A DNA stretch of 64,000 nucleotides from an uncultured Eudoraea sp. (GTDB lineage Bacteria > Bacteroidota > Bacteroidia > Flavobacteriales > Flavobacteriaceae), in the NCBI RefSeq assembly GCF_947490415.1, contig NZ_CANLGX010000001.1:806001-870000 (forward strand), written 5' to 3'. The notes beneath the pieces were generated by a model. The model was given only the letters and a program-made list of their open reading frames with translations, had not been told where the DNA came from and did not search any database. Position numbers and translations under genes: made by a program. This document shows positions 1 to 64,000 of this stretch, piece after piece (the first letter of the stretch is position 1; each line of letters opens with the position of its first letter).

Positions 1-1602
1 AATATTCAGGATCCGGATGGGAGAATGTATGTAAACAGCCAAAGCCGGATTGCCAATCTCAATCCTGATGAGATTGGTTATCTAAGGGCTTCCTCACTTA
101 CTCAGGATGGTGAAAGTGTTTCTTTTAGTCTTGAGGGTACAGTGCTTGAAGTGCAATTAGCAAAACCAATCCCTTCAGGAGGTAAAAGCACATTTGATAT
201 GAAATTTGAGGGGCAGGTTCCCTTGCAAATAAGACGTTCTGGCAGAAATAATTCTGAAGGTGTCGCGCTTTCTATGAGCCAATGGTATCCTAAATTGGCT
301 GAGTATGATTTTGAAGGGTGGCATGCAGACCCTTATATAGGCAGGGAATTTCACGGAGTCTGGGGTGATTTTGATGTTAAACTTACGCTGGATAAAAATT
401 ACGTTGTAGGAGGAAGTGGCTATTTACAAAACCCTCAGGAAATTGGTCATGGCTACGAAACGCCTGGAAGTAAAGTCAAAAAATCCAGGGGTAAAACACT
501 TACCTGGCACTTTAAAGCGCCTATGGTACATGATTTTATGTGGGCTGCCGACCCTGAATATATCCATGATTCACTAAAGATGGAAAATGGGCCTACCTTA
601 CATTTCTTTTATAAGAACAAACCGGAGCTTCTTGAAAACTGGAAAAATTTACAGCCAAAGACTGCCGAAGCCATGGCCTTTTTTAATGAAAATATTGGCC
701 CCTATCCCTATGATCAATATTCAGTGATTCAGGGTGGAGATGGCGGTATGGAATATGCTATGAGCACGCTTATTACCGGAGAGCGAAAATTTGAAAGCCT
801 GGTAGGTGTTATGATTCATGAATTAGCACACTCCTGGTTTCAACATGTATTGGCTACCAATGAATTAAAACATGCATGGATGGACGAAGGTTTTACTCAG
901 TTTATTTCGAGTTTATGCATGAATGAAGTGATGAATCAGGAGAAAGACAATCCGTTTGAAAATACGTATAGCAGCTACTTTTCCCTGGTACAATCAGGGA
1001 AAGAGCAACCCCAGACAACTCATTCCGACAGATATAAGCTTAATACAGCCTATGGTATTTCTGCTTATAATAAAGGATCCATATTTTTATCGCAATTAGG
1101 CTATGTCATAGGCCAGGATAAGTTAATGGAATCACTCAGGTCTTATTATGATAATTTCAAGTTTAAACATCCTATCCCAAACGATATCAAAAGAACGGCT
1201 GAGAAGGTATCCGGGATAGAGTTAGACTGGTATCTTTTGGATTGGACAGAAACCACAAATACTATTGATTATGGTATTAAAGAAGTTCAAGCTGAAGGCA
1301 ATAAAACCAAGATTATTCTGGAAAGAATAGGTCTTATGCCAATGCCCATTGATATTCTACTGGTTTATGAAGACGGAACGAGAGAAACTTTTTATACTCC
1401 ATTACGTATTATGAGAGGGCAAAAAGATAATCCTTATCCAAATATTGAGAGAACAATTTTACCAGATTGGCCATGGGCTTATCCTGTATTTGAATTTGTT
1501 ATTGATAAACCTGTCAGTGCCATCAAAGCGGTAGTAATTGACCCGTCACAGCTAATGGCTGATATTAACCTTGAAAACAATATTTGGCAAGCTTCTGAGT
1601 AA
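1..1602 (+). CDS. M1 family metallopeptidase (aminopeptidase), 5' truncated by window edge
   Basis: HELAHSWF zinc motif followed downstream by a conserved glutamate (WMDEGFTQF); GGMEYA (GxMEN-like) motif. Frame is open back to base 1, so the true start is upstream. Confidence 0.85.
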   Translation, partial: NIQDPDGRMYVNSQSRIANLNPDEIGYLRASSLTQDGESVSFSLEGTVLEVQLAKPIPSGGKSTFDMKFEGQVPLQIRRSGRNNSEGVALSMSQWYPKLAEYDFEGWHADPYIGREFHGVWGDFDVKLTLDKNYVVGGSGYLQNPQEIGHGYETPGSKVKKSRGKTLTWHFKAPMVHDFMWAADPEYIHDSLKMENGPTLHFFYKNKPELLENWKNLQPKTAEAMAFFNENIGPYPYDQYSVIQGGDGGMEYAMSTLITGERKFESLVGVMIHELAHSWFQHVLATNELKHAWMDEGFTQFISSLCMNEVMNQEKDNPFENTYSSYFSLVQSGKEQPQTTHSDRYKLNTAYGISAYNKGSIFLSQLGYVIGQDKLMESLRSYYDNFKFKHPIPNDIKRTAEKVSGIELDWYLLDWTETTNTIDYGIKEVQAEGNKTKIILERIGLMPMPIDILLVYEDGTRETFYTPLRIMRGQKDNPYPNIERTILPDWPWAYPVFEFVIDKPVSAIKAVVIDPSQLMADINLENNIWQASE

Positions 1603-1640
1603 TTGTGTTTACCTGGCAGGAGAATACGTATAAAAAGGAT

Positions 1641-2846
1641 TTAGTTTTTATACCAAAAGGTATCTTTATACATTTCATTTTTCGCGGTCCGCTCCCGATT
1701 ATTTAAAAGTAAATGTGTTTGATCAACCATCCTGTTCCTATACCCCAGAAGGTGAAAAAAGGGTTTACTAAAGAACCTGGCTATTTTTAAATTGACCTTA
1801 AGCTTATCGCGAGCCTCATTTGACCATGAAACTCCCGGAAGTAATGCCAGAAAAGAATCAAATTTTATTCTGCGCAAAAATGCCGAAAATGATAATATCC
1901 ATCCGGGTATTCTGCGAATAAGAAAAAAGCCCTCTTCACCCTGAACCTGATAAAGAGGCATGAAAACTATAGTGTCTTTATACGCGGCAATCTCTTCTCC
2001 ATTATAATTGGCCATTGCCCTGCCCTTCCGCAATTTGTCAAAACTGCGGAAGCCGGGTAACATTTCAAAGTTATCAGACTCAGTAATGCAATGTCTGTGA
2101 ATTACTTCATAGAAAATAGTATTTCCCTTTGCCGCCAAACTAAGTTGGTCATGATACTTTTTATAGTCAGGTAACTGTTCTTTAGCAAGCACTCCACAAT
2201 AAATCATGGTCAACCAGATAAAGGAAATTGTATTTGTTACTGCGTCTTCTGTAAAGTGTTGCCCGGATTCAAATCCTAAGGATACATATCCTTTTTGATT
2301 GATATAACTTAATAACGGTCCTTCCAGATATTCTTCTATCCCAAGGATTACCGGAACAGGAAATAAGCAAGCAAATTCCCGGTTTATTAAAGCGTCATTT
2401 ATTGTGATAAATGGCAACGTAGGGCTGGAAGTGGTATGAAAATCAATAAAGTAGAAAGGAGGAGATTGAGTCTCAAATATATCTGAAATCAGTTGATAAA
2501 TTTCAGACAACTCATTTTCTTCAACTGAACGCTCTGATTCGCTTCTGCGTTTAATGTCGTCCATTCTGGAATGAGTCCAAATTCGATTTAGATCGTGCTC
2601 TAAAAAACGTTTCTTTTCGAGTAATGCCGGTAAATTGCCCTTAATTCCAAAAATCGATCCCTTTATTTGCAGTTCACTGACCTTTAATTGCCTAAAAACT
2701 TGCTCAAGAGCTTCAACCCCTGAAGGTTCGTTTCCATGTATTCCTCCAAACAAAACCAGGGTAGGGCCCGTTTCCTCCCCGGAAATTTGACCTATTATTC
2801 TTTCGGTTTTCAGTTTTACGATAGACTTAGTTTGGATTTGATCCAT
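1641..2846 (-). CDS. Succinylglutamate desuccinylase/aspartoacylase (AstE/AspA, M14-like) family protein
   Basis: GGIHGNEPSG zinc-binding motif, DLNRIW motif, IDFHTTSS motif. Confidence 0.8.
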   Translation of the reverse strand: MDQIQTKSIVKLKTERIIGQISGEETGPTLVLFGGIHGNEPSGVEALEQVFRQLKVSELQIKGSIFGIKGNLPALLEKKRFLEHDLNRIWTHSRMDDIKRRSESERSVEENELSEIYQLISDIFETQSPPFYFIDFHTTSSPTLPFITINDALINREFACLFPVPVILGIEEYLEGPLLSYINQKGYVSLGFESGQHFTEDAVTNTISFIWLTMIYCGVLAKEQLPDYKKYHDQLSLAAKGNTIFYEVIHRHCITESDNFEMLPGFRSFDKLRKGRAMANYNGEEIAAYKDTIVFMPLYQVQGEEGFFLIRRIPGWILSFSAFLRRIKFDSFLALLPGVSWSNEARDKLKVNLKIARFFSKPFFHLLGYRNRMVDQTHLLLNNRERTAKNEMYKDTFWYKN

Positions 2847-2849
2847 GAA

Positions 2850-4700
2850 TCATAAATCATTGGTCGTGATAATTCCAATTAATTTTTTTCCCTCTACTAC
2901 AGGTAAACAATTAATGTTATTAGAGCTCATAAGTTTTTTGGCTTCATTTAATGGCGTTTCCGGGCCTGCAGTAATCAAATCCCTGGTCATTAGCGTGCTA
3001 ATATTTTGTTTTAGCTTAGCAGGGTTTTCCATATAATTTTTTACATCTGTCCAGCTCAGTAATCCGCTAAGGTCAAGATTTTGATCTAATATTGGAGCAT
3101 GGTGAATATTTTTCCAAAGCATCATTTTTAAAACCAATTCTGCACTGTCATTCTCTTGTGCGGTCAATGTTTTTCTGTTCATTCGGTCTTTAACTTTAAG
3201 ATGATCTTCAGAAATCACATATTCATCTCCTCTTGGTAGTTGCCAAATATCTACGGTATAACGCTTTTCCTGTCTCTCATACATTGTGGCTACCAAAATC
3301 TTAAGTGCATCCGTTACGTTATAACTTTCTTTGAGTTTCCGGAATGATTTAATCATCCACCTGGAGCCATTATTTGAACGAATTCTATTTTCAATAATAG
3401 ATAAATAATGTTCTGCGTCTCTTGGAGCAACACCCATGCTATATAGTCCTCTGAAAGCCATGGGTAAAAAGTGATCAAGTAGTAATTCCTGGCTGCTAAT
3501 CAGTTTTCCATCCCAATAAAACTGTGCTGCCATACCATATCTTGCAGCGTTGAAGAAATTGCCTTTTATATCTTTAAAATTCATTTTATTATGAATTTCA
3601 TCAAAGGCTTTCGGCCTTCCCATCATCACCCCTACCCATAACATCATATTTGCAATTTCATCATCTGTGGTAGGTCCGGATGGCATATATCTATTCTCAA
3701 TTCTCACATGGGGGACATTGTCTGTCACCCCATAACAAACCCTGTTCCATTTATAAATAGTCCCATTATGAAGCGCTAATGCCCTTAATTTTGGCGTTTG
3801 ACCACTTTTAAGCAATGTCATGCTGTCGGTATCAAAGTCGGTAGTTAACAGGCTCCTAAATCTGATTATAGCATCTTTATAAAAATCGGCTACAGATCCT
3901 GAAACCCAATCATTTCCAAAACCTACTCTGGATTCCTTTTCGTTGAGAATGAAGGTACTTGCCCTGGTGTCAACACTTTGAGTAAATAAAGCAATTCGTG
4001 TCTCTTCCCATAATTCCTGCCCCAACAACAAAGGAGAATTAGCGGAAATAGAAAGTATTGGTCCTGCAATGGCTTGTGCCCAGTTATAGGTATCCGCAAA
4101 ATTATCCGCGTCAATTTGAAGATGTGATTGGAAGCTTGTATTACAGCCTTCATACAGTATTGTATTGTGATGAAGGTTAACCTCATCTACCCCTTTTATG
4201 TGCAACTCTATATCATCTTTCCTGATATCTTTAATAGCTTCGTTTAAAACCCGATATCGCTTTAAGGGGGTCATATATGACGTTTCTAAATACTTCGTAT
4301 CTACAGTAGGCAATATTCCGGTTAGAATAACTTTGGTGCCGTGTTTTGCTGCGCTTGATTTGGCTTTGTCGATTAATTCTAATAATTGTTTGTGCAGCTC
4401 AGAAAAACATTGGTCATTTAATACAAGAGGGTCCAGGTTGATTTCTAAATTATAAAGTGTCAACTCAGAAGTAAAGTGAGGGTCATTTATGTCCTCGAGG
4501 ATTTTATCTGCTATATTTGTGGGCTCCCATTTTTCATCGGTAAGACAGAATTCCTGCTCTGCTCCAATGCGCACCGGGGTCTTTTTAAACATTTTATTTT
4601 CCAGCATATATTCAAGTGCTTCAATATCAGTAAGCAATTGATCAATATAACCAACCTTTTCTTCGTTCTGCGTAAGCTTTTTTACATTCAATTCCCCCAT
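2850..4700 (-). CDS. Glutamate-cysteine ligase-like (GCS2 family) carboxylate-amine ligase with C-terminal CBS domain pair
   Basis: IGAEQEFCL, HHNTILYEGCNTSFQSHLQID and VRIENRYMPSGPT motifs; C-terminal CBS-like VKDRM...LMTRDLITAGPETPLNEAKKLM...GIITTNDL. Start placed at MGELNVKKL (4700) rather than the longer ORF start at 4787. Confidence 0.75.
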   Translation of the reverse strand: MGELNVKKLTQNEEKVGYIDQLLTDIEALEYMLENKMFKKTPVRIGAEQEFCLTDEKWEPTNIADKILEDINDPHFTSELTLYNLEINLDPLVLNDQCFSELHKQLLELIDKAKSSAAKHGTKVILTGILPTVDTKYLETSYMTPLKRYRVLNEAIKDIRKDDIELHIKGVDEVNLHHNTILYEGCNTSFQSHLQIDADNFADTYNWAQAIAGPILSISANSPLLLGQELWEETRIALFTQSVDTRASTFILNEKESRVGFGNDWVSGSVADFYKDAIIRFRSLLTTDFDTDSMTLLKSGQTPKLRALALHNGTIYKWNRVCYGVTDNVPHVRIENRYMPSGPTTDDEIANMMLWVGVMMGRPKAFDEIHNKMNFKDIKGNFFNAARYGMAAQFYWDGKLISSQELLLDHFLPMAFRGLYSMGVAPRDAEHYLSIIENRIRSNNGSRWMIKSFRKLKESYNVTDALKILVATMYERQEKRYTVDIWQLPRGDEYVISEDHLKVKDRMNRKTLTAQENDSAELVLKMMLWKNIHHAPILDQNLDLSGLLSWTDVKNYMENPAKLKQNISTLMTRDLITAGPETPLNEAKKLMSSNNINCLPVVEGKKLIGIITTNDL

Positions 4701-4828
4701 AATGAGTGGTATTTTGGTATATAGCCTTGAAATATAATCCAATGCAAGATAAAATCCTAGTTCACGGATAAATATGATAATTATCATGCTGCCGGGGCAT
4801 GGTTTTTATTGTTTAATTTAGCGGCGTT

Positions 4829-5218
4829 ATGTCTTCAAAATTTCCAAAAAAAGAAAAATTAAAAAGCGAGATCCTTATTCGTAGTATTTTTGAAGAAGGA
4901 AAATCGATTACCAGCTATCCATTAAAGCTGATCTATTTGGACATAAAAGACCCGACCAGAGTAAAAATTCAATGTGGGGTTACGGTACCCAAAAGAAATT
5001 TTAAAAGTGCGGTAAAAAGAAATCGTATTAAGAGATTGTTAAGGGAAAGCTACAGGTTAAACAAAGAACAAATTTTTAACAACATCGAGGGAAGCTTTGC
5101 GTTTCTATTTTTATATATTGGAAAGGAAATACCCGGATACGAAGAAGTAGAAAAGCACATGCGGGTAATTCTAGAGAAATTTTTAAAAAAAGTAACTAAT
5201 GAAAACTCTATTGAGTAA
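4829..5218 (+). CDS. rnpA: Ribonuclease P protein component
   Basis: Small basic protein with the RNRIKRLLRESYR signature and VPKRNFKSAVKRN. Confidence 0.9.
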   Translation: MSSKFPKKEKLKSEILIRSIFEEGKSITSYPLKLIYLDIKDPTRVKIQCGVTVPKRNFKSAVKRNRIKRLLRESYRLNKEQIFNNIEGSFAFLFLYIGKEIPGYEEVEKHMRVILEKFLKKVTNENSIE

Positions 5219-6827
5219 AAAAATCCTGATACCTGTACTAGCGGTGGTTATGCTAGCCGTTGGAAGTAGTTTTAAAAGCGATTTTTTTGAAATTGCTAAA
5301 CAGATAGAAATTTTTACCACCTTGTTCAAGGAGCTAAACATGAATTATGTAGACGAGACCAATCCTGCAGAGCTTATGGATACCGCCATAAAGAATATGT
5401 TGGATGATCTTGATCCATACACTAAATTCCTAAATGAGCAGGATGTTGAGGCTTATAAAATAAACAACGCAGGGGAATATTCCGGTATCGGATCCTTGGT
5501 TCGTTCATATGACAGCAAACTGGTGATTATTGAACCATATAAAGGTTATCCGGCAGATAAAGCAGGCTTAAAGGCGGGAGATGAAATCATTAAAATTGGA
5601 GACATTTCCATTGCAGATTTTAAAGATGATGCCAGTGAATTATTAAAAGGAGCCAACAATACCAAAGTTGAAGTAACGTACCTAAGACAAGGTAAAACAA
5701 ATACTACTGTAATTGAAAGAGAGGCTATCGAAGTTGATGCCGTTCCCTTTTACAATATGGTTAATGAAAATACAGGCTATATAGTGCTTTCCAAATTTAA
5801 TGCAAAGGCCTCTTCCCAAACAAAGGCTGCTCTTCGCGATTTAAAGGGGAAAGGTGCTGAGCAAATTATTTTAGATCTGAGAGGAAATCCCGGTGGGCTC
5901 TTATCTGAAGCAATTAATGTTACAAATCTCTTCGTGCCTAAAGGAGAGCTGATTGTAACGACCAAATCCAAAGTAAAAAAATTCAACAGTGAATACAAAA
6001 CAAAAAATCAGCCCGTGGATGAAGATATCCCATTGGTTGTCTTAGTAAATGGAGGAAGTGCATCGGCTAGTGAAATTGTTTCGGGAAGCCTACAGGATTT
6101 GGATCGTGCTGTAATCATTGGGGCCCGTAGTTTTGGTAAGGGATTAGTTCAACGGCCTCTGCGGCTTACTTATGGAACTCAATTAAAAGTTACTATCTCC
6201 AGATATTATACCCCTTCCGGGCGCTGTATACAATCTTTGGATTATTGGAATAGAGATCAAAATGGCAACGCTGTAAAAACCACAAAATTTAATGAATTTA
6301 GGACAAGAAATGGCAGAAAAGTTGAAGATGGTGGAGGGGTTATGCCAGATATTGAAATAGCAGCCCTAAAAACTAACGCACTAACTAAGGCGCTTATTAA
6401 CAATAGTGTTGTATTTGATTTCGCCACCAACTATTACTATCAAAATACGATTACAAATGTTGACGACTTTGACTTTAGCTCTTCGGATTTTGAAGAATTC
6501 AGAAACTATGTGTCTCAGAGCAATTTCAATTTTGAAACTAAAACGGAAAAGGCTCTAAAAGAAGCAATTACAGGTGATGACAAGGCCATATATGGCGCAG
6601 ATATACAGGATAGCTACAAAAGCCTGTTAGCAGAAATTAGTAAACGTAAACTCAACGCCCTGGAAACGTATCAAAAGGAAATTCAGATAAATCTTCAGGA
6701 CGAAATTATAAAGCGCTATTTCTACAGAGAAGGCCTTTATCAGTATTATTTAAAAAATGATGAAGCCATACTAACGGCTGTCGATCTGATGGAAGATAAA
6801 GCAAAATATCAGTCTGTCTTGAAATAG
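5199..6827 (+). CDS. S41 family peptidase (carboxy-terminal processing protease) with PDZ domain
   Basis: PDZ-like GIGSLV...PADKAGLKAGDEI; catalytic core LDLRGNPGGLL, NGGSASASEIVSG, GKGLVQ. Overlaps the rnpA 3' end by 20 nt. Confidence 0.9.
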   Translation: MKTLLSKKILIPVLAVVMLAVGSSFKSDFFEIAKQIEIFTTLFKELNMNYVDETNPAELMDTAIKNMLDDLDPYTKFLNEQDVEAYKINNAGEYSGIGSLVRSYDSKLVIIEPYKGYPADKAGLKAGDEIIKIGDISIADFKDDASELLKGANNTKVEVTYLRQGKTNTTVIEREAIEVDAVPFYNMVNENTGYIVLSKFNAKASSQTKAALRDLKGKGAEQIILDLRGNPGGLLSEAINVTNLFVPKGELIVTTKSKVKKFNSEYKTKNQPVDEDIPLVVLVNGGSASASEIVSGSLQDLDRAVIIGARSFGKGLVQRPLRLTYGTQLKVTISRYYTPSGRCIQSLDYWNRDQNGNAVKTTKFNEFRTRNGRKVEDGGGVMPDIEIAALKTNALTKALINNSVVFDFATNYYYQNTITNVDDFDFSSSDFEEFRNYVSQSNFNFETKTEKALKEAITGDDKAIYGADIQDSYKSLLAEISKRKLNALETYQKEIQINLQDEIIKRYFYREGLYQYYLKNDEAILTAVDLMEDKAKYQSVLK

Positions 6828-7068
6828 GTGTTTAAAACAGCTTTGATTACCCTGTTTTACCACTTTCTTATGCCTTGGAGAATATTAATCTCCGGGATTT
6901 TATTACCTTGTTTTTAAAACGCGCACTAATCCCCGATGATTGTGCTTTTTTCTCAACTATATTATTAAGTTGGGGCTAATAAAACTATGTTTACTTTTTA
7001 AGTTTTAATCTCATATAAAATAGTTATAAATTGATTGACGTTTGACCAAAATTTAAATACGACCAACT

Positions 7069-7914
7069 ATGAAACTTATACGCTTTGGCGAAAAAGAAAA
7101 TGAAAAGCCCGGTGTTCTTCATCTAGGTAAAAGATTAGACTGCTCCGAAGAATTCAGCGATTGGGACAGAAACTTTTTTCAAAATAATGGCTTACAAAGA
7201 CTTGAGAAGTACTTAGAATCGAATGCAGCGGAGTTGCAGGAAATTCCTGATTCTGTAAGACATGCCCCCTGTATTAGCAGGCCTGGAATGATTATGTGTA
7301 TAGGGCTTAATTATTCTGAACACGCTGCGGAATCTAATATGGCCATTCCCGAAGAACCCATTATTTTTGGCAAAGCTACCAACACCTTAAGCGGCCCCTA
7401 TGATGACGTATCTATTCCAAAAAATTCTATCAAAACAGATTATGAAGTAGAGCTTGGGGTGGTTCTGAATAAAGATGTCCTCTACCTTAAAAATGAGGCG
7501 GAGGCCGCAGAAGCGATCGCTGGATATTGCGTTATAAATGATTTGTCTGAAAGGTCATTTCAATTAGAAAAAGGAGGGCAGTGGATTAAAGGGAAATCAT
7601 GCCCGGGCTTTAGTCCTGTTGGCCCATACCTGGCTACTCCGGATGAATTAGGGGATCTTAATAATTTAAAAATGACTCTATCTGTAAATACGGATTTAAG
7701 GCAAAATGGCAATACTTCAAATATGATTTTCAGGCCGGCCTTTATTATCTATTACCTGTCCCAATTTATGCTTCTTGAGGCGGGTGATTTAATTTCTACC
7801 GGCACACCTGCCGGCGTTGGTATAGGCTTAGATCCACCCTCTTACCTTTCTAAAGGAGATTTGGTTGAGTTAAGCATTGAAGGGCTTGGAACTCAAAAAC
7901 AAAAAATGATTTAA
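7069..7914 (+). CDS. Fumarylacetoacetate hydrolase (FAH) family protein, possibly 2,4-diketo-3-deoxy-sugar-acid hydrolase
   Basis: CIGLNYSEHAAE, DYEVELGVVL, GYCVINDLSERSFQ, GDLISTGTPAGVGIG motifs. Confidence 0.85.
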   Translation: MKLIRFGEKENEKPGVLHLGKRLDCSEEFSDWDRNFFQNNGLQRLEKYLESNAAELQEIPDSVRHAPCISRPGMIMCIGLNYSEHAAESNMAIPEEPIIFGKATNTLSGPYDDVSIPKNSIKTDYEVELGVVLNKDVLYLKNEAEAAEAIAGYCVINDLSERSFQLEKGGQWIKGKSCPGFSPVGPYLATPDELGDLNNLKMTLSVNTDLRQNGNTSNMIFRPAFIIYYLSQFMLLEAGDLISTGTPAGVGIGLDPPSYLSKGDLVELSIEGLGTQKQKMI

Positions 7915-7927
7915 ATCCATTTAGAGG

Positions 7928-8809
7928 GTGCAGAAAGCAAATCTTGTTTATGATGCAAAAGCAACGCTTGGAGAAGGTCCTTTTTGGGATCATGAATCTG
8001 AGCAGCTATTTTGGGTAGATATAGAAGCTGGTATCGTTCATGGACACCACTTAAAAACCAATAAGAATTCTGAATGGGTTTTTGATGAAATGATAGGGGC
8101 GGTAATTCCAATTAGTAGGGGTAAGTTACTTTTGGCTATGGAGAGCGGCATTACATCCTTTAATTACCAGACTAATGAACTCAAAAGCCTTCATATCCTG
8201 GAAAACTCCGATCAAAATTTGAGGTTTAACGATGGTAAGTGTGATTCCTCCGGCAACTTCTGGATAGGAACCATGCATAAAAATCTCAATCCCGGCTATG
8301 GTAATCTTTTCAAACTGGATAAAGATTTGAAGGCGACCATACAAATTAAAAATACCTCAATTTCAAATGGGATGTCCTGGTCTCCTGATAATACTAAATT
8401 TTATTATATTGATACTGCTGTTTATGAGGTTTGGGAATATGATTTCGAGCTTTCAACCGGTGAAATTTCTAACCGGAGAACCTTATTCAAAATCCCTAAA
8501 TCCTATGGCGGAGCGGATGGAATGACTATTGATCAGGAAGGGATGCTTTGGATTGCTCATTGGGGGGGTGGTTGTGTGAGACGTTGGAACCCAAAAACAG
8601 CTGAAGTTGAAGAGAAAATTGTTGTCGATGCGCCTCATGTCACTTCTTGCTGCTTTGGGGGAAAAGAAATGAAAACATTATATATTACCACAGCCCGGAG
8701 CGGCCTGTCGGAAGAAAGTCTGAGGCTATACCCGCAAAGCGGAGGGCTCTTTAGTTATAAAACAAAAATTGGTGGTTTTAAGGTTAATTGTTTTAAAGGC
8801 AATCTATGA
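7928..8809 (+). CDS. SMP-30/gluconolactonase/LRE family protein
   Basis: LGEGPFWDHESEQLFWVDIE, RFNDGKCDSSGNFWIGTM, ISNGMSWSPDNTKFYYIDT, GADGMTIDQEGMLWIAHWGG; GTG start. Confidence 0.88.
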   Translation: MQKANLVYDAKATLGEGPFWDHESEQLFWVDIEAGIVHGHHLKTNKNSEWVFDEMIGAVIPISRGKLLLAMESGITSFNYQTNELKSLHILENSDQNLRFNDGKCDSSGNFWIGTMHKNLNPGYGNLFKLDKDLKATIQIKNTSISNGMSWSPDNTKFYYIDTAVYEVWEYDFELSTGEISNRRTLFKIPKSYGGADGMTIDQEGMLWIAHWGGGCVRRWNPKTAEVEEKIVVDAPHVTSCCFGGKEMKTLYITTARSGLSEESLRLYPQSGGLFSYKTKIGGFKVNCFKGNL

Positions 8810-9588
8810 TCTACACAGGAATAAAGGAAAAAGTGGCAATTATAACCGGGGCAGGCATGGGAATAGGTTATGCCATTGCTGAATTATTGCTGAAAAATGG
8901 TGCAAGGGTAGTTCTAAATGAGGTAGATGAAAAGGTGGCAGAGAACACATTGATAAGTCTGAAGAAAAAATTTCCTGATAGTTGTTCCCTTTTTATTGGT
9001 GATGCAGGGGACGTTGAGGTAATTGACGGGCTTGTTCATTTTACATTGGAACAATATGGCAGAATAGATTTTGTTATTCCAAATGCCGGGATTACCTTAT
9101 TTGGTGATTTCTTTAAATTTAAGCCGCAGGAATTCGACAAAGTAATAGGTGTTAATTTGAAAGGCGCTTTTTTTCTCGTGCAAAAAACCGGAGAAATTAT
9201 GAAAAAACAAGGTGATGGGGGGCGGGTCATTTTGATGTCCTCCATTACGGGAATCAAAGGATACCCCAATTTAACAGCCTATTCCATGACTAAAGCAGCC
9301 TTGCAAATGATGGCCAAAAGCCTGGTGCTTGCCCTGGCGCCTCATGAAATAACTGTAAATGCCATTGCTCCCGGGGCAACCCTTACAGAACGCACAAAAG
9401 AAGAAGAGCCTGACTATGCGGGAACATGGGGTAAACTTATCCCTAGAGGTATTGTTGGAAAGCCAAATGACGTGGCAGAAGCCTGTCTTTTTCTGCTTTC
9501 TGATGGGGCGGCGCATATAAATGGTCAAACCTTGGTTGTAGATGGTGGCTGGACAGCAATTGGCCGCTATCCCGAAGATCTGGAGTAG
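8806..9588 (+). CDS. SDR family NAD(P)-dependent oxidoreductase
   Basis: TGAGMGIGYA Rossmann motif, NAGI, YSMTKAALQMM active site, INGQTLVVDGGW C-terminus; 4-nt overlap with the upstream lactonase gene. Confidence 0.9.
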   Translation: MIYTGIKEKVAIITGAGMGIGYAIAELLLKNGARVVLNEVDEKVAENTLISLKKKFPDSCSLFIGDAGDVEVIDGLVHFTLEQYGRIDFVIPNAGITLFGDFFKFKPQEFDKVIGVNLKGAFFLVQKTGEIMKKQGDGGRVILMSSITGIKGYPNLTAYSMTKAALQMMAKSLVLALAPHEITVNAIAPGATLTERTKEEEPDYAGTWGKLIPRGIVGKPNDVAEACLFLLSDGAAHINGQTLVVDGGWTAIGRYPEDLE

Positions 9589-9677
9589 TTTATGCTATAA
9601 TGCCAAAAAAATGTTTCTTTCACTTCTCATTCATTTCTATTATTTTAAATTAGTGGCTTCTTAAAAAACACCTTTTT

Positions 9678-11321
9678 ATGTCAAGTAAATATAGTACATG
9701 GTATCATCCCTACAAACCAGATACAAAATATAAAAAAAGAGCAGCTTATTTTAGTATGGAATTTGGTATTCATCAGGCGCTTAAAATCTATTCCGGAGGC
9801 CTCGGTTATCTTGCGGGATCTCATATGATTTCAGCAATGGAATTGAAGCAGAATATGATAGGAATAGGAATGCTTTGGAAATACGGGTATTATGACCAGG
9901 GCCGAAACACCGATCAGACCTTACAAACCAGTTTTATTGAAAAGCACTATAATTTCCTTGAAGACTCCGGAATAGAAGTAGAGGTAAAAATTCACGATAA
10001 CCCATCCGTTAAAGTTCGGGCCTACGTTCTTAAACCGGAAGTGTTTGGCTCCGTGCCAATCTATCTGCTTACCACAGATGTTCCGGGTAATGATCATTTG
10101 TCTAAAACCATTACAGACCATTTATATGACAATAATACATTAACACGTATCTCCCAAAATATTGTGCTTGGTATTGGAGGCGCCAAGGTTGTTCAGGAAT
10201 TAGGTGGGGCAGACATATATCATTTAAATGAAGGGCATGCGCTGCCCGCTTTTTATTACCTGCGCAATATTGGAATTACCAAAAGTCAAATGTTCTTTAC
10301 CACACATACTCCTGAAAAGGCTGGTAACATGGAGCGAAATGGCCATCTGCTGAATAGTTGTGGCTTCTTTGGAAAAACACTTACCGACGAAGAATTGCAA
10401 AAAGAAGTGGTTAATGATGATATGCTAAACTATACAGTGGCGGCGCTTAGAATGGCTAAAAGAGCTAATGCTGTTTCCAGGCTCCATGCTGTTGTTGCCA
10501 ACAATATGTGGAATAGTTTTAAAGGGACAAGTAAAATTATTCCGATAACCAATTCCCAAAACCAGCATTTTTGGCAGGATAGTATTCTTGCTAAGGCCTG
10601 GAAAGGTCTTAATGCAAAGGCGTTTAAAAAGCGAAAACTGGAATTAAAAACCCAGCTTTTTGATGTTGTATTAGATCAGACCGGGAAACTTTTTGATCCC
10701 AATATCCTTACTATAGTCTGGGCAAGAAGATTTGCTCAATATAAACGGGCCGACCTGTTATTATATGATCTTGAGCGTTTTGAAAAACTTGTCTCTTCGG
10801 TGAACTATCCGGTTCAGGTTATTTGGGCAGGGAAACCATATCCTACCGATTATTATTCTATAGACATGTTTAATCACCTTGTTAATTATACAAAATTTAA
10901 ACCGAATATGGCGGTCCTTATTGGATATGAAATGGAGCTTTCCCGTAAGCTTAAAAAAGGTTCTGATGTATGGTTGAATACCCCAAGAATTACCCGGGAA
11001 GCTTCTGGTACAAGTGGGATGACTGCTGCCATGAATGGCTCTTTAAACTTAACAATTAACGATGGCTGGGTCCCGGAGTTTGCTGTAGATGGTGTGAATT
11101 CGTTTGTTCTTCCCGAAGCAGATTATAGATCCCCTGCCTGGGAACAGGATAAATTTGACAGTGATAATCTCTATAATACTTTGGAAAAGCGTGTTCTTCC
11201 GACGTTTTATGAGGATCCAAAGAAATGGCAGGAAATGGTTTTTAAAGGAATTGATGGGGTTGTGCCGGCCTTTACAAGCCGCAGAATGGCTGATGAGTAT
11301 TATAATGTTCTTTATAAATAG
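9678..11321 (+). CDS. Alpha-glucan (glycogen/starch) phosphorylase family, GT35
   Basis: AAYFSMEFGIHQALKIYSGGLGYLAG, HLNEGHALPA, VWARRFAQYKRADLLL, TREASGTSGMTAAMNGSLNLTINDGW. Confidence 0.88.
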   Translation: MSSKYSTWYHPYKPDTKYKKRAAYFSMEFGIHQALKIYSGGLGYLAGSHMISAMELKQNMIGIGMLWKYGYYDQGRNTDQTLQTSFIEKHYNFLEDSGIEVEVKIHDNPSVKVRAYVLKPEVFGSVPIYLLTTDVPGNDHLSKTITDHLYDNNTLTRISQNIVLGIGGAKVVQELGGADIYHLNEGHALPAFYYLRNIGITKSQMFFTTHTPEKAGNMERNGHLLNSCGFFGKTLTDEELQKEVVNDDMLNYTVAALRMAKRANAVSRLHAVVANNMWNSFKGTSKIIPITNSQNQHFWQDSILAKAWKGLNAKAFKKRKLELKTQLFDVVLDQTGKLFDPNILTIVWARRFAQYKRADLLLYDLERFEKLVSSVNYPVQVIWAGKPYPTDYYSIDMFNHLVNYTKFKPNMAVLIGYEMELSRKLKKGSDVWLNTPRITREASGTSGMTAAMNGSLNLTINDGWVPEFAVDGVNSFVLPEADYRSPAWEQDKFDSDNLYNTLEKRVLPTFYEDPKKWQEMVFKGIDGVVPAFTSRRMADEYYNVLYK

Positions 11322-11356
11322 AAGAAAATGCCCGTGAGTCTTTTTAAGTAAGAAAA

Positions 11357-12217
11357 ATGAAAGCCGAGATTAAAGATTTTATAGGCACGCTCATTGGAAC
11401 CAAAATTAAAAACTGTGTACCTGTATCCGGCGGAGATATTTCCAGGGCATATGTGCTATATACAGATTCTGATCGCATTTTTTGCAAATTAAATAATTCT
11501 TCCGCAGCGAAGTCTATGTTTGAAGCAGAAGAAGAAGGTTTGAAGGCTATTGACAAAACTAAAACTGTAAAAACCCCCATCGTTTACGCTGTTAATGCTT
11601 TGGAAAAAGGGGCTTGTTTGTTAATGGAGTACGTGGCCTCCAAAAACCCGGAATCAAAGGATTTGGAAATGTTTGGTGTTCAACTTGCTGTAATGCATCA
11701 AACAAGTTCCGATTTTTATGGCTGGGATAATCCAAATTTTATCGGGAATTTACTGCAGTCCAACCACAAACATCCCAATTGGGTTTCTTTTTACGTAAAA
11801 GAACGTTTAGACTCTCAACTTCAAACTGCTGTTCGTCGCGGATTTTTAACAAAAGAAGAGGTTCCGAGCATTGATAAACTTCAATCTGTTATTAGCTCTT
11901 ATTGTACAGGTATTAAACCATCTTTGTTGCATGGCGATTTATGGAGCGGTAATTACTTAATCTCCGAAAATGGCGAGCCTTATCTTATAGATCCGGCTGT
12001 ATATTTTGGCCATAGTGAAATAGACTTGTCCATGTCCCGCCTTTTTGGTGGTTTTAGCTCTTCTTTTTACGCTGCTTATTTTGAAATTAATCCATCACAA
12101 CCAGGTGAGTCTGATCGTATGGCAATCTATCAGCTTTATTATTTGCTAGTTCACCTCAACATCTTTGGAAAGTCTTATTACAAATCAGTAAAAGAAATCC
12201 TGCAAGTGCATTTCTGA
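11357..12217 (+). CDS. Fructosamine kinase family protein
   Basis: GGDISRAYVLYT..FCKLN, LLHGDLWSGNYL, LIDPAVYFGHSEIDLSMSRLFGGF. Confidence 0.85.
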   Translation: MKAEIKDFIGTLIGTKIKNCVPVSGGDISRAYVLYTDSDRIFCKLNNSSAAKSMFEAEEEGLKAIDKTKTVKTPIVYAVNALEKGACLLMEYVASKNPESKDLEMFGVQLAVMHQTSSDFYGWDNPNFIGNLLQSNHKHPNWVSFYVKERLDSQLQTAVRRGFLTKEEVPSIDKLQSVISSYCTGIKPSLLHGDLWSGNYLISENGEPYLIDPAVYFGHSEIDLSMSRLFGGFSSSFYAAYFEINPSQPGESDRMAIYQLYYLLVHLNIFGKSYYKSVKEILQVHF

Positions 12218-12302
12218 TAAAATCTGTATTGGCTTATGTGAAAATATCGCTAGCTAAATTTAGATTCTTTTAATACTTTTAAAAACAACTAAGTTTAGCA
12301 GA

Positions 12303-14411
12303 ATGTTTTTAAGGAAATCCTATTGTATTGTCTTTTTTATAGCCCTCTTTGTTTCTGGTTGTCAAAATTCAGAAGAGCCTGTTAAGGAGAAATCAACATA
12401 CACTACCTGGTCTTCTTATTTAGGTGGTCCTGACAGAAATCACTTTTCCACTCTTTCCCAAATAACGAAAGAAAATGTAGATCGCCTGAAAATTGCCTGG
12501 CGATACGAGGCCCCGGATTATGGACAAATGCAAATGAATCCTATAGTTGTAGACACCATTTTATATGGCGTTACGGCGGCTCTAAGGGTAGTTGCCCTCC
12601 AGGCTGAAACCGGTAAAGAAATCTGGCGATATGGTGATTCTTTGCAAATATGGCATTCAACCAGCAGGGGTGTTTCTTATTGGGAGGAGGGGGAAGATAA
12701 ACGAATTCTGTTCACAAAAGGGCCTGAATTATTTGCACTGAATGCCATCACCGGAAAACCCATTACCGAGTTTGGAGTTAATGGCAAGGTTGATATGCAT
12801 ATAGGCATGTCAGAAACGGCAAAAGATAAGTTTGTTATATCAAATACCCCCGGGACTATTTTTGAAGACCTTATTATTATGCCACTAAGGGTTTCTGAGG
12901 ATGTGGGCGCTGCGCCAGGGAACATTATGGCTTTTAATATTAAAACAGGAAACCTTGAATGGGTTTTTCATACCATTCCTCTCTCGGGGGAGGCGGGCAA
13001 CGAAACCTGGGAGGATAAAAACCCTTTGGTTGGAGCGGCAAACAATTGGGCCGGGATGGCGGTTGATGAAGCCAGGGGTATTATTTACGTGCCTACAGGT
13101 TCTGCAGCTCCGGATTTTTATGGAGGCATCCGAAAAGGAAGTAATTTATTTGCCAATTGCCTGCTGGCGTTGGATGCAAAAACAGGCAGGCGACTATGGC
13201 ATTTTCAATTCACACATCACGATATTTGGGATCGGGACCCGCCGGCGCCTCCTAATTTAATTACTATTACCAGAAATGGTAAAAAAATACCGGCCGTGGC
13301 CCAGGTTACAAAACAGGGCTATGTATATGTTTTTCACAGAGAAACCGGTGATCCCTTGTTTGATATCGATGAAGTGCCTGTCCCCGCCTCCTCCCTAAAA
13401 GGGGAAAGGTCCTGGGAAACACAGCCATTTCCGGTTTCGCCTAAGCCCTTTGCGCGTCAGTCTTCAGAGTTGACAGAAAATGATGTCAACCCTTATTCCA
13501 AAAACCAGGATTCACTTAAAGCTATTCTCAATAACGCGGATAAGCGTATTTATGCCCCGCCCAGCCTCAAGCCGGTTTTGCTTTTCCCGGGATATGATGG
13601 TGCGGCCGAATGGGGAGGTGCTTCGGCAGATCCGGAAGATGGAATATTATATGTTAATTCCAATGAGATGCCCTGGATAATGGAAATGGAAGAAAACAAA
13701 CCTGCTCCCGAAGATCTTCCCTATGGAGAAAGTGTTTATCAAAAATACTGTGCTGTTTGTCACCAAAAAGACAGGGGTGGTATGGCTGCTAGCGGATTTC
13801 CCTCTTTGATAAATATTGGTGATAAATTAAGTAAAGAAGAATTGCTTAATCAAATTAAACTTGGAAAAGGTATGATGATCGGTTTTCCGCAGCTAACATC
13901 AATCGAAAAAGAAGGTCTTATTAGTTTCCTGATGGACGAGGATGATAAAAAAGAAGTAGGGTCCAACCTTCCTGCATCGGAAGACATTCCATATAAACAT
14001 AAGGGGTACAATAAGTTTTTGACAAGTGATGGCCTTCCGGCTATTTCACCTCCATGGGGAACCCTCCATGCAATTGATCTCAATTCAGGGGAATTTATCT
14101 GGTCTGTACCTTTCGGGGATACTCCCGAATTAAAAGAACAGGGATACCCAACAACCGGAACAGAAAATTATGGGGGTGCCGTGGTTACAGAAAATGGTCT
14201 GTTATTTATAGGTGCTACAAAAGATGGTTACTTCAGGGTGTTCGACAAACACAACGGAAAGGTTCTTTGGGAATTTAAATTGCCTGCTGCGGCTTTTGCA
14301 ACACCGGCAATGTATCAGGTTAATGGGAAACAGTATATTGCTATTGCCTGTGGAGGTGAAAAGTTGGGGACAGAGAAAGGGAATCAGATAGTGGCGTTTT
14401 CTTTAGAATAG
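12303..14411 (+). CDS. PQQ-dependent dehydrogenase with internal cytochrome c domain (quinoprotein glucose dehydrogenase-like), lipoprotein signal
   Basis: Lipobox-like VSGC; PQQ propeller repeats (LLALDAKTGRRLWHFQFTHHDIWDRD, LFIGATKDGYFRVFDKHNGKVLWEF); CAVCH heme-binding motif near 13747. Confidence 0.87.
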   Translation: MFLRKSYCIVFFIALFVSGCQNSEEPVKEKSTYTTWSSYLGGPDRNHFSTLSQITKENVDRLKIAWRYEAPDYGQMQMNPIVVDTILYGVTAALRVVALQAETGKEIWRYGDSLQIWHSTSRGVSYWEEGEDKRILFTKGPELFALNAITGKPITEFGVNGKVDMHIGMSETAKDKFVISNTPGTIFEDLIIMPLRVSEDVGAAPGNIMAFNIKTGNLEWVFHTIPLSGEAGNETWEDKNPLVGAANNWAGMAVDEARGIIYVPTGSAAPDFYGGIRKGSNLFANCLLALDAKTGRRLWHFQFTHHDIWDRDPPAPPNLITITRNGKKIPAVAQVTKQGYVYVFHRETGDPLFDIDEVPVPASSLKGERSWETQPFPVSPKPFARQSSELTENDVNPYSKNQDSLKAILNNADKRIYAPPSLKPVLLFPGYDGAAEWGGASADPEDGILYVNSNEMPWIMEMEENKPAPEDLPYGESVYQKYCAVCHQKDRGGMAASGFPSLINIGDKLSKEELLNQIKLGKGMMIGFPQLTSIEKEGLISFLMDEDDKKEVGSNLPASEDIPYKHKGYNKFLTSDGLPAISPPWGTLHAIDLNSGEFIWSVPFGDTPELKEQGYPTTGTENYGGAVVTENGLLFIGATKDGYFRVFDKHNGKVLWEFKLPAAAFATPAMYQVNGKQYIAIACGGEKLGTEKGNQIVAFSLE

Positions 14412-14554
14412 TGTGGCCCATTTTTAAAAAGCCACCATTAATATCGCCTGAATTAAATTTAAGTGGCTTGGCTTATAAATATATAAAAAGTGTGCTATTT
14501 TTAAACCTCCGGAATTATAGCTTTCTTTAATTCTTTGTGTAAAACGAACTGAAT

Positions 14555-15616
14555 ATGGAAAAAATTAAAATCCTTGTTGTGGGTTGTGGAAATATGGGTA
14601 CCAGCCATGCCCGTGCATACCACAAATTACCGGGTTTTGAAATTGTCGGATTGGTTAGCAGAAAACCCCAAAGCCGTGAGCGGCTTTCTGATGAATTGGG
14701 TGGCTTGCCTAAATTTGGTGATTTTAAAAAGGCTTTGGCCACTACCAAACCCGATGCTGTAGCCATAAGTACTTATCCCGACACCCACGCAGCCTATGTT
14801 AGAGAAAGTCTGATGGCGGGGGCTCATGTTTTTGTTGAAAAACCCATAGCCTTAACCGTTGAGGAGGCAGAAGAACTTGTTGAATTAGCTAAAACAAAAA
14901 AGAAAAAATTAGTTGTTGGTTATATTTTAAGGGTTCACCCAGCCTGGACAAAATTTGTGGAAACTGCACAAACCCTTGGTAAACCACTTGTAATGCGAAT
15001 GAACCTTAATCAACAAAGTTCTGAAGAGCAGTGGTATACGCATAAACAACTAATGCAGTCGATGTCGCCAATTGTTGATTGCGGGGTGCATTATGTTGAT
15101 ATTATGTGTTTAATGACAGGGGCGCAACCCGTAAGCGTAAGCGCTATTGGAGCCCGGTTAACCGAAGAGATAGATACTGATATGTATAATTACGGGCAGT
15201 TGCAGGTGCGTTTTAATGATGGTTCTGTTGGTTGGTATGAGGCCGGTTGGGGCCCTATGATTAGTGAAACGGCTTTTTTTGTAAAGGATGTAATTGGGCC
15301 CAAAGGCTCCGTTTCTATTGCGGATGAAAAAAAGGGAGATTCAGATGATATTGAAGGGCATACCAAAACGGGGGGGCTGATTTTACATTTTAGTGAGCTG
15401 GATGAAAATGGAAAATTTATTAAAAAAGATAGGTTGCTTAGTACTGAAGATGAACCGGATCACGATGGGCTTTGTTTATTAGAGCAGGAATATTTCTTAA
15501 AATCTATTCAAAGAGATCTTGACCTGACCAATCATTTATCCGATGCTGTTAATAGCTTAAAAATTGTTCTTGCGGCTGATAAATCTTTTAGAACTGGCGA
15601 AACAGTTCATCTATAA
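14555..15616 (+). CDS. Gfo/Idh/MocA family oxidoreductase
   Basis: N-terminal VVGCGNMGTSHARAY Rossmann motif, VFVEKPIALTVEEAEEL. Confidence 0.88.
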   Translation: MEKIKILVVGCGNMGTSHARAYHKLPGFEIVGLVSRKPQSRERLSDELGGLPKFGDFKKALATTKPDAVAISTYPDTHAAYVRESLMAGAHVFVEKPIALTVEEAEELVELAKTKKKKLVVGYILRVHPAWTKFVETAQTLGKPLVMRMNLNQQSSEEQWYTHKQLMQSMSPIVDCGVHYVDIMCLMTGAQPVSVSAIGARLTEEIDTDMYNYGQLQVRFNDGSVGWYEAGWGPMISETAFFVKDVIGPKGSVSIADEKKGDSDDIEGHTKTGGLILHFSELDENGKFIKKDRLLSTEDEPDHDGLCLLEQEYFLKSIQRDLDLTNHLSDAVNSLKIVLAADKSFRTGETVHL

Positions 15617-15638
15617 GACTGTTTATTTAGAAATTAAG

Positions 15639-16079
15639 CTATTCTTTTACCATAAGAATATGCGGAATATCATCTTCTAAATACGTTTCTCCAACAGCTA
15701 TAAAGCCTAATTCGCTATAGAATTTCTGCAAATAGGTCTGTGCCGAAAGATAAATTGTGGTCTCTTTAAAATTATCCTTAATGGCATCAATTGAAGCCAG
15801 CATTATTTCTTTTCCATACCCTCCTTGCCTTTCTGATTTCCTAACTACCACGCGCCCTATACTGGCGTGCTCCATATAATCCCCCGGTCTGAAAATTCGG
15901 GTGTAAGCTATTATTTTATTATTCTTTGATCCTATAACATGCAAAGCCTTGACGTCTTTTCCGTCCATGTCCTGATATACACAATCCTGCTCCACCACAA
16001 AAACCTCAGTCCGCAATTGAAGAATCTGATATAATTCCAGTTTACTTAGTTCTTGAAAAGATTTTGTGTTGATATTCAT
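15639..16079 (-). CDS. GNAT family N-acetyltransferase (ElaA-like)
   Basis: LRTEVFVVEQDCVYQDMDGKD, IGRVVVRKSERQGGYGKEIM acetyl-CoA loop, AQTYLQKFYSELGF. Confidence 0.85.
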   Translation of the reverse strand: MNINTKSFQELSKLELYQILQLRTEVFVVEQDCVYQDMDGKDVKALHVIGSKNNKIIAYTRIFRPGDYMEHASIGRVVVRKSERQGGYGKEIMLASIDAIKDNFKETTIYLSAQTYLQKFYSELGFIAVGETYLEDDIPHILMVKE

Positions 16080-16082
16080 TAG

Positions 16083-17000
16083 TTAATCCTGTACAATAAC
16101 TTTTTTGCTATCGCATTTTCCATATTCGGGCTGTATGTTCAAATGGCTTATACCAAATTTATGATAGACTTCTTCTTCTATTTTTTCCAATATCAGATCA
16201 AATTCTGAAAGGTTTATATCTTCATCAAAATCGATGTGTGCTTCCAGGTGTACCTCATCTTCATTTAGTTGCCAGACATGTACATGGTGTACATTTTTTA
16301 CAGGTCGTATTTTGGTAATAGCAGATACTATTTGTTGAACCTCTATCGTGTTCGGGGTAAAAAGCATTAAAACTCTGGTAGATGTCTTTAACAGATCATA
16401 CCCCATATAAATAAGGTATAGCGCAATTAATATGGTTAAGATCGGATCTACCCAATAAAACTCGTAAAACTTCATCAATATGCCCCCAATAAGCACTGCA
16501 ACAGACGCCATCATATCTGTAAATAAATGGAGGTATGCAGATTTCATATTCATATTTACTTTAGCATCCTTCTTAATTAAAAGAACACTAAATCCATTGG
16601 CTAAAATCCCTAATAGTGATAACCAGATAACTAAATTCGATTCAATCTCAACCGGATTTACAAATCGTTCAACAGCCTCTTTGATTAATATTATAGCGAC
16701 TATTATCAAGGTTGAAGAATTAACAAAAGCAGCAATTATTTCCGCCCTCTTATATCCAAAGGTCTTTCTAACAGAGGCTTTCTTTTTTGATAATAAAGTA
16801 GCTACATAACTTATAATCAGGGAGACGACGTCGCTAAAATTGTGGAGGGCGTCTGATAATAAAGAGAGACTGCCAGAAATTATTCCGCCAATTGCCTGGG
16901 CAACGGTTATTAAGATATTCAGGAATATTGTAATAATAAGATTCCTTCCTTTTAAATCCTTATGAGAATGGGAATGATTATGAGAATGGGAATGGCTCAT
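16083..17000 (-). CDS. Cation diffusion facilitator (CDF) family metal transporter
   Basis: His-rich N-terminus MSHSHSHNHSHSHKD; GSLSLLSDALHNFSDV and HLFTDMMASVAV metal-binding TM motifs. Confidence 0.92.
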   Translation of the reverse strand: MSHSHSHNHSHSHKDLKGRNLIITIFLNILITVAQAIGGIISGSLSLLSDALHNFSDVVSLIISYVATLLSKKKASVRKTFGYKRAEIIAAFVNSSTLIIVAIILIKEAVERFVNPVEIESNLVIWLSLLGILANGFSVLLIKKDAKVNMNMKSAYLHLFTDMMASVAVLIGGILMKFYEFYWVDPILTILIALYLIYMGYDLLKTSTRVLMLFTPNTIEVQQIVSAITKIRPVKNVHHVHVWQLNEDEVHLEAHIDFDEDINLSEFDLILEKIEEEVYHKFGISHLNIQPEYGKCDSKKVIVQD

Positions 17001-17009
17001 TTAATTACT

Positions 17010-17441
17010 TTAAGAACAGGGAATTTTTTCAATCCTTCGTTCATGTCTCCCTCCTTCAAATTTTGTGTTGAGAAAAGTTTTAACCATTTCTAAAGCCTGA
17101 GTGAGTGAAATAAAACGGGCAGGAAGACTAAGAATGTTTGCATTGTTGTGCTCTCTGGCTAATTCTACTATTTCTTTGTTCCAGCAAAGTGCAGCTCTAA
17201 CTCCCTGATGTTTATTAGCCGTCATACTTGCCCCATTTCCACTACCACAAATAATAATTCCTGAATCTGCATCTCTATTTTCCACGTCAGTTGCAACAGG
17301 ATGTATAAAATCCGGGTAATCTACACTATCAGTACCATCCGTACCGTGATTAATTACTTCTATACTCATCGATTTAAGAAGACCTACTATTGCCAGTTTA
17401 TATTCCGTACCGGCATGATCATTACCAATTGATATTTTCAT
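17010..17441 (-). CDS. rpiB: Ribose 5-phosphate isomerase B
   Basis: IGNDHAGTEYK, SVDYPDF, IICGSGNGASMTANKHQGVRAALC. Confidence 0.92.
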   Translation of the reverse strand: MKISIGNDHAGTEYKLAIVGLLKSMSIEVINHGTDGTDSVDYPDFIHPVATDVENRDADSGIIICGSGNGASMTANKHQGVRAALCWNKEIVELAREHNNANILSLPARFISLTQALEMVKTFLNTKFEGGRHERRIEKIPCS

Positions 17442-18053
17442 ATAATATAGGTATTTAGAATTAACACAAAGTTACAAATACCTTTGTTATACCTTCTTTA
17501 TAATATTGTTAACATAGTTATTTATAAAAAACCCTAAGTGTTTGGATAAGAACGTTTTGTTTATTTGTCTGATTTGTTAATAACCGGAGGATAAGAAATA
17601 AGTACTATTTTTTACAGACTGCTTAAAAAAATGCTTTACAAAACCTGTTGATATTTAGAAATTAAAATTTTTAAAACTTAATAGAAAGATATTAAAAATG
17701 AAACTGTGGTAGTTAACAGAAATAAAAAAATTAGTTGTAAGTAGTTTGTATTAAAACTAGTTATTAATAGTCGTTCATAACATACTTAAGTAATTGACTA
17801 TTAGAATATATAATAATATTTAAATTGTCAATAAACTCAATTACTTGTTTATAGCAACAATCCTGCAAAAAATTTATAAGCAGTACTAACAAGCAATCAT
17901 AAACATCATTTTTTTTATAAATTAATAAAACAAATAATTAATTACTTAATAAGTGTTCATATGTTATTTATCAAGTGAGTTTATCGAAATGTAATTTGTT
18001 CAATATAATGCTATGGATTATAATTCGTAATTTTCCACGCAAATAAAGATTTA

Positions 18054-20243
18054 ATGTCGAAGAAAAAGAAACGTGCAAAAAGCCACAAAAAAAATGAAAT
18101 TACCAAGGGTATATTTAATGTCCTTGAAAAGGAGCCATCAAAAAGCTTTAATTATAAACAAGTTGCCTCTAAACTTGATCTTATTGATACTGAAAGTAGA
18201 AATTTATTAATTAGAAGATTAGGTGAATTAAAAAATGAAAAACGAATCCTGGAAAATACACGAGGTAAATACCAGGCAATAACAAATGGGGAATATTACC
18301 AGGGAAAAGTAGATATTACAGCAAGGGGAAATGCTTATGTTGTGGTTGATGAATTAGAGAATGACATCTTTGTACCTTATAATAGAATAAATAGAGCATT
18401 CCACGGTGATATCGTTGAAGTAGATATACTAAATAAGAAAAGTAATAAAAAACCAGAAGGAGAAATTAAAAAAATTCTGGAGCGAAAAAAGAAAAGATTT
18501 GTTGGTATAGTAGATTTACAGAAAACATTTGCATTTATAAGACCCACCGATATAAGAATGTATACAGATATATTTATACCTCCTGAAGGTGTAGGTAAAG
18601 CAAAGAATGGGGAAAAAGTACTTGTAGAAATTATTGAATGGCCCGATAAAGCGGAATCACCCTATGGAAAAATAATTGAAATACTTGGTAAACCGGGTGA
18701 ACACCACACAGAAATTCATGCCATATTAGCCGAATATGGATTGCCATCTGAATTTCCCGCTGAAGTAGAAAATTTTGCCAATACTTTAGATACTTCAATA
18801 AAAGAGGAAGAAATTTTAAAAAGAAAGGACTTACGAGAACTTCTTACATTCACAATTGATCCAAAAGACGCAAAAGATTTTGATGATGCCTTATCGTTTG
18901 AAATTTTACAAAACGGTAATTTCTCAATTGGCATCCATATTGCTGATGTTTCTCATTATCTAAAACCCGATACAGTATTGGAACAGGAAGCTTATGAAAG
19001 AGCTACCTCGGTTTATCTGGTAGACAGGGTTGTACCAATGTTACCTGAAGTATTATCTAATAATGCTTGTTCTTTACGCCCACATGAGGATAAATATACA
19101 TTTTCTGCAATTTTTGAAATAGATGAACATTGTTCAGTAAAAAACCAATGGTTTGGGCGAACTGTTATAAATTCAAATGAACGATTTGCTTATGAGGAAG
19201 CCCAATATATAATAGAAACGGGCGAAGAATCTATTCCTGAGTCTGTCTCAATTCGAAATAAGGCTTATACTGTAGGTAAAGAGACTGTTTATGCTATTAA
19301 CACCTTAAATAGCTTAGCGAAAAAAATGAGGATTAAAAGGATGGATTCCGGAGCTATATCATTCGATAAAGTAGAAGTTAAATTCATTCTTAACGCTGAA
19401 AACGAACCTCAGGGTGTTTATTTTAAAGAGGCTAAAGACTCAAACAAGTTAATTGAAGAGTTTATGTTATTAGCAAACCGCAAAGTAGCAGAGTTTATAG
19501 GTAAACAAAAACCAACAAAAACATTTGTATACAGAATTCATGATCAACCGGATGAAGAGAAGTTATTAGCTCTAAACAACATTATTTCACGTTTTGGACA
19601 CAAGCTTAACCTTAGGGATAAAAAAGCCGTTAACAGCTCTTTAAATAAGCTTCTGGAGGACGTTAGAGGCAAGAAGGAGCAAAATCTTGTAGATACTTTA
19701 GCTATTCGAAGTATGAGTAAGGCAATTTACAGTACAGATAACATTGGGCATTACGGTTTAGCTTTTGATTTTTACTCACATTTTACATCACCTATAAGGC
19801 GTTATCCGGATGTCTTGGTACACAGGCTGTTGCAACATTATTTAGATGGCGGGCAATCTCCCAAAAAGGAAACTTATGAGGAATTGTGTAAACACTCTTC
19901 AGATATGGAAGGTTTAGCTTCCAGTGCTGAACGTGATTCTATTAAATATATGCAGATAAAGTTTATGCAAGATCATAAGGATCAAGAATTTACAGGTGTT
20001 ATTTCCGGAGTTACAGAATGGGGAATTTATGTTGAGATAATTGAAAATAAATGCGAAGGCATGGTGCGTATACGAGATATAAAAGATGATTATTATACCT
20101 TTGATGAAAGGGAATATGCTATAATTGGTGAACGTACACATAAAAAGTACCAACTGGGAGATACAGTCAGGGTTATGGTTAAAAGCACAGATTTAGTAAA
20201 ACGTCATTTGGATTTCTCACTTTTAGGCAAACCTGAAGAATAA
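18054..20243 (+). CDS. rnr: Ribonuclease R
   Basis: RNB catalytic motif TIDPKDAKDFDDALSF, HSHFTSPIRRYPDVLVHRLL, C-terminal S1 domain FTGVISGVTEWGIYVEI. Confidence 0.93.
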   Translation: MSKKKKRAKSHKKNEITKGIFNVLEKEPSKSFNYKQVASKLDLIDTESRNLLIRRLGELKNEKRILENTRGKYQAITNGEYYQGKVDITARGNAYVVVDELENDIFVPYNRINRAFHGDIVEVDILNKKSNKKPEGEIKKILERKKKRFVGIVDLQKTFAFIRPTDIRMYTDIFIPPEGVGKAKNGEKVLVEIIEWPDKAESPYGKIIEILGKPGEHHTEIHAILAEYGLPSEFPAEVENFANTLDTSIKEEEILKRKDLRELLTFTIDPKDAKDFDDALSFEILQNGNFSIGIHIADVSHYLKPDTVLEQEAYERATSVYLVDRVVPMLPEVLSNNACSLRPHEDKYTFSAIFEIDEHCSVKNQWFGRTVINSNERFAYEEAQYIIETGEESIPESVSIRNKAYTVGKETVYAINTLNSLAKKMRIKRMDSGAISFDKVEVKFILNAENEPQGVYFKEAKDSNKLIEEFMLLANRKVAEFIGKQKPTKTFVYRIHDQPDEEKLLALNNIISRFGHKLNLRDKKAVNSSLNKLLEDVRGKKEQNLVDTLAIRSMSKAIYSTDNIGHYGLAFDFYSHFTSPIRRYPDVLVHRLLQHYLDGGQSPKKETYEELCKHSSDMEGLASSAERDSIKYMQIKFMQDHKDQEFTGVISGVTEWGIYVEIIENKCEGMVRIRDIKDDYYTFDEREYAIIGERTHKKYQLGDTVRVMVKSTDLVKRHLDFSLLGKPEE

Positions 20244-20299
20244 ATAATATTTGGAATAGAATTTGTTTATTTTCATTGATAAACACTAAAACCAACATA

Positions 20300-20980
20300 A
20301 TGAAACAAGTAATACTTTTTGTTTTATTCCTGTTTCTTATACAGACAGTAAGACCTCAGGATGGAAAAATCAGTATGAATTTGACAAAATTCACGGAGGT
20401 TAAGGCGTTTGATGGTATATCTGTGAACTTAATAAAATCAAATGAAAATAAAGCCGTAATTACTGGAGCTAACACTGATAAGGTTAATATTGTGAATACT
20501 GATGGAATTCTAAAAATCCGTATGCAGATAACTAAAATTTTTAGTGGATACAGGACTTTTGTAAATCTTTACTATTCAGAGAATTTACTCGTAATTGATG
20601 TTAATGAAGACGCGAGAATCACCTCTGAAGAATTGATAAACCAGGAAGTAATTGAATTAAAAGCTCAGGAAGGAGGAGAACTAAAAATAAAAGCGGAGGT
20701 AGAACAAATGTTAATCAGATCTGTCTCAGGAGGAGTTATTACCACTACTGGAGCTTCAGATGTTCAGGATGTAGCTATTAATACCGGTGGTTCTTATTTA
20801 GGTAAAGAATTTAAAACAAAATTTACCACAGTTAATGTAAACGCAGGATCCAACGCAGAGATTTTTGCGTCAGATTATGTAAAGGCTACGGTAAAAGCCG
20901 GAGGAGAAGTTTTAGTTTATGGAGATCCAACAAAAATGGATGAAAAAACTGTTTTTGGAGGTAAAGTAACAAGAATGTAA
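20300..20980 (+). CDS. GIN domain (DUF2807) family secreted protein
   Basis: Signal peptide; FTEVKAFDGISVNLIKS; repetitive beta structure typical of the putative auto-transporter adhesin head GIN domain. ATG at 20300 preferred over the TTG start at 20276. Confidence 0.6.
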   Translation: MKQVILFVLFLFLIQTVRPQDGKISMNLTKFTEVKAFDGISVNLIKSNENKAVITGANTDKVNIVNTDGILKIRMQITKIFSGYRTFVNLYYSENLLVIDVNEDARITSEELINQEVIELKAQEGGELKIKAEVEQMLIRSVSGGVITTTGASDVQDVAINTGGSYLGKEFKTKFTTVNVNAGSNAEIFASDYVKATVKAGGEVLVYGDPTKMDEKTVFGGKVTRM

Positions 20981-20997
20981 AGGAATTCTATAGTTTA

Positions 20998-21663
20998 ATG
21001 ATAGAAGATATTCAGGCAGCGATACCCCTAGGTTTTTTGTTAGCCTTTATGATTGGCCCTGTTTTTTTTGTGCTACTGGAAACAGGCGCAACAAAGGGCT
21101 TTAGAGCAGGTTTGTTTTTTGATCTGGGCGTTATTCTTGCAGACATAATTTTTCTTACAATTGCTTATTTCAGTAGTTTTCAATTACTGGAGAATTTGAG
21201 CAATCAACCAGGCTTGTATGTCTTTGGGGGTGTCATTCTTCTAATTTATGGTCTTACCACCTTTTTTAACAGAGACTATGTAAGGGGGAAACCAGACATC
21301 AAACCCAGAAAAGGAGGCTATTTAAGCCTTTTTATTAAAGGCTTCTTACTGAACTTTATTAATATTGGGGTGCTTGTTTTTTGGCTGGGCGTGATTATAA
21401 TCGTGGGCCCAAGTCTCGACAACGAACCAAACAGAATTATTGTATTCTTTTCAACCATGCTTGGAGCCTATTTCATTACCGATATATTTAAAATACTACT
21501 GGCTAAACAACTTCGCCGTAAGCTTACTACAGAAAGGATTCGTATGGTTAAGAAAGCCCTGGGGGTTATACTGGTTATTTGCGGACTTGTGCTTATCATT
21601 AAAGGTTTTCTGCCAAAAGACAAATTAAACATAGAAAAAGGAATAGAATATATAAGAGAGTAA
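20998..21663 (+). CDS. LysE family translocator
   Basis: IPLGFLLAFMIGPVFFVLLETGATKGFRAG N-terminal motif; multiple TM helices. Confidence 0.8.
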   Translation: MIEDIQAAIPLGFLLAFMIGPVFFVLLETGATKGFRAGLFFDLGVILADIIFLTIAYFSSFQLLENLSNQPGLYVFGGVILLIYGLTTFFNRDYVRGKPDIKPRKGGYLSLFIKGFLLNFINIGVLVFWLGVIIIVGPSLDNEPNRIIVFFSTMLGAYFITDIFKILLAKQLRRKLTTERIRMVKKALGVILVICGLVLIIKGFLPKDKLNIEKGIEYIRE

Positions 21664-21679
21664 AAACTCCGGATACTAA

Positions 21680-21706
21680 AAAACCTCTCAATAATTGAGA
21701 GGTTTT
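21680..21706. terminator. Bidirectional rho-independent-like terminator between LysE gene and tRNA-Cys
   Basis: Perfect 12-bp inverted repeat AAAACCTCTCAA-TAA-TTGAGAGGTTTT between convergent units. Confidence 0.75.
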
Positions 21707-21779
21707 GGAGGCATCGAACGGATTCGAACCGTTGTACAAGCTTTTGCAGAGCTGCGCCTAGCCACTCGGCCACGATGCC
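21706..21779 (-). tRNA. tRNA-Cys (GCA)
   Basis: Minus strand GGCATCG...CGATGCC acceptor stem, U discriminator, encoded CCA, anticodon loop CTCTGCAAAAG, T-arm ACGGTTCGAATCCGT. Confidence 0.95.
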
Positions 21780-21826
21780 ATTTAAAGGCGCAAAGGTACT
21801 ATTTTTTCTTTCTAAGAAAAAGAAAC

Positions 21827-22186
21827 TTATTCCCTCTTTTCTTTAAGAGTTACAGTTACCATTTCTACATCTCCTTCAATAGGGGGATTCATTTTAGAAA
21901 CTGAAATCACCGCCCTGCTAACGCTTTGCATTTCATTAAAAACGCGATCCAGTATTCTTTTTGCCACATGTTCAAGAAGTTTTGAACTGATTCGCATTTC
22001 TTCTTTAACGACTTTGTTAATGAATACATAATCGACAGTATCCGCCAAATTATCCGAAACACTTGCTTTTTCTAAGTCCGCTTTGATTTCTACAGTTACA
22101 AGGTAGTCGCTACCAATAATACTTTCTTCTTCCAGACACCCGTGATAGGCGTATACCCTGATATTGCTTACCGTAATTTTACCCAC
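21827..22186 (-). CDS. folB: Dihydroneopterin aldolase
   Basis: ISNIRVYAYHGCLEEE; DTVDYVFINKVVKEEM; SKLLEHVAKRILDRVF. Confidence 0.88.
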   Translation of the reverse strand: MGKITVSNIRVYAYHGCLEEESIIGSDYLVTVEIKADLEKASVSDNLADTVDYVFINKVVKEEMRISSKLLEHVAKRILDRVFNEMQSVSRAVISVSKMNPPIEGDVEMVTVTLKEKRE

Positions 22187-22230
22187 GTCAGTTAAGTTTT
22201 TGCAAACTTAACCTAAACACCCGAGAATTT

Positions 22231-23172
22231 TTAATAAGTACACCTGCAATTACTTATACCCTGGAAGAGGTCTACCCCAATTGTAATAACATGGGTACCT
22301 GTACTGAAACCGAGTATTTCATTCAATATAATCTGATAGGAGTATCCAAAATAAAAATTACTTTTCTTAAGTCCAATTAATGGCGCTATATATAATGGGC
22401 TTCCTACCTGATCATTTAGAAAACGATAAGTCACACCTGCGTAGTAATAATCTTCAAAGTCGTACCATCTGAATTTAGCATTCAAATCGGTAACAGATCG
22501 CCCATCACTTTCAAACCATTGGAAGAAAACAGAGGGCTCTATTTCAAAATTGCTTTTTTTCTTACTGAATCTATAACCTGTATAGAGATAATAATTCCTT
22601 AATTGGTTAGGTTCTGATATCGGATTAAACTTAGTTAGATCTTTGTCCAGAAGATTAGAAGCATTTGCACTAAGATAAAACTTATCCTTTCTATACAAAA
22701 TACCAACATCGAAATTGTGGTTCGTTGTAGAACGGTCATCAGTAACACTAGGATCCAGACCATCAAAATTTTCAATATCTATCCTGAACTGGTTAAAATT
22801 ATATGAAAGACCAAATGAAAGAAATTCGTCTTCATACCTATCCAATGTCAGGTGATGCGCGAAGGATAACCTCGCCCCCCTTTGTTTGGTTTGCCCGTTA
22901 CTATCATTATAAAGAATCATACCTACCCCGGAGCGGTTGCCCACCCTGCCATCAGCAGCCAGAGACTGTGTGTCAGGAGCATCTTTTATTCCCACCCATT
23001 GCGTCAGACCATTAATTCGCACTTTAATATAGTCACCTATTCCCGCATAGGTTGGTGATATAACAAAGGGATTATCTGCCAAATACTGTGATAGCTGTGG
23101 AAGTGTAAGCTCTTGCGCACTCGAGGCAAACACACATAACAGCAGCATTGAAAATAGCAATCTATTGCGCAT
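22231..23172 (-). CDS. PorP/SprF family type IX secretion system membrane protein
   Basis: LPQLSQYLADNPFVISPTYAGIGDYIKVRINGLTQWVGIKDAPDTQSLAADGRVG is characteristic; beta-barrel-like alternation; next to a type B CTD adhesin. Confidence 0.88.
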   Translation of the reverse strand: MRNRLLFSMLLLCVFASSAQELTLPQLSQYLADNPFVISPTYAGIGDYIKVRINGLTQWVGIKDAPDTQSLAADGRVGNRSGVGMILYNDSNGQTKQRGARLSFAHHLTLDRYEDEFLSFGLSYNFNQFRIDIENFDGLDPSVTDDRSTTNHNFDVGILYRKDKFYLSANASNLLDKDLTKFNPISEPNQLRNYYLYTGYRFSKKKSNFEIEPSVFFQWFESDGRSVTDLNAKFRWYDFEDYYYAGVTYRFLNDQVGSPLYIAPLIGLKKSNFYFGYSYQIILNEILGFSTGTHVITIGVDLFQGISNCRCTY

Positions 23173-23193
23173 AATTCATAATTAGGTTAAGTT

Positions 23194-26100
23194 TTATCTA
23201 TATAGGGTAAAATGTCCTACAAATTCTCTTTCATCACGCTCACCATTCAGCTTAATGACGTACCAATAATCTCCCGTAGGCAACTCATTGCCGTGGTATA
23301 ATCCATCCCATCCGTTCGGCACTATAGTTTCCTCGGCGACTACTCTACCATAACGATCATATATTTTTATTAGTATTTCAGGATATCCTTCAATGTTATC
23401 AGGAATCCAATAATCATTTAATCCATCACCGTCAGGAGTAAAGAAATTGGGGATTTCTATATCTATAAACTCCATGAATATTTGTGCAGATACTTCACAC
23501 CCATTTTCATCTATTACCGTAACTGTATAGGTACCAGTCATTGTAATATAATAGGTGTTATCTGTACCATTATTATCATCATTGAAATAGAACGTATAAT
23601 CTTCAAGCCCGCCTTCCGCAATTGCGGTTATCTCATTAAGATTATTCTGTTCCAGGGTCAGCGTAAGTGGTTCAAAGGCCTGAATCTCGAAATCAACAGT
23701 TTGTACACAACCGTTAGCGTGTGAAATGGCAATAAAATGGCTACCCGGACTACTATTTCTAAAGTCAGGATTTAATTGCATATCTGCAGGGTCTGTTGAA
23801 TCTAAAGCATACATAACAGAGCTAAGAACCGTTGGATCCTGCAATGTAATGTTTACATAATTTTCAGGCAGGATATCTGTACATTCATAAACAGGCTCTA
23901 CCGTTGCGTTGAGATTAACTCCGCCACCCACTTCCAGAATAACCACATCCTCACAATCGTTGGCGTCTCTTACAAATATCGCATACGTTCCTTCTGCTAA
24001 TCCACTGAAAGTCGGATTGTCTCCCAGATCCACAAAATCATCAATGGTATTCGAATTAAATGCGGTTCTGTAAGGTGCCGTACCACCTAAAATGGAGATT
24101 GAGATAGACCCGTTAGCCTCTCCAGAGCATACCACAGGCTCTATAGCGCCAAGGGCAATGGAAACCGGTTCAGGATCAATAATTTCAATGTACTCAACAT
24201 AGAAACATTCGTTCGCGTCTTGTACAATTACTGTGTAAGTACCAGGTGCTAGATCTTCAAACCTATAATGTCCTGCCGGAAGTCCCTGGTCTGGATCTTC
24301 ATCGAAGAACTGGTTAAGATTGGGCGAGATGGCATATTGATAACCTCCGCCCCCACCAGACAACATTAATGTAATTGCACCATCTTCATTACCGTTACAG
24401 CTTACGTTATCAGCCTCGTAGGTAAAGATCAGCGGTTCAGGATTGTCTATAACTACAGGTTCCTGATCTGGATTACAACCTCCCTCACTGGTAGCTATTA
24501 CTGTGTAATTGCCAGGTGAAAGGTTTTCAAAGACCACATTTCGTGGATCGGTGACCGATGTCACCAGGTTTCCGTTAAGAAGCAGATCAAAGGTGTAGTT
24601 TCCAATTCCACCAACAGCATAGGCATAGATAGATGCGGTCATGGCATCTGCACAATTCACCGAAGCACTCGCATACTCTATGATCAGATCAACATCCGGA
24701 ATTGGGTTGATGATTACAGGAACCTGAGTAATGGATTGACAATTATTTACATCTCTGATTGTTGCATAATGTCTTCCTTCCGTGACATTGTAAACATGTT
24801 GTGAACCACTGTTGAATGATTCCCAAACACTGGTATCTGGATTAAAGTATTCATAGGGCGCCGTGCCACCGGTGACTGTTAGGGTTACAACAGCATCATC
24901 AATACAAGTCATTGCTGTGGTAAGCTCAAGTTCGGCAAGCAGTTGGTCAGGACCATCGAGATGAATAATACTAGTTGTATCAGTACAATCCATATTATCT
25001 ATTACAGTAACACTGTAATACCCTTCTCCTAAGAAATTGAATTCGTTACTTAGTTGTGGAACAGATGGGGTAAATTCTATTGTAGTTCCGGTCTCATCAT
25101 AATAATTAATAAAGTAATTATAACTACCAGACCCTCCTGAAGCGGTAACAACTATGGTTCCGTCCGGATTTTCATAACAGACTGGCGCCGTTCCTACTGC
25201 ATTGGCCACTATAGGAGGTGTTGGAGCAACATTTGCAGCTCCATTCCAGATACAACCCTCTGCATCGAGCACCTCGACAGTATAGCTGCCAGATGGCAGC
25301 CCTGTAAACACGTGGGCATTTACATCGTTTGCAGTGTATTGCTGACCTCCGCTATCGGTTAATGTAATATCATAAGGGAGATAACCACCTTCAGGAACCA
25401 CACTTATTTCGCCTAAATTATCTGGACAGCCCGCGGCCAATAGCTCTTCAATTAAAGCATCTAACATTTCTGTTGGCGATGCTACTGTTTGTACCAGGGT
25501 GTCTTCCGGATCGCAATATGGATAATCTAGTGGTAACACACGAACTAAATAATTGCCCGCAGGAACATTAGTTATGAGCAACGGGTGTGCATTGCTGTTG
25601 TTGCCTGAAATTCCAGTAGCTGTACCATCTTCATAAAAGACCTCATAGTCGTATGCTCCGGCATACCCGGTAAAAGTAACTTCCAAAGTGCCATCAGTGT
25701 CACCGAAACAGGTAATCGGAGTAACTGCACTTAGCGCTACACTGTATTGAGGCCTTGGATCAACTTCATAGGTTATAGTTTCATAACACCCCGTTATGTT
25801 ATCGGTTACTCTAATCGTATATATGCCAGGCTCCATAATATTGAATACCTGAGTATTTGAAGTAAGGTTTGGCCTCACATCAGCTGTTTCAAGCAGCTCA
25901 AAAGTAAGGTCTGTGGCTGGCGCGGTAGAATGCCCGGTAGAAGTCACAGTAATTTCCTGGCCCGTTGGGCAATCAGCTGGCCCTACGGCAAGATCCAATA
26001 CAATTTGTGGTAACGGCTCAATGGTCTGTGTTGGAAGCGTGAACAAACATCCGTTAGCATCCCGAATCACAATATCAAAATTACCAGCCGTAGTTACACT

Positions 26101-29100
26101 ATGGGTGAAAACATTTCCTCCTGTCGGAAGGTAGTTACCACCGTTTACGCTGTAGAAATAATCTGGTGTTCCGGTGCCCGCGGCAATTGTTACTTCAATG
26201 GTAGCAGCACTTTGGTTGTTAGAAGGATCACAGGCAAAAGGAACCACATTGGTAATAGCGGCATCCAGGGCTACAGGTTGATCGATTATGACCTGATCCG
26301 TTTCAACACAGTTTCTGTTGGATGTAACCGTGATGTCATAAGTGCCTGCTGGAAGACCAGTAAACACATTGGTATCCTGGGTTATGGTGGTTGTACCATC
26401 GGTTATTTCGTAAGTATAAGGAGGATTGTCATTTACCCCGGGACTGGCAGGTTCCAGGTTGATGATGATGGAACCATCAGAACCTCCTGCACAACTCACA
26501 TCTGTCCAGTCTGTTGCCAACAAAGTAACAGGCGTTGGTTCTTCTAGTGAAACAGGAGCCTCTGCCACACAATTTGGAGCGCCGAGGGTATCATCCGTTA
26601 CCCTTATAATATAATCTCCAAAAGCCACTCCGGTAAACTGGTTGCCGGAAGGTGCAATACCGGTAGGCGTGAGGTCTGACCTCAGCAATTCAACCGTGTT
26701 CGACCCTGAGCCTCCGGCGACGACAAATTCTATCACTCCGTCATTTGTATCACAACTTGGCTGGGTGACAGCAATTGCACTTACAACCAATTCGGGTTCA
26801 ATGGTTATATTTTCAAGCTCTTGACACCCATTGGCATCGCGAATTTCAATGGTATAGCCTCCGGAAACAAGGCCGGTATAGGTGTATGGGAAACTGGAAA
26901 CACTCTGGAATGCGCTTCCATTGATGCTAAGGCCGTACGGAGACACACCTGTATTCACGGCATCTAATGACACAACAATCGCAAAGCTCCCTTGTGCAGC
27001 ACACTCATCTACTATGGCTAAAGAAATATCCGGACTGGTGTCAGTGTCTATTGTAACCGCTATAGGCGCATCAATAATACATCCGTTAGCATCCCTGACA
27101 TAGATATCCCAGTTAAGACTTACTGTAGGATCCAGTTCTACTGTATTATCGAAAGGGAAGGTTGCGGGCACTCCGGCACCACTAACACTTGCACCATATT
27201 CATAAGGCGCAGTACCGCCAGTGGCCTGTACCGTTACCACTGCATTGGCCATGTTACAATTGGCATTCACAGTGTCTAAAAGCTGTAAAGCAAGTGGCTC
27301 GGGAGCATCAATGGTTACAAAGTTGGATTCCCCAACACACTGCGGATACGCAGTTTGTGTAATCTGTACGGAATAGATTCCGGCAGCTAATGTCGTTGCA
27401 ACAGTAAAAGTGTATGGGTCAGAAACCGCATTTTCAGCTCCGGATGCTCCGGCAACAAAACCTCCGCTGCTATCCAGAACCTGATAGTTAAATGTTCCTG
27501 TATATCCAGTAATAGTTACTTCAATGATGCCGTCAGAACTGTCACTACAGGTAGCATCAGTAAGAACAGCAGCGGTAACATCCATAAGGTCATAAGGAGG
27601 TACCAAATGTTCTACAATAACAGAACAGTTTGTAACGGTGTCTACAATTTCATATACGTAGGTTCCCGGTTGTGTGAGGACAATATTAGAAGGATCTGGC
27701 ACCACATTACCGCCTGGAAGCTCAAAGTAGTCGTAGTTTCCGGAACCGTCCACTGCTATAATTTCTATGATCTCAGCACCATTCATACAATCGATGGCCT
27801 GCAGCGGGTTTATTGAAGCGGTAACCTCCTGCATTACAGGAATAGGAACATCAACACTATCCGTACAGCCATTGGCATCCCGCACAACAACCGTTACATC
27901 TGGTGAGCCGAATGCCACCTGAATTGTATTGCCGCTTTGGAAATTCACTCCGTTATCAAAACTGTACAAATAAGGGCTCGTACCGGAAGGGTTGCCAAAA
28001 CCATCATCGTCTATGGTGACAGTAATTGTGCTTGCAGCATCATCACAGCTAAAAGTAGTTGCCGTAGCTGAAATGGAAAGTTCACTCGGCTCACTTATTG
28101 TGACGGGGAGTGTGTCTTCACATCCTTTGGAGGAGATAACGGTTACGTTATAATTACCTTGTGCTAAACCAGTGAATACATTGGAAGCTTGGGTAGTGGC
28201 ACCCCCATCCAGACTATAGCGATAAGGAGTGTCTATATTGCCCGGATCCAGGGTTACAGTAATCGAGCCGTCACTTCCGCCAAAACAGCTCACATCTGTT
28301 GCGTTTAGGGTAAAGGTTGGAATAACCGGTGCTGGCAACATCATGTCAACAGTTGTTGTACAGCCTGTAACAGTGTCTTCTACTTCAAAAGTGTAGGTTA
28401 TTGAATGAGTTAGTCCACTGAACAACCCTGTAACGTTTGTTGGACCTGCAGGACTGATCTGGGTATAAGAATAGCTTCCAGAACCTCCGCTGGTGGTAAC
28501 GCTTACTGCTCCCGAATTAGCTGGATCACAGTTTTCATCAACCGTAATATTGGCGGCAATAGCCAAAGGAGGATATATGGTGATGTTTTCAATTTCACCG
28601 CATCCGTTCTGATCGATTATTTCAAAGGTATGCGGCCCGGAACTCAGGTTGGATATAGTAATCACATTCCCTGCATTAACCAGTCCGGTGGCGGCCTGAG
28701 CTGCCCCACCATCTATGCGTATGGCATGGGGGGCAATACCCGCCACAACCAACGTAACATCAACACTGTAGTTGCCTTCCGCTGCAGTACACTGGTCGTT
28801 CAGCGCCACAGAGATCTGCGGCGAAGGATCAGTCGGGACCGTTACCGGATCGGACTGTATACAGCCATTGGCATCCCTGACGTATACGATATAATCCCCG
28901 CCATCAACATTAAATACATTTGCTGGACTGCCTGTCCAGGTAGCTACTGTGGGGGCCGGGTCTGTGCTCAGGGCAATCTGATACTCGTAGGGAGCAGTTC
29001 CAAATTGGCCAACTGCAGACACCTGACCGGCATTGAGGTTACAGTTGTCATTACGCTCCAGGCTTGCTGTTACCTCAAGCAGGTTAGTCGACTCTGTAAT

Positions 29101-32100
29101 GGTGAATTGGCTTGATCCTACAGTACATCCGTCATTTGCACCACCTACTTCGGTAAGCAGTAGGTAGTATATTCCAGGAGGGAGTGATGCAAAATTGTCA
29201 ACGATTACAGGTCCTCCAGGAGGGTTAACTATTGCAGAACTGGCGAAGCCTGTAGAAACATTGGATTGTGCAGTGAATATTTCGTAATCCACCCGGGTTG
29301 CCGCTGCGTCAAAATTGTCAAAAGTAAAACTCACATTTCCATCCGCAGCTCCTGTACAGGTAACATTGGCCGCCACAAGGGAATCTACCGTCATGTTAGA
29401 CGGAGTATTGATGGGGGCATTAGCGGTTTCAAAATAATAACAGTTCGTACCAACATCGTATACGATAAAGGTGTAGGTAACTCCGGGAACGAGGGCTGTA
29501 AATGTAGAAGTGTCTCCTCCCGGAGCGTCAGGCCCTTGATAAGATGATGAATACGGCGCCGAATAGGTTTCAAGAATTCCGAATTGATAGTTTCCACTAC
29601 CCCCGGCAGCTACAGTTACTGTTGCACTTCCTCCTGTTGCACAATCAGCGGTAAGGGCACTAACATCAATATCCAGATCACTGGGCGGCGAGGCTATAAT
29701 ATTTGTAGTTCGCACGGAACAGCCGTTAGCATCTACAACATCTACCTCGTAAATTCCGAACTGGAGGATGGTAAAAGTGTGGTCTTCTCCAATAATGGCA
29801 TTATACTGTTGGCTAGTCCCGTTATTCCCTGTCAGGTAATAGTTATATCCTGCAGTGCCTCCTGTAAGGTTCTCTACGGTGATAGACCCTAAAGTGGTTC
29901 CGACTGCTGTACAGGTAATTGGAACCAGGTTGATATCATAGGCAATGGGGTCAGGCTCTCCAATGACAATCACCTCCATGTCTGAACAGAAATTGGCGTC
30001 TGTTACAGTAACTTCATAACTTCCTGCAGGTAGTCCGGATGTCTGGGTTCCATAGTATGTGGCGGTCGTGGTATTTACCACGGAGACGGTAAATGGCGCC
30101 AAGCCCTGGCTTGTATCTAGGTTTAATTGAATGGAGGCCCCGGCATCTCCGTTACACAGGATATCCGTGGTCTGGACCAGGGAGGTAATTACAGGTGTGG
30201 TAATAGGTTCAACAACTGCCCGAGTCAATGCCGTACACCCTTCGGCGTCCGTAATCCTGAAATCAAAGGTTCCATCAACTGCTGTGCTATAACTAAAGCT
30301 GTTTCCGGCTAATGCAACAGGTGCAGACCAGCCGCCTCCATTAATACGCACTTCATAAGAGGCATATGGGGTGTATCCGTTACTTATGGTAACATCAATA
30401 ACAGCATCTAGGGAAACTGTACAATCCAGAGCCTTGCTTACTACAGCAGAGGCCTGGAGCTGGGGCTCAATGGTTTCTGTGATAATGTTGGACACACAAC
30501 CATATGCATCTGTTACTTGTATATTGTAAGTTCCGGGAATAAGGTTGCTAATAGTAAAAGGGTTCCCCCCAGCAGCCGTTTGTCCACCACCATTTATGGA
30601 GTAGGTATACGGCGCTACACCGTCTGTTATGGTAACTGACAATGACGCCTGGTTTGTTGAGTCGTAACATAAATCAGATGCAGCAAAAGCGATAACAGGT
30701 GCAGCCGCAGGATCGATGGTCACGGGGCGTGTTGTTTCACATCCCTCAGCATCCCGGACATAAATGGTATAGCTTCCGGGAGCAACTCCCGTAAAAGTGT
30801 TCGAATTCTGATAGGGCACTACAATAGCAGGTCCTGCAGTATTTTCCAGCTGGTATTCGTATCCACCCCAACCATTAGTAGCCGATATTGTAATAGTGGC
30901 ATCATTAATACAGGTAACCGGTGTTGCTGTAAAGGTAAAATCAAGTTCTGCAGGAGGCCCGGCAATGACCACACTGGTAGTAGTACTACAAGTAGTGGTA
31001 TCATCTGTTATTGTTACGGTATAGGTGTCTGCCGGCAGACTGTTTACAGCTATAGCTGTGGTGATATTGATGTTATTTTGTAAATCAACTACGGCAGCAG
31101 CGCTGTTTTCAACTACATAACTGTAGGTAGTTGCAAAATCACTTACGGTGAAGGTAAAGGCCCCATCTGTATCCGTGAAACAGGTAATATTACTAACCAG
31201 CTGGGAAATGGCATTTACCTGGGGAATATCGGCAATGGTATAATTTTCCTGAATCACACAACCTCTGTCGTCCGTGACCTGAAACGTATAAGTTCCCGGA
31301 CTTAAGTTAGTGAAAAGGTTGTTATTTCCATTAGGACCGGCACTTGAAGCTGGAGCTATAATCTCATATGTATAAGGGGCAGTTCCGTCTACAACCGAAA
31401 CAGTTACATCGGCGGTAATGGCCGGACAGCTGGGGGCTGTCTGGGCAAATGTAAGATCAGTTGGCGGATTCAGCGGATCTATAACAACAGCTGGCGTTTG
31501 GGCAACACACCCATTGGCATCGCGGATGGTAATGGTATAGGTACCGGCAGTAATCCCTGTACTGAAGGTATCTGAGCCCTGCCAAAACACTCCGTCCAGG
31601 CTAAACTCATAAGGCAGGGTACCACCCGAATAATTTATTGCCTGCAGGATGGCCGAGGCATTGTCGCAACTATAATTCTGAACCACGTCTATTGTTCCCG
31701 GAATTAGGGCGGGCGGAGCAACAAGCGTTACATCCCCTGAAACTGGACACCCTTTAGCATCGGTCACAGTGTAACTATGGGGTCCGGCAGTAAGCCCGGC
31801 ATAAGTGGTCTGTGTAGAAGGCGCTGAGCCGTCAAACACTATTTGATAAGGTGGTGTTCCACCAGATATTTGTAATTCAACAACCCCATCTGCACTCGCA
31901 TCACACAATGGGTTGGTAACGACTTCGGTAATACTGGGCAGGGTGTTGTCCGTTACAATTACTTGGTTTGTGGTTACCGTACATGCCTGGCTGTCCGTAA
32001 TTAGAAATTCGTAGGTTCCGGCGATTGTGGTGAAGAAAGAAAATGGTATACCGGGAACAGCGGTGCTGGCCTGGATAACAGATCCATCGCGTATTACTTC

Positions 32101-35007
32101 ATAGGTAAAGGCTGGGTTTCCCCCCGTAATATCTACATTAATTTCTGCATCTGGTGTAGGGGAACAGTCCAAATCCTTGACCAGAGTTGCATTAGCCGCA
32201 AGCGTAGGGAAGACATCAATGCTGGCAGAGGCCGTACAATTTTTACTGTCTATAACTTCTATGGTATAACTCCCCGGGCCTAATCCGGTAAAATCAGGAC
32301 TTGATTGATAGGCACCCCCATTGAGTCGATACTGGAATGGTGCCTCACCTCCTGAGGTAATGGTTGCGGTTAATGTAAGTCCTGTAGTGCTGTCATAACA
32401 AAGACTGTTGGCTGCAACATCCAACACGGGATTCACAATTGGGGTTAAAGCAAAGGTCTGTGTTACCTCACAACCTCCAGCATCTGTTACAATTACAGCG
32501 TAGTTTCCTGAGGTGTCTGAAAGACCAGTAAAAGAATTATTGCTTTGAGGCGCTGTTGCAACTCCACTTGGATCTACAAGTACATATTCATAGCCGCCCC
32601 ATCCACCAGCAGCAGTTATTACTACATTACCGGTGACCGTACCGCTTGCAGAACAACTTAAATCTGATACATTCAGATCAGAAATAAGCAGTGCACTTGG
32701 AGGCCCCGATATGATTATATCAGTTGTGTCTGTACAATTAGTGTCATTGTCGGTAACAACAATGGTATACGTTCCTGCCGCAAGGTTGGATAGCGATATA
32801 GCAGAAGAAATTTCTCCAGTGCCACTAAAGCTCATTGGTCCTGTTACGGAGTAATCAAAGGAACTGTTAAAGCCAGTAACGGTATAGGAGATTTCTCCAT
32901 TGGTGTCCCCGAAGCAGGTTACATTACTAATAAGCTGGCCTGAGACGCCGATGGGAGTAATGGGAAGAATGGTAAAGCTTTCACTGTAAGTACAGTCCGT
33001 AGCGTCCGTAACATTGAAAACGTAGGTACCCGGAATCAGGTTTTCAAATAAGGCAACATTATCAGAAATACTTGTAGGGCCCTGCACGGCAGGTGATGTG
33101 ATTTGGATATCAAATGGTCCCGTACCGCCGATAATAGTTACAGTAAGATCTGAGCCAGGAGAGTCACAAGTAATCTGAGTAGGCGCAAAGATTAAATCAT
33201 CTGGCCCGTCTACATCAAGAATTTCAACAGGATTCGTTTCTACAACACACCCTAGCGCATCCCTAATAAGAATAGTATAGCTTCCGGGAAGCAAGCCAAT
33301 AAACATATCGTCTGTCTCCCAGTTGGCACCATTAAGACTAAATTCGTACGGGGAAACACCGCCTCCATAATTATTGGCACGGATGGTTCCTGTTTGTACA
33401 CAGGTATAAGGTTGTATGAGTATTGCTTCTCCGGCAAGTTCTGTGGCCGGGCCATCAACTGAATAATAATAGGGATAGTCGCAATCAGCACTTCCCTTTC
33501 TCATATTAATTATAATGGTGTAATCACCTTGCATTAAGCCAGGAAAAAATCCTGATAAATTCGTGGCAATCGCATTGTTAATGTTAAAATTACCGTCGAA
33601 AACGTCTTGTTGAGGAATGACTTGGTCAAAAAGATAGTAGGTCAGTTGATACCCGTTATCATCAATTAGGTTCATTTGAATAGAGCCGGTAGCTTCTCCA
33701 AAGCAGGCCTGATCAATAATTGTAGGTGCCGCAAATTCTGCAGGAGGCACAAATTCTATATCTACCGAATTTGATACGGTGAAACAGCCAAATCGGTCTA
33801 TTAGGACAAAGGTGTAGTTTCCTGGGGTTAGAATATCGAAAATTTCGCTTGTCTGAAATTCACTAGTAGGAATTTCTGAAGGCGAATTATAGGAGGTAAT
33901 GAGGTTGTCGGTTTCATCAATATATTGCCAAATAGCATACCGGTATGGGGGCTTACCTCCTGCTGGATCAACCAGGATGTTTCCTTCCTTGCAAGTAATA
34001 TGTTGTGACACCCGGGCCTCAAAAGCCAAAGTATTGCTTGCATCTACAGCAACGGTTACAACATCAGATTGTTCACAACCATCACTATTAATTCCAACAA
34101 CACTATATTCGCCTTGACCTACTCCTGAAAAGGTATAGGTATCAGATGTTTGCCCGGTTACTACTTGAACCAGGGTTCCCCTGCCGCCATCAAGTCCGTC
34201 GTTTAATCTGAGCTCATAGGTATAGTCGGGTGAACCGTTAAAAAGATTGGCGGTTATGGTGGCAACCCCGGAGCAATCCACTTCTGTAGAAGCCGCAGAT
34301 ACCGAAAAATTACTGGTCCCAATAGGAATAGATGGTGTGCTAAAAAGACAAGCGTTTGGAATAGGATTTCCGTTATCGCCATCGAGTTGTGTCGCCTCTA
34401 TCCTATAGTTTCCATTGCCAGGTATTAGAAACGAAGGCCCGTTGTTGGCGCTAAAAGGCACAAGCACCTGATCATTGTCTGCATTAATCAATTGAAATCC
34501 ATAAAGACTTCCAAGGTTTGTAATAGTGATATTCCCAAAGGGCTCACAGCCAATGTCTGCCTTTTGATACAGGAGGTCTAGATCGTTCTGAAAGACATGA
34601 AAATAATGGTTTTCAAAAACCCCATTACCCAGGTTTACCCTTAAGCGATATTTGCCGTCCTGGCCTACAGGGAAGGTATTTCCAGTGGCTACTGTGTTAT
34701 AGTCACAACTTTGGCTTTGATTGGTACAGTTGTCTCCAAAGTTGGTGCAGCTGTTTTCATCAAGAAGCTGCCATTCAATGGTGCTTCCGGGATAGCTTAC
34801 GACAAGGTTTGCCATGTCATTTGCCCCACATAAAAAAATATGCGGCAGGTTACTTCCATCATTCGCGCAGACAACCACTTGTCCGTCTATATCATTATTC
34901 GGGGTATTTACCAGATCAATTATAGGATTGATTTGGGCCATAATGGCCTGACTGGCCAAAAAGAAAAGTACAAATAAAAAGATTAATTTTTTAAATAGTG
35001 CTTCCAT
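23194..35007 (-). CDS. Giant (3937 aa) SprB-repeat-type surface adhesin with T9SS type B (gliding motility-associated) C-terminal sorting domain
   Basis: Signal peptide MEALFKKLIFLFVLFFLASQAIMAQ; about 40 Cys-bounded xCxGxxDGxIxVxxxGGxxPYxYxxxG...GxYxxxVxDxxGC repeats; C-terminus IPNFFTPDGDGLNDYWIPDNIEGYPEILIKIYDRYGRVV...GWDGLYHGNELPTGDYWYVIKL. Confidence 0.93.
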   Translation of the reverse strand: MEALFKKLIFLFVLFFLASQAIMAQINPIIDLVNTPNNDIDGQVVVCANDGSNLPHIFLCGANDMANLVVSYPGSTIEWQLLDENSCTNFGDNCTNQSQSCDYNTVATGNTFPVGQDGKYRLRVNLGNGVFENHYFHVFQNDLDLLYQKADIGCEPFGNITITNLGSLYGFQLINADNDQVLVPFSANNGPSFLIPGNGNYRIEATQLDGDNGNPIPNACLFSTPSIPIGTSNFSVSAASTEVDCSGVATITANLFNGSPDYTYELRLNDGLDGGRGTLVQVVTGQTSDTYTFSGVGQGEYSVVGINSDGCEQSDVVTVAVDASNTLAFEARVSQHITCKEGNILVDPAGGKPPYRYAIWQYIDETDNLITSYNSPSEIPTSEFQTSEIFDILTPGNYTFVLIDRFGCFTVSNSVDIEFVPPAEFAAPTIIDQACFGEATGSIQMNLIDDNGYQLTYYLFDQVIPQQDVFDGNFNINNAIATNLSGFFPGLMQGDYTIIINMRKGSADCDYPYYYSVDGPATELAGEAILIQPYTCVQTGTIRANNYGGGVSPYEFSLNGANWETDDMFIGLLPGSYTILIRDALGCVVETNPVEILDVDGPDDLIFAPTQITCDSPGSDLTVTIIGGTGPFDIQITSPAVQGPTSISDNVALFENLIPGTYVFNVTDATDCTYSESFTILPITPIGVSGQLISNVTCFGDTNGEISYTVTGFNSSFDYSVTGPMSFSGTGEISSAISLSNLAAGTYTIVVTDNDTNCTDTTDIIISGPPSALLISDLNVSDLSCSASGTVTGNVVITAAGGWGGYEYVLVDPSGVATAPQSNNSFTGLSDTSGNYAVIVTDAGGCEVTQTFALTPIVNPVLDVAANSLCYDSTTGLTLTATITSGGEAPFQYRLNGGAYQSSPDFTGLGPGSYTIEVIDSKNCTASASIDVFPTLAANATLVKDLDCSPTPDAEINVDITGGNPAFTYEVIRDGSVIQASTAVPGIPFSFFTTIAGTYEFLITDSQACTVTTNQVIVTDNTLPSITEVVTNPLCDASADGVVELQISGGTPPYQIVFDGSAPSTQTTYAGLTAGPHSYTVTDAKGCPVSGDVTLVAPPALIPGTIDVVQNYSCDNASAILQAINYSGGTLPYEFSLDGVFWQGSDTFSTGITAGTYTITIRDANGCVAQTPAVVIDPLNPPTDLTFAQTAPSCPAITADVTVSVVDGTAPYTYEIIAPASSAGPNGNNNLFTNLSPGTYTFQVTDDRGCVIQENYTIADIPQVNAISQLVSNITCFTDTDGAFTFTVSDFATTYSYVVENSAAAVVDLQNNINITTAIAVNSLPADTYTVTITDDTTTCSTTTSVVIAGPPAELDFTFTATPVTCINDATITISATNGWGGYEYQLENTAGPAIVVPYQNSNTFTGVAPGSYTIYVRDAEGCETTRPVTIDPAAAPVIAFAASDLCYDSTNQASLSVTITDGVAPYTYSINGGGQTAAGGNPFTISNLIPGTYNIQVTDAYGCVSNIITETIEPQLQASAVVSKALDCTVSLDAVIDVTISNGYTPYASYEVRINGGGWSAPVALAGNSFSYSTAVDGTFDFRITDAEGCTALTRAVVEPITTPVITSLVQTTDILCNGDAGASIQLNLDTSQGLAPFTVSVVNTTTATYYGTQTSGLPAGSYEVTVTDANFCSDMEVIVIGEPDPIAYDINLVPITCTAVGTTLGSITVENLTGGTAGYNYYLTGNNGTSQQYNAIIGEDHTFTILQFGIYEVDVVDANGCSVRTTNIIASPPSDLDIDVSALTADCATGGSATVTVAAGGSGNYQFGILETYSAPYSSSYQGPDAPGGDTSTFTALVPGVTYTFIVYDVGTNCYYFETANAPINTPSNMTVDSLVAANVTCTGAADGNVSFTFDNFDAAATRVDYEIFTAQSNVSTGFASSAIVNPPGGPVIVDNFASLPPGIYYLLLTEVGGANDGCTVGSSQFTITESTNLLEVTASLERNDNCNLNAGQVSAVGQFGTAPYEYQIALSTDPAPTVATWTGSPANVFNVDGGDYIVYVRDANGCIQSDPVTVPTDPSPQISVALNDQCTAAEGNYSVDVTLVVAGIAPHAIRIDGGAAQAATGLVNAGNVITISNLSSGPHTFEIIDQNGCGEIENITIYPPLAIAANITVDENCDPANSGAVSVTTSGGSGSYSYTQISPAGPTNVTGLFSGLTHSITYTFEVEDTVTGCTTTVDMMLPAPVIPTFTLNATDVSCFGGSDGSITVTLDPGNIDTPYRYSLDGGATTQASNVFTGLAQGNYNVTVISSKGCEDTLPVTISEPSELSISATATTFSCDDAASTITVTIDDDGFGNPSGTSPYLYSFDNGVNFQSGNTIQVAFGSPDVTVVVRDANGCTDSVDVPIPVMQEVTASINPLQAIDCMNGAEIIEIIAVDGSGNYDYFELPGGNVVPDPSNIVLTQPGTYVYEIVDTVTNCSVIVEHLVPPYDLMDVTAAVLTDATCSDSSDGIIEVTITGYTGTFNYQVLDSSGGFVAGASGAENAVSDPYTFTVATTLAAGIYSVQITQTAYPQCVGESNFVTIDAPEPLALQLLDTVNANCNMANAVVTVQATGGTAPYEYGASVSGAGVPATFPFDNTVELDPTVSLNWDIYVRDANGCIIDAPIAVTIDTDTSPDISLAIVDECAAQGSFAIVVSLDAVNTGVSPYGLSINGSAFQSVSSFPYTYTGLVSGGYTIEIRDANGCQELENITIEPELVVSAIAVTQPSCDTNDGVIEFVVAGGSGSNTVELLRSDLTPTGIAPSGNQFTGVAFGDYIIRVTDDTLGAPNCVAEAPVSLEEPTPVTLLATDWTDVSCAGGSDGSIIINLEPASPGVNDNPPYTYEITDGTTTITQDTNVFTGLPAGTYDITVTSNRNCVETDQVIIDQPVALDAAITNVVPFACDPSNNQSAATIEVTIAAGTGTPDYFYSVNGGNYLPTGGNVFTHSVTTAGNFDIVIRDANGCLFTLPTQTIEPLPQIVLDLAVGPADCPTGQEITVTSTGHSTAPATDLTFELLETADVRPNLTSNTQVFNIMEPGIYTIRVTDNITGCYETITYEVDPRPQYSVALSAVTPITCFGDTDGTLEVTFTGYAGAYDYEVFYEDGTATGISGNNSNAHPLLITNVPAGNYLVRVLPLDYPYCDPEDTLVQTVASPTEMLDALIEELLAAGCPDNLGEISVVPEGGYLPYDITLTDSGGQQYTANDVNAHVFTGLPSGSYTVEVLDAEGCIWNGAANVAPTPPIVANAVGTAPVCYENPDGTIVVTASGGSGSYNYFINYYDETGTTIEFTPSVPQLSNEFNFLGEGYYSVTVIDNMDCTDTTSIIHLDGPDQLLAELELTTAMTCIDDAVVTLTVTGGTAPYEYFNPDTSVWESFNSGSQHVYNVTEGRHYATIRDVNNCQSITQVPVIINPIPDVDLIIEYASASVNCADAMTASIYAYAVGGIGNYTFDLLLNGNLVTSVTDPRNVVFENLSPGNYTVIATSEGGCNPDQEPVVIDNPEPLIFTYEADNVSCNGNEDGAITLMLSGGGGGYQYAISPNLNQFFDEDPDQGLPAGHYRFEDLAPGTYTVIVQDANECFYVEYIEIIDPEPVSIALGAIEPVVCSGEANGSISISILGGTAPYRTAFNSNTIDDFVDLGDNPTFSGLAEGTYAIFVRDANDCEDVVILEVGGGVNLNATVEPVYECTDILPENYVNITLQDPTVLSSVMYALDSTDPADMQLNPDFRNSSPGSHFIAISHANGCVQTVDFEIQAFEPLTLTLEQNNLNEITAIAEGGLEDYTFYFNDDNNGTDNTYYITMTGTYTVTVIDENGCEVSAQIFMEFIDIEIPNFFTPDGDGLNDYWIPDNIEGYPEILIKIYDRYGRVVAEETIVPNGWDGLYHGNELPTGDYWYVIKLNGERDEREFVGHFTLYR
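24907..26232 (-). repeat. Superunit 5, shortened (five repeats) in the giant adhesin gene
   Basis: ACDPS, DCPTG, TCFGDTDG, GCPDN, VCYEN; appears to lack subrepeat types 5 and 7; 1326 bp. Confidence 0.55.
26233..28047 (-). repeat. Superunit 4 (seven repeats) in the giant adhesin gene
   Basis: SCDDA, DCMNG, TCSDS, NCNMA, ECAAQ, SCDTN, SCAGG order matching superunit 3; 1815 bp. Confidence 0.65.
28048..29913 (-). repeat. Superunit 3 (seven repeats) in the giant adhesin gene
   Basis: TCTAV, DCATG, TCTGA, NCNLN, QCTAA, NCDPA, SCFGG order; 1866 bp. Confidence 0.65.
29914..31668 (-). repeat. Superunit 2 (seven repeats) in the giant adhesin gene
   Basis: Subrepeat order matches superunit 1 (GGWGGYEY/NGWGGYEY, LCYDSTTG/LCYDSTNQ at equivalent positions); 1755 bp. 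Confidence 0.7.
31669..33402 (-). repeat. Superunit 1 (seven SprB-like repeats) in the giant adhesin gene
   Basis: Bounded by type-1 repeats TCVQTGTIRANNYGGGVSPYEFSLNGANW and SCDNASAILQAINYSGGTLPYEFSLDGVFW; 1734 bp. Confidence 0.7.
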
Positions 35008-37017
35008 CTAGGTTATTAAGTTTGGGGTTACGCGCATGATCCACATTTTGTCGTCATATGCGTTATTAAGTTTTGAGTAGTAAGATATGAGGGCGTTGTT
35101 CCAGGATTCGTGTCGCTTTAAATAAACATACCGATAGTTATTTACCGGATTTATAAAGTAACTGGCACTGAGCCCCTGGGAGTTTAATAGTTTTACAAAT
35201 CGATTGGCATTTCTAGGGTTTGCAAAGACATTGGCTATAATATAATAAGCGGAGCCAACTCCTTGAATAAATTGACTTTTCGACTTTGGCTCGCCGCCTT
35301 TTACATTATCCCTTACAACAACATTCTTTTGAAGAACATCTGAGTCATATTCAGAAGATTTCTTACTAATTTTATTTGCATTTTCGGCATAGGCCTCGTT
35401 GGTATAGCGGTTATCAACATTCATTACCCATAGTTCGCCATTATAGGTTCCGTTTAATCCGGATTTGTGCGCGGCAAGTGCTTCCTTCCATGTATCGTAT
35501 CTCTTTAGGTATACATACTTTAATCCGTTTTTTGGATTGTCAATATAATCAGCGCTTAACCCCTGATTATTAAGATTGTCTATGAATTTATTCAGGTAAT
35601 GCTTGCCTTTGTAAACATTGGCAACTACATAGTATCCATTTTCCACACCTTCCAGGTCTCTGAATTTTTGACCTTTAACATTGTTTCGTTTAGCTTCCTG
35701 AATAAATACGTCTGCTTGAGTTTTTTTCCTGACTATAGGTTTATATTCAGTTGGACTAGGTTTCTCTACATTTTCAACAAGAGCTGTTTTGTCGTTATTA
35801 ATGAAATACATTTCCCTGGCCTTTTCTTCAAGATCAGGGCGATCTCCATTGGTTTCATTGCGCACCATGCGCATAACCATCTCAAACCTTCTTTCAAGAT
35901 CTTTTTCGCGATTTGTCTCTATGGAGTCCTGCCTAAAAATCAGCTCAGCAAGGATCGCGTCATTTTCTGCGAGGCGACGCTTGAGTTCTGTAATCTCTTC
36001 GTCATCAGAAGCAAGGGATTCTTCTATTGCTTCTTGTTCTTCTTCAGTATCTGCAATTGCTTCTTCATTTTCTTCCAGCATTACCCTGTCTTCTGTAAGG
36101 TTGGGAGTAAACGAGTAGGCAAAGGAAATTTCGTGGGTAGTACCAAAGTTGTCAAAACTATTTGACAGACCCTTCTCCATGGTATACCCCAGAGAGAGCC
36201 TTTTTCCAAGGTTAAAACCTATTCCGGCAGAAGCTCCGTAAAAGCTGTCGTATCCTGCTTGTATCCAACCTAATTTCGGTAAGTCGAAAATAAGATTACC
36301 ACCTAAAACAATATCTTCCTGACCAACCTGTCTGACCCTGGCCAGTGGCATCAATCGGGAGTTTTCAAATACTCCGGAGTTATTTTCTAACTCATAAGTA
36401 TATTGTAAATGAGCCGAGAAGGTTTTGTCCTTAAACTCGGTAATAGATTGACTTGTTTTCAGATTATAATCAAAAAGGTTTTCTGCAAAAACACCGAAAT
36501 CAAACTGATCATATGAAATGTTAAAACCCGGTTGAAAGGAAAGCAGAGAACTATCCTGAAAGCCACTCAAAAGTGGATCGAGCTCTATAGGGTTGGCCCT
36601 GTTCTGATCCAAGCCGCTACTGTAATAGGATAAATTTGCTCCAAAGGTGAAATTACTTTTATCGCTTAATTTTACCCCATAAGCATAATTCGCTAATATT
36701 CCGTAATTACTAACAACTCCCTCCCTTTGTGTATACAGACTTAACCCCAGTCCGGATCTATCGTTAATCCTACCACTGTAACTAAGGAAATATAGCTGGT
36801 TATTATCATCAAAAGATACCGATTGGTTTCTATGTAAAAGATTAATATATGACAAGTCTTCACGAACTGTTGAGAAAGTCGGATTTATTAAAAACCTATT
36901 GAACTTTAATAGGTTCTGTGAAGGCACATCATAAGAAATAAAGGGATTCTCTTCCTGTGCACTTATTTTGGTAAGTGCCATGATGAACAATAACAGGTAT
37001 GCGAGCTTTAGTTTCAT
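35008..37017 (-). CDS. PorP/SprF family T9SS protein with C-terminal extension carrying two SPOR-like repeats
   Basis: N-terminal NLLKFNRFLINPTFSTVREDLSYINLLHRNQSVSFDD (PorP/SprF-like); Glu-rich coiled linker; two copies of GYYVVANVY...YVYLKRYDTWKEAL..LNGTYNGELWVMNV. Confidence 0.8.
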   Translation of the reverse strand: MKLKLAYLLLFIMALTKISAQEENPFISYDVPSQNLLKFNRFLINPTFSTVREDLSYINLLHRNQSVSFDDNNQLYFLSYSGRINDRSGLGLSLYTQREGVVSNYGILANYAYGVKLSDKSNFTFGANLSYYSSGLDQNRANPIELDPLLSGFQDSSLLSFQPGFNISYDQFDFGVFAENLFDYNLKTSQSITEFKDKTFSAHLQYTYELENNSGVFENSRLMPLARVRQVGQEDIVLGGNLIFDLPKLGWIQAGYDSFYGASAGIGFNLGKRLSLGYTMEKGLSNSFDNFGTTHEISFAYSFTPNLTEDRVMLEENEEAIADTEEEQEAIEESLASDDEEITELKRRLAENDAILAELIFRQDSIETNREKDLERRFEMVMRMVRNETNGDRPDLEEKAREMYFINNDKTALVENVEKPSPTEYKPIVRKKTQADVFIQEAKRNNVKGQKFRDLEGVENGYYVVANVYKGKHYLNKFIDNLNNQGLSADYIDNPKNGLKYVYLKRYDTWKEALAAHKSGLNGTYNGELWVMNVDNRYTNEAYAENANKISKKSSEYDSDVLQKNVVVRDNVKGGEPKSKSQFIQGVGSAYYIIANVFANPRNANRFVKLLNSQGLSASYFINPVNNYRYVYLKRHESWNNALISYYSKLNNAYDDKMWIMRVTPNLIT

Positions 37018-37025
37018 TTTTCTGG

Positions 37026-39281
37026 TTAACGAATAATGGTTATGGTTCCTTGTTTTAAAACTTCATTTGAGTCTTTTATCTTATAGAAAAAGACCATATT
37101 TTGTTTGGCAAAAGTCATTGAAGATTCTGGCCAGTTATTTTGATAATTGAATTCATTTAATACCTCTTTACCTGCGCTATTGAAGATGACTACATTCACT
37201 TCAGCCTTGTTGGAGTAGGAATTAGGAATAATCCACTGATCATTTATTCCGTCGCCATTGACAGTAATAACATTAGGTATTTTAAAGTTGTCAAGATATT
37301 CTACGGTTAACTCCCTGCTTACCTCACAATTCCCTATAGTTGCTATAAGAACATAAGAGCCTTCTTCTGTAAATGTTGCGGAGGAGGAAGTGCTTATTTC
37401 TGTATTATTAGAATCATACCACCTGTAGGAGTCACCGCCACTTGCGGTAACTGTTCGGGAGCTGCTTTCAGGAAAAACGATTGTACCAGAGGGGTCAAGA
37501 GTTATCAATGCAGGATCCAGACCAGAGATAACTATTTGATTAGAAGGAAGAGGACAACCATTTCTATCTAATACCAATTGGTATGTTCCTGGTTCTGTTA
37601 CCGTTAATGCTATATCGGTGATATTTAGATTTACACCATCTCTAAACCAATCATAAGATTCACCAGTCAAATTCGTGGCGGTATTTATTGTAATAGGTTC
37701 TGAAGGACCACAACTAATAAGACCGGTACTGTTAATGGTCAAAGTCTCATTTACCAATAACTGAACAGTCAGGGAGTTTGATGTTGCGTTATATGTAGTA
37801 ATATTTCCGTCTACTTCATAATTACCATTTTCAGTAATATCCGTTAAACTTAGGCTTGCCGAAGTTTCTCCACTAATAGGACTGCCATCTTTTTTCCACT
37901 GGTATGAAAATCCGGAGATAAGAGAAGCAGTTACATCAGTCACGCCCCCACCCGAATCTATGGCATTAATAGTCGTTACATCAAGGACAATACTGTTGTT
38001 CGCACAGGCCGTATAAGCAGAGGCATAATCAATTACCACCTCAAAAGAGGCAGGAGTAACTACCATAGTTGCTTCAGAATCTATAGAGGTTGAGGAACAC
38101 GGTCCACCGCTTAGGGAAACTCGGGCAAAATAGGAACCGGTTTCTGTTTCACTGACCGTCAAACTATTGCTTGTGGCTCCCGATATCGGGCTACCATCTC
38201 TATACCATTGAAAAGTAGGAGAAGAAGCGTCCGTTGTGACACTTAATATTTCATTTTGTCCGGGTAACACTACGACGTTCGCAGGATTATTTCTGGTTAC
38301 CGTAAAATTCCCGGCATTAGTAATGGTCACGGCTGAAGATCTTTCCACACAAGCTCCGGAACCAAAAATTTCGACCTGATAGTCTCCTTCAAACCCGGGT
38401 ACAGATGCATCTACAGTAAAAATATAATTATTAGATGATGGAATGGCTGCACCATCTTTAAACCAGGCATATGTTAAACTGGCATTATTAATATTTGCTT
38501 CAAGATTTTCAGTTTCACCAGTACATAAGTCAGTTTTAGTAGGGGTGTTAATAGCTATTCCTAAACTGGCCCCGGTGGTTACATCGATTATGTTTGAAAG
38601 GGTATTACCAGATCCGGAACACGCACCATAATCAATTTCCACATTATACATTCCTGCCTGTGAAACTGTAATGGAATTACTTTTTTCGGCTAAAGGCGAT
38701 CCGCTTCTATACCAATTATACTGATAGGTATTTGCGTTAGGAAGATTATAAACCTCCAGGGTAATGGAGTTCCCGTTACAGACTTCAGCAGTACCATCTC
38801 CGAAGTCGGCATTGCCTTGTTGCCTGATCGTAATACCAGAATTTACATCAATAAAGTACATGGGATATGCGGCAGATGCGGCTCCAATAACAGCCGGACT
38901 TGTGCTTCTAACCCGAATTTTATAGCCTTCTCCCCTCGTATCTGTTGGGAGTGAAAACGGTATAAAGAAGTCAAAATTTGTATTTTTTGTAGCATCTCGG
39001 GCAAGTTCTACTGGGCTTGCAAAGCTCCCGCTCGCATCTGAGAGCTCAAGAATAAATTCATTATCACTGTTAACTAATGGAGGACTCCAGGTGAAATTTA
39101 CCCAGTAGTCATTAAAAGTACCAGAGGCACAGGCCTTATCCCAGGGAGAACTTCCGGGAGGAGGAGTCTGGTTAGGTGCGGCAACAGGAGCATTTAAAAC
39201 CTGTGCACTGAGTTGCATGCATCCTAACAGCAGTATGGTCAAAAAGAAATACTTGATTTTAAAGGATAGTTTTGCTCTCAT
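37026..39281 (-). CDS. Secreted protein with Ig-like repeats and T9SS type B (gliding motility-associated) C-terminal domain
   Basis: Signal peptide; repeated YxWYRDGxxI..xxxxxxVxxxGxYxV Ig/PKD-like units; C-terminus IPNVITVNGDGINDQWIIPNSYSNKAEVNVVIFNSAGKEV. Confidence 0.85.
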   Translation of the reverse strand: MRAKLSFKIKYFFLTILLLGCMQLSAQVLNAPVAAPNQTPPPGSSPWDKACASGTFNDYWVNFTWSPPLVNSDNEFILELSDASGSFASPVELARDATKNTNFDFFIPFSLPTDTRGEGYKIRVRSTSPAVIGAASAAYPMYFIDVNSGITIRQQGNADFGDGTAEVCNGNSITLEVYNLPNANTYQYNWYRSGSPLAEKSNSITVSQAGMYNVEIDYGACSGSGNTLSNIIDVTTGASLGIAINTPTKTDLCTGETENLEANINNASLTYAWFKDGAAIPSSNNYIFTVDASVPGFEGDYQVEIFGSGACVERSSAVTITNAGNFTVTRNNPANVVVLPGQNEILSVTTDASSPTFQWYRDGSPISGATSNSLTVSETETGSYFARVSLSGGPCSSTSIDSEATMVVTPASFEVVIDYASAYTACANNSIVLDVTTINAIDSGGGVTDVTASLISGFSYQWKKDGSPISGETSASLSLTDITENGNYEVDGNITTYNATSNSLTVQLLVNETLTINSTGLISCGPSEPITINTATNLTGESYDWFRDGVNLNITDIALTVTEPGTYQLVLDRNGCPLPSNQIVISGLDPALITLDPSGTIVFPESSSRTVTASGGDSYRWYDSNNTEISTSSSATFTEEGSYVLIATIGNCEVSRELTVEYLDNFKIPNVITVNGDGINDQWIIPNSYSNKAEVNVVIFNSAGKEVLNEFNYQNNWPESSMTFAKQNMVFFYKIKDSNEVLKQGTITIIR

Positions 39282-39566
39282 AAGTAGTGTAGTTTGGGGG
39301 AACTACAGTTTTACCTTTTACTGGATTTGGGTTTTGGCAAACCGTATTGGGTGTTCGTTATTTTTTCGTTTTACATGCGCTGTTAAAGTTTTACTCGAAT
39401 TTACCAGTGTATTTAACAACAAATATGTCATTTAATTACCTGGATGGGAATTTAATGTTGTAGCACTAATTAAATATGTTGTGAAATGGGGTTATTGTAT
39501 GGTGAGGATCTTTTATAGGTGGTCATACCCTCAATTTTCCTACATTTGTGTTTCAAAATCGAATCC

Positions 39567-41261
39567 ATGAGTGAAACACCTAAATCACTTAATTTTATAG
39601 AACATATTATTGAAGAGGACCTGGCTAATGGGTTTCCTGCTAATGCATTAAGATTTCGGTTTCCGCCGGAACCAAATGGCTACCTGCACATTGGCCACGC
39701 AAGCTCTATTTGCCTTAATTTTGGCCTTGGCCTGCGCTATAATGCACCTGTAAACCTGAGGTTTGATGACACTAACCCCATAAAAGAAGAACAGGAGTAT
39801 GTAGACGCCATTAAGCGTGATGTAGAGTGGATGGGATTTGAATGGGACAGAGAATGTTATGCTTCAGATTATTTTCAACCCCTCTTTGATTGGGCGTTGG
39901 AACTTATAGAACAAGGAAAAGCCTATGTAGATAGCCAATCATCCGAAGAGATGGCCAAACAAAAAGGCACTCCAACAGAACCAGGGGTCAATAGCCCATA
40001 TAGAGACCGGTCTGTTGCGGAAAACATAGAACTTTTTAAAGGAATGAAAGAGGGTCTTTATGAGGAAGGAACCCATGTTCTCAGGGCTAAAATAGATATG
40101 TCATCGAGCAATATGTTAATGCGCGACCCGATTATGTATCGCATCCTGAAGCGCGCGCATCACAGAACAAATACCGATTGGTGTATTTATCCTATGTATG
40201 ACTGGACGCATGGAGAAAGTGATTATATAGAACAGGTTACTCACTCATTGTGTACTCTTGAGTTTGCTCCTCACAGGGAATTATATGATTGGTTTCTCGA
40301 TAACGTAGCTGATCCAAAGAAAATAAGACCTAAACAGCGTGAATTCGCCCGGAGAAACTTAAGTCACACGGTTGTAAGTAAGCGTAAATTACTACAATTG
40401 GTTGAAAAAGGACTTGTAAATGGTTGGGACGATCCAAGAATGCCTACGATATCCGGACTTAGGAGAAGAGGATTTACGCCGGAATCTATCCGGAATTTTG
40501 CTGAGACCATAGGAATAGCTAAGCGGGAAAATGTTGCGGATGTTTCACTCTTAGAATTTCACATTAGAGAGCATCTCAATAAAATTACACCCAGGGTGAT
40601 GGCTGTTTTGAATCCTTTGAAATTGGTAATAACCAATTATCCTGAAGGTGAAGAAGAATGGCTTCAGGCAGAAAATAACCCGGAAGATGAATCAGCCGGT
40701 TTTCGCCAGCTACCTTTTTCTAAAGAGTTATACATAGAACAGGAAGATTTTAGGGAAGAGGCTAACAGAAAATTTTTTAGATTAAAACTAGGCGGCGAGG
40801 TTCGTCTTAAGAATGCATATATCATTAAGGCAGAGAGTTGTACTAAGGATTCAGAGGGAAATATTTTGGAAGTTCAATGCACATATGATCCTAAAAGCAA
40901 GAGTGGTAGTGGAAGTGAGGAAAGTTTGCGAAAAGTTAAGGGCACCCTGCATTGGGTCTCTATTAAGCACGCTTTACCTGTTGAGGTAAGATTGTACGAT
41001 AGGCTCTTTACAGATGAAACACCCGATGGGCATAAGGATAAAGATTTTCTGGAATTTATTAACCCAAATTCGCTAGAGGTTATTACCGGTTATGTTGAAC
41101 CCAGTCTGAAAGAGGCAAATATTAACGATCGTTTTCAATTTCAGAGATTAGGATATTTTAATGTAGATGAAGATTCAACCCAAGAAAAAATGGTATTTAA
41201 CAGAACCGTAACTCTTCGTGATACATGGGCCAAAATAGAACATAAACCCTTGAATAAATAA
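39567..41261 (+). CDS. glnS: Glutamine--tRNA ligase
   Basis: RFPPEPNGYLHIGHASSICLNFG, LRFDDTNPIKEEQEYVDAI, VVSKRKLLQLVEKG. ATG at 39567 preferred over ORF start 39519. Confidence 0.95.
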   Translation: MSETPKSLNFIEHIIEEDLANGFPANALRFRFPPEPNGYLHIGHASSICLNFGLGLRYNAPVNLRFDDTNPIKEEQEYVDAIKRDVEWMGFEWDRECYASDYFQPLFDWALELIEQGKAYVDSQSSEEMAKQKGTPTEPGVNSPYRDRSVAENIELFKGMKEGLYEEGTHVLRAKIDMSSSNMLMRDPIMYRILKRAHHRTNTDWCIYPMYDWTHGESDYIEQVTHSLCTLEFAPHRELYDWFLDNVADPKKIRPKQREFARRNLSHTVVSKRKLLQLVEKGLVNGWDDPRMPTISGLRRRGFTPESIRNFAETIGIAKRENVADVSLLEFHIREHLNKITPRVMAVLNPLKLVITNYPEGEEEWLQAENNPEDESAGFRQLPFSKELYIEQEDFREEANRKFFRLKLGGEVRLKNAYIIKAESCTKDSEGNILEVQCTYDPKSKSGSGSEESLRKVKGTLHWVSIKHALPVEVRLYDRLFTDETPDGHKDKDFLEFINPNSLEVITGYVEPSLKEANINDRFQFQRLGYFNVDEDSTQEKMVFNRTVTLRDTWAKIEHKPLNK

Positions 41262-41520
41262 ACCTTATCTGTTTAAATATTACGATTGGTATTATTTATA
41301 CAAATCAATTAATATGGGGCTTGTTTAAGAGCTTCTCCACTTTGAGCCATACATTTGTAAAGCCCTAAGGTCAAATAAGCCAATAGAAGTCGCATATGGC
41401 TGTTTTAAAATTAATTAGCGTGAAAATTCCGGAATATTCAAGAATATAATATCAAAAGAAAACTCCTGCCTGAAGAATTCTGGCTGAAGTTTTAAAAAAC
41501 GCTCATTAGTTTTTCTTTCC

Positions 41521-42441
41521 TTATTTTTTAGGTTTTTGTTTTTTCATAGATTCACCTATCATATTACTTGCAGTAAATGAAGCCACCATATTATTCAGCA
41601 TATCACTGCCGGCCTGTGGTGAATTTGGAAGCAATATGAGATTGGTGTTGGTTTCTTCACCAATAGATTGAAGTGTGTCATAATGTTGGGTTACCACAAT
41701 AAGAGCTGAGGCCTCCTGAGAATTTATCCCCACTTTATTAAGTACTTCTACAGATTCTTCCAATCCTCTTGCGATTTCTCGTCTTTGATCTGCAATACCC
41801 TGGCCTTGCAGGCGCTTACTTTCTGCTTCTGCCTTGGCCTTTTCAACTATCAGGATTCGCGCTGCATCTCCTTCAAACTGTGCAGCTATCTTTTCACGTT
41901 CTGAAGCATTAATTCTGTTCATAGCCTCTTTTACCTGAGCATCCGGGTCAATATCGGTCACCAAAGTTTTTATAATATCGTATCCATAGTCTAACATGGC
42001 TTCCTGTAATTCAGATTTTACTGCTATAGCAATATCATCTTTCTTTACAAAGACATCGTCTAATTTCATTTTAGGAACCTCTGCCCTAACCACATCAAAG
42101 ACATAAGAAGTAATTTGATCGTGTGGATATTCTAACTTATAAAATGCCTCATAAACTTTTTCTTTAAGAACCACATATTGTACTGAAATTTTCAGTTTTA
42201 CAAATACGTCGTCCAGGGTTTTGGTTTCAACAATTACATCTAATTGCTGTATTTTAAGGCCCAGGCGAGCCGCGATACGATCTATCAACGGAATTTTCAT
42301 CTGTAATCCGGAATTTCTGATGCTGTGAAACCTTCCAAACCGCTCAACAATCACAGCAGTTTGTTGTTTGACAGTGAAAAATGAGGCCATAAGAATAAAA
42401 AGACCAATAAAAATAATAGGTATAAGAAGTAAATTGCCCAT
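41521..42441 (-). CDS. SPFH domain/Band 7 family protein (stomatin/paraslipin-like)
   Basis: N-terminal TM; VKQQTAVIVERFGRFHSIRNSGLQMKIPLIDRIA; ASEREKIAAQFEGDAARILIVEKAKAEAESKRLQGQGIADQRREIARG. Confidence 0.9.
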   Translation of the reverse strand: MGNLLLIPIIFIGLFILMASFFTVKQQTAVIVERFGRFHSIRNSGLQMKIPLIDRIAARLGLKIQQLDVIVETKTLDDVFVKLKISVQYVVLKEKVYEAFYKLEYPHDQITSYVFDVVRAEVPKMKLDDVFVKKDDIAIAVKSELQEAMLDYGYDIIKTLVTDIDPDAQVKEAMNRINASEREKIAAQFEGDAARILIVEKAKAEAESKRLQGQGIADQRREIARGLEESVEVLNKVGINSQEASALIVVTQHYDTLQSIGEETNTNLILLPNSPQAGSDMLNNMVASFTASNMIGESMKKQKPKK

Positions 42442-42517
42442 AGTGTATAAATTAAGTTAGTGAATACTATTTAAGAGATAGAGATGTAGAAGATATGTCG
42501 GAATTATAACCAATTTG

Positions 42518-44041
42518 TTACAATTTGGCCAACGCTGTTCTAATTCTATTTAGAGTTTCTTCCTTTCCAACCAAGGCCATGATATCAAATAAATGCGGAC
42601 CTTTTAAATCTCCTACCATAACTAATCTTAAAGGAGCCATAACCTGTCCGAATGTTAATTGCTCTTCCCCAATCCATTTTTTAATCATTTTTTCAAGCTC
42701 AGGAGAAGAAAAATCTTCTAAGGATTCCAAGGTTAAGGCAATCTTATTCAAAATAGAAGGGGTATTTTCTTTCCACTGTTTTTTAACCACCTTTTCGCTA
42801 TATGAATTTGGTGTCTGGAAAAAGTAGTTGCCCAGTTCCCAAAATTCTGACACAAAAGATGCGCGCTCTTTTATCAAAGAAATTACGCTGGTAATGTAGT
42901 TATCATTAGTAAAGAGACTGATATCAAATGCTTGTCCTTTATCTAATTTTTCGGTGAGTAAAGGTTTAAAGGAGTCTAGTAAGACTACATCATCTTGTTC
43001 TTGCAGATAATGATGATTATACCACTTGGTTTTTTCAGGATCAAATCTGGCGCCGGATTTGTGTACCCGACTTAGGTCGAAAGTTTTAATCAGCTCATCC
43101 AGGTTGAAAAGCTCCTGTTCCGTACCGGGGTTCCAACCCAATAGTGCGAGAAAATTCACCACTGCTTCCGGAAAGTAACCAGCCTCTTTGTAGCCTACAG
43201 AATCCCCCCATGAAAGTGGAAATATTGGAAACCCACCTTTTTCCCCATCGCGTTTACTCAATTTACCTTTTCCTTCAGGTTTCATAATTAATGGAAGATG
43301 GGCAAATTTAGGGGCATGCCATCCAAAAGCATCATATAATTGTGTATGAAGGGCCAATGAAGGTAACCATTCTTCACCGCGAATGACGTGACTTATCTCC
43401 ATAAGATGATCGTCTACAATATTGGCCAGATGATAAGTGGGCATTCCATCACTTTTATATAAAACCTTATCATCTAATATGTTGGTGTCAATTTGTATAT
43501 CACCCCTAATAATATCCTTTAGATGCAATACTTCATCCTCTGGGGTATAAAAGCGGATAACATAATTTTGTTGATTGGCCAACCTGTTTTGAAGTTCTTC
43601 CGGCGTGAGTGATAGCGAATTATCTAGTTTTAAACGATTATGCCAATTATATATAAACGTCTTACCCTTCCTTTCATGGTCCTTCCGGTGAGCATCAAGA
43701 CTTTCAGCGGAGTCAAAAGCGTAATAAGCCTTTCCGCTCTCAATGAGCAGATCTGCATATTTCTTGTAAAGTAATTTTCGCTCGCTTTGTCTGTATGGGC
43801 CATAACCTGATTCTTTTTCCGGACCTTCATCAAAAGGAATGCCGCACCAGTTTAAGGCATCAATGATATACTTCTCTGCCCCTTCCACATACCTATTTTG
43901 ATCTGTGTCTTCTATTCTGAGAATGAAATCGCCATTGTTTTGTTTAGCGAAGAGATAATTATAAAGGGCAGTTCTAACCCCACCTATATGTAGTGGCCCT
44001 GTTGGACTTGGCGCAAACCGAACACGAACTTTTTGAGTCAT
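42518..44041 (-). CDS. gltX: Glutamate--tRNA ligase
   Basis: VRFAPSPTGPLHIGGVRTALYNYLFA, LRIEDTDQNR, GKLSKRDG (KMSKS-type). Confidence 0.95.
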   Translation of the reverse strand: MTQKVRVRFAPSPTGPLHIGGVRTALYNYLFAKQNNGDFILRIEDTDQNRYVEGAEKYIIDALNWCGIPFDEGPEKESGYGPYRQSERKLLYKKYADLLIESGKAYYAFDSAESLDAHRKDHERKGKTFIYNWHNRLKLDNSLSLTPEELQNRLANQQNYVIRFYTPEDEVLHLKDIIRGDIQIDTNILDDKVLYKSDGMPTYHLANIVDDHLMEISHVIRGEEWLPSLALHTQLYDAFGWHAPKFAHLPLIMKPEGKGKLSKRDGEKGGFPIFPLSWGDSVGYKEAGYFPEAVVNFLALLGWNPGTEQELFNLDELIKTFDLSRVHKSGARFDPEKTKWYNHHYLQEQDDVVLLDSFKPLLTEKLDKGQAFDISLFTNDNYITSVISLIKERASFVSEFWELGNYFFQTPNSYSEKVVKKQWKENTPSILNKIALTLESLEDFSSPELEKMIKKWIGEEQLTFGQVMAPLRLVMVGDLKGPHLFDIMALVGKEETLNRIRTALAKL

Positions 44042-44094
44042 TTAAACAAAGTTAGGCGACAAAGATAGTTGTAAAAAAAGCACAATAAAATAAA

Positions 44095-45144
44095 TTATAA
44101 ACTTGCTGCTTTCATTTCATCAGGTATTCTTGGATTCATTACTCTAAACCATAGCGGAGGCAGAAAGGAAAGGACCATTGAAGTGGGGTAACCAAAGGGC
44201 ATCTGTGGTGAACTATCATGATAATCCAAAATCTGGTATTTTTTGGATGACTTAAAGTGGTGGTCACTATGTCTCGTCAATTCATATAAAATGATGCGAC
44301 CCATTACATGATTACTGTTCCAGGAATGAACTTCGCGAACTCGCTCATAGCGGCCTGAGGGTAGTTTTTTTCTGATCAATCCATAATGTTCTATATAATT
44401 AACAGTTTCAAGGAGTAAAAAACCGACTAATGCCGCCAGGATGGCATATATTAAAACTGAATAACCAAAAACGAAGTAGATAAAACCTAAGTAAATCAAC
44501 TGAATTATGGTATACCACAGCATATCATTATATACGGAGAACATACCCCTGTTATGGGATCTCAGCAGTTTTCTCATAATAACCCAGGCATTTATGTATT
44601 GCCGTGAAACAGAAGTTATCCAAAAAGAATATACCGATTGGTTATATTTTGCAGTAGCGGGATCTTCTTTTGTGGCCGCATGAACATGATGCCCAAAATT
44701 ATGTTCAATGTAGAAATGCATGTATAAAGACGGAAGAAGTAAAAGCTTACCCAAAAAACGCTCATAAGTGTTTGCGCGGTGCCCTAATTCATGCGCTACA
44801 TTAATACCATTGGTTCCCAATACAATGCCCGTAGATATTATTATTCCCAGTAATTCATGGTTGTCATATGAACTGCTGGCAAGTATATTTAAGGAATAGT
44901 AAAGGAGCCCAAAAACAAGGGGAATATTTAAATATAGTAACCAGTCAAAAAGTTTATTTTTTAGACTGGCTTCTCTTTCCTTTCCTTCAAGGTTTGTGGC
45001 ATTTATGGGGAGCAACAACTCCATAGCCGGGATCAGCAAAAACGCGTATACTGGCGTAATAAAACTCCAATATCCCTTAAAGTAAATTCCAATAAAGGCT
45101 GAGATTGGTATAGTAAATGCGGCAAGGTACTTTAAATCTTTCAT
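44095..45144 (-). CDS. alkB: Alkane 1-monooxygenase (AlkB-type membrane di-iron hydroxylase)
   Basis: Histidine boxes HELGHR, EHNFGHHVH, RHSDHHF plus NYIEHYGLIRKKL; multiple TM helices. Confidence 0.88.
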   Translation of the reverse strand: MKDLKYLAAFTIPISAFIGIYFKGYWSFITPVYAFLLIPAMELLLPINATNLEGKEREASLKNKLFDWLLYLNIPLVFGLLYYSLNILASSSYDNHELLGIIISTGIVLGTNGINVAHELGHRANTYERFLGKLLLLPSLYMHFYIEHNFGHHVHAATKEDPATAKYNQSVYSFWITSVSRQYINAWVIMRKLLRSHNRGMFSVYNDMLWYTIIQLIYLGFIYFVFGYSVLIYAILAALVGFLLLETVNYIEHYGLIRKKLPSGRYERVREVHSWNSNHVMGRIILYELTRHSDHHFKSSKKYQILDYHDSSPQMPFGYPTSMVLSFLPPLWFRVMNPRIPDEMKAASL

Positions 45145-45217
45145 TCACTACTTTTTAACAAATATTTGAGGCAAAAATCTAGTTTAACAGGTATCTTGGT
45201 ATTAAATATAGCAGAAT

Positions 45218-48200
45218 TTGAGCAGTTATGACAACATATTAGATAAACTGAATCAGTTTAGTCGTAAGTATTATACGAAAATGTTGATAAAAGGAGGGCT
45301 ACTTTTTTTAGCTTTTGGGGTGCTGTATTTTCTGTTAATACTTGGTATTGAATACTTGTTCTGGCTTAATTCAGAAGGACGTTTTATATTGTTATTACTG
45401 TTTTTGGCAGTTGAGGCATTCTTAATCTATTATTATATAGCAATTCCCATTTTCTATATATTAAAATTTAAAAAGGGAATAAGTAATAAAGAAGCTTCAT
45501 TATTAATCGGGAAACACTTTGGGGAAGTAGGAGATAAATTATACAATCTACTTGATTTAGCAGAGGACAATGACAGGTCTGAACTTTTATTGGCGAGTAT
45601 CCAACAGCGTTCAGACAATTTAACAATGGTGCCTTTTACCAGAGCAGTAAACTTCAAGGATAGTTATAAGTACTTAAAATATGCAACGATTCCTGTTTTA
45701 TCAATATTGGTGCTATGGATTTCAGGAAATATGGATTCTTTTTTTGGTTCTTATGAGCGAGTTATAAATTATGATACGGCTTACGAACCACCAGCTCCTT
45801 TTGTTTTCAGACTAATATCCGGTGATTTACAGGTTTTGGAGGACAGCAGTTTTACAGTTCAGGTAGCAACAGAAGGGAAAGTTAAGCCAACGGATGTCTA
45901 TATAGTTGTAAATGGGAAGGAAATCTTGCTTCAAAAGGCTAATGGTTTCTATGAGTATACTTTTAGCGCTCCTTTACTTACGACAGAATTCTTCTTTAAA
46001 GCCAATGAGGTTAGTTCAAGGGTTTATGAATTGAAATCATTGAAAACACCATCAATACAATTATTTGAGATTACTTTAGATTATCCGCCATATACTAAAA
46101 TGCCCCCGGACATCCTTAAAAGTACCGGAAATGCAACTTTCCCGGAAGGAACAAAAGTAAGCTGGAAACTTGAAGGACTTAATACGGAAGAAATAGTCTT
46201 AAGCAGCAAAGACACTACGATTACATTAAATAATAATCAAAATGTATTTACACTTAGCAAGACAATTTATAATGAGTTTTATTACGCCCTAGCTACATCA
46301 AACAGGAATGTGGCAAACTATGAAAAACTCGATTATCATTTTCGCGTTGTTAAGGATGCTTATCCCTCTATTAATGCGAAGATGGTTACAGACTCTATAA
46401 ACCCTAATATGGTCTATTTCATTGGAGAAGCTTCTGATGATTATGAGTTGAAATCAATTAAGCTAATTTGCTATCCGGATAACAATATAGAAGATAGACA
46501 AACGATAAGTTTAGGAACACCAAATGCAAATTATAATCAGTTTTATTACACTTTTCCCACAGGTTTAAATCTGGAAGAGGGACGGACTTATTCATACTAT
46601 TTTGAGGCGGTAGATAATGACGCAATTCACAATGGAAAGGCGTCTAAATCACAATTATTTACGACTGCAATATTGGATAGTAATGAGTTGAATAACAAAG
46701 AATTAGAAGCGCAACAAGCTTTAATTAAGGGTATTGATAATACGCTTGAAAAGTTTAAAAAACAAGAAGAAGCGCTGAAGGAAATTAACAGGGAGCAAAA
46801 GGAAAAGAATAGCTTGAATTTTAACGATCAGATGCAAGTAAAAGACTTCTTAAAAAAGCAACAGGATCAGGAGCAGTTGATGCAAAAATTCAGCAAGCAA
46901 TTAAAGGATAATCTTGAAGCTTCAGACAAGGAAGATAAATTAAGTAAAATGCTAATGGAACGCCTGGAACGCCAGGAAATAGAGGCAAAAAAGAACGAAA
47001 AACTGCTGGAAGAACTCAATAAGGTAGCCGACAAAATAGACAAGAAGGAATTGTCAAAGCGACTTGAGGAACTAGGTAAGAGTCAACAAAATAGCAAAAG
47101 AAATTTAGAACAACTGCTTGAATTAACTAAGCGGTATTATGTTACAGAAAAGGCAGCACAATTAGCAAAGGATTTAGAAAAATTAGCCGAAAAACAGAAG
47201 GAATTATCCGAAACAGAAATGGATAAGATTAGTCCTGATTTGCAAGAGGAAATGAATAAACAGTTCGAGAAACTAGCCAGGGAACTGGAGGAACTTAAAA
47301 AAGACAATAAGAATCTTAAAAAGCCCATTGATTTAAAGATTGATAAGAATAAGGAAGAGGGAATCAAAGGTGATCAAAAGGAGGCCCTGGAAGAATTGAA
47401 TAAACAAAAAGGGGAGGAACAATCTGCTAATGAAAGTGATCAGGAGAGATCTGCCAATAAAGTAAAACAAAAACAAAAAGCCGCATCTCAGAAGATGCAG
47501 GAAATGAGCGAAGAGTTGAGCGCATCAGGCTCTATGAGCGGAGAATCGAATATTACTGAAGACGCCGAAATGTTGCGTCAGATTTTAGATAATTTAGTTA
47601 CTTTTTCTTTTAAACAGGAGAACTTATTTGATCAGTTGGAAAGCACAGATTTTGATATGACAAATTATTCGGGTACTGTAAGAAAACAAAAGGAATTGCG
47701 AAATTTGTTTGAACATATAGATGATAGTTTGTTTGCCTTATCCTTAAGAAGAGCCGAACTATCCGAGTTTGTAAATGAACAAATAACCGAAGTCTATTAT
47801 AATATAGATAAGTCATTAGAGAGCATAGCGGATAATAAAATATATCAAGGCGCTGCATATGAGCAATATGTTTTGAATGCTTCAAATAGCCTGGCTGATT
47901 TTTTGGCAAACCTCCTTGATAATATGCAGCAAAGTATGAAACCGGGATCTGGATCGGGGAACCCAAATGATGGGTTTCAGCTTCCGGATATAATTAAGGG
48001 ACAGGGTGAACTTAAGGATAAAATGGGTCAGATGGGTGAAATGGGAAAAGAGGGCGGTGAAGGCAAAGAAGGAAAGGGTGAAAAGCCTGGTCAAAAAGGA
48101 CAAGGAGGGGAGGAAGGTAGTAAGGGTAATAATGAAAATGGTGATACTAAGCAAAACGGGGATGCTAAACCTGGCGAGGGAAATAAAGGGGATGAAGGAA

Positions 48201-48664
48201 AGGATGGGAAGACTGGCGCTGGCGGTGAAGGAGGCATAAGTGAAGAAGAAATGAAAGAAATTTATGAAATCTATAAGGAACAGGAATATTTAAAACAGCA
48301 ACTGGAAAGACAATTACAAGACATGTTAAATGCTGGGGATAAAGGGCTGGCTCAAAAACTCGTCAAACAAATGGAGGATTTTCAAAATGATCTTTTGGAA
48401 AATGGAATAACCCAAAGAACAATGGACAGGATGAATTTCATTGAGCATCAATTGTTAAAACTGGAAAATGCGGCCCTGAAACAGGGTAGAAAGGAAGAAA
48501 GAGAGAGTAAAACGAATACCAAACAATTTCAAAATCCGGTTTTAACCAGGCCGGCTGTTCTGGAGAATTATAAAAATGAAATTGAGATTTTAAACAGGCA
48601 AGCCTTACCTTTGCGGCAAAATTATCAGGAAAGGGTTAGAAGTTATTTTAGAAAGGATGATTAA
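45218..48664 (+). CDS. DUF4175 family large membrane-anchored coiled-coil protein with Gly/Lys/Glu-rich segment
   Basis: N-terminal TMs (LIKGGLLFLAFGVLYFLLIL), long Glu/Lys/Gln coiled coil, low-complexity GEGKEGKGEKPGQKGQGGEEG; TTG start. Confidence 0.7.
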   Translation: MSSYDNILDKLNQFSRKYYTKMLIKGGLLFLAFGVLYFLLILGIEYLFWLNSEGRFILLLLFLAVEAFLIYYYIAIPIFYILKFKKGISNKEASLLIGKHFGEVGDKLYNLLDLAEDNDRSELLLASIQQRSDNLTMVPFTRAVNFKDSYKYLKYATIPVLSILVLWISGNMDSFFGSYERVINYDTAYEPPAPFVFRLISGDLQVLEDSSFTVQVATEGKVKPTDVYIVVNGKEILLQKANGFYEYTFSAPLLTTEFFFKANEVSSRVYELKSLKTPSIQLFEITLDYPPYTKMPPDILKSTGNATFPEGTKVSWKLEGLNTEEIVLSSKDTTITLNNNQNVFTLSKTIYNEFYYALATSNRNVANYEKLDYHFRVVKDAYPSINAKMVTDSINPNMVYFIGEASDDYELKSIKLICYPDNNIEDRQTISLGTPNANYNQFYYTFPTGLNLEEGRTYSYYFEAVDNDAIHNGKASKSQLFTTAILDSNELNNKELEAQQALIKGIDNTLEKFKKQEEALKEINREQKEKNSLNFNDQMQVKDFLKKQQDQEQLMQKFSKQLKDNLEASDKEDKLSKMLMERLERQEIEAKKNEKLLEELNKVADKIDKKELSKRLEELGKSQQNSKRNLEQLLELTKRYYVTEKAAQLAKDLEKLAEKQKELSETEMDKISPDLQEEMNKQFEKLARELEELKKDNKNLKKPIDLKIDKNKEEGIKGDQKEALEELNKQKGEEQSANESDQERSANKVKQKQKAASQKMQEMSEELSASGSMSGESNITEDAEMLRQILDNLVTFSFKQENLFDQLESTDFDMTNYSGTVRKQKELRNLFEHIDDSLFALSLRRAELSEFVNEQITEVYYNIDKSLESIADNKIYQGAAYEQYVLNASNSLADFLANLLDNMQQSMKPGSGSGNPNDGFQLPDIIKGQGELKDKMGQMGEMGKEGGEGKEGKGEKPGQKGQGGEEGSKGNNENGDTKQNGDAKPGEGNKGDEGKDGKTGAGGEGGISEEEMKEIYEIYKEQEYLKQQLERQLQDMLNAGDKGLAQKLVKQMEDFQNDLLENGITQRTMDRMNFIEHQLLKLENAALKQGRKEERESKTNTKQFQNPVLTRPAVLENYKNEIEILNRQALPLRQNYQERVRSYFRKDD

Positions 48665-49076
48665 CTATCACTATGAAGGAAAATTTCATCTAGAGGACAG
48701 CAATAAATATACCAGTTGGATTAAAAATATTTTAGAAAGCGAAAACGCTCAATTAGGTGAATTAAGCTATATCTTTTGTACAGACGAATATTTGATTGAA
48801 TTAAATCAAAAGTATTTGAAGCACAATTCATATACTGACATTATTACGTTCGACTATTCTGAAAAGGATATTATATCAGGCGAGATCTATATTTCGGTAG
48901 ATCGTGTTAGGGAAAACGCACTGCATTTTAATGAAGAATTTAATAAGGAATTACAACGTGTAATGGCCCATGGAGTTTTACATCTGTTGGGTTATAAAGA
49001 TAAGACGGAGAAGGAAAGAGAAAAAATGAGGACTAAGGAAAATGAAAAAATCAAAATGTTCCACGTGAAACAATAA
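48657..49076 (+). CDS. ybeY: rRNA maturation RNase YbeY
   Basis: NSYTDIITFDY and HGVLHLLGYKD zinc motif; C-terminal MFHVKQ encoded by a parS-like site. Confidence 0.9.
   Translation: MINYHYEGKFHLEDSNKYTSWIKNILESENAQLGELSYIFCTDEYLIELNQKYLKHNSYTDIITFDYSEKDIISGEIYISVDRVRENALHFNEEFNKELQRVMAHGVLHLLGYKDKTEKEREKMRTKENEKIKMFHVKQ
49057..49072. promoter_or_regulatory. parS-like centromere site (ParB binding)
   Basis: TGTTCCACGTGAAACA, a 16-bp near-palindrome matching the canonical chromosomal parS form; inside the 3' end of ybeY. Confidence 0.8.
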
Positions 49077-49083
49077 GTGAATA

Positions 49084-50952
49084 ATGTTTGAAAAGGAGTA
49101 TGATGTTATTGTCGTAGGAGGTGGGCATGCCGGAGCTGAAGCTGCGGCTGCCGCCGCTAATATGGGTTCAAAAACATTGTTAGTAACAATGAATTTGCAG
49201 ACTATTGGACAAATGTCCTGTAACCCTGCTATGGGTGGAATTGCCAAAGGACAAATAGTTAGAGAAATAGATGCCCTGGGTGGTTATAGTGGAATTATAA
49301 CGGATAAATCGGCTATTCAATTTAAGATGTTGAACAAGTCTAAAGGCCCTGCTATGTGGAGTCCAAGGGCGCAAAATGACCGAATGCGTTTTGCTGAAGA
49401 ATGGAGACTTGCCTTAGAGAAGACAGCTTTAGTTGATTTTTACCAGGAAATGGTAAATGGATTACTAGTAGAGGGAGATAGAGTGATAGGTGTTAGAACT
49501 TCATTGGGTGTGGATATAAAATCCAGAGCAGTGGTGCTTACGAACGGTACATTTTTAAATGGTCTGATACATATTGGGGATAAACAATTTGGAGGCGGCA
49601 GAGCAGGTGAAAAATCAGCTACCGGAATTACAGAACAATTGACTGATTTTGGATTTCAGAGTGGTCGCATGAAAACAGGCACACCACCTAGGGTAGACGG
49701 GCGATCTTTAGATTATTCTAAAATGATTATACAGCCGGGGGATCCAAATCCGGAAAAATTTTCATTTTTGGAATCTCATACTTTAAAGGAACAGCGTGAT
49801 TGTCATATGACCCACACCAATAGCCTTGTGCACGAGTTATTAAAAGAAGGTTTTGACCGTTCTCCAATGTTTAATGGAAGAATAAAAAGTATTGGTCCAA
49901 GATATTGTCCATCTATTGAGGATAAGATTAATCGATTTGCCGATAAAGACAGCCATCAGATTTTTGTAGAACCTGAAGGATGGCATACAGTCGAAGTTTA
50001 TGTAAATGGATTTTCTACATCACTACCGGAAGATATACAGTACAAAGCATTAAAATCGGTAGTTGGATTTGAGGGTGTGAAATTTTTCAGACCCGGATAT
50101 GCTATAGAGTACGATTATTTTCCACCTACCCAGTTAAAACATACATTAGAGACCAAGCTGGTGCAAAATCTTTATTTTGCCGGACAAATTAATGGCACTA
50201 CAGGTTATGAAGAAGCCGCATCTCAAGGCATAATGGCCGGTATAAATGCACATTTGAAGATTAATGAAAACGAACCTTTTATTTTACAAAGGGATGAGGC
50301 TTATATTGGCGTTTTAATAGATGACCTTATTACTAAAGGAACAGAGGAACCTTACAGGATGTTTACCTCAAGGGCAGAATATCGGACCCTGCTAAGACAG
50401 GATAATGCAGATCTTAGGCTCACTCCAAAAAGTTTTGAAATAGGACTGGCCAAAGAAGACCGTCTTATTGCTATGAGGGAAAAGGAAAAAAAGTCTAATG
50501 AGTTTATACAATTTTTCAAAAATACCAGCTTTAACCCGGCACAGATCAATCCAATTTTGGAAGATGTGTCTTCGGCACCGGTAAAACAGTCCGATAAAAT
50601 GTTCAAAGTATTTTCCAGACCCGGAGTCACAATGTCTCATATGTTAAAACTGGAAAAGGTTTCGAATTATGTAGATACTAATCACTTAAACAGAGAGGTA
50701 TTAGAGCAGGCTGAAATCCAGGTAAAATATGCAGGATATATAGCTAAAGAAAAGAATAATGCAGATAAACTTCAACGCTTAGAAAATATCAAAATTCCTC
50801 AAAACTTTGATTATAGTAAGTTAAAATCCCTTTCTTTTGAGGCCAGGGAAAAACTATTAAGTATACAACCTGCCACAATTTCCCAGGCCTCCAGGATAAG
50901 CGGGGTTTCTCCAAGCGATATAAGTGTTTTGCTGGTGTACATGGGGAGATAG
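49084..50952 (+). CDS. mnmG: tRNA uridine-5-carboxymethylaminomethyl(34) synthesis enzyme MnmG
   Basis: DVIVVGGGHAGAEAAAAAANMG, CNPAMGGIAKG, GQINGTTGYEEAASQG. Confidence 0.96.
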   Translation: MFEKEYDVIVVGGGHAGAEAAAAAANMGSKTLLVTMNLQTIGQMSCNPAMGGIAKGQIVREIDALGGYSGIITDKSAIQFKMLNKSKGPAMWSPRAQNDRMRFAEEWRLALEKTALVDFYQEMVNGLLVEGDRVIGVRTSLGVDIKSRAVVLTNGTFLNGLIHIGDKQFGGGRAGEKSATGITEQLTDFGFQSGRMKTGTPPRVDGRSLDYSKMIIQPGDPNPEKFSFLESHTLKEQRDCHMTHTNSLVHELLKEGFDRSPMFNGRIKSIGPRYCPSIEDKINRFADKDSHQIFVEPEGWHTVEVYVNGFSTSLPEDIQYKALKSVVGFEGVKFFRPGYAIEYDYFPPTQLKHTLETKLVQNLYFAGQINGTTGYEEAASQGIMAGINAHLKINENEPFILQRDEAYIGVLIDDLITKGTEEPYRMFTSRAEYRTLLRQDNADLRLTPKSFEIGLAKEDRLIAMREKEKKSNEFIQFFKNTSFNPAQINPILEDVSSAPVKQSDKMFKVFSRPGVTMSHMLKLEKVSNYVDTNHLNREVLEQAEIQVKYAGYIAKEKNNADKLQRLENIKIPQNFDYSKLKSLSFEAREKLLSIQPATISQASRISGVSPSDISVLLVYMGR

Positions 50953-50960
50953 ACAAAGAT

Positions 50961-50976
50961 TGTTCCACGTGGAACA
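50961..50976. promoter_or_regulatory. parS-like centromere site (perfect palindrome)
   Basis: TGTTCCACGTGGAACA, perfect 16-bp palindrome, 8 bp after the mnmG stop. Confidence 0.8.
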
Positions 50977-50980
50977 AATA

Positions 50981-51191
50981 GCAGGGAAGACGATTAGTAT
51001 TCCGGAATTGTTTGCCTCTTATTTAGCCGCCAGAACAAAGAGTATAGCTCAATTTAATACTGGGAAAAACATACTTAAAATCTAAAAATTCTTTGGGTAT
51101 TACGGGAGGTGGACTTAATGGAGTTTCGTTTTTTCAAGACGGTGTTTTAGACTATCTTCGAATTGGAAAAACAGATTTTAGGCGAGATTAA
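50981..51191 (+). pseudogene. Possible frameshifted gene relic of unknown family (about 69 residues readable across one +1 shift)
   Basis: AGKTISIPELFASYLAARTKSIAQFNTGKNILK, then (after 1 extra nt in an A/T-rich run) SKNSLGITGGGLNGVSFFQDGVLDYLRIGKTDFRRD*. Confidence 0.4.
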
Positions 51192-51197
51192 TTGAAA

Positions 51198-52037
51198 ATG
51201 AAGAAATTTTTAAAGACCAAAGATTTTTCGGTTTCCGGGGAAGAATTTGAATTAATATTGGACTCGGAATTAAATATGCTACGGACACACCCGGAGCCTA
51301 AGGACCTGGATAATTATTATAATAGTGAAGCATATATTTCTCATACAGATTCCAAAAAAACTTTAGTTGAAAAACTCTATCAATATATTAAAAAGCACAA
51401 TCTCAGAAAAAAAATTAACCTAATTAATAAATATTCCACCTCAGACAAAACACTATTGGATATTGGAGCAGGCACTGGTTCTTTCCTTGAATCTGCTAAA
51501 GATAAGGGCTGGGAGGTATATGGAATAGAGCCAAATAAAAAGGCAAGGGACCTGGCATTAAATAAGGGATTGAAACTAGAAGAAAACATCGATCTTCTGG
51601 AAAAACAAAGTTATCAGGTAATCACTCTTTGGCATGTACTTGAACATTTGCCTGATCTGGAATTACAGATAAACAGAATAACATCACTTTTAAATAAAGA
51701 TGGGACTTTGATCCTTGCAGTTCCAAATTTTCAATCTTATGATGCAGGGCATTATAAGGAATATTGGGCAGCTTATGATGTTCCCAGACATCTTTCGCAC
51801 TTCTCACAATTATCTATTAGAAAGCTTTTTGCTAAAAACGGAATGAAGGTAATAAGAACAAGGCCCATGATATTCGATTCCTTTTATGTCTCTTTACTTT
51901 CCGAAAAATATAAACACGGCAAGGGGAATTTTATAAAAGCATTTTTGGTTGGGCTCAAATCAAATATATGGGCATGGAAGACAAAAGAGTATTCATCGCT
52001 TCTTTACATTCTTAAAATGGATAAAAAAGCGTTTTAA
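51198..52037 (+). CDS. Class I SAM-dependent methyltransferase
   Basis: LLDIGAGTGSFLESAKDKGWEVYGIEPN; VITLWHVLEHLPDLE; ATG at 51198. Confidence 0.87.
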   Translation: MKKFLKTKDFSVSGEEFELILDSELNMLRTHPEPKDLDNYYNSEAYISHTDSKKTLVEKLYQYIKKHNLRKKINLINKYSTSDKTLLDIGAGTGSFLESAKDKGWEVYGIEPNKKARDLALNKGLKLEENIDLLEKQSYQVITLWHVLEHLPDLELQINRITSLLNKDGTLILAVPNFQSYDAGHYKEYWAAYDVPRHLSHFSQLSIRKLFAKNGMKVIRTRPMIFDSFYVSLLSEKYKHGKGNFIKAFLVGLKSNIWAWKTKEYSSLLYILKMDKKAF

Positions 52038-52304
52038 AGCGATTTAAGCGTATATTATTTAAGCCAGTATTGTTTCCCTCATTTATCTTGAATTTTATCA
52101 ATTATAAGGCGTTAAGCAAACGCAAAAACAATAGACAAAACATCTGATATGTTTAAAATATTATAAACAAAATCTATTATCAATTTAGTCTATAAAGAAG
52201 GAGAGCTTATTCTCTTTTTAAGAGTAGCCAGGCTAATTATTGAATAAAACTCAAAGCATTACAAAAACCTTTACTATTTTTGCCGAACAAAATTTAAGGA
52301 CCAC

Positions 52305-52811
52305 ATGAAGAAAATAGTTTTAGCAATTCTTTTAATCACAGCAGTAGCTTGTGAGCAAAATAAAATTGGCTTTGTTGATAACGTAACATTGATGGATGGT
52401 TATCAGGAAAAAATTGATATGGAAGCCAGATATAAAATTAAAGCAGAAGCACTAAATAAAAAAAGAGATAGTATTTCTCAGGTGTTTCAATTGGAAGCAC
52501 AGGCTTTTCAAACCAAAGCGCAAAGTATGCCTCAAACTAAAGCTCAGGAAGAGTATGGATTGTTGCAACAAAAGGGTCAGTTTATAGGCCAACAATTACA
52601 GCAGGAAGAACAACAAATGCAATCGGAAGGTCAGGTCGAAATGGATAGCTTGATAAATAAGGTAAAAAAGGAGATTACCGGCTTTGGAAAAAGTAATGGC
52701 TTTACTTATATCTTAAGCGGTGGAGAGGGTGGCAGTGTACTATATGGAACTGACGCCAAGGATCTTACACAGGACATTCTGAAAATCCTAAACGAGAAAT
52801 ATAAGAACTGA
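52305..52811 (+). CDS. OmpH/Skp family periplasmic chaperone-like lipoprotein
   Basis: Lipobox-like AVAC; IGFVDNVTLMDGYQEK; Gln-rich coiled coil; GFTYILSGGEGGSVLYG..DLTQDILKILNEKY C-terminus. Confidence 0.8.
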   Translation: MKKIVLAILLITAVACEQNKIGFVDNVTLMDGYQEKIDMEARYKIKAEALNKKRDSISQVFQLEAQAFQTKAQSMPQTKAQEEYGLLQQKGQFIGQQLQQEEQQMQSEGQVEMDSLINKVKKEITGFGKSNGFTYILSGGEGGSVLYGTDAKDLTQDILKILNEKYKN

Positions 52812-52898
52812 TATCTAGGATTAATTTAGCTATAAAGCGCTTGCAAGAAGATTTATTTAAAACCAAAAGGAAAGCTAATCTGGAGAATTAATTTTGAT

Positions 52899-53297
52899 TT
52901 AAGGCTGAAGTAGAAAAACAAGGAAAACAGCCGGAATAAAATAAATTGCAATAGTTCTTGCCCCATCATAATCTTTTGCGATTCTTTGCCCAAACAGCAA
53001 CATTAGCAATGCTATACACGACAAGATTGCCCCATAAAGCGCAATGGTGCCTTCTCCAATAAAGATTAGTTGATATATCCCTACAGAACATAAAACCGCC
53101 GCAATCACTTCTGCAAGAAGTATGGTAGCCAGCAGGAATGGAACCAGTCCTTTTAATGGCGTATCCATAAAATGACCTTGCAACCAACCCAGATTTCCTT
53201 TCCAATCAATTATTTTGTCAATCCCGCTTTGAAAAAAGGTAATTATCAGGAAGAGTAAGATTAAAATAGCGGCCGCATTATTCAGAATGTTTTCCAT
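52899..53297 (-). CDS. DoxX-like small integral membrane protein
   Basis: Four predicted TM helices; FFQSGIDKIIDWKGN; ILLAEVIAAVLCSVGI. Confidence 0.55.
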   Translation of the reverse strand: MENILNNAAAILILLFLIITFFQSGIDKIIDWKGNLGWLQGHFMDTPLKGLVPFLLATILLAEVIAAVLCSVGIYQLIFIGEGTIALYGAILSCIALLMLLFGQRIAKDYDGARTIAIYFIPAVFLVFLLQP

Positions 53298-53340
53298 AAT
53301 ATATTATATAACAGTTTTATAATCAATTATTTGGAATAGA

Positions 53341-54501
53341 TTATACTGATTTGGCAGCTCGTTTATGTAAAAGGCGAGTTAGCCTTATGGATAAATCCGT
53401 CAGTATAATTTTTGAATTCCCATTGCGTTCTATATGATAAATAGCTTCTTCCAATTCCTTTACTATAGGCACAATATTTCTTTCGTGAATAAAAGGGGCA
53501 AATTTCTCAAGTTGAAAGCCGTCAATATGAATACGCATATAGACCAATTCTTTGACATTATAATTCAATAGCATGGCCTGTCTCATTACTGCCAAACAAT
53601 ATTTTAAAAATTTTTTCTGAGTTTCTCTTCCGGTTTTGGCAACTTCTTCACTCCAGAGAATTAATTCATGAATAGCTGCCTTATTACCTTTTGCTTTAAA
53701 AGCACTTCGAACCCATTGCACAAACCACTTTTCAAAAATTAACTCTTCAGAATCTTTGTTCATAAGATCCATAGCTTTGTTAAAATTTCCGTTCGCTTCA
53801 TGGGCAACCCTCAAAGCTTCTTCTCTCATTAATCCTTTTTCTATTAATGCAGCAGCAATTGCATCTTCAGATAATGGCGGAAAGTGTAATACCTGACACC
53901 TGGAACGTATCGTTTGTAGGATCTGTTCTTCGTCCTCGGCAATAAATATGAATACAGTTTTATCAGGAGGCTCTTCAATTAATTTAAGCAGTTTATTAGA
54001 AGCGGCAATATTCATTGTTTCAGCCATCCAAAGAACCATTATTTTATATCCCCCCTCATAAGATTTTAAGGAGAGTTTTTTTACAATATCATGAGCTTCG
54101 TCAACTCCAATTTGTCCTTGTTTTTTTTCAATACCAATAAGTTGGTACCAATCAAAAAGATTTCCATAAGGCTGTTCTTTTACGAATTGCCGCCATTCTT
54201 GCAAATAATTATCGCTAACGGCATGAGATTTAACTTTATCTGAATTGGACACGGGAAATGCAAAGTGTAAATCCGGATGGGATAAAGAATTACATTTCAG
54301 ATTACATGAATCTTCCATTGGAATGTTCTCACCCCCTGAATTCTCACACAACAAATATTGAGCATAAGCCAAAGCTGTTACAAGCGTGCCACAACCCTCG
54401 GGCCCTACAAATAATTGTGCGTGCGGTATGCGTCCTGCATCAGCACTTGACCACAGATGATTTTTAATATGAGAAAGCCCCAGAATATCCTTAAATAACA
54501 T
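53341..54501 (-). CDS. holB: DNA polymerase III subunit delta' (clamp loader, degenerate Walker A)
   Basis: MLFKDILGLSHIKNHLWSSADAGRIPHAQLFVGPEGCGT; NKLLKLIEEPPDKTVFIFIAEDEEQILQTIRSRCQVLHFPPL. Confidence 0.85.
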   Translation of the reverse strand: MLFKDILGLSHIKNHLWSSADAGRIPHAQLFVGPEGCGTLVTALAYAQYLLCENSGGENIPMEDSCNLKCNSLSHPDLHFAFPVSNSDKVKSHAVSDNYLQEWRQFVKEQPYGNLFDWYQLIGIEKKQGQIGVDEAHDIVKKLSLKSYEGGYKIMVLWMAETMNIAASNKLLKLIEEPPDKTVFIFIAEDEEQILQTIRSRCQVLHFPPLSEDAIAAALIEKGLMREEALRVAHEANGNFNKAMDLMNKDSEELIFEKWFVQWVRSAFKAKGNKAAIHELILWSEEVAKTGRETQKKFLKYCLAVMRQAMLLNYNVKELVYMRIHIDGFQLEKFAPFIHERNIVPIVKELEEAIYHIERNGNSKIILTDLSIRLTRLLHKRAAKSV

Positions 54502-54608
54502 ACCTTCAAATATAGGACATTTGATCATCTAACAATAAATTATTGGAGTCGCCTTTAACTGAATTGTAATAATCTTTACATTTGCCATTCTCTAAACAAT
54601 TATTCCTA

Positions 54609-55802
54609 ATGGTAACAGTAGATGATTTTAATTTTAAAAACAAAAAAGCTTTAATTCGGGTAGATTTTAATGTTCCGTTAGATGGGGAATTTAATGTAAC
54701 AGATTCCAATCGAATTGAGGCGGCCAAACCAACTATAATTAAAATTCTGGAAGACGGGGGAAGCGTAGTTCTTATGAGTCATCTTGGGAGACCTAAGGGA
54801 GAGCGAATTTCTGCCTTATCATTATCTCATATTTGTGATAAAGTATCAGAAGTCATCGGCGTTGAGGTGAAGTTTGTAGATGATTGCGTAGGAGAAAAGG
54901 CCGAAAGAGCGGTAGCAGAATTAGAAAATGGAGAAGTCCTTTTGTTAGAAAATCTTCGCTTTTATGCTGAAGAAGAAAAAGGAGATGCAGCCTTTGCAGA
55001 ACAATTGTCACACTTAGGAGATATATTTGTCAATGATGCTTTTGGCACAGCCCACAGAGCTCATGCTTCTACGACAATAGTGGCAGGTTTTTTTCCTGAT
55101 AAAAAATGTTTTGGATACCTGTTGGCAAAAGAAATCAAGGCTATAGATAAGGTTATGAAAACAGGAGAAAAACCTGTTACAGCAATACTAGGAGGTGCTA
55201 AGGTCTCCTCTAAAATCACCATTATTGAAAACATCCTGAGTAAAATAAATCATTTGATTATTGGGGGTGGGATGACCTATACTTTTATAAAAGCGCAAGG
55301 GGGTAAAGTAGGAAATTCAATATGTGAAGATGATAAAATGGAACTTGCACTTTCCATACTTAAAAAAGCGAAAGAACTGGGAGTTCAGGTTCATCTTCCC
55401 GTAGATGTTATAGCCGCCGATGCTTTTAATAAAGATGCAAACACTAAAATTGTAGCCGTTGATAATATCCCTGATGGCTGGCAGGGATTGGATGCCGGCC
55501 CAAGGACTTTAGAGATCTTTAAAGAAGTAATACTAGCTTCCAAAACAATACTGTGGAATGGTCCTGTAGGCGTTTTTGAAATGGAGAGCTTTGCAAAAGG
55601 CACCATATCTGTTGGTAATTTTATTGACGAAGCTACGAGAAATGGGGCATTTTCCTTAGTTGGAGGAGGAGATTCCGTCGCAGCTGTAAAACAATTTGGG
55701 TTTGAAGATAAAGTAAGTTATGTATCTACTGGCGGAGGCGCCATGCTGGAAAGCCTGGAAGGTAAATCGCTACCCGGAATTGCGGCAATATTAGAGGCTT
55801 AA
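54609..55802 (+). CDS. pgk: Phosphoglycerate kinase
   Basis: [54 protein letters not shown] at 54609. Confidence 0.95.
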
Positions 55803-55804
55803 AG

Positions 55805-55835
55805 CCGTTATCGATTAACGGGTGTTTTGTTTTTT
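55805..55835 (+). terminator. Rho-independent-like terminator after pgk
   Basis: CCGTTA-tcgat-TAACGG followed by a T-rich tract (tgttttgtttttt). Confidence 0.5.
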
Positions 55836-55918
55836 AAAAATAGTTTAGGAAGCATTATTTTAATGTTTCATAAAAAAATGCGATTTTCGCTTACACCCTT
55901 CGGCCAAATATCAGATTT

Positions 55919-57553
55919 ATGACTGCAATTAGAGAAATCATTCTTTACATTTTTCTTCTTGTTTTTGTTGGGCCATTGCTGGCACAAAAACAAGACACAC
56001 CACCTATTTTGGATGACGCATCCTCAATAAATAAATCGACGAATGAAAAGGTTGAAATAATCCAAAAACCAATTAACCTGAATGCCGTATTCAAGGAAAC
56101 CTTGACAAAAAAGGACAATTCAATTGAATCCACTGCGATAAGTGAAGGCTACAGCCTTAAGGATAATTCTAAAGCTGCTGAATATGACAGCTTATGGATG
56201 AAGGAACTATATGAAAATGCAAGCCTCTATGATGACATGTATAATTATGTCTCAAATTTGGAAACAGACTCTTTAAAAGAGCGCACCATTGATACTGATG
56301 TATTAAAGGAACGATTAGAATTACTTAATCAGAAAACTCCATTTAACATTGCATATAACCCCTCACTGGAAAGAGTAATACAGTCTTTTTTGTTGCGGAA
56401 GCATGAATTTATGGAACGCATGATTACGGCAAGCCAGTTTTATTTTCCCATGTTTGAGCAGGAATTGGACAATTACAATATTCCTTTGGAAATAAAGTAT
56501 CTCGCAATCGTGGAATCGGCATTAAACCCCAGGGCAAAGTCAAGAGTGGGTGCTACGGGTCTTTGGCAATTTATGTATAGCACAGGCAAGATGTATGGTT
56601 TGGATGTAAGTAGTTATGTGGATGAGCGCAGCGACCCCATTAAATCAACTGAAGCGGCATGTAAATATTTATCTAAACTTTATGAAACCTTTGGGGACTG
56701 GGATTTAGCTTTGGCGGCGTACAATTCGGGCCCCGGCAATGTAAATAAAGCTATTAGAAGATCGGGTGGTTATACGAATTATTGGAATATTAGAAGGAAT
56801 CTTCCCAGAGAAACTGCTGGTTACGTACCGGCATTTTTAGCGACTATGTATTTGTTCGAGTATGCAAACGAACATGGAATAAAGTTAAATAAGGCTGAAC
56901 GACCTTATTTTGAAACGGATACTGTTCTGGTTAAAAAGCTTATTACGTTTGATCAAATTTCAAAACTGGTAGGCGTAAGTAATGAAGAGTTAAAAGTTCT
57001 TAATCCTTCATATAAACTAGACATTATTCCTAAAATAAAAGGGAAAGAATATTCCTTGCGACTCCCTAAAGATGCTATGGGTAAATTTGTAGCCAACGAG
57101 GCAGCTATTTACGCATTCGCAGAAAAAGAAAATAAAAGCAAAGAAAGCACCTTGCCGCAATTGGTTACAGCTGAGGACAGAATTCGATATAAGGTTAGAA
57201 GCGGGGATTACCTGGGCAGGATAGCCGAACGTTATGGTGTTGGAGTTAGCCAGATTAAACAATGGAATGGCCTTAGAACTAATAATTTAAGAATTGGTCA
57301 ACGACTCACCATTTATCCCAGAAAGCCGGTAACCGTGGTTTCTTCTAATAATAAAACCCCTGTTAAATCTACCCCCACAGTTAGTTTTTCAGGCGATTCT
57401 AAAGTTCACACTGTAAAAGAAGGCGATTCATTATGGACTATCTCCAGAAAATATCCCGGAATTACTATTGAAAAATTGCGACAATGGAACGGTATTAGCG
57501 GTAACAATCTGCAGCCAGGCACAAAATTGAAACTGTGCGATTGTTCATCCTAA
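55919..57553 (+). CDS. Lytic transglycosylase with two C-terminal LysM domains (MltD-like)
   Basis: SLT motif EIKYLAIVESALNPRAKSRVGATGLWQFM; AAYNSGPGNVNKAI; two LysM repeats (YKVRSGDYLGRIAERYGVGVSQIKQWNGL; HTVKEGDSLWTISRKYPGITIEKLRQWNGI). Confidence 0.93.
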   Translation: MTAIREIILYIFLLVFVGPLLAQKQDTPPILDDASSINKSTNEKVEIIQKPINLNAVFKETLTKKDNSIESTAISEGYSLKDNSKAAEYDSLWMKELYENASLYDDMYNYVSNLETDSLKERTIDTDVLKERLELLNQKTPFNIAYNPSLERVIQSFLLRKHEFMERMITASQFYFPMFEQELDNYNIPLEIKYLAIVESALNPRAKSRVGATGLWQFMYSTGKMYGLDVSSYVDERSDPIKSTEAACKYLSKLYETFGDWDLALAAYNSGPGNVNKAIRRSGGYTNYWNIRRNLPRETAGYVPAFLATMYLFEYANEHGIKLNKAERPYFETDTVLVKKLITFDQISKLVGVSNEELKVLNPSYKLDIIPKIKGKEYSLRLPKDAMGKFVANEAAIYAFAEKENKSKESTLPQLVTAEDRIRYKVRSGDYLGRIAERYGVGVSQIKQWNGLRTNNLRIGQRLTIYPRKPVTVVSSNNKTPVKSTPTVSFSGDSKVHTVKEGDSLWTISRKYPGITIEKLRQWNGISGNNLQPGTKLKLCDCSS

Positions 57554-57554
57554 A

Positions 57555-58544
57555 ATGAATTATATGAAATACTTTGGAACGCTATTTTTATCTCTCTTTT
57601 TATTAGTTTCTTGTAACGACAAAAATAAAAAGACCTATAAACCTGTTTCGGTTGGCGCAATCAATTCGCTGGCTGTGGTAATGGATAATCAACTTTGGGA
57701 AGGTAAGGTGGGCGATAAAGTAAGAGAGCATTTTGCGGCACCTATACTAGGGCTTACCTGGAACGAACCCCAATTTACTATAGAACATATGCCCCTTCAG
57801 GTATTTACGGGGATGACACGTCATAGACGTTCCGTTTTATATGTCAGTTTAGACAGTCTGGATTTGGCACATATAAAAACCGATTTGTACGCAACACCTC
57901 AAAAGGTTGGTGTAATAAAAGGGAGAACAGAAGAAGAACTCATTAATAATCTGGATGCCGGGGCTGATGAAATCATTGCGTCTTTCAAAAGCACAGAAAT
58001 GAAAGAGGCCCAAAAAAGATTTTTGCGCTCGCTGAATAAAGACACAATATTACAGTCCAAATTTGACATTTCACTTAGGCTACCATCAATTTATAAGGTG
58101 GGGAAAGAAGAAGATAATTTTATTTGGATAGATCGTGAAATTCCCAAGGGGACTATGAATATTATTGTGTACGCTATGCCCTGGGAAAGTTTTGAAAATG
58201 ATTCTACTTTCGTGAAAGATATTGTAAAGATGAGGGATTCTATTGGCAAAAAGCATATCCCTGGTCCTGATATTCCTAATAAAACGACCTATATGGTTAC
58301 TGAGAAGGCATTTGCTCCTTACGTGTTCCCGGCTGAGATTTCCGGAAAAAAAGCGGCGGAAGCCAGAGGGATATGGGAAATTCAAAATTATCCTATGGCA
58401 GGTCCTTTTTTGACCTATATTATAAACGACAAGGCAAATAATAGAAAATTGATCCTGGAGGGATTTACTTTTGCTCCTGCAACCAACAAAAGAGATTATA
58501 TGTTTGAACTAGAAGCCATTCTCAAAACAGTTCAGTTTAATTAG
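57555..58544 (+). CDS. DUF4837 family lipoprotein
   Basis: LVSCND lipobox; GAINSLAVVMDNQLWEGKVGDKVREHFAAPILGLTWNEPQF matches recalled DUF4837 N-termini; immediately downstream of the MltD-like gene. Confidence 0.75.
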   Translation: MNYMKYFGTLFLSLFLLVSCNDKNKKTYKPVSVGAINSLAVVMDNQLWEGKVGDKVREHFAAPILGLTWNEPQFTIEHMPLQVFTGMTRHRRSVLYVSLDSLDLAHIKTDLYATPQKVGVIKGRTEEELINNLDAGADEIIASFKSTEMKEAQKRFLRSLNKDTILQSKFDISLRLPSIYKVGKEEDNFIWIDREIPKGTMNIIVYAMPWESFENDSTFVKDIVKMRDSIGKKHIPGPDIPNKTTYMVTEKAFAPYVFPAEISGKKAAEARGIWEIQNYPMAGPFLTYIINDKANNRKLILEGFTFAPATNKRDYMFELEAILKTVQFN

Positions 58545-58563
58545 GCTTAAATAGTAGTAGTTA

Positions 58564-58596
58564 AAAAGCCCCTGAAAATATTTTTCAGGGGCTTTT
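58564..58596. terminator. Bidirectional terminator between DUF4837 gene and small ORF
   Basis: AAAAGCCCCTGAAAA-TAT-TTTTCAGGGGCTTTT, perfect 15-bp inverted repeat. Confidence 0.8.
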
Positions 58597-58616
58597 ATAT
58601 TTTATACCTCCGATAA

Positions 58617-58787
58617 TTAATCAAATGCAAAACCGGTGGCTACTCTAAATATAAAAGCATATACGGTAATGAGTAGCAGAGCAAAACAAAACCAGGAAAA
58701 TACTTTGAAATATTTATTTAAAAAAATGTTCGTCCAATTTCTGAAAGCTTCTAAATAGAGCTCTTTAAAAAGTAATATTTTATCCAT
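58617..58787 (-). CDS. Small (56 aa) membrane protein, paralog A of a tandem pair
   Basis: MDKILLFKELYLEAFRNWTNIFLNKYFKVFSWFCFALLLITVYAFIFRVATGFAFD; single TM helix; strong similarity and identical length to the neighbouring ORF. Confidence 0.75.
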   Translation of the reverse strand: MDKILLFKELYLEAFRNWTNIFLNKYFKVFSWFCFALLLITVYAFIFRVATGFAFD

Positions 58788-58987
58788 AAAGTGTATTTTT
58801 TGAAGTTAACTATAACAAAGATCATTTTATAGATTAAATATGGTATATAAATCGGTTGAAGAGCATAAATATTTGCCGTAGGAACAGACATGCTTTCCGA
58901 CATCTTTGAAAGGCATGAAATAGGCGTTTAAATGCACGGAGAGCAGACTTTACTAGAGAACCCTAGGGAATATATAGAAAATAAAAA

Positions 58988-59007
58988 AGCGCCCGGCTAA
59001 GGGCGCT
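58988..59007 (-). terminator. Terminator downstream of small ORF paralog B
   Basis: AGCGCCC-ggctaa-GGGCGCT with T tract on the minus strand. Confidence 0.75.
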
Positions 59008-59031
59008 CTTTGGTATTTAGGTTGCTTGGTG

Positions 59032-59202
59032 TTAATCGAAAGCAAATCCCGTAGCTACTCTAAACAAAAATGCATAAAGCACAATGATAAAAGATGCAAA
59101 ACAAAACCAGGAAAATGCTTTGAAATAGTTTTTTACTATAACATGGCCAAGATTTTTAAAGGCCTCAGAATAAATTTCTTTAAAAAGTAAAATATGTTTC
59201 AT
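59032..59202 (-). CDS. Small (56 aa) membrane protein, paralog B of a tandem pair
   Basis: MKHILLFKEIYSEAFKNLGHVIVKNYFKAFSWFCFASFIIVLYAFLFRVATGFAFD; shares [IL]LLFKE.Y.EAF.N, NYFKxFSWFCFA and YAF.FRVATGFAFD with paralog A. Confidence 0.75.
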   Translation of the reverse strand: MKHILLFKEIYSEAFKNLGHVIVKNYFKAFSWFCFASFIIVLYAFLFRVATGFAFD

Positions 59203-59408
59203 AGGTTGGATTTTAGGATCTAAGACTATATTAATAACTAAATTTTATTTTAATACGTATTTTGGGCGGTAGGTTTGTTGTGAAAACGCTACATAGGGTT
59301 GTGAAAATCAATAGATTAAAGAAAACTCCTTAAAGAAAATCAACGTGTTTAGGAACTCGAGCGAGTATATAAAAACACAATACTATCGATTAATTGTTCC
59401 TATTTGAA

Positions 59409-62315
59409 CTACATCTTTACAATTATGAACTCTGAACGCCTGTTGAGTTGATGTTTGGCTGAACTACACCTCACCGTACCATCACATTCGTTGAGTAATC
59501 TTTCTTCTCCATATCCTATAGCGCTTTCTATGCGATCAGGAGAAATTCCCTGGGATATCAGATATTCCCGCGTGGACTTAGCCCTTTTATCTGACAGGTA
59601 TTTATTATAGGCTCTTTTACCCCTGGAATCTGTGTGAGATTCAATTTTAATAACCATAGTTTTATGCTCATTCATTACCTCAACCAGTTTATCCAGTTCA
59701 CTGGCAGCATCATTTCTGATATAAAACTTGTCAAAATCAAAGAAGATCATATCTATTTTTAACTTTTTGATCCCATCTTCTATTACAATCAGCTCCTTAA
59801 GTTTTTTCATCGATATGTCAGCCTGCACTAACTCATTTTCCTTGGTAATTACAGATTGTTCATCAATAAAATAGGTGTCCTTAACGGCCTTTAGGATGTA
59901 TTTTGTAGAGCTTTCAAGATCCTCGAACACAAAACTTCCATCTTCACCGGTAACTACTTCTTTTAGCTTAATATTATTTTCATCTAAGAGCATTACCAAC
60001 GCTTCAGGCATTATTTCTCCTGTCACTAATTCAGTTACCACCCCGGCTATTGCATTTTCGTTTGCTTCTTCTGGTAGTAATCTTTGAAATGAATAAATAT
60101 CGTCATCCCCTTTGCCTCCCCTTCTGTTTGATGCAAAAAAGCCTTTTTGAGTTTCTTCATCTACAATGTAAGAGAAGTCATCTTTTTTACTATTTACCGG
60201 TTGGCCTGCGTTCCTTACTTCCAAAAAACCCGCTTCGCTATCATAAGCCACCTCGTATATGTCCAGTCCCCCTATACCAACATGTCCATCTGAAGAAAAA
60301 TAAAGCTTTTTATCGCTAATAAACGGAAACATCTCTTTTCGTTCGGTGTTAATTTCCGGGCCAAGATTTCTGGGCTCGGAAAATTGACCATCACCAAGTA
60401 CATCTACTACAAAAATATCCGTCATGCCAATACTTCCAGGCATATCGGACACAAAATACATTTGTTTTCCATCCGGGCTCAGGGCGGGATGGCCGGTAGA
60501 GTAATCGTCGCTATTAAAAGGCAGTTCTTCCCCTTCTGTCCATTCGCCATCTACTTTTTTGGACATGTATATTTTCAAATTATTATTACCGTTTTTGTCT
60601 CTTTTTAATTTTTTTCCGTAATTATTGCGGGTGAAATACATGGTTTGATTGTCCGGTGAAAATGTCACAGCCGCTTCATGGTATTTGGTATTTATCTTTT
60701 TAGAAAATTTGATAGCATCTCTAACTTCCTGTGATTCCTGATTTATTTTTGCAACATAGAGATCAAGATAGGGTTGGTTGTTATATTTATACCGCCTGGT
60801 ATTAAAATATGATGAATCGTTGGCTGAAGCAAACACCAACGCGTTATCATTATAGAACATTGGAGAGAAATCTGAATACTTAGAATTTATAGCCAAGTTA
60901 AAAAGGTCTATTTTTTCCTCGGCACTAAGTATATTGTCTAAAATTATTTCATCGCGTGTTGCCCTGGATAAATCTTGTAGTTCACGCGTATTTCCTTTTT
61001 TCATTTCTCGATCATATAATCGCATCAAACGCTTGGCCCTGGCGTACTTCCCGGTGCCTTTTGAGGAATTGGCATATTTAAAGATATTCTCTGCAGACAT
61101 CTCATTTTGGTAATTCGTATACAGCTTATCATACCAGTAATAAGCTCTTTCCATATTAGTATTGTAATAATGTGAATCCCCGGCTTTTTCTATTATTTTA
61201 AAAGATTGATTATTGGGATTCGATTCCAGTACCTGTTCGTATAATTCCGCAGCTTCTGCGTACCACATCTTACTAAAATATGCATCTGCCTTTTGAAGCA
61301 GTTTGTCATTAGGAAAAATGGAGGCATTTTTTTTAAGTATTCGGGAAATAGTAAGTTCTTTAAAATTCTCAGGATTGACTTTATTGGAGGATTCTGAAAC
61401 AGTTTTCTTATTCTTCTCCAGGGTATTCAAATCTTTCGCAGCTGCCACTTCGTTTGGATCAAAGACATTCATGATCCACAATTTATCATTATAGTTTCCA
61501 TTTAGATTTGACTTACAGGTATTTATTGCCGCTTCCCAATCCTTAGATTCTTCAATATATACATAGTTTAAACCACTTTCAGGGTGAGTTGCTACTTTGG
61601 AAGCCAGATTTTTTTTACTTAGCTTTTCCCGGAAAGATTTAACATTGTCAATGTTCCCAAATACACCTGCAACTATATAATAGCCATTCCTTAAACCCTT
61701 GAACCCGGGAACTATCCTGGCCGCAATTTTGTATTCCTTTGCTGCCTTAATAAACTCTTTTGATGTTTTAAGTGAGTTTTCTTTTAATTCGTCGCGATCA
61801 ATATCTGTCTTCTTATTGACTTGGTCCGATTTACTTCCCTGAACATTCATAATCCAAACCTCTGACCGATATTTCCCATTCATTGCTGTGGAACAAGAGC
61901 TAATGGCTTCTTGCCAATTCTCATGCTGAGCAAGGGAAACATAGTTTAGTTTACTAACGGGATGCGTAATAATAATCGGATTTAGTCGCTTAAGTCTCAA
62001 TTTTTGAGCAAATTTATTCGCGTTCGCTCGATCTCCGTATACCCCGGCAATAATGTAGTAACCATTTTGTGCAACTGTAAAATCTTTGACTAACCTTGTA
62101 GGAATGCCGTATTCTCTGGCCATTCGTCTAAAATCAACATCAGTATTGGGTTTTGGAGCCTCAATATCATTATTGGTAACTTCAATGTTTGTATTATGAT
62201 AAGTTATTTCATCTGAAGATGTCAATTCCTTTATTGATTCACTCCAATGCGCACTTACCCCAATTGTTGTTAGAAATAGTATAGTAAGAAAAAGCTGTAT
62301 TAATTTTGTATTCAT
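59409..62315 (-). CDS. PorE-like OmpA family protein: two N-terminal SPOR-like repeats, TPR, PD40/WD40-like propeller, carboxypeptidase-regulatory-like domain, C-terminal OmpA peptidoglycan-binding domain
   Basis: Two NGYYI[IV]AGV[YF]G..N...F..KL...WIMNV repeats; TPR-like AAELYEQVLESNPNNQSF; HPALSPDGKQMYFVSDMPGSIGMTDIF; GVVTELVTGEIMPEALVMLLDE; IESHTDSRGKRAYNKYLSDKRAKSTREYLISQGI. Confidence 0.85.
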   Translation of the reverse strand: MNTKLIQLFLTILFLTTIGVSAHWSESIKELTSSDEITYHNTNIEVTNNDIEAPKPNTDVDFRRMAREYGIPTRLVKDFTVAQNGYYIIAGVYGDRANANKFAQKLRLKRLNPIIITHPVSKLNYVSLAQHENWQEAISSCSTAMNGKYRSEVWIMNVQGSKSDQVNKKTDIDRDELKENSLKTSKEFIKAAKEYKIAARIVPGFKGLRNGYYIVAGVFGNIDNVKSFREKLSKKNLASKVATHPESGLNYVYIEESKDWEAAINTCKSNLNGNYNDKLWIMNVFDPNEVAAAKDLNTLEKNKKTVSESSNKVNPENFKELTISRILKKNASIFPNDKLLQKADAYFSKMWYAEAAELYEQVLESNPNNQSFKIIEKAGDSHYYNTNMERAYYWYDKLYTNYQNEMSAENIFKYANSSKGTGKYARAKRLMRLYDREMKKGNTRELQDLSRATRDEIILDNILSAEEKIDLFNLAINSKYSDFSPMFYNDNALVFASANDSSYFNTRRYKYNNQPYLDLYVAKINQESQEVRDAIKFSKKINTKYHEAAVTFSPDNQTMYFTRNNYGKKLKRDKNGNNNLKIYMSKKVDGEWTEGEELPFNSDDYSTGHPALSPDGKQMYFVSDMPGSIGMTDIFVVDVLGDGQFSEPRNLGPEINTERKEMFPFISDKKLYFSSDGHVGIGGLDIYEVAYDSEAGFLEVRNAGQPVNSKKDDFSYIVDEETQKGFFASNRRGGKGDDDIYSFQRLLPEEANENAIAGVVTELVTGEIMPEALVMLLDENNIKLKEVVTGEDGSFVFEDLESSTKYILKAVKDTYFIDEQSVITKENELVQADISMKKLKELIVIEDGIKKLKIDMIFFDFDKFYIRNDAASELDKLVEVMNEHKTMVIKIESHTDSRGKRAYNKYLSDKRAKSTREYLISQGISPDRIESAIGYGEERLLNECDGTVRCSSAKHQLNRRSEFIIVKM

Positions 62316-62657
62316 TAGTTCAATGGCTTGGGAAATATTATTATCGGCCTTAGGTATTATTGTTTTAAATGTTTAGGCAGAGTTTCACCAATATGATTGT
62401 TTTAACGACGAAATTAGAGGTATTAATACTCCTTGTTTATTTTTTGTTGTGAAAGAGATGTTTTTTGTCGTGTACGATCAACTTATGTATTTCATCGATA
62501 AAAAGGAAGGTGGATTGTCTATTATATTCTGTATGGAAAGTACTACAAAATGGCCTGAAGCGTTATTTCAAATTGTCTGTTAGGCCAATAAAAAAGGGAG
62601 TATATAAACAAAACGATAGGTATAATATAAAGATATAATCTTTTCATATCCCATAAA

Positions 62658-62683
62658 AAAAGGCGCCAGTGATGGCGCCTTTT
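62658..62683. terminator. Rho-independent-like terminator downstream of tatA
   Basis: AAAAGGCGCCA-gtga-TGGCGCCTTTT inverted repeat. Confidence 0.75.
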
Positions 62684-62704
62684 ATCTATTAAGAAATTTC
62701 TTAA

Positions 62705-62890
62705 TTATTCTTCTTTCTTCTCCTCTAGTTGATCGTCTTCTTTAGAGGCATCTTTAAATTCTTTAATTCCACTCCCCAAACCTCTCATCAATTCAGGTAT
62801 TTTTTTGCCTCCGAATAAAAGTAGCACGAGTACCACAACTACGGCTATTTGCCAGGGACCTATTACTAAAAAGGTAATTAATGATACCAT
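62705..62890 (-). CDS. tatA: Twin-arginine translocase TatA/TatE family subunit
   Basis: IGPWQIAVVVVLVLLLFGGKKIPELMRGLGSGIKEFKDA. Confidence 0.92.
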   Translation of the reverse strand: MVSLITFLVIGPWQIAVVVVLVLLLFGGKKIPELMRGLGSGIKEFKDASKEDDQLEEKKEE

Positions 62891-63081
62891 AATTTTATAA
62901 TTTAATGGATTACAAAGGTACTAAAAAAGTACTTATATTATTGTTAATAGTAACGGGAAGATCTATTTTAAATTGTAAACGTCAAAAAATGGGTCTTATC
63001 CGTAAATTAAAAGTAGGTTAAATTTTTGAATACTATAAATTTAAAAGGTATTTACTGCTTAATTCAAATCGAAGTTTATCT

Positions 63082-63960
63082 TTGTGTTTTATGGCTAAAA
63101 AAGGAAAAAAGAGAAAAGAAATTCGGAGAAAGCTGCTACATAAGTATCGACTGGTGATACTTAACGAAAGTACTTTTGAAGAAAAGATTTCTTTTAAACT
63201 TAGCAGACTCAATGTGTTTGTCACCGGATCCCTTTTTATTATCGGACTTATCGGGCTAACAACATTACTTATTGCTTTTACACCTTTAAGAGAATATATA
63301 CCCGGTTACTCTTCAACTAAGCTTAAAAGACAGGCAACAGAATTAACATATAAGACAGACTCCCTGGTCACGGTCCTAAATTATACCAACAAGTATTTAA
63401 ATAATATTCGAATGGTCCTGCGAGGTGATATTGAAAACAATCAAATTAATAGAGACTCCCTTTTTGAACAATTTAAAATAGACCCCTCAACCGTAGATCT
63501 TTCTCCAATCAGAGAGGACTCCATTCTAAGAGCAGAAGTGGCATTAGAAGATAAGTACAATCTTTTTGAAAATAATAAAGAAGGCGAGGGACTTGTCCTG
63601 TTTTCACCCGTAAGCGGCACAATTTCTCAGGAATATGATGCTCAAATCAAACACTATGCGGTAGATATAGTTGCCCTTAAAGATACTCCGGTAAAAGCAG
63701 TTGCTGCTGGAACCGTAATTTTTTCTGAATGGACTACTGAAACGGGCTATGTCATAATTATGGAGCATAAAAACGGCATACTTTCAGTCTATAAACACAA
63801 CGGTTCATTGAACAAGAACCAGGGAGACTTTGTCAGGGCCGGAGAGGTTATTGCCTCGGTGGGAAACACCGGAGAATTAACTACTGGGCCTCATTTGCAT
63901 TTTGAGTTGTGGAACAATGGTAATCCGGTAAATCCGGCTGATTATATCGACTTTAACTAG
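63082..63960 (+). CDS. M23 family metallopeptidase (LytM-like)
   Basis: N-terminal TM; HYAVDIVALKDTPVKAVAAGTV, TGPHLHFELWNNGNPVNPADYI. Confidence 0.92.
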   Translation: MCFMAKKGKKRKEIRRKLLHKYRLVILNESTFEEKISFKLSRLNVFVTGSLFIIGLIGLTTLLIAFTPLREYIPGYSSTKLKRQATELTYKTDSLVTVLNYTNKYLNNIRMVLRGDIENNQINRDSLFEQFKIDPSTVDLSPIREDSILRAEVALEDKYNLFENNKEGEGLVLFSPVSGTISQEYDAQIKHYAVDIVALKDTPVKAVAAGTVIFSEWTTETGYVIIMEHKNGILSVYKHNGSLNKNQGDFVRAGEVIASVGNTGELTTGPHLHFELWNNGNPVNPADYIDFN

Positions 63961-63965
63961 AAAGG

Positions 63966-64000
63966 ATGTCTTTAAAATCTTTAGCAGCCAGAATTTTTGC
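63966..64000 (+). CDS. Start of next CDS (MSLKSLAARIF...), truncated; possibly GH3 auxin-responsive promoter family protein
   Basis: Only 11 codons visible; resembles recalled N-termini of flavobacterial GH3-family proteins that follow M23 peptidases. Confidence 0.35.
   Translation, partial: MSLKSLAARIF

Follow-up and report, generated by a model that had tools for sequence, protein, structure and literature searches.

Gliding Bacteroidota use SprB as their foot, and little is known of how adhesins of this size and repetitiveness evolve or how their length is controlled. In Flavobacterium johnsoniae it is a gliding adhesin of 6497 amino acids (PMC9870892), and the literature cites a sprC-sprD-sprB-sprF operon in that species. 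A Cys-X-Cys tail ties the gliding SprF of F. johnsoniae to GldK (PMC12635249), and SprB fusions restricted to the C-terminal 368-448 aa of the protein are exported, found at the surface and bind SprF (PMC9143113, PMC12635249). The SprB family itself, chains of Ig-like domains and super-repeats in giant proteins are all already known. In the open-access literature that we searched there was no description of a seven-repeat order in SprB or of exchange of sprB ectodomains; most SprB papers are in subscription journals, and it is relative to the open-access literature that we present both as new.

Here we analyse a sprB locus in a stretch of 64,000 nucleotides from an uncultured Eudoraea sp., referred to in its entirety as the window. 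Our explanation of the locus as a whole, which we hold with considerable confidence, is that it carries a sprB gene with a stalk of about 40 domains arranged in superunits of seven types, that these superunits have been duplicated whole, and that the ectodomain has been exchanged with another lineage.

Results

The sprB gene and its neighbours

Four co-directional genes have a domain content that fits the order sprC-sprD-sprB-sprF (Table 1). SprB repeats (PF13573) were matched in 17 stretches of the 3937-aa product, and the sorting domain at its C-terminus scores 89 bits with TIGR04131, for which the cut-off is 35. The sprC and sprD assignments are based on gene order and domains rather than on comparison with the F. 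johnsoniae proteins; the TIGR04131 match of the sprC-like product is weak and under the cut-off, and the SPOR match at the C-terminal region of the sprD-position product falls slightly under the Pfam cut-off. GldJ is encoded in the same genome (TIGR03524, 871 bits). Together, the gene order and domains, the sorting signal, the Cys-X-Cys tail of SprF and the presence of GldJ match the known operon and identify the large gene as sprB, encoding an adhesin exported by the T9SS; its movement along the surface and role in gliding are predicted from these features. A 2777-aa SprB-like paralog (L073, G000:C2:511800-520650) occurs in the same genome and shows weak periodicity at 14 repeats; no match to the PorP/SprF family was found on its contig.

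Table 1. Features of the sprB locus, in window coordinates
Feature	Position	Strand	Description
sprC-like gene	37026..39281	minus	751 aa; Ig-like domains and T9SS type-B C-terminal signal; Pfam Ig_2, Ig_7, CHU_C
sprD-position gene	35008..37017	minus	669 aa; PorP/SprF-like barrel and C-terminal SPOR-like region; Pfam PorP_SprF 209 bits, TIGR03519
sprB, predicted giant T9SS gliding adhesin	23194..35007	minus	3937 aa, 42 Cys-bounded Ig-like repeats; Pfam SprB repeat E 3.5e-113, CHU_C; TIGR04131 type-B sorting domain 89 bits
Exchanged ectodomain tract	23920..35060	minus	about 11.1 kb, borders to about 100 bp; Lentiprolixibacter-like, both flanks Eudoraea-like; identity profile, synonymous divergence, conflicting trees
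N-terminal region and irregular repeats 1-4	33442..34941	minus	outside the superunits, without clear register to them
Superunit A	31708..33441	minus	repeats 5-11, 578 aa, aa 523-1100
Superunit B	29953..31707	minus	repeats 12-18, 585 aa, aa 1101-1685; 38.4% identical to A
Superunit C	28087..29952	minus	repeats 19-25, 622 aa, aa 1686-2307
Superunit D	26272..28086	minus	repeats 26-32, 605 aa, aa 2308-2912; 32.1% identical to C
Block E	24946..26271	minus	five repeats (33-37) limited to types 1-5; best in register against A, B and D, tied against C
Terminal repeats 38-42	23677..24945	minus	register weak; kept apart from the superunits
T9SS type-B C-terminal sorting domain and stop codon of sprB	23194..23460	minus	aa 3850-3937; TIGR04131, PF13585
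sprF, PorP/SprF-family outer-membrane carrier	22231..23172	minus	313 aa; TIGR03519 215.8 bits, PF11751
Cys-Arg-Cys codons of the SprF C-tail	22240..22248	minus	translated tail ends in NCRCTY and has the twin-cysteine motif described for gliding SprF (PMC12635249)

A seven-repeat order within the stalk

Cysteines alternate regularly along SprB and delimit 42 repeats, each with an N-Cys and a C-Cys and nearly all of 78-105 aa, where the initial annotation had counted roughly 40. It had also proposed that seven positional types recur in the same order four times, and these recurrences are our superunits A to D. The N-Cys of type 1 lie at aa 536 (the codon beginning at window position 33402), 1114, 1699, 2321, 2926 and 3368, so that the gaps are 578, 585, 622, 605 and 442 aa, or 1734, 1755, 1866, 1815 and 1326 bp; these are exactly the spacings given before, the first four agree with the block size of 578-622 aa claimed for the superunit, and the last belongs to the five-repeat copy that we call block E. 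The motif strings assigned to each type proved less general, since most are common to only two of the four copies (A and B, or C and D), for which they do hold.

Statistical support for the order comes from comparisons with shuffled arrays. Across repeats 5-37 the mean global-alignment score at a lag of seven is 90.8, as against 46.8 +/- 4.9 after shuffling (z = 9.0-9.4), and the highest value among 10,000 shuffles of the order was 69.7. Scores are also elevated at the harmonics, lags 14 and 21. Lag 1 is not raised (z 1.2), and we reject single-repeat slippage on this ground. All six pairs among superunits A-D align best at rotation 0, the pair A/B scoring 961 in register and at most 728 when rotated; block E likewise aligns best at rotation 0 with A, B and D and ties with C, and repeats 38-42 lack a clear register. 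When position is mapped as a label onto a maximum-likelihood tree of the repeats it requires 12 changes, compared with 23.0 for shuffled labels (none of 200 shuffles was as low), while superunit membership requires 24; same-position repeats therefore cluster and neighbours do not, which is the outcome that the initial annotation had anticipated and not the one that it named as refuting the order, although types 6 and 7 cluster weakly. Same-position repeats of this protein are in short more alike than adjacent ones, as expected of a super-repeat. Tiling of the protein in register by a superunit HMM is not proof alone, because any tandem array tiles, and it is the lag tests on shuffled order that carry the claim. 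Internal matches were sought with 250-aa windows, since self-BLAST of the whole protein showed the main diagonal alone.

Amino acid identity between superunits is 38% for A/B, 32% for C/D and 26-30% for the other pairs, and no DNA-level similarity longer than 100 bp was found between them: within the window protein these are old copies. An AlphaFold model of superunit B (mean pLDDT 89.8, pTM 0.43) is confident for the single domains and not for their arrangement relative to each other. A phmmer search of the PDB with the single SprB protein returned nothing convincing; a superunit profile did match, the best solved structure being GhpA of Aureispira (profile E 1.4e-39, structure E 5e-17).

Duplication of whole superunits in related genomes

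Named genome records yielded seventeen related loci. Repeat counts among the orthologs range from 44 (Eudoraea L020) to 58 (L024 and L026), and their repeat-length series show that the insertions are whole blocks of seven, so that the comparison of superunit copy number in homologs suggested in the initial annotation gives a positive result. In L024, repeats 12-18 recur in tandem as repeats 19-25: 1727 bp of DNA match at 99.9% identity with an offset of 1743 bp, and one edge of the copy falls in the linker separating types 5 and 6. A second copy of seven repeats, offset by 1926 bp, has 97.2% identity across 1558 bp. Older copies of the same extent are present in L026 (80.5%) and L028 (84.5%). 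In nearly all family members that have a strong internal match, it lies seven or fourteen repeats away, the exception being L075 at ten. A tree of the superunits from nine loci contains an AB|CD split common to them, together with extra copies specific to particular lineages. These fresh DNA copies, the repeat counts and the superunit tree establish that tandem duplication of whole blocks changes the copy number by superunits; growth by blocks of seven instead of by single-repeat slippage, as first proposed from the window alone, can be seen in L024, L026 and L028.

The period extends well beyond these orthologs. Among some 50 proteins compared, almost all SprB-like proteins of Flavobacteriaceae with more than 40 repeats have a best lag of 7 or 14; in those of 2700-3300 aa the period is mostly weak or at other lags, and the arrays tested from other families of the order have a best lag of 1, i.e., similarity between neighbours. 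On these comparisons the superunit is a conserved evolutionary unit across Flavobacteriaceae.

An alternative is that the period has been kept by selection on a structural repeat of seven domains, for example with seven domains to each superhelical turn or one ligand site per seven domains, and that same-position repeats are alike through constraint more than through descent. Position-specific features do persist across genera though the window copies are only 26-38% identical, and titin offers a parallel in that its Ig-type super-repeats are reported to be tied to filament structure (PMC10665226, PMC7427331). Against this, seven-repeat copies that are almost identical in DNA are direct evidence of descent by duplication, and the AB|CD structure of the superunit tree is shared across genera. 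We therefore think it unlikely that constraint is the main source of the likeness, while recognising that constraint and duplication can both contribute to the period, and we retain duplication of whole superunits as our reading.

Several structural variants occur among the relatives. One family member (L075, G030) has an internal duplication of ten repeats and a best lag of 10. In many, an extra module of about 200 aa interrupts a single repeat in the second superunit, which is of type 2 wherever the register is clear; the carriers are L026 (SprB aa 1790-2073), L028, L060, L063, L064, L069, L074-L077 and L084, and an ordinary repeat occupies the site in the window protein, L013, L014, L018, L020 and L024. 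In L026 this module has a weak match to the MAM domain, under the Pfam cut-off, and it is a candidate adhesive head. At G150:C1:719055-741719, and again at G012:C75:55200-91000, a pair of large sprB-like genes with superunits is found, the two members near each other.

Evidence for ectodomain exchange between genera

The genes surrounding sprB are 84-96% identical to those of Eudoraea adriatica (L020) and 67-89% to those of Lentiprolixibacter (L014); for SprC, SprD and SprF the values are 87, 90 and 94% to the former and 68, 68 and 85% to the latter. For SprB this is reversed: its pieces share 80-89% identity with L014, and with L020 mostly 35-50%. Exceptions are the C-terminal piece, which is equally identical to both, and aa 1641-1968 (see below). 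The identity profile places one border at the sprB start, immediately behind the well-conserved sprD end, and the other some 750-700 nt upstream of the sprB stop codon (at about codon 3690), and the same two borders are found when L014 is compared with its sister L021. Synonymous differences (pS) agree: between the window and L014 pS is 0.556 for sprB and 0.78-0.88 for eight flanking genes, while between the window and L020 it is 0.75 for sprB and 0.57-0.69 for the flanks; sprB of the window and of L018 differ by 0.80. The two trees conflict, since the flanks join the window with L020 and L014 with L021, rejecting a grouping of the window with L014 (p-AU 1e-53), while sprB joins the window with L014 and then with L018, placing L020, L021 and L016 together and rejecting a grouping of the window with L020 (p-AU 4e-14). 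These patterns show that the sprB ectodomain (start codon to about codon 3690) was exchanged with a Lentiprolixibacter-like lineage. The final repeat and the sorting domain stayed native, as did the partner genes sprC, sprD and sprF.

The same conflict might arise without transfer if two old tandem sprB paralogs had been lost differently in different lineages, and some family members (G150, G012) do have two sprB-like genes close together. Under such a history the window and L014 copies could not postdate the split of the species, yet their synonymous divergence is lower than that of every flanking gene compared. An unusually low synonymous rate in sprB is argued against by its differences from L020 and L018, and no second sprB allele is left in the window genome, in which SprB repeats occur at just one further locus, that of the 2777-aa paralog (contig C2). 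We consider differing loss of paralogs highly improbable, and reject it on the synonymous divergence. The weakest alternative, that this is an ordinary tandem array without higher order in which the seven types are a chance reading, can draw only on motif strings that fit some of the copies, and is refuted by the lag, register and tree tests, with z of about 9 at lag 7, none of 10,000 shuffles near it and the same lag in many orthologs.

With regard to the direction of ectodomain exchange, the other allele class is present in L020, L016, L021, L024 and L026, and the nearest further carrier of the class shared by the window and L014 is Pareuzebyella L018. The window and L014 lineages are, because of this distribution, likely recipients of a Pareuzebyella-like class; GC3 is ambiguous, no clear donor being readable from it. 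SprB aa 1641-1968 (29104-30087), at the start of superunit C, are 70% identical to L020 and 66-77% identical to Eudoraea-type alleles in surroundings of 35-47%, and are perhaps a smaller exchange inside sprB. In a genome of the same genus (G009; L017, L110, L111) only the 3' part of a window-type sprB is present, about 91% identical and without sprD or the rest of sprB alongside, which is either a broken remnant or an assembly fault.

Discussion

In proposing how the stalk could change in length, we suggest that the seven types have become too diverged for mutual recombination. Crossovers would then be confined to equivalent positions of adjacent superunits, aligned in register, and each would add or remove seven domains; it is the divergence of the types, we infer, that restricts recombination to in-register exchange. 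Ectodomain exchange would similarly proceed by homologous recombination, with its borders in the conserved sequence offered by the sprD 3' end and the sprB C-terminal region. Superunits would lengthen the filament, which SprF would tie to the moving gliding track, and the native C-terminal region would keep its fit to SprF while the exchanged part alters what the cell grips or presents. On this model superunits set the length of the filament and the exchanged part sets its grip. The native part kept in the window SprB, of about 250 aa, lies inside the region that matches the 368-448-aa fusions of F. johnsoniae, and by analogy fits an exchange that leaves the anchor matched to its SprF.

A broader reading is that sprB is a switchable surface locus, its complete ectodomains swapped between genera at two fixed borders, its C-terminal region kept to fit SprF and its length changing in steps of seven Ig-like domains; on this our opinion is evenly balanced. 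If true, a lineage could change its grip, or escape phage or predators, without rebuilding the motor. The conserved seven-domain unit is in any case a natural unit for structural work, for deletion series and for measurements of filament length, and exchange with a retained C-terminal region suggests a modular split, between a part that grips and a part that binds SprF, which is directly testable. The exchange also shows that a motility adhesin is able to move between genera, as surface antigens do.

Comparison with known systems

The window protein resembles SprB of F. johnsoniae in being a giant repetitive protein with SprB repeats and a T9SS type-B C-terminal signal, adjoined by a PorP-like SprF with a Cys-X-Cys tail and encoded in the order sprC-sprD-sprB-sprF, but it is smaller (3937 compared with 6497 aa). 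As regards its higher-order structure, titin and nebulin both include seven-member super-repeats. Like SprB, they are chains of domains from one family in which a fixed order repeats at a higher level (PMC10665226, PMC7109182). They are, however, eukaryotic muscle proteins that are not homologous to SprB as systems, and their period matches a filament partner, while no such partner is known for SprB. The proposed mechanism has its analogue in the higher-order repeats of alpha-satellite DNA, in which multi-unit blocks undergo unequal exchange in register, although alpha-satellite is non-coding and homogenised and the SprB copies are coding and mostly old. The closest solved relative of the superunit, GhpA of Aureispira (PDB 9flp, 9fly and others), likewise consists of long chains of Ig-like domains, but at 17-18% identity, in another organism and in the role of a grappling hook.
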